NCBI GenBank assembly: GCA_003023535.1
Contig: PXSC01000096.1
Span: forward strand, 1-19,161
From: Halobacteriales archaeon QS_9_70_65
GTDB taxonomy: Archaea > Halobacteriota > Halobacteria > Halobacteriales > Haloarculaceae
Length of the DNA stretch: 19,161 nucleotides
Reading direction: 5' to 3'
Each line of letters begins with the position of its first letter. The stretch's first letter is position 1. Under the pieces are notes generated by a model. That model did no database searches and was not told where the DNA came from. It saw only the letters and a list, made by a program, of their open reading frames with translations. The position numbers and the translations under genes are program-made. Shown piece by piece: positions 1 through 19,161 of this stretch.

Positions 1-806
1 CGAGGTGGTGAACAACTACGCCGACGAGGACCACCCGAGCGCGCCGCCCGAGGAGTTCCTCTTCCGGCGGGCCAACGCCTACCAGGCCTACTACGAACAT
101 CAGCCGCTCCGGCCCTCGCGGCTGCCGGAGGGCCCGGACTTCTCGCTGTACCGACGGTTCCGGTTCGGGTCGCTGGCGACGTTCAACGTCCTCGACACGC
201 GGCAGTACCGCGACGAACAGACCGGAAGCCGGCGCGAGGCGAACGACCCCGACCGGACGATTCTCGGCGCCGACCAGCGCGAGTGGCTCGTCGACGGCCT
301 CGAGAGTTCGACGACCCGCTGGAACGTCATCGCCCAGCAGGTCCCCTTCGCCGCCCGCGACGATAACCCGGCCCCCGGCGTGGAGAACTTCGGCGCCGGC
401 GACAAGTGGGACGGCTACCGCGCCGACCGGAGACGCCTCCTCGACGTGATGGCCGGCGACGACTCGCTGAACCCCGTCGTCGTCACCGGCGACGTCCATC
501 GCAACTTCGTCTACGACGTCAAGGCCGATTTCTACGACGAGAACTCCGCGACCGTCGGCACCGAGTACGTCGGCACCTCCATCTCGTCGTTCGGGGACGG
601 AACCGGCGTCACGACGTACGGCGAGGACCCCAACGACCCCTGGCGGAAGTTCATGAACGACCACCCCCGACCAGTGGCGGACCGACTACCGGGTCGTCTC
701 GACGGTCGCCCGGCCGGAGGCCGACGTCGAGACGCGGGCGACGTTCGTCACCTGGGCCGGCGACCCGGGTGCACAGCGGGTCTCCTCGCGGGTCCGCTCC
801 CCCTGA
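1..806 (+). pseudogene. PhoD-like alkaline phosphatase, 3' part, frameshifted
   Basis: C-terminal part of a PhoD-family metallophosphatase (phosphodiesterase/alkaline phosphatase, normally exported and calcium/iron dependent). The 5' end lies outside the window. Visible family signs are VNNYAD at the very start, which normally follows the DDHE motif, LGADQREWL, and the metal-binding VVVTGDVHRNFVYDV stretch around base 475. The reading frame that begins at the window edge holds to about base 664 (WRKFMNDH). The true C-terminus then continues in another frame from base 669 (DQWRTDYRVVSTVARPE) to a TGA at 804-806. About 9 family residues that usually lie between these blocks are absent, so a deletion of roughly 26 bases fits. 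The gene is convergent with pheT, 27 bases away. Family assignment is strong. Whether the break is biological or an assembly error cannot be told here. Confidence 0.8.
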
Positions 807-833
807 CCGTCCGAGAGGCCAGTCCGTCTTCGA

Positions 834-2601
834 CTACCGCAGCCCGTCCAGCCGGAACTCGAAGCCGGCGATCGGCACCTCGAGGTCGTGTTCGACGAGC
901 ACCCGCGGGTGGAACTCGCCGACGACGCCGACCGGCTCGCCGTCCAGCACCACCGTGGCCGTCCGGCCGTCGATGAACGAGGGGTGGTCGGTCGGGGGCG
1001 TCGCCAGCCGCACGCCGAACGCGCGGGCGATGGACTGGAGCCGCCCCTTGGCGTCCTCGTAGGAGGCGTCGGTCCGGGCGACGACCCCGGCGACCGAGCG
1101 GCCCTCCGCGACGTTGGTCGGCTCCTCGTCGTCGACGCCGGCGACGAGGCCGACCTCCGCGAGGTCCTGGGGGTACGGCCGGTGGGTGTTGTTCTCCAGC
1201 ACCATCGGCGCCGACGGCGTCGTCGTCGGGCGACAGCCCCGTCCGGTCGAACAGCTCCCGTTCGCTCGTCAGGTGAAAGTTCAGCAGGTCCTCGAACCCC
1301 AGCCCCACGAGGACGTCCCGGGCGGCGTCCTCCAGCCGCGAACGCTCCGTGCGGCCGCCGACCGTCGAGACGTCCGGGTACCGCGGTTCAAGGCCGTTGA
1401 ATCCGTAGGCCCGGCCCACGTCGTCGACGATGTCGGTCGGGTGGCGCACGTCGACCCGGTAGGCCGGAATCTCGACGTCGTAGGCGAGGGCGTCGTCCGT
1501 GCCGGGGGCTTCCGTCTCGTCGGCGTCGTCGGCGCCGTCGGCACCACGTGGCGCGTCGACCGTGTCGTCGCCGGCGGAACCGGCCGTCCGGGTCGCGTGG
1601 GAGGGGACCGACTCCAGTTCCACGCCGTCGTCGTCGGCGTCGCCGTCCGACCGCTCGGCGTCCAGCCCCGACCGCTCCAGCAGGTCGACGACGTCCTCGC
1701 CGGCGATGTCGACCCCCAGCGTCCGCTCGATGCGGTCGTGAGAGACCGTCTTCGTCGCCGTCGAGAGGTCCGGCCGCCGCAGTTCCCGGTCGGCGTACTC
1801 GACGGTCACGGCCTCGATCCGCCCGCCGCGGGCGTCCAGCGCGTAGCAGACGATGGCCAGCATCCGGTCGACCGTCCACTGGTCCGTCCCCGTCATCTCC
1901 ACCAGCAGGTCCCGCGAGCCGGTCGCGACCTCGGTCCGTCGGCCGTTGATGACCGGCGGGAACGAGAACAGCCCGATGTCGTCGTAGATGGCGGGGTACC
2001 GCTCGAGGCCGGCGACGAGGTCGCCGTACGTGTCGCCGACGGGGTGCTCGGACAGCACCGCCGCGGGCGTCCGCTCGGCGTCGTCGTCCAGCGGGACGAA
2101 CGTGTCGCCCTCGGGGTCGATGCCCCGGTAGACGATCCGCTTGTCGTCGGTCCCGGCGGGCTTCAGCATCGTCAGGTCGTGGACGCCGATGGCGCCCTTC
2201 GCCCGTCCCCGGCCCATCGTCGCGTGGAGTTTCTCCTGCAGCTGGATTATCGACGCCAGTTCGGCTTCGCCGAGGTCCAGCCCCCGGACGACCGCGCCGG
2301 TGACGTACGGCCGTTCGTCCGGCACGGAGTCGTCGACCTCGATCGTCCACTCGGGGTCGGTCGTGTCGGGCACGTAGACGCCGCGGTCTTTGCCGTACTG
2401 GTAGCGCAGCGAGCGGGCGATGCCCTCGACGGACAGCCGATCCAGCCGGTCGGGGGCGAACTCCAGTTCGAACTCCCCGTCGTCGGTTTCACCCTCGAAC
2501 TCCAGCCCGAGCGCGAAGAGGTCCGACTGCAGCTCCTCGTCGTTCCTGTCGGTGCCGGTCAGCCGCCGCAGCTCGTCGGGGTCGACGTCGACGACGGGCA
2601 T
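834..2601 (-). pseudogene. pheT: Phenylalanyl-tRNA synthetase beta subunit, frameshifted by an internal deletion
   Basis: Beta chain of the cytoplasmic (alpha-beta)2 phenylalanyl-tRNA synthetase, which charges tRNA-Phe. Start MPVVDVDPDEL is the usual archaeal PheT N-terminus, and its ATG overlaps the pheS stop by one base (ATGA). The first frame runs through the B3/4 and B5 regions to about residue 464 (FDRTGLSPDDDAVG). After base ~1210 the protein continues in a second frame from MVLENNTHRPYPQDLAEVGL to a normal C-terminus EFRLDGLR. About 30 residues expected between the blocks (the segment normally ending in a WALPSLL-like motif) are missing, so about 90 bases are deleted with a frame change. 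Residues ~317-374 form an unusual Asp/Glu/Gly/Ala-rich insert. PheT should be essential, so an assembly error is more likely than a true pseudogene unless another copy exists. Translationally coupled with pheS. Confidence 0.9.
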
Positions 2602-4030
2602 CAGTGGACCACCTCCACGTCCCGCAGCAGCTCCAGGTCACACAGCGTCCCGTGGACGTCGCGGACGTCCTCGAAGCCGTACATCAGCATGAGCAGCCGC
2701 TCCAGTGCCAGCCCCCAGGCCATCACGTCGCAGTCGACGCCCAACGGCCGAAGCACCTCCTCCCGGAAGACCCCCGAGTTGCCGATCTCGATGAGCTCGC
2801 CCGTCTCGGGGTGCTCGCCGAACAGCTCGAAGCTCGGCTCCGTGTAGGGGTTGTAGTGGGGCTTGAACTCCAGGTCGGTAATGCCGAACTGCTCGTAGAA
2901 CTCCGTGAACGTCCCCATCAGGTCCCGGACGGACAGCTCCTCGGCCATCACCCACCCCTCGATCTGGAAGAACTCCAGCAGGTGCGTCGGGTCGAGCGTG
3001 TCGTTGCGGTACACCTTCTCGACGCTGAAGTACCGCTGGGGTGGCTCCAGTTCGCCGGCGGCTTCCCCCGAGAGGTGCCGCATCGACAGCGACGTGGTGT
3101 GACCCCGCAGGTCGACCTGCTTGGCCACCGCCGGCGTCCACGGCGAGTGGTAGCCGTCGCCGTCCTCGCCGACGCCCTCGCGGTGGGCGTCCTCGACGCC
3201 CGCCAGGAGGTCCTCCGGAATCGACTCCATCGGCGGCACGTCCAGGGCGAACTGGTCCCAGTGGGTCCGGGCCGGGTGGTCCTGGGGCATGAACAGACAG
3301 TCGTTGATCCAGAACTCCGCGTCGGCGTGAGGGCCCTCCATCTCCCGGAATCGGCGTCGGCCTCGACGTTGTAGTCGGCGAACTCGACGTCCTCCCAGTC
3401 GCCGGAGGTCAGCAGTTCGGGCGTCACCTGGCCGACCGTCTCGGCGGCCTCGACGCCCTCCATCAGCGCGGTGACACCGTCGTCGGACAGCGTCACCGAC
3501 CGGACCGTCGTCTCCGAGCGCTCGAGCAGGCCGCGGGACTCGAGTCGGTCGAGGACGTCCGCATCGAGGTATCCGGCCGACCCCTCGGCGACGGCCTCGA
3601 GTGCGTCCGGTTCGGGGTCGTCGTCGCCGGCCTCGGGGTCGGCGAGCACCGCGCCGCCGTCGATCTCGCCCAGTCCCTTCCGGGCGAGGTTCGTCAGCGC
3701 GACGTCGACCGCCTCGCCGTCGAGGTCGGCGGCCTCGACGAGTCGGCCCATCTCGGCCGGCTCCCCGTCGGCGCCGACCTCCAGGGCCGCCTCGTGGAGC
3801 CGCCGCTCGGGTAGTCCCGCCCCGCGGTACCGCTCGCCCTCGGCCGTGAGGGCGACCTCCTCGGCGACGTGCTCCTCAAGGTCGAGCAGTCCTTCGTCAG
3901 CGAGTTCGAAGGCGGCCCGCGTGACCGCGGCGGGGTCTTCGCCGAGTTCCTCGGCGAGTTGTGCGATCGTCTTCGTCTCGGTCGCGCTGGCGGTTTCCAG
4001 CAGCGCGACCTGCGTGTCGGGCAGTCTCAT
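2601..4030 (-). pseudogene. pheS: Phenylalanyl-tRNA synthetase alpha subunit, frameshifted by an internal deletion
   Basis: Catalytic alpha chain of Phe-tRNA synthetase (class II aaRS). Start MRLPDTQVALLE is the usual haloarchaeal PheS N-terminus; residues 1-~220 hold the winged-helix tRNA-binding domains. This frame runs to VEADAD near base 3352. The catalytic domain then continues in another frame, FREMEGPHADAEFW (motif 1 area), MPQDHPARTHWDQF, then YFSVEKVYRNDTLDPTH (motif 2) and GLALERLLMLMYGFEDVR (motif 3). Some 25-28 residues normally joining the two blocks are absent, equal to a deletion of about 80 bases that changes frame. First gene of pheST, downstream of the small ORF at 4121-4198. 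No RBS or TATA box is obvious just before 4030, so it is probably read from the promoter near 4225. Identity is very sure; the break resembles those in neighbouring genes. Confidence 0.92.
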
Positions 4031-4120
4031 TGGCGTGTGTGTGCGTGGCTGACTGTTAGCGGTTCCGACTCGACGGCGGAGTTTCGGCGGCCGGCGCGGC
4101 GCCGACCGGGTCCACCCCAC

Positions 4121-4198
4121 CTACGCGGAGAAGAAGCCGAACCCGGCGGCGGCGGTGCGGTCGGCGGCGACGCCGTCGGCAGCGGGCTCGGGTGCCAT
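4121..4198 (-). CDS. Candidate Phe-rich leader peptide of pheST (25 codons)
   Basis: Short ORF, ATG at 4198 to TAG at 4121-4123. It encodes 25 residues beginning MAPEPAADG and ending AAAGFGFFSA, so three of the last six residues are Phe. A TATA-like element (4219-4231) is centred about 27 bases before this ATG, the normal spacing for leaderless haloarchaeal transcripts, whereas pheS itself starts about 90 bases after this ORF. The transcript would therefore begin at this ORF. A 6-bp dyad with 3-nt spacer (4201-4215) lies between TATA box and ATG. By analogy with the bacterial pheM leader of pheST it could sense charged tRNA-Phe, but attenuation of this kind is not established in haloarchaea, and it may simply be a small protein. 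No homologue search was possible. Confidence 0.45.
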   Translation of the reverse strand: MAPEPAADGVAADRTAAAGFGFFSA

Positions 4199-4218
4199 AC
4201 GCGGCAGATTGCCGCTCC

Positions 4219-4231
4219 GAAACAAAAGCGT
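4219..4231 (-). promoter_or_regulatory. Core promoter (BRE/TATA-like) for leader ORF and pheST
   Basis: On the minus strand the sequence reads AACGCTTTTGTTTCGG, an AT-rich box in a GC-rich region, centred about 27 bases before the ATG at 4198. It resembles the CGTTTTCC-type boxes before other genes in this window. A GCGGCA-GAT-TGCCGC dyad (4201-4215) lies just downstream and could be an operator. Confidence 0.5.
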
Positions 4232-4242
4232 TGCGCCCGCAA

Positions 4243-4390
4243 TTCAACACGACTCAAGATGGAGTCTCCGGCCTCAAGTCGAGAAGGATCGGAGGTCCCT
4301 CTAACTGTTCGAGCGGGCGCCTCGCGCCCGTGAGAAGAGAGCGACTGAAGGGAGCGAGTAAGACGGGGAGGAACCCGACGTGGCCGACCG
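4243..4390 (+). repeat. Remnant of an insertion-sequence end (copy B)
   Basis: Homologous to 15611-15695. Both share the block GGAG(C/T)C(C/T)CCGGCCTCAAG and, at the other end, GAGCGAGTA(A/G)G(A/C)C.GG followed by GAGGAA(A/C)CCGAC(A/G)T(A/G)G. Compared with copy A, this one carries about 70 extra bases between the blocks, including a CGGGCGC-CTC-GCGCCCG hairpin with a 3-nt loop (4314-4330). The layout (CTCAAGGA-type motif, then a GGGAAT- or GGAAAC-type end) resembles the 3' end of the tnpB element at 17113-17217. Best read as a solo right end of an IS200/IS605-type element; no tnpB is attached. Confidence 0.5.
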
Positions 4391-4603
4391 TATTTGATCA
4401 AGCGGGAGCCGGCCGATCAGTCGACGTCGGGCGGGGCCTCGAACGGGGCCGACCGTTCGCGGAGCGAGCCGACGCAAGCACGACCGCAGGTCGCGCGCAG
4501 CGAGGCGCAGCCCGCGAGCGGGAGGGGGCGTTCGGAAGTGCCACCGTCACCGCCGAAGTTTGCCAATTCGTTTTCCGGTCCGAGTGAAGTAGGGTCGGGT
4601 CAG

Positions 4604-5756
4604 TCACGTTCCGTGCTGCCAGCTGTCCATGTACTCCCGCTGAGGGTCGGTCAGCTCGTCGATCTCGACGCCCTCGGCGGCGAGCTTGATCTCGGCGACC
4701 TCCCGGTCCAGTTCGTCCGGCACCTCGTGGACGCCGGGGTCGTAGCCGTCGCCGTCGACCAGCTCGCGGACGCAGACGGCCTGGATTCCGAAGCTCTGGT
4801 CCATCACCTCGACGGGGTGGCCCATCGCCACCGGCGAGGCGAGATTCACCAGCCGGCCGTCGGCCAGCACGTTGATACGGCGGCCGTCGGGCATGCGGAA
4901 CTCCTCGACGCCCTCGCGGACCTCCCGGCGGGATTCCGCGAGGTCGTTCAGGCCGTCGAGGTCGATCTCGACGTTGAAGTGGCCGGCGTTGGCCAGCACC
5001 ACGCCGTCGTCCATCCGCTCGACGTGCTCGGCGGTGACGACGTCGCGGTTGCCGGTCGTCGTCACGAAGACGTCGCCCCGCTCGGCGGCCTCGGCCATCG
5101 GGCAGACCTCGTAGCCCTCCATGTGGGCCTCCAGCGCCCGCCGCGGCTCGACCTCGGTGACGACGACGTCGGCGTTCTGTCCCTCGGCCTTCTTCGCGAC
5201 GCCGCGGCCGCAGTAGCCGTAGCCGGCGACGACGACGGTCTTGCCGGCGAACGAGAGGTTCGTCGTCATCGCGACGTTCGACAGCGTCGCCTCGCCGGTC
5301 CCGTGGACGTTGTCGAACAGCCGCTTCATCGGCGTGTCGTTGACCGCGAACATCGGGTAGCTTAGCGCGCCGTCGTCGTCCATCGCGCGCAGCCGGTGGA
5401 CGCCGGTGGTCGTCTCCTCGCAGCCGCCGACGACGGAGTCCAGCAGCTCCGGTCGGTCCTCGTGGATGGCCATCACCAGGTCGCCGCCGTCGTCGATCGT
5501 GACGGTCGGCCCGTGAGCCCGTGATGGCCACCTCCGCGCCCGCCTCGGCCAGCACCTCCGTCAGCACCGCCGTCTTGGCCTCGACGTGCATCGCCATCGC
5601 CACCGTCTCGCCCTCCAGCGGCCGCTCGGCGCCGAACTCCTCCGCGACCGCCGTCATGATCGGCATGTGCTGGCGGGCCCACGCGATTTTCTTCCGGCCG
5701 GCCTCGCGGGTCTCCGCCGGCGTCTCGAGCCGCTCGGTGATCGTCGGTTGGTCCAT
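4604..5756 (-). pseudogene. ahcY: S-adenosylhomocysteine hydrolase, frameshifted by an internal deletion
   Basis: NAD-dependent cytosolic enzyme that splits S-adenosylhomocysteine into adenosine and homocysteine, closing the SAM cycle. Visible family signatures are [48 protein letters not shown], the NAD-binding [32 protein letters not shown], and the C-terminus DSWQHGT. The N-terminal frame runs to AEVAITGS near base 5514; the rest starts in another frame at [19 protein letters not shown]. About 45 residues, the stretch that normally begins NPLSTHDDVAAAL, are missing, so roughly 130 bases are deleted with a frame change. A TATA-like box lies 28 bases before the ATG. The MTA/SAH deaminase two genes away works on the same metabolite. 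Identity is very sure; an assembly error is the likely cause of the break. Confidence 0.92.
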
Positions 5757-5776
5757 ATCCCTACGTGGAGTGACGG

Positions 5777-5790
5777 CGGGAAAACGCTAC
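5777..5790 (-). promoter_or_regulatory. Core promoter of ahcY
   Basis: Minus strand reads GTAGCGTTTTCCCGCC, AT-rich core centred about 27 bases before the ATG at 5756, the spacing of a leaderless haloarchaeal promoter. Confidence 0.5.
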
Positions 5791-5915
5791 CGCAACGCCG
5801 GCGTCGTCCCGCACTGCCGACCGTGGTTCTCTCGGGAGTCCCCGGCAGTATTCGAGAGGGTACTACGCGGGCCACATCTCCCGAAACGGACCGTTCCGGG
5901 CGGGCTCCGACAGTA

Positions 5916-6830
<915 letters not shown>

Positions 6831-6856
6831 CGCAGTCGACACCGAGGTCGAGCCGT

Positions 6857-6866
6857 CGATAAAGGG
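6857..6866 (-). promoter_or_regulatory. Core promoter of the secreted-protein gene
   Basis: Minus strand reads CCCCTTTATCGACGG. The TTTATC box is about 31 bases before the ATG at 6830 but only about 19 before the upstream ATG at 6842, which favours the shorter start. Confidence 0.5.
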
Positions 6867-6960
6867 GGATTCCCGTTCAGTAGGTTCACCCCAGTTCGGG
6901 CGCCCGAACGAGCGATCCAGCGCGTCGCAGAAGATTCAACGACGGATCTCGTCGTTTAAC

Positions 6961-8259
6961 TCACCCGTCGGAGGCGCGCTCGACGGCGGCGGCGGCGTGG
7001 CGCTCGGCCTCTCGGCGGACCGGGCCGGCGGGTAGCGTGCACACCTCGCGGTCCCGCATGAGCACCTCGCCGTCGACGACGGTGTGACGGACGTCGGAGC
7101 CGCGGGCGGCGTAGGCGAGGTGGCTGACGAGGTCGTGTGCCGGCGTCAGGTGCGGCGCCTCCAGGTCGACGACCGCGAGGTCGGCGAGGGCGCCCGCCTC
7201 GATTCGACCGGCGTCGATTCCCAGCAGGTCGGCGCCGCCGGCCGTCGCCGCCCGCACCGCTGCCTCGGCCGGCACCGCGGCGGCGTCGTCGGCCGCCAGC
7301 TTCCCCACCATCGCCGCGTCGCGGACCTCGTCGAGAACGTCGAGGTCGTTGTTCGAGGCGGCGCCGTCCGTCCCCAGGCCGACCGTGACGCCGGCGTCCA
7401 GCAGCCGCTGGACCGGCGCGACGCCGCTCGCGAGCTTCATGTTCGAGGCCGGACAGTGGGTCACGCCGACGCCGCGGTCGGCGAGCAGGTCGATCTCGCC
7501 GTCGTCGAGATGAACACCGTGGGCGATGAAGTCCGACGGCTCCAGCAGGCCGTGGTCGTCGGCGTACGCCAGCGGCCGGACGCCGTGGGCCTCGACGATG
7601 GAGTCGACCTCCTCGTCGGTCTCGTTGGCGTGGTAGTGCAGCGGGACGCCGGCGTCGCGGGCCCGCGGGACGAACTCCTCCAGCAGCTCCGTCGAGACGG
7701 TCGTCAGCGAGTGCGGCATCAGCGCCGTCCGGACGCGGCCGTCGGCGGCGCCGTCGAGTTCGCGGGCGACGGCCAGCCCCTCCTCGAAGTCCGCCCGCGC
7801 CGCGGCGTCGTCCTTGCCGGTCGTGACGACGCCGTGGCCGACCCGCGCCCGGAGGCCGGCCTCCTCGATCGCGCCGACGACCGCCGGCACGTGGAAGTAC
7901 ATGTCCGCGAAGGCGGTGACGCCGTTGCGGATCATCTCCAGCAGCCCCAGCCGGGCGCCGGCCCGGACGTCGTCGGGCTCGAGGGCGGCCTCCAGCGGCC
8001 AGATGTCCTCCTGCAGCCAGGCCTCCAGCGGCTTGTCGTCGGCGTAACCCCGCAGCAGCGTCATCGCGACGTGGCAGTGGGCGTTGACGAACCCGGGGAC
8101 GACGAGCCCGCCCTCGGCGTCGAGCGTCTCGTCGGCGTCGCCGGTCGCCTCGCCGACGGCAGCGATACGGCCCCGTCCGCGGTCGACGACCACGTCGGCC
8201 TCGACGACCGTCATGTCGGGCTCGAGGACGCGCCCGCCGATGATCTCGAGCGTTTCCAT
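6961..8259 (-). CDS. mtaD: 5-methylthioadenosine/S-adenosylhomocysteine deaminase
   Basis: Cytosolic amidohydrolase of the TrzA/AtzA-like family that deaminates MTA and SAH to the inosyl compounds, part of SAM by-product salvage. At 432 residues it is the usual length and appears intact. Motifs in order: N-terminal beta domain, [20 protein letters not shown] (metal-binding HxH), [36 protein letters not shown] (metal and substrate His), [13 protein letters not shown] (third His), [14 protein letters not shown] and [14 protein letters not shown] (catalytic Asp). The C-terminal stretch [15 protein letters not shown] is typical. The gene faces hisG with a 95-base gap; a weak TTCAATC box on the minus strand (about 8283-8289) lies near the expected -27. 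With ahcY nearby, both routes for SAH removal sit in one neighbourhood. Family is sure; the exact substrate is inferred. Confidence 0.88.
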
Positions 8260-8354
8260 ACGGCCCGTTGGCCCACCGGCGGATTGAACCTGCCGACACG
8301 CACGCGGGCCGCGGCGTCCGACAGGGCAAAGGGTCGGCCCTCACAACGGCGGGT

Positions 8355-9206
8355 ATGCGCATCGCCGTGCCCAACAAGGGGCGTCTGCACGACCCGGCGC
8401 TGAGCCTGCTGGAGCGGGCCGGCCTGCACGTACAGGACGGCGCCGACCGGAAGCTCTACGCCGACACCGTCGACCCCGACGTGTCGGTACTCTTCGCACG
8501 CGCGACCGACATCCCCGAGTACGTCGCCGACGGCGCCGCCGCCCTCGGGGTCACCGGGCTCGATCAGACACGGGAGTCGAACGTCGAATTGGTCGACCTG
8601 CTGGACCTCGAGTTCGGCGAGTGCCGGCTCGTCCTCGCCGCGCCGGAGGAAGGCGGGGTGACGGCCCCCGAGGAGCTGTCCGGCGGGACCGTCGCCACCG
8701 AGTTTCCCCGGGTCACCGAGCGGTACTTCGAGGAGGTCGGCGTCGCACCCGACGTCGTCGAGGTGTCGGGGGCGACCGAACTCACCCCGAACGTCGACAT
8801 CGCCGACGCCATCGTCGACATCACCTCCACGGGAACCACCCTCCGGATGAACCGCCTGGCGGTCGTCGACGAGGTGCTGGAGTCGTCGGTCCGGCTGTTC
8901 GCTCATCCCGACGTCGCCGACGACCCCAAGGTCGAGCAGGTGCGGACCGCCTTTCGGTCCGTGCTCGACGCCGAGGGCAAGCGCTACCTCATGATGAACG
9001 TCCCCGAGGAGGCGCTGAACGACGTCAGAGACGTCATCCCGGGGATGGGCGGTCCGACCGTGATGAACGTGGCCGGCGATGACGACGGCGACCTCGCGGC
9101 CCACGTCGTCGTCGACGAACGCGAGGTGTTCGAGGTCATCCCCGAACTGAAGGCCGCCGGCGCGAGCGACGTACTCGTCACCGAGATCGAGCGGCTGATC
9201 GAGTAG
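8355..9206 (+). CDS. hisG: ATP phosphoribosyltransferase (long form)
   Basis: First enzyme of histidine biosynthesis, joining ATP and PRPP to phosphoribosyl-ATP in the cytosol. I start at the ATG at 8355 because [19 protein letters not shown] is the classic HisG N-terminus; the longer upstream frame has no family content. The protein is 283 residues, the length of long-form HisG with the C-terminal regulatory ACT-like domain. Visible motifs are [26 protein letters not shown], the PRPP-binding [46 protein letters not shown] and [18 protein letters not shown] at the end. Long-form enzymes need no HisZ and are usually inhibited by histidine. It stands alone here, transcribed away from the deaminase gene. 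The upstream box is weak (GGGCAAAGGG near 8327). Confidence 0.96.
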
Positions 9207-9348
9207 GCCCTCCCGGCGGACCCCCCGATCGGACGCCTCAGATCGTGTCGTCACCTTGCCGGAAAATACTCGTTCCCACGCCGGCCTCCGCGGCGCGCTC
9301 CTGGAACGGGTTCCAGTAACTCCGCCTACAGAAACATCATTCAGATTA

Positions 9349-9358
9349 GGTTTAACCC
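9349..9358 (+). promoter_or_regulatory. Core promoter of the small membrane-protein gene
   Basis: TTAGGTTTAACCC with TTTAA at 9351-9355, about 28-30 bases before the ATG at 9381 in otherwise GC-rich sequence, as for a leaderless transcript. Confidence 0.45.
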
Positions 9359-9380
9359 GGTCCGGGGTCTACCTGCAGGT

Positions 9381-9626
9381 ATGATGAGACGGACTGAAAC
9401 GCCACGGCGGAACGGAACGGGACGACACGGGACGGGGAAAGTCACCGTCACGGCGCTGGGGGTGATGGGCGCGCTGTTCGGGGCGATTCTGGCGGCGGCG
9501 GCGCCGACGGCGGCCGCGACGGTCGCCGGCGCGGCGCTGGCCGTCGGTGTGGCCTGGCGACGGTCGACGGCCCGGGTCGGGACGGGACGGAACTGCCTCC
9601 CGGACGAGGCCTGCGCCGACGCCTGA
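9381..9626 (+). CDS. Small hypothetical membrane protein
   Basis: 81 residues, no family recognised. A basic N-terminus (MMRRTETPRRNGTGRHG) is followed by one long Ala/Gly hydrophobic stretch (residues ~21-57) that could form one or two membrane helices, then an Arg-containing tail with two cysteines in CLPDEAC. The start is supported by a TATA-like box at the right distance. A second ATG follows immediately (9384). It ends 55 bases before the 3' end of the convergent gene at 9682. Treated as probably real because of the promoter and the coherent membrane pattern. Confidence 0.5.
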   Translation: MMRRTETPRRNGTGRHGTGKVTVTALGVMGALFGAILAAAAPTAAATVAGAALAVGVAWRRSTARVGTGRNCLPDEACADA

Positions 9627-9681
9627 CCGCGACGCGGTCGACGCGGCCGCCACCGTGGGTACGGACGCCGCGTCGGCCGGG

Positions 9682-10032
9682 TCAGGCCAGGAAGATGTTG
9701 CCGAAGGCGAAGGCGAAGATGGTGGTGATGGCGAGGTAGAACACCGACAGCAGCACCGCCCCGCGGGTCGTCAAGCCGTAGACGAACCGGACGGCCGGGA
9801 CGGCGGCGGCGACGGCCAGCGTCGCGACGACGGCCGGGTGGTACCGGCTGAACAGCATCGCGACGAGAACCGGCGCCGGCGCGGCCTTGACGGCGTTCTG
9901 GTGGGGTTCGTCGCCGAGCACCCACAGCGCGGCGAGGTGGAGGGTGACCGCGGAGAAGAGTGTCGTCACGAGAAACGTGACCAGAAGGGCGAGCGGACCG
10001 CCGCCGACGACGTCGGCCTGCAACGGAAGCAT
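9682..10032 (-). CDS. Hypothetical integral membrane protein (about four helices)
   Basis: 116 residues, strongly hydrophobic. Likely membrane segments are GGGPLALLVTFLVTTLFSAV, LHLAALWVLG, PAPVLVAMLF, AVVATLAVAAAVPAVRFVYG and AVLLSVFYLAITTIFAFAFG. I recognise the general layout of a conserved haloarchaeal small membrane protein (residues such as DEPHQNAVKAAPAP between helices 2 and 3) but cannot name a function. It lies 36 bases downstream of tbp on the same strand, so co-transcription is possible. No catalytic motif is visible. Confidence 0.75.
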   Translation of the reverse strand: MLPLQADVVGGGPLALLVTFLVTTLFSAVTLHLAALWVLGDEPHQNAVKAAPAPVLVAMLFSRYHPAVVATLAVAAAVPAVRFVYGLTTRGAVLLSVFYLAITTIFAFAFGNIFLA

Positions 10033-10068
10033 ACGGGCGGTAGCGGGCCGGGACGTGAGTAGGTGTCG

Positions 10069-10632
10069 TTACCCGTTCAGCAGGCCGAGTTCCTCGAGCC
10101 GGGAGACGATCTTGTCGACGGCCTCCTTGGCGTCTTCGGGCTTCTTGCCGCCGGTGATGACGAGCTTCCCGGAGCCGAACAGCAGCGCCACGACGTCGGG
10201 CTCGTCGAGCCGGTAGACCAGCCCCGGGAACTGCTCGGGCTCGTACTCGATGTTTTCCAGCCCGAGGCCGATGGCGATGGCGTTGAGATTGAGATTCCGG
10301 CCGAGGTCCGCCGAGGTGACGATGTTCTGGACGACGATCTCGGGGTCATCGTCGACCTGGATCTCGAGGTCGCGGAGCTTCTCGAAGACGATCCGCAGCG
10401 ATTCGTGGACGTCGTCGGTCGACTTCGCGCCGGTGCAGACGATCTTGCCGGACCGGAAGATGAGCGCGGCCGACTTCGGCTCCTGGGTCCGGTAGACCAG
10501 CCCGGGGAACTGCTCGGGGTCGTAGTCCGCCCCCTCGAGGTCCATGGCGACGCTCTGGAGGTCGAGCTCCTGCCCGATTCCGGTCGAGGCGACGACGTTC
10601 TCGATATTGATAGTCTCCTTGGGGTCCTGCAT
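10069..10632 (-). CDS. tbp: TATA-binding protein
   Basis: General archaeal transcription factor TBP, which binds the TATA box and recruits TFB and RNA polymerase. It has 187 residues, the normal length, and two direct repeats forming the saddle. Repeat 1 contains NIENVVASTGIGQELDL, FPGLVYRTQEPKSAALIF and SGKIVCTGAKS. Repeat 2 contains IVVQNIVTSADLGRNLNLN, FPGLVYRLDEPDVVALLF and SGKLVITGGKKPEDAKEAV. The start MQDPKETINIENVV is typical for haloarchaea, which often carry several tbp paralogues. The promoter is unusually AT-rich and lies within a 7-bp inverted repeat. The gene appears intact. Confidence 0.97.
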   Translation of the reverse strand: MQDPKETINIENVVASTGIGQELDLQSVAMDLEGADYDPEQFPGLVYRTQEPKSAALIFRSGKIVCTGAKSTDDVHESLRIVFEKLRDLEIQVDDDPEIVVQNIVTSADLGRNLNLNAIAIGLGLENIEYEPEQFPGLVYRLDEPDVVALLFGSGKLVITGGKKPEDAKEAVDKIVSRLEELGLLNG

Positions 10633-10646
10633 AACTCGACTTAAAA

Positions 10647-10675
10647 CACGTATTTAAGCTTTATAAATATACGTG
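10647..10675 (-). promoter_or_regulatory. tbp promoter with nested TATA boxes inside an inverted repeat
   Basis: The plus strand reads CACGTAT, 15 AT-rich bases including TTTATAAAT, then ATACGTG: an exact 7-bp inverted repeat (10647-10653 and 10669-10675) around the TATA element. A box near 10661-10668 is about 30 bases before the tbp ATG. The dyad could be an operator or simply a symmetric promoter; binding is not shown by sequence alone. Confidence 0.6.
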
Positions 10676-10722
10676 GTCGTTGCGGACGTTTCGCGCAGCC
10701 GAGAGGTTGCCGCTCGTCGCTC

Positions 10723-10914
10723 CGCGGTCTCCACTCCATCGACCGCGCCGCTCGCGGCCCGGCCGTCTGCGCACGGCGGCCCCCGGCCGCCGTTCGCACG
10801 TCCGAGGGACCGCTGTCCCTCGCTACTCGCCACTCCGCGGTCTCCACTCCGTCGACCGCGCCGCTCGCGGCTCCGCCGCTCGCCACTTCGCGGTCTCCAC
10901 TCCGTCGACCGCGC
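10723..10914. repeat. Three direct repeats (26-36 bp) enclosing a double hairpin
   Basis: The unit CGCGGTCTCCACTCC(A/G)TCGA, continuing CCGCGCCGCTCGCGGC, occurs at 10723-10758 and 10836-10871, and its first 26 bases recur at 10889-10914. Each unit can itself fold (CGCGGTC...GACCGCG). Between copies 1 and 2 lie two tight hairpins: 10773-10793 (9-bp stem, loop CCC) and 10803-10822 (8-bp stem, loop CGCT). The last copy directly abuts the promoter of the methyltransferase gene. No ORF here looks like a protein. Confidence 0.75.
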
Positions 10915-10923
10915 GGTTTATCC
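10915..10923 (+). promoter_or_regulatory. Core promoter of the tRNA methyltransferase gene
   Basis: GCGGTTTATCCGG with TTTATC at 10917-10922, about 28 bases before the GTG at 10947. The spacing supports that GTG as a leaderless start. Confidence 0.5.
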
Positions 10924-10946
10924 GGCGGCGGCGGCGACGAACGGGC

Positions 10947-11906
10947 GTGTATCTGCTGGAGCTGGCCGGCGACGACGACGCCTTCGCGCGCCGGGAGGCG
11001 GCGAGTCGCTGTTCGGCCGTCGAGCCGCTGGCACCGGGGCTGGCGACGGCCCGCGGCGTCCGTCAGCCGGAGACGCTGGCGTACACCCGGCGGATCTGCC
11101 GGCTGGTCGGGACCTGCGAGCCGGCCGTCGACGACGCCGTCGCGACGCTATCGGCGGCCGGCATCGACGACGTCGACGGCACCGTCGCCGTCCGCGCCCG
11201 CGACGTCCGGGGCGTCTCGGGCGTCGACACCCAGGCCGCCGAGCGCCGGTTGGGGGCGGCCCTCGTCGACCGCGGCTTCGACGTGGACCTCGAGGCACCC
11301 GACCGGACGCTCGTGGCGCTGTTCTCCGAGCGGGCGGCGCTGGGGTGGCTGACGACCGAGACCGTCCGCGGCTTCGGCGACCGGCGGCCCACCGACCGGC
11401 CGTTCTTCCAGCCGGGCAGCATGGCGCCGATGGACGCCCGGGCGCTGGCCAACCTCGCCGGCGCCGGCCCGGGGGCACGGCTGCTGGACCCGATGTGCGG
11501 CACCGGCGGCATCCTCGTCGAGGCGGGGCTGGTCGGCGCCGACGTCGTCGGCGTCGACGCACAGCCGAAGATGGCCCGCGGCGCCCGCCGGAACTTCGCC
11601 GCCTACCTCGACGGCGGGTTCGAGGTGTGCCGCGGCGACGCCACCCGGTTACCGCTGGCGGCCGGCGCCGTCGACGGCGTCGTCTTCGACGCCCCCTACG
11701 GCCGGCAGTCGAAGATCGAGGGCGACTCCCTGGCGGCGCTCGTCGGCGACGCGCTCGCGGAGGCCCGTCGAGTGGGCTCGCGCGCGGTGGTCGTCGGCGA
11801 CCGTCCCTGGGTCGACGCCGCCGGGGCCGCCGGCTGGACGGTCGGGGCGCGGTTCGACCGCCGCGTCCACGGCTCGCTGACCCGGGTCGTCCACGTCCTC
11901 TCGTAG
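10947..11906 (+). CDS. tRNA (guanine(10)-N(2))-dimethyltransferase, THUMP family
   Basis: SAM-dependent methylase (archaeal Trm-G10 family) expected to dimethylate G10 of certain tRNAs. I start at the GTG at 10947: it gives (M)YLLELAGDDDAFARREA, the usual N-terminus, and a TATA box sits 28 bases before it; the longer upstream frame only reads through repeats. The protein has 319 residues. The N-terminal ~150 residues form the THUMP-type RNA-binding part. The catalytic part shows GFGDRRPTDRPFFQPGSM, motif I LLDPMCGTGGILVEAGL, VVGVDAQPKMARGARRNF, and motif IV as DAPYGRQSKIEGDS, with Ala where many relatives have Pro (DPPY). It ends LTRVVHVLS and looks intact. Family is sure; the exact target base is inferred. 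Confidence 0.88.
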   Translation: MYLLELAGDDDAFARREAASRCSAVEPLAPGLATARGVRQPETLAYTRRICRLVGTCEPAVDDAVATLSAAGIDDVDGTVAVRARDVRGVSGVDTQAAERRLGAALVDRGFDVDLEAPDRTLVALFSERAALGWLTTETVRGFGDRRPTDRPFFQPGSMAPMDARALANLAGAGPGARLLDPMCGTGGILVEAGLVGADVVGVDAQPKMARGARRNFAAYLDGGFEVCRGDATRLPLAAGAVDGVVFDAPYGRQSKIEGDSLAALVGDALAEARRVGSRAVVVGDRPWVDAAGAAGWTVGARFDRRVHGSLTRVVHVLS

Positions 11907-11963
11907 CGGCGCGAACGCTGCGGCAAGGGTAAGCGCCAAGCGGGTCCGGACGCCAGGAGTCGT

Positions 11964-12315
11964 ATGAACGACCTTCGGGTCGAGGACGTGATGACCGCGT
12001 CCGTGGCGACCATCTCCGGCGAGGCGACGCTCAGCGAGGCGGCAGGGACGATGCACGACCGCGGCATCGGGTCGCTCGTCGTGCCCGGCGCCGAGGCCGG
12101 CATCCTCACCAGCACCGACGTCCTCGGGGCGGTCGCGGAGGGCCGCGACCCCGAGCGGACGACCGTCGCGGACCTGATGACGTCGCCGGTGGAGTCGATT
12201 GCCGTCGGCCTCCGGCTCGAGGAGGTCGCCGCGATGATGACCAGCTACGACATCGATCACCTGCCGGTCCGGGACGCCGACGGCGATTACGTCGGCGTCG
12301 TCTCGGCGACGGACC
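11964..12315 (+). pseudogene. CBS-domain protein, 3' end lost
   Basis: Two tandem CBS domains, which usually bind adenosyl nucleotides such as AMP, ATP or SAM. Domain 1 is MTASVATISGEATLSEAAGT to DRGIGSLVV with GILTSTDVLGAVAEG. Domain 2 is LMTSPVESIAVGLRLEEVA to DIDHLPVRDADGDYVGVVSATD. Proteins of this kind normally end a few residues after SATD. Here the sequence instead runs, from about base 12314, into the antisense of the RFC subunit gene, so the true stop and the intergenic gap are missing. The protein would be about 117 residues before the junction. The start ATG is preceded by GC-rich sequence without a clear TATA box. Confidence 0.8.
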
Positions 12316-13212
12316 CTCCGTCATCTCGAGGTCGACCTCGCCGGCCAGCTCGTAGAGCCGCGCGAGCTCGTCGCCGTCGTAGCGGCCGCGGGCGGTCTCG
12401 AGCAGTTCCCGCAGCACCGCCTCGCCCTCGAACCCCTCGTCGTACAGCAGGTCGTCGAGGTCGCTGCGGGCGTCGGCGAACTCGCCGGCGTCGGCCGCCG
12501 ACAGCATCGCCTCCACGTCGTCGGCCATTCCGACGTCGCCCAGCGCCTCGTAGGCCGCGTCCATCGTCACCGCCCCCTCCCCCTCGGCGGCCGTCTGAGC
12601 GCCGAGAATCGCCCGTCGCAGGTCGCCGTCGCCGTAGCCGGCGACGTACTCGAGGCCGTCGTCGTCGTACTCGACGTCCTCCCGGTCGACGACGGTTTCC
12701 AGCACCCCGACCGTCTCCTCGTGGGTCGGCGCCCGCATCGGCACCGGAAAGCAGCGCGACTCGATGGGCGGGATGAGCTTCGAGGGCTGCCGCGTCGCGA
12801 TGACGAACTGCGTCGCCTCGTAGTGCCGTTCCATCACGCGGCGCAGCGCCTGCTGGAAGTCCTCGCGGATGGCCTCGGCGTTGTCGAGCATCAGCACGCG
12901 GCTGATCATGTCCCGCTTCGAGAGCCGCGAGCGACCCTCAAGGAACTGCGAGAACCGGGGGTCGTTCCGGATCTCCTTTTTCGTTCGGTCGAAGAAATCC
13001 GCGACGTTCAGCTCGACGAAGTCGTTGTCGGGGTCGTCGTGGGTCGCCTCGGCCAGCGCCCGGACGGCGGCCGTCTTGCCGGCGCCGGCGGGGCCGTAGA
13101 CGACGAGGTTCATCGGCTCCTCGACGGCCCGGCCGAGCCCGTCGCGCGGCCCCGGCTGCGGCAGCTCCGACAGTGACGGGGCGTGTCGTTCCGTCCACAA
13201 CGGCGATTCCAT
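12314..13212 (-). pseudogene. rfcC: Replication factor C small subunit 2 (haloarchaeal type), truncated and internally deleted
   Basis: AAA+ clamp-loader subunit that helps load PCNA at replication forks. Start MESPLWTERHAPSLSELPQ is the typical N-terminus of the second RFC small subunit of haloarchaea. Motifs: Walker A VVYGPAGAGKTAAVRAL, VELNVADFFDRTKKEIRNDP, Walker B region MLDNAEAIREDFQQALRRVM, sensor 1 TQFVIATRQPSKLIPPI with SRCFPV, and sensor 2 area YGDGDLRRAILGAQTA. Between RVL and MLDN about 16 residues usually present (starting KESASYA) are missing in frame (around base 12891). The C-terminus stops matching at EVDLEMTEG; some 15-20 residues and the stop codon are lost at the junction with the CBS gene. 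A GGCTTTTGCC box lies 28 bases before the ATG. Probably an assembly problem. Confidence 0.88.
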
Positions 13213-13234
13213 CGCCCGAACGTACCGGTGCCGG

Positions 13235-13246
13235 GGGCAAAAGCCT
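13235..13246 (-). promoter_or_regulatory. Core promoter of the second RFC small-subunit gene
   Basis: Minus strand reads GAGGCTTTTGCCCCC, centred about 28 bases before the ATG at 13212. Confidence 0.45.
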
Positions 13247-13360
13247 CCCCATTCGGGCGCCGGCGGGGTAGTGTTCAGATAAGGATTCCGGGGTCGAGAA
13301 AGCCCTCGGCGCTCTCGACTGCTGCTCGCGGGCCATGCACGGCGCGTCGCGCCGCGAATT

Positions 13361-13422
13361 CGAGGCGGTGGAACCGCCTCGCACGGCCCGCTCGCACGGC
13401 CCGAGGCGACTCCGTCGCCTCG
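13361..13422. repeat. Hairpin pair 1 of the MITE
   Basis: Stem CGAGGCGGT with loop GGA (13361-13381) and stem CGAGGCGAC with loop TCC (13402-13422). Both stems are 9 bp and perfect; the loops are reverse complements of each other. The spacer is 20 nt, longer than in the other pairs. Confidence 0.7.
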
Positions 13423-13444
13423 CTGCCCGGGACTCGCTGTCGTT

Positions 13445-13495
13445 CGAGAGAGTGGAGCTCTCTCGTGATGGTGCCAGAATCCGGCTGATTCTGGC
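13445..13495. repeat. Hairpin pair 2 of the MITE
   Basis: Stem CGAGAGAG(T/G) with loop GGA (13445-13465, last pair a wobble) and stem GCCAGAATC with a 5-nt loop CGGCT (13473-13495), separated by 7 nt (TGATGGT). Confidence 0.7.
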
Positions 13496-13500
13496 CGCAA

Positions 13501-13551
13501 GCGGGAAATCGAAGATTTCCCGCACTGACGAACGACGCGGCGCGTCGTTCG
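13501..13551. repeat. Hairpin pair 3 of the MITE
   Basis: Stem GCGGGAAATC with loop GAA (13501-13523) and stem CGAACGACGC with loop GGC (13529-13551). Both stems are perfect 10-mers, separated by 5 nt (ACTGA). Confidence 0.75.
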
Positions 13552-13612
13552 AACCACGCTCCTCGGTCGCGTTGCTCCCTGTGGTGCTTGCGTCGTCCGG
13601 GGTCGCCGAGTG

Positions 13613-13662
13613 GGCGGCCGGTTTCACCGGCCGCCGTATAATGTGGCGGCGAAGCCGCCACG
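13613..13662. repeat. Hairpin pair 4 of the MITE
   Basis: Stem GGCGGCCGGT with loop TTC (13613-13635) and stem (T)GTGGCGGC with loop GAA (13642-13662), separated by 6 nt (GTATAA). The two loops are reverse complements. Confidence 0.75.
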
Positions 13663-13762
13663 CAGCGCCTCGCCCTTTCAGTCCGCCAGGATTCGGTTGG
13701 TTCTCCGGAGAAACGGACCGGCTCGCCGGTGCTTACCCGAACACTACCGCCGGTGGCGGGCG

Positions 13763-13774
13763 GGTATTTTTTAC
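13763..13774 (+). promoter_or_regulatory. Core promoter of the phosphohexomutase gene
   Basis: GGGTATTTTTTACC, centred about 27 bases before the ATG at 13796, a clear AT-rich TATA box. It lies 15 bases beyond the right end of the MITE, so the insertion separates the gene from its earlier upstream region but spares the core promoter. Confidence 0.6.
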
Positions 13775-13795
13775 CTCTCCGACCGACGCGCCGGC

Positions 13796-15166
13796 ATGGA
13801 TGTCGAGTTCGGCACCGACGGCTGGCGGACGACCGTCGATGAGTTCACGACTCCACGGGTCCGCGCCGTCGGCCAGGCCGTCGTCGACTACGTGCGCGAG
13901 GAGACCGACGGGACGCCGGCCGTCGCCGTCGGCTACGACCCGCGAGAGGGGTCGCGGGCGGCCGCCGAGGAGCTGGCCCGGGTGCTCTGTGCCGGCGGCG
14001 TCGACGCCCGTCTCCCGGACCGCGACACGCCGACGCCGGTCGTCGCCTGGACCGTCGTCGACCGCGAGCTGGCCGGCGCGCTGCAGGTGACGGCCAGCCA
14101 CAACCCGCCGTCGTACAACGGCGTCAAGTTCCTCCCCGCCGACGGCGCGCCGGCGCTCCCGGCGGTTACCGACCAGCTGGCCGACTCCCTCCGGGCGCCC
14201 GGCCCCCGTCCCGAGCCGGAGTGGGGCGCCGTCACCGAGCGGGACTTCCTGGAGCCGTATCTCGAACACGCGCTGTCGTTCGTCGCCGTCGACCTCTCGG
14301 GGCTGACGATCGGCCACGACGCGATGCACGGCAGCGGCCGGGGCGTCACCGACGAACTGCTCGCCCGCGCCGGCGCGGACGTGGTCCGGCTCCGTCACGA
14401 CCGCGACCCGTCGTTCGGCGGCACCCCGCCGGAGCCGTCGGCCGACCACCTCGGGGCGCTGGCCGCCCGGGTCGGCGACGACGCCGACCTCGGGGTGGCC
14501 AACGACGGCGACGCCGACCGCATCGGCGTCGTCACGCCCGAGCGGGGGGTCGTCGACCCCAACTGGCTCTTCGCGGCGCTGTACGATTACCTCCTCGAGG
14601 ACGACGGCGGCGACGCCGTCCGCACCGTCTCGACGACGTTCCTCGTCGACCGGGTTGCCGACGCCCACGGCCACGCCGTCCACGAGACACCCGTCGGCTT
14701 CAAGTGGGTCGCCGAGGCGATGGCCGACCACGGCGCCCTCGTCGGCGGCGAGGAATCCGGCGGCTTCGGCGTCGCCGGTCACCTCCGCAACAAGGACGGC
14801 GTCCTGGTCGCGCTGTTGGTCGCCGCCGCCCACGCCACCGAGCCGCTGGACGACCGGCTCGACCGGCTCCGGGCGACCCACGGCGACATCGCCCAGGACC
14901 GCGTCAGCGTCGACTGCCCCGACGACCGGAAGGCGGCCGTCCTCGGGGCGCTGGAGGCGGCCATCCCCGACGCCGTCGCCGGCGCCGCCGTCGAGGAGGT
15001 CGGCACCACGGACGGCTTCAAGCTGCTGCTGGCGGACGGCTCGTGGCTCCTGGTCCGGCCCAGCGGCACCGAGCCGAAACTGCGGGTCTACGCCGAGGCC
15101 GGCACCGACGCCCGGGTCGAGGAGCTGCTGGCGGCCGGGACCGACCTCGTTGAGCCGCTCGTCTGA
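13796..15166 (+). CDS. Phosphoglucomutase/phosphomannomutase family protein
   Basis: Alpha-D-phosphohexomutase, moving a phosphate between C6 and C1 of a hexose or hexosamine in the cytosol to feed nucleotide-sugar and glycosylation pathways. I start at the ATG at 13796 (MDVEFGTDGWRTTVDEFTTP), the normal N-terminus, with a TATA box 27 bases upstream; the frame extending further upstream runs through the MITE. It has 456 residues and all four family loops: phosphoserine loop QVTASHNPPSYNGVK, metal loop ANDGDADRIGVV, sugar loop GGEESGGFGVAG, and phosphate loop RPSGTEPKLRVY. The gene looks intact and is convergent with the GNAT gene (6-base gap). The sequence does not separate glucose, mannose and glucosamine specificity. 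Confidence 0.93.
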   Translation: MDVEFGTDGWRTTVDEFTTPRVRAVGQAVVDYVREETDGTPAVAVGYDPREGSRAAAEELARVLCAGGVDARLPDRDTPTPVVAWTVVDRELAGALQVTASHNPPSYNGVKFLPADGAPALPAVTDQLADSLRAPGPRPEPEWGAVTERDFLEPYLEHALSFVAVDLSGLTIGHDAMHGSGRGVTDELLARAGADVVRLRHDRDPSFGGTPPEPSADHLGALAARVGDDADLGVANDGDADRIGVVTPERGVVDPNWLFAALYDYLLEDDGGDAVRTVSTTFLVDRVADAHGHAVHETPVGFKWVAEAMADHGALVGGEESGGFGVAGHLRNKDGVLVALLVAAAHATEPLDDRLDRLRATHGDIAQDRVSVDCPDDRKAAVLGALEAAIPDAVAGAAVEEVGTTDGFKLLLADGSWLLVRPSGTEPKLRVYAEAGTDARVEELLAAGTDLVEPLV

Positions 15167-15172
15167 CCGGCG

Positions 15173-15517
15173 TTACCGCACCCCGTGGCACCGCCCGTCC
15201 GACCGCTCGACGTCGAAGCCGAGCGACTCGTAGAACGGTCGCACCCCGGGATCGAAATCAGCCGTCAGTCGGTCGCGGCGGGCGGCCGCCGCCTCGACGA
15301 GCGCCGTCCCGACGCCCTGGCCGCGCCGGCCCGGCCGGACCGCGACCGCCGCGACGTGCTCGCCGTCCAGTATCAGAGCGCCGACGACCCGGCCGTCGGC
15401 GGCGGCCACGAGCGTCGTCCCCCGCCGGAGGGCGTCGTCGTCGACGGACAGCATCGCGGCGTTGAGAACCCCGCGGACGGTCGTCCGCTCGGCGGGCCGA
15501 GCCGGGCGGACCTCCAT
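15173..15517 (-). CDS. GNAT-family N-acetyltransferase
   Basis: Small acetyl-CoA-dependent acetyltransferase of 114 residues. I start at the ATG at 15517 (MEVRPARPAERTTVRGVLNA), where the fold begins; the longer frame adds an Arg/Ser-rich stretch without family character. Visible are strand LVAAADGRVVGALILDGEHV, the acetyl-CoA-binding VAVRPGRRGQGVGTALVEAA (motif A, RxxGxG/A type) and VRPFYESLGFDVERSDG (motif B). It lacks extra domains, so the substrate (a small molecule or a protein N-terminus) cannot be read from sequence. It ends 6 bases from the end of the phosphohexomutase gene. No clear TATA box is seen. Confidence 0.85.
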   Translation of the reverse strand: MEVRPARPAERTTVRGVLNAAMLSVDDDALRRGTTLVAAADGRVVGALILDGEHVAAVAVRPGRRGQGVGTALVEAAAARRDRLTADFDPGVRPFYESLGFDVERSDGRCHGVR

Positions 15518-15610
15518 CAGCCGCCCCCCTCTACGTCGGGACGGCCGGCTGAGGGCGACGAGTTCTCGGGGTCGCGCGTCACGCACATGTCGGTCGTGGG
15601 GGGCCCAGGC

Positions 15611-15695
15611 GTGTTCAGCATTTTCGAGGTGGAGCCCCCGGCCTCAAGGAGCGAACGTAGTGAGCGAGTAGGCCGGAGAGGAAACCGACATAGTA
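15611..15695 (+). repeat. Insertion-sequence-end remnant (copy A)
   Basis: Homologous to 4243-4390. It contains GGAGCCCCCGGCCTCAAGGA, an inverted repeat CCGGCCT...AGGCCGG enclosing GAGCGAACGTAGTGAGCGAG, and the end GAGAGGAAACCGACATAG. The shared CTCAAGGANCGA motif also occurs in the 3' end of the tnpB element (17121-17132). It looks like a solo right end of a related IS200/IS605-type element, lying just upstream of the tnpB promoter. Confidence 0.5.
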
Positions 15696-15732
15696 CGACA
15701 CGGCCGGCACACTTCGAAACCCGACTCCCGAG

Positions 15733-15741
15733 CGTTTAAGA
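15733..15741 (+). promoter_or_regulatory. Core promoter of tnpB
   Basis: AGCGTTTAAGAGCC with GTTTAAG at 15734-15740, about 26 bases before the ATG at 15763, spacing for a leaderless transcript. Confidence 0.5.
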
Positions 15742-16784
15742 GCCGTTAATCATACGTCTGAAATGGAGGTCCGGCGTACCGCACCTGTCAAACTCGTCGT
15801 CCCCGACGAGCACCGCGACGACCTCCACGAATCTGCCCGACAATTCCTTCACTGCGCCAACCGCGCCGCCGAGTTCTGTCGGTCCGACGATTCCTACATC
15901 AAACGCGTCACGGCCAACACAACCGCACGAGACGCGCTCTACGACGAACTCCGCGACGAAACCGACCTTACCGCGAACCTCGTTCAAGAAGCCATCCGAC
16001 GCGGCGTCCAAGCCGTCAACGGATGCGTCGAACGATGGAAAAGCGGAAAGCGAGTGAGCCAACCGGAGTTCACGTCGTGGAGCATGCTCTACGACAAGCG
16101 GAGCGCAACGTTCTACCGGAACAAAGTTTCACTCCCGACGGTCAATGGACGTATCGAGTGTGTCTTTGAACTTCCCTCGGACAGCCCCACGCCACACGAA
16201 CAGTACGTGCTGTCAGAGGAATTCGAGTTCCGTGCAAGCACGCTCCAGTACGACGCAGTGGACGACGAGTTCTACTTCCATATCACCACTCGAAAGTACG
16301 ACTCCAAAGGAGAAGACGGTGAAGACGCAGAGGTTTCGGAAGATACTGAGCACCAGACAGCCCTCGGTATCGACCTCGGCGTTAGCAGTCTCGCCGTCTC
16401 CTCCACCGGGCGCTTCTGGCAGGGAGACGACTACGACCACTGGTGCCGCGAGTTCGAGAAGCGACGTGGCGAGATGCAACAGCGCGGCACGCAAGCCGCG
16501 CACAACGCACTGCTTCGACTCGGCAAACGAGAAGAAGCGTGGCCAACATTCGGGAGCGGCTTCTCCAAGCGAAGTGGCACCACGTATGGGCGTTCCGACG
16601 CCTACTTGAGTATGTCTCCTACAAGGCACCTGAACGGGGTGTCTCTGTGGTACAAGTCGAGCCGAGCCACACGTCCCAGCGCTGCTCTCGGGCGGACTGC
16701 GGGTTCACGCACGACGACAACCGTCACGGAGAACAATTCTGTTGCCAGAAGTGCGGATACAAAGTGAACGCAGATTACAACGCC

Positions 16785-16836
16785 GTCGCCAGAAATCTCT
16801 GATTTCTGGCTGCCCGCCAGACGTAGTCTGGCGACC
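16785..16836. repeat. Hairpin-pair insertion 1, inside tnpB coding sequence
   Basis: 52 bases interrupt the conserved NADYNA/AKNIG codons: AACGCC on the left and GCGAAGAACATC on the right join in frame if they are removed. Contents are stem CCAGAAATC loop TCT (16789-16809), 5 nt, stem CGCCAGAC loop GTA (16815-16833). Taking CCG as a 3-bp target duplication leaves a 49-bp unit (16786-16834) with perfect 7-bp terminal inverted repeats TCGCCAG/CTGGCGA. Confidence 0.8.
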
Positions 16837-16916
16837 GCGAAGAACATCGGGATGCGGTACGTTCGGAAACGGACACACAGACTCCGGTCCTCGCCCACGT
16901 CGGGGAGCGAAGACGT

Positions 16917-16973
16917 CTTGGAAAGCGGAGCTTTCCGATGGTAATGAAATCTTCGATTTCCTTCGACACCAGT
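16917..16973. repeat. Hairpin-pair insertion 2, inside tnpB coding sequence
   Basis: 57 bases lie between GAAGACGT and AAACGTGCGTATAAC; removing them restores the expected C-terminus (EDVNVRITGG). They hold stem TTGGAAAGC loop GGA (16918-16938, one wobble pair), 7 nt, and stem GAAATC loop TTC (16946-16960). The insertion itself contains a TAA. No clear terminal repeat is seen in this copy. Confidence 0.7.
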
Positions 16974-17058
16974 AAACGTGCGTATAACTGGTGGGGCGTT
17001 GAACGGCGAGAGTCACCAGCCTATCGCCGGTGACTGATTGCCGGGAGTCCACATCAAA

Positions 17059-17115
17059 GCCACCGAAAGGCGAAGCCTTTCGAGGCCTCGGCAGAGCAAA
17101 GCTCTGCCGGCGGCC
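17059..17115. repeat. Hairpin-pair insertion 3, in the 3' end of the tnpB element
   Basis: Stem CGAAAGGC loop GAA (17064-17082), 6 nt (AGGCCT), stem CGGCAGAGC loop AAA (17089-17109). It is flanked by GCC on both sides (17059-17061 and 17113-17115), a possible 3-bp duplication. It splits an otherwise continuous right-end sequence (CATCAAAGCC / CTCCCCTCAAGG). Confidence 0.65.
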
Positions 17116-17140
17116 CTCCCCTCAAGGACCGAGGCGCGTA

Positions 17141-17200
17141 GTCATTCGAGACGGCGAAGCCATCTCGTGATGACGAGAGAGCTTCGCTCTCTCGGACCAC
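17141..17200. repeat. Hairpin-pair insertion 4, in the 3' end of the tnpB element
   Basis: Stem CGAGACGGC/GCCATCTCG loop GAA (17147-17167, one mismatch), 6 nt (TGATGA), stem CGAGAGAGC loop TTC (17174-17194, perfect 9 bp). It lies between GGCGCGTAG and CCGAGGGAATATGG, which pair with each other in related right ends. The insertion would break the scaffold hairpin of the omega RNA. Exact edges are uncertain. Confidence 0.6.
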
Positions 17201-17235
17201 GCCGAGGGAATATGGTAGGGTAGTTTACCCTGCCG

Positions 17236-18270
17236 CTACATCCCCGAGAGGCCGCCGCGATTCCGGGCGACAAGTTCGTAGAGCCGGCGCAGCGCCAAGG
17301 TGACGACGCCGGCGCCGAGCAGGAGGACGACCGCGCTGACGGCGGTCCCGAGGAACGGGACGAGCCCCAGCAGCGCGACGACGACGGCCCCGACCAGCAG
17401 CGCGAGGTACCGGCCGTCGGCGCCGGTGTAGGACAGCAGCCACGCGCCGACGACGAACCGACCGTAGACGGACGCCACCCACGCGAGCACGAGCGTCGAC
17501 AGCACCACCGCGACGGCCAGCGGCAGCCCGACGACGGTGATCGCCAGCAGGAGACTGGCGGCGGCGGCGCCGGCCAGCGCCGCCAGGCCGACGCCGGCGG
17601 TCCGCAGCGGCTCGGCGACCGTCGTCTCGTGGGCCGCGTCGGCGAAGCGGGGTCCGATGGCCAGCAGTATCGCCCCGAGGAGGAGGTTGGCGAAGAACAT
17701 CAGTACCGAGAAGACGATCGACAGCACGCCGGCCGGCGGGACGAGCGCCAGTTCCTGCGTCCGCTGGATCGCCCCGCCGACGGCCGCGCCGCGGTTATCG
17801 AGACTTCCCTCGTAAGTGAAATCCTCCTCGACGGTCGCGGTCTCGGCGAGGGTGATCGAGCCGGCGAAGACGTTCGCCTCGCCGCCGACCGCCCCGGCGA
17901 CGGTGACGTCGCCGCCGACCGCGCCGAACGAGCGGTCGACCGAGCCGGTCTCGCTCAGCCGGACGCTGCCGGCGTAGGCCAGGACGTTGCCGCCGACCGT
18001 GCCGTCGATGCGCGCGCTGCCGCCGTAGACCCTGACGATGCCCGTCACCTCGCCGCCCTCGGCGATACGGACGTCGCCGCCGTAGGCGCGGAGGTCGCCG
18101 TCGACGGTCCCCTCGACGACGACAGTACCGCCGGTCGCCGAGAGGTCGCCGACGGTCTCGTCGGCCGACACCTCGACCGTCCCGCCGACGCGGGTGTCGG
18201 CGGCCGCGACGCCGGTGGCCAGCGACAGCACGAACACGACCGCGAGGGCGACGACCAGGGGGCGGCGCAT
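17236..18270 (-). CDS. Polymer-forming (bactofilin-like) membrane protein
   Basis: 344 residues. The start is the ATG at 18270 ([20 protein letters not shown]), because it opens a clean signal peptide (cut near AAADT) and a TATA-like box lies 27 bases upstream; the longer frame has no such features. Residues ~25-170 are a beta-helix made of short turns such as [19 protein letters not shown] and [19 protein letters not shown], typical of bactofilin/polymer-forming domains, here outside the cell. The second half holds several membrane helices ([77 protein letters not shown]). The function is not known; it may be a surface or envelope-organising protein. It is divergent from the RFC gene with 79 bases between start codons. 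It looks intact. Confidence 0.85.
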
Positions 18271-18292
18271 ACCGGAGTCCCCGCCCGATGGC

Positions 18293-18304
18293 GGAAATAG
18301 GTTG
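18293..18304 (-). promoter_or_regulatory. Core promoter of the polymer-forming protein gene
   Basis: Minus strand reads CAACCTATTTCCGCC, centred about 27 bases before the ATG at 18270. Confidence 0.45.
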
Positions 18305-18317
18305 CGGCGTCTCGCGG

Positions 18318-18326
18318 GGTTTATCC
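18318..18326 (+). promoter_or_regulatory. Core promoter of the RFC small-subunit gene
   Basis: GGGGTTTATCCACG with TTTATC at 18320-18325, about 28 bases before the ATG at 18350. Together with the box at 18293-18304 it forms a compact divergent promoter pair. Confidence 0.5.
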
Positions 18327-18349
18327 ACGCCCGGAGCCACCCATCGAGC

Positions 18350-19161
18350 ATGAGCGAGGCTGCCGCCGAGGAGACCGGGCGGGAGATATGGATCGAGAAG
18401 TACCGCCCGCAGTCCCTCGGGGACGTCGTCGGTCACGAGGCCGTCACCGACCGGCTGCAGCGGTACATTAGCCAGCAAGATTTGCCGCATTTGCTGTTCG
18501 CCGGCCCGGCCGGTACCGGCAAATGCGTCACCGGCGAAACCCCCGTGCTGACGAACAGAGGCGTCGAACGGATCGAGAGCGTCGTCGGCGACGGTGACGG
18601 GTTCGCCGACCCGGACGGTGGTCTCGAGGTCGCAACGTTCGACGAGGGCGGCGGCTTCGGATTCGTCGAGCCGTCGAAGGTGTTCGGCAGGCGGGCCGAC
18701 GAGCTCGTCCGGGTGTCGACCCGCGACGGAGACGAACCCACGGTCACGCCGGAACACCGGTTGCTCGTCGTCGACGGAGACGGTCTCTCGTGGACCCGCG
18801 CGGAACAACTCCGGCCCGGCGACCGCATCGCCCGTCCGCTGGAGACGCCGCTGCCCGAGGGCGACGGCCGCATCGAGTGGCTCGACGCGCTCGACGGGGA
18901 CCGCGTTTTCGTACACGTGACCGAGGAATTCGCAGCGAGGCACGGCATCCCGGCCAGCCAGAACAATGTCGGGACCAAGCGGGAGGTCCTCGAAGGGGTA
19001 CGCACCGGTCGGACCGACGAACAGATAGCCGACCGGACCGGAACCCCCGAGAAAACGGTCCACGAGTACCGTCGGCGGGCGGCCGACACCGACCTCGATG
19101 CCGTCTCGACGGTCTGTTCGCTGTCGTATCTCCGCTCGCTGGACGCCTCGAAGGAGACGCT
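18350..19161 (+). CDS. rfcS: Replication factor C small subunit, 5' part, intein-containing
   Basis: AAA+ ATPase of the archaeal clamp loader, which opens and loads [24 protein letters not shown] is the canonical N-terminus and [20 protein letters not shown] follows. The Walker A motif [11 protein letters not shown] (residues 48-58) is interrupted directly after its Lys by an intein starting with Cys59. The reading frame stays open to the window end, so the C-extein and the rest of the intein are outside. The ATG at 18350 is supported by a TATA box 28 bases upstream. This is the main small subunit; the paralogue at 12314-13212 is the second type. Until the intein splices out, the ATP-binding loop cannot form. 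Confidence 0.95.
18524..19161 (+). other. Intein in rfcS (N-terminal part)
   Basis: It begins [20 protein letters not shown] (block A with nucleophile Cys1), with block B as [20 protein letters not shown] (TxxH motif) and the following [19 protein letters not shown] (end of the N-terminal Hint part). Then comes a region with a helix-turn-helix look ([20 protein letters not shown]), often seen near the homing-endonuclease domain of haloarchaeal inteins. No LAGLIDADG block is visible before the window ends. The insertion point, inside Walker A after GTGK, is a known intein site in archaeal RFC. Confidence 0.9.

Follow-up and report, generated by a model that had tools for sequence, protein, structure and literature searches.

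What is the 49-bp palindrome that interrupts a tnpB gene in the window (the whole 19,161-nucleotide stretch of DNA that was analysed), and how did it come to lie there? The sequence-only reading took it for a tiny mobile-looking element bounded by a target duplication. We found that such elements entered by an insertion event in which 2 to 3 bp of target (CG, TG, CCG, CCR or CGT) were duplicated, and that, on several occasions and in both orientations, they have arrived at one set of codons in different tnpB genes. We consider it likely that the palindrome represents a non-autonomous mobile element some 50 bp in length, that it belongs to a haloarchaeal family of double hairpins, and that members of this family arrive repeatedly at these tnpB codons. 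The build, T-N-hairpin 1-linker-hairpin 2-A, resembles an inverted pair of REP hairpins. At 49 bp, the element is among the smallest mobile-looking elements, and it is unusually choosy about its site.

The unit occupies 16786-16834 and consists of two perfect hairpins flanked by copies of CCG. On its left lies GCCG (16782-16785) and on its right CCGCG (from 16835), and the largest direct duplication that can be drawn around it is 3 (CCG/CCG). The unit reads, in order, TCGCCAGAAATC TCT GATTTCTGGC TGCC CGCCAGAC GTA GTCTGGCGA. Its arms are 100% complementary (16788-16797 with 16801-16810, and 16815-16822 with 16826-16833), and the DNA fold of 16770-16850 has a z score of -4.44, with 0 of 200 shuffles equally good. 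Thus, the two tight hairpins proposed earlier, with loops TCT and GTA, are present. An Rfam search of 15600-17400 returned three matches below threshold, none of them on the element. The features are as follows.

15763..16944, + strand: host gene, a tnpB pseudogene (IS200/IS605-type) split by the element and also carrying an internal deletion, from profile matches and reading frames
16783..16785, + strand: duplicated target CCG, left copy, present as a single copy in empty sites
16786..16834, + strand: 49-bp double-hairpin element, orientation 1 with respect to tnpB, borders from the filled/empty comparison
16786..16792, + strand: left terminal repeat TCGCCAG, not conserved in all relatives
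16788..16810, + strand: hairpin 1, stem of 10 bp (GCCAGAAATC) and loop TCT, from complementary arms and DNA fold
16811..16814, + strand: linker TGCC joining the hairpins, the hallmark of the subfamily (TGCC in 19 of 42 distinct elements)
16815..16833, + strand: hairpin 2, stem of 8 bp (CGCCAGAC) and loop GTA, from arms and fold, with compensated relatives
16828..16834, + strand: right terminal repeat CTGGCGA
16835..16837, + strand: duplicated target CCG, right copy, present as a single copy in empty sites

The element splits tnpB between the two Ala codons of NADYNA^AKNIG (Asp-x-Asn-Ala^Ala). Excising 49+3 bases restores the frame and the family sequence NADYNA-AKNIGMRYVRKR, and excising 49+2 or 49+4 fails to do so. 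The earlier claim of an insertion inside tnpB with a 3-bp target duplication therefore stands. The upstream part of the gene (15763-16554) matches PF01385 with an E value of 0.00081, below the curated cut-off. Its closest relative is a tnpB in the nearest genome compared with the window (G001:C26; the genome is 88% complete), which shares 96% identity over 840 bases and is open over 420 codons. The site in this relative is empty, with 5 mismatches in 49 joined bases, and exactly 52 bases are absent at the insertion site in two further G001 tnpB genes, L319 and L320. Empty sites carry one CCG, matching the inferred duplication. Compared with the G001 copy, the window tnpB also misses 88 bases at about 16540-16543, with a shifted frame, as computed from the ends of two matches that overlap by 4 bases. 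The window tnpB has two breaks, the 49-bp insertion and a deletion near 16540-16543. Had all close homologues carried the 52 bases, an insertion would be hard to argue; most lack them. A motif script applied to the fetched tnpB loci read 80 distinct sites, comprising 76 empty, 3 filled and 1 with a diverged element (L307), and 18 sources added no reading, several being repeats of loci already read. The core of the sequence-only reading, a tiny mobile-looking element, is supported by these empty sites and by homologues that mostly lack the insert.

A genome search for double hairpins with filled and empty counterparts, as the earlier reading had proposed, revealed a family. The subfamily pattern was found at 19 places in 17 of the 391 genomes of the class, and 17 of the 19 lie at the same tnpB codons, Asp-x-Asn-Ala^Ala, with both orientations seen. 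Among these 17, L142 corresponds to the copy analysed as L073/L304, L146 sits in a degraded tnpB, and L145 has Glu replacing the first Ala. The two places outside the tnpB site are L143 and L148. More copies at the tnpB site occur in the named contigs of Haloarcula rara SHR3, Halocatena pleomorpha, YIM A00010 and SW_6_65_15, and also on the Halomicrobium urmianum plasmid NZ_CP084091.1, where tnpB is decayed; G014 (L307) holds a variant element there. Several loci represent one copy present in two collections, and named and unnamed matches are not additive. The host TnpBs are diverse: three aligned ones are 26, 18 and 50% identical to the first. Three host TnpBs of relatives match PF07282, and two of them also match PF01385 (one below the cut-off). 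In a wider contig collection, 10 of 21 pattern matches were haloarchaeal; the remaining 11 (from Photobacterium, Deltaproteobacteria and others) had a different build by eye and were set aside as chance. A looser class-wide pattern gave counts, not summed, that resembled those of the reversed control, and it yielded 3 extra places from the six fetched.

We compared nine filled/empty pairs. Eight differ by 52 bases at the site, and the ninth, with the 51-bp element of L062, differs by 54. In the pair L289 (G009, filled) and L290 (G003, empty), 423 of 437 aligned bases are identical and 52 are inserted at the site; in the pair L147 (G398, filled) and L293 (G018, empty), 477 of 497 are identical, again with 52 inserted. 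The filled L289 also has 60 further bases that L290 lacks, in the tnpB tail about 159 bases past the start of the element.

The orientation of the element follows its target. Across 22 tnpB rows, representing 21 elements because L079 is read both ways, the 3 flanking bases are identical in 18 and carry one mismatch in 4. The first Ala codon is GCC in all 6 orientation 1 rows, and in the 16 orientation 2 rows it is GCG in 14, GCA in 1, GAG in 1 and never GCC (Fisher p = 1.3e-5, for rows that are related and not independent). Because orientation tracks the wobble base of this codon, the site read in the element's own direction is CGCCG^CG. Empty tnpBs have GCG|GCG or GCC|GCG in 41 of 76 cases. 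In the fetched loci we counted CGCSGCG, the target heptamer, at 0.87 per kb; its presence alone therefore does not account for finding 17 of 19 copies in tnpB.

We also asked whether the shared position reflects repeated arrival or a few old insertions that were spread by IS transposition and tnpB recombination. On a tree of 95 TnpB segments (76 empty, 5 in orientation 1 and 14 in orientation 2, leaving out three rows: L145, which is short, L136, which is decayed, and L079 as read in orientation 1), the filled/empty state changes 15 times, and at least five of these changes are forced by well-supported branches. This argues for repeated arrival of the insert. The tree is a quick one, in which 44 of 92 inner branches are weak and long-branch warnings include the window's own row. 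With shuffled labels the mean was 17.6 changes against the 15 observed, so the insert is only weakly clustered. That clustering agrees with a few old insertions, as does the sharing of copies by close relatives (the HADINA/HADLNA group: G001, G009, G044 and G398). So does L079 (around 4017-4065, reverse strand coordinates), where one element lies between two different tnpB fragments in opposite directions; from this arrangement, recombination between element copies probably occurs too. However, filled copies are scattered among empty ones in each of the tree's three large branches, one TnpB group holds both element orientations, and orientation follows the wobble base. Together with the forced changes, these observations make a few old insertions an unlikely source of the shared position.

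Copies in other genes also have empty counterparts. For L143 (G178, Haloferax larsenii), we searched 14 further genomes of the genus and none has the element, the gap falling at the site in 10 and being shifted by the alignment in 4. For L148 (G338), 7 of 8 other genomes align across the site and all 7 are empty; the eighth gave a 38-base match only. The net difference at both sites is 51 bp, that is, 49 + CG. Relatives with the linker TGCTAA or TGCCAA, which we call type B, occur at 30 places in 94 genomes. We inspected 26 type B rows: 14 are flanked TG..TG, 3 are flanked CCR..CCR (in tnpB at QSG^F) and 4 are without a clean right end. The remaining 5 have no paired hairpins and look like chance matches. 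One further copy, flanked CGT..CGT, lies at AKR^V of tnpB. Matching empty counterparts were found for the AKR^V and QSG^F copies and for one TG copy (L007, 6 mismatches in 50); most other type B copies had no empty counterpart among the fetched loci. In G056 (L042), copies stand in tandem and TG is common to neighbours. At L173, L175, L176 and L177 of the same genome, a type B element sits at one and the same codon in similar copies of a small gene (...GTWCKPCRSTGC...); its first loop is GAA in two of them and TTC in two.

The duplicated word varies with the target: it is CCG at NA^A, CGT at AKR^V and CCR at QSG^F, all of 3 bp, and CG or TG, of 2 bp. Consistent 3-bp duplications had been expected, but some copies duplicate 2 bp and others 3. 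The C-terminal copy of L062 does not fit a clean duplication.

The sequence-only reading had been reminded, with a hedge, of the PATEs of Haloquadratum. One could suppose that the element is a terminal-only PATE, or a remnant of an IS605 end, moved single-stranded by a Y1 (HUH) transposase, with CCG as a carried cleavage word that is also sought as target. PATEs are linked to IS605-type transposons, can shrink to 52 bp and have palindromes that resemble IS605 ends, and the 52-bp terminal-only form retains, on our reading, one of two near-terminal palindromes (sections of PMC3119063 cited here). They are like the present element in being haloarchaeal, palindromic and tied to IS605-type transposons, and their shortest forms have a similar length. 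A different haloarchaeal repeat, which lies partly at the 3' ends of tnpB genes, also has hairpins of the form CCAGAAATC-nnn-GATTTCTGG, and a Y1 mechanism also predicts that the duplicated word correlates with element subtype, as seen. However, PATEs are without terminal inverted repeats and, in the table, without target duplications (same sections of PMC3119063), whereas the element has the ends TCGCCAG/CTGGCGA and duplicates CCG, CG, CGT, CCR or TG. Identity with PATEs was rejected on the terminal repeats of the window copy and the duplications in filled/empty pairs, and the hinted link did not survive. Elements with the linker TGCC have CCG flanks in tnpB, yet the two copies in other genes have CG flanks, and the empty sites agree. 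Nor did Y1 transposase track the element in the carrier genomes: Y1_Tnp (PF01797) was matched in 12 of 17 carriers against 266 of 391 genomes overall. The five carriers without a Y1_Tnp match are G001, G044 and G204, with zero (G001 being 88% complete), and G043 and G114, which are absent among the matches listed. We therefore regard movement by a Y1 transposase as quite improbable.

We then asked which parts of the element are conserved. We collected 42 distinct elements of 47-57 bp, 19 of which have the linker TGCC. All are hairpin pairs, the script having demanded two perfect stems, so that single hairpins fall outside these counts. Of the 19 class-wide places, 18 have a fully paired stem 2, built from 9 different arms, though the search fixed only CGYC of it. 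The element ends vary, reading TCGCC, TTGCC, TGGCC or TAGCC on one side and GGCGA, GACGA or GGTGA on the other. Both hairpins are kept through compensatory change, and the terminal repeats are not. The 7-bp terminal repeats described earlier are thus perfect in the window copy but are not conserved across the family. YG-TC precedes stem 1 in the 14 TG-flanked type B rows, in L143 and L148, and in the orientation-1 tnpB copies. Several orientation-2 copies instead have G, T or A following the T, which speaks against a CGTC/TGTC tag. These data bear on a further explanation, in which a DDE transposase acts on the terminal inverted repeats and so cross-mobilises the element as a very small MITE, duplicating 2-3 bp of target. 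The inverted ends TCGCCAG/CTGGCGA of the window copy and the target duplication agree with this, but the ends are not conserved whereas the hairpins are, and the duplication length varies between 2 and 3; we judge a MITE very unlikely.

For a non-autonomous double-hairpin element, we propose the following mechanism. A putative recombinase acting in trans would recognise both hairpins, cut at ...YG^T and A^YG..., and join the element into a short staggered target. In tnpB, the target word would be supplied by the conserved Asn-Ala-Ala codons. Copies may persist at this site because the final RuvC aspartate lies just before it, and they would then be spread by IS transposition and by recombination.

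What does the insertion do to TnpB? In undegraded orientation 1 copies, translation stops within the element (NA-VARN...). In orientation 2 copies the frame continues for 7 to about 115 codons. For the four of them in which the element length plus 3 is divisible by three (L062/L134, L070, L132 and L133), the element is read through in frame and adds 17-18 residues (VAR...LAT) before the normal C-terminus; the upstream tnpB frames of these copies are shortened. Among 139 public TnpB proteins (19 plus the best 120 of 127), 3 have NAVARNRRFLAARQT at the insertion codon, one of them being the Haloarcula rara query. Two others listed among the 139, P0031 and P0119, end in NAVAGLRPAGSKVA (a NAVAG tail) at the same codon; judging from these residues, the tails are probably from another element variant.

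Splicing of the insert out of RNA as an archaeal intron, or its bypass in translation, would leave the protein uninterrupted and would suit both the unchanging position of the insert in tnpBs that are otherwise open (for example, L017, L078, L080, L144, L141 and L150 keep 358-375 codons upstream of it) and the conservative evolution of upstream codons in several copies, but we rejected both as scarcely credible because inspection and a DNA-parameter fold found no bulge-helix-bulge at the junctions (the flanks pair CGC/GCG, with one mismatch, then GTCGCCAGA/TCTGGCGAC), copies also occur in other genes and between genes, and the frame of intact orientation 1 copies stops inside the element.

An AlphaFold model of an uninterrupted relative was middling (mean pLDDT 71.5, pTM 0.46), and we drew on it only for two features, the helix that contains the site and the poorly predicted tail. 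The insertion codons fall in the last confident helix (355-373), and residues 373-417 are modelled with low confidence. The solved relative 7wju_A (422 residues, deposited as an OrfB_Zn_ribbon protein), which we take to be a Cas12f, aligns to residue 411, just past the same motif.

We compared private non-synonymous and synonymous changes in filled tnpBs. The counts were 12:41 in L144, 9:24 in L289, 10:33 in L325, 18:45 in L078, 16:38 in L304, 12:28 in L307 and 35:79 in L079. Six of these seven are no looser than their empty sisters, L079 being the exception (sister 9:43). Higher ratios were found in L017 (117:68), L150 (122:87), L137 (76:39) and L080 (44:41), for which the closest empty relatives are remote (59-70% DNA identity) and in which shifted frames may contribute. 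Because upstream tnpB evolves conservatively in 7 of the 11 copies tested, a tolerated site is plausible. It is possible that the insert is tolerated in some copies, and decay is likely in others; the tnpB insertions may also be recent. We offer selection for, or tolerance of, an altered TnpB as a hypothesis only. A bolder and doubtful extension is that RNA-guided nuclease genes in Halobacteria are the target of a site-specific element of some 50 bp, which homes to their RuvC-III codons, is oriented by one target base, and leaves an element-coded C-terminus (NA-VAR...) or an in-frame insert of 17-18 residues, with the catalytic Asp kept and TnpB at least partly functional. The element would then be a parasite with a safe landing site, or a means for hosts or rival elements to trim TnpB.

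Small palindromic repeats (REPs, RPEs, SMRs and PATEs) are common. To our knowledge, the movement of most of them is not understood, partly from a scarcity of clean filled/empty pairs whose ends are defined. In the present family the ends and the 2-3 bp duplications are defined, empty counterparts are numerous and the target can be predicted, which makes its mechanism directly testable. In the REPIN/RAYT system, two inverted hairpin REPs with a GTAG tag move as a unit through an enzyme supplied in trans by the RAYT gene. The hairpin-pair build is alike, but we found no GTAG or RAYT link for the element.

Closest in build, as compared by description, are the inverted dimers of CGTC/TGTC-tagged REPs, which share the tag position and the inverted pair. 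CGTC-tagged REPs are hairpins with an unpaired CGTC, often TGTC, that form inverted dimers, lie in some cases inside genes and occur in 5 bacterial phyla; the sections of PMC3733652 cited here give them no known transposase, and describe stems of 8-9 bp with AT first, loops of 4-5 and a tail of CCA. The haloarchaeal elements differ in having stems of about 6-11 bp, stem 1 mostly starting with GCC, loops mostly of 1-5, and a linker TGCC or TGCTAA, and in that CG or TG acts as a target duplication with empty sites. Closest in habit are the SMR-A of Haloquadratum walsbyi, again compared by description. SMR-A and SMR-B are tiny, too short for a transposase, and have inverted ends; SMR-A is about 110 bp and HqIRS41 about 80 bp, and according to the sections of PMC3119063 cited here they do not duplicate their target. 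SMR-A prefer IS605-type elements and PATEs, where they enter palindromes close to the ends and are for the most part outside the transposase ORF (same sections of PMC3119063). The present element likewise targets IS605-type elements, with 17 of 19 close copies in tnpB, and it differs in its length (47-57 bp), its duplicated target and its site in tnpB codons. Our searches of open-licence PMC papers turned up none that describes such elements in tnpB, and the Haloquadratum paper (PMC3119063), as cited in part here, was the only relevant haloarchaeal one. That a mobile element repeatedly strikes the C-terminal catalytic region of TnpB, a Cas12 relative, bears on how TnpB activity is naturally lost or tuned.

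Two other double-hairpin repeats were seen along the way. One family, approximately TCCCCAGAAATC-nnn-GATTTCTGGTGTGCGAA-CGAGACGC-nnn-GCGTCTCG-TCAA, occurs at L001, L005, L009, L010 and L016; it lies in tnpB 3' parts (L001, L005 and L009) and elsewhere, with CG..CG flanks in 4 of 5 by manual parse. The other, at 17141-17202 of the window, downstream of tnpB, looks unrelated (GAGACGGCGAAGCCATCTC / GAGAGAGCTTCGCTCTCTC); similar copies are present at several places in G001, and it has the double-hairpin build in common with the 49-bp element.
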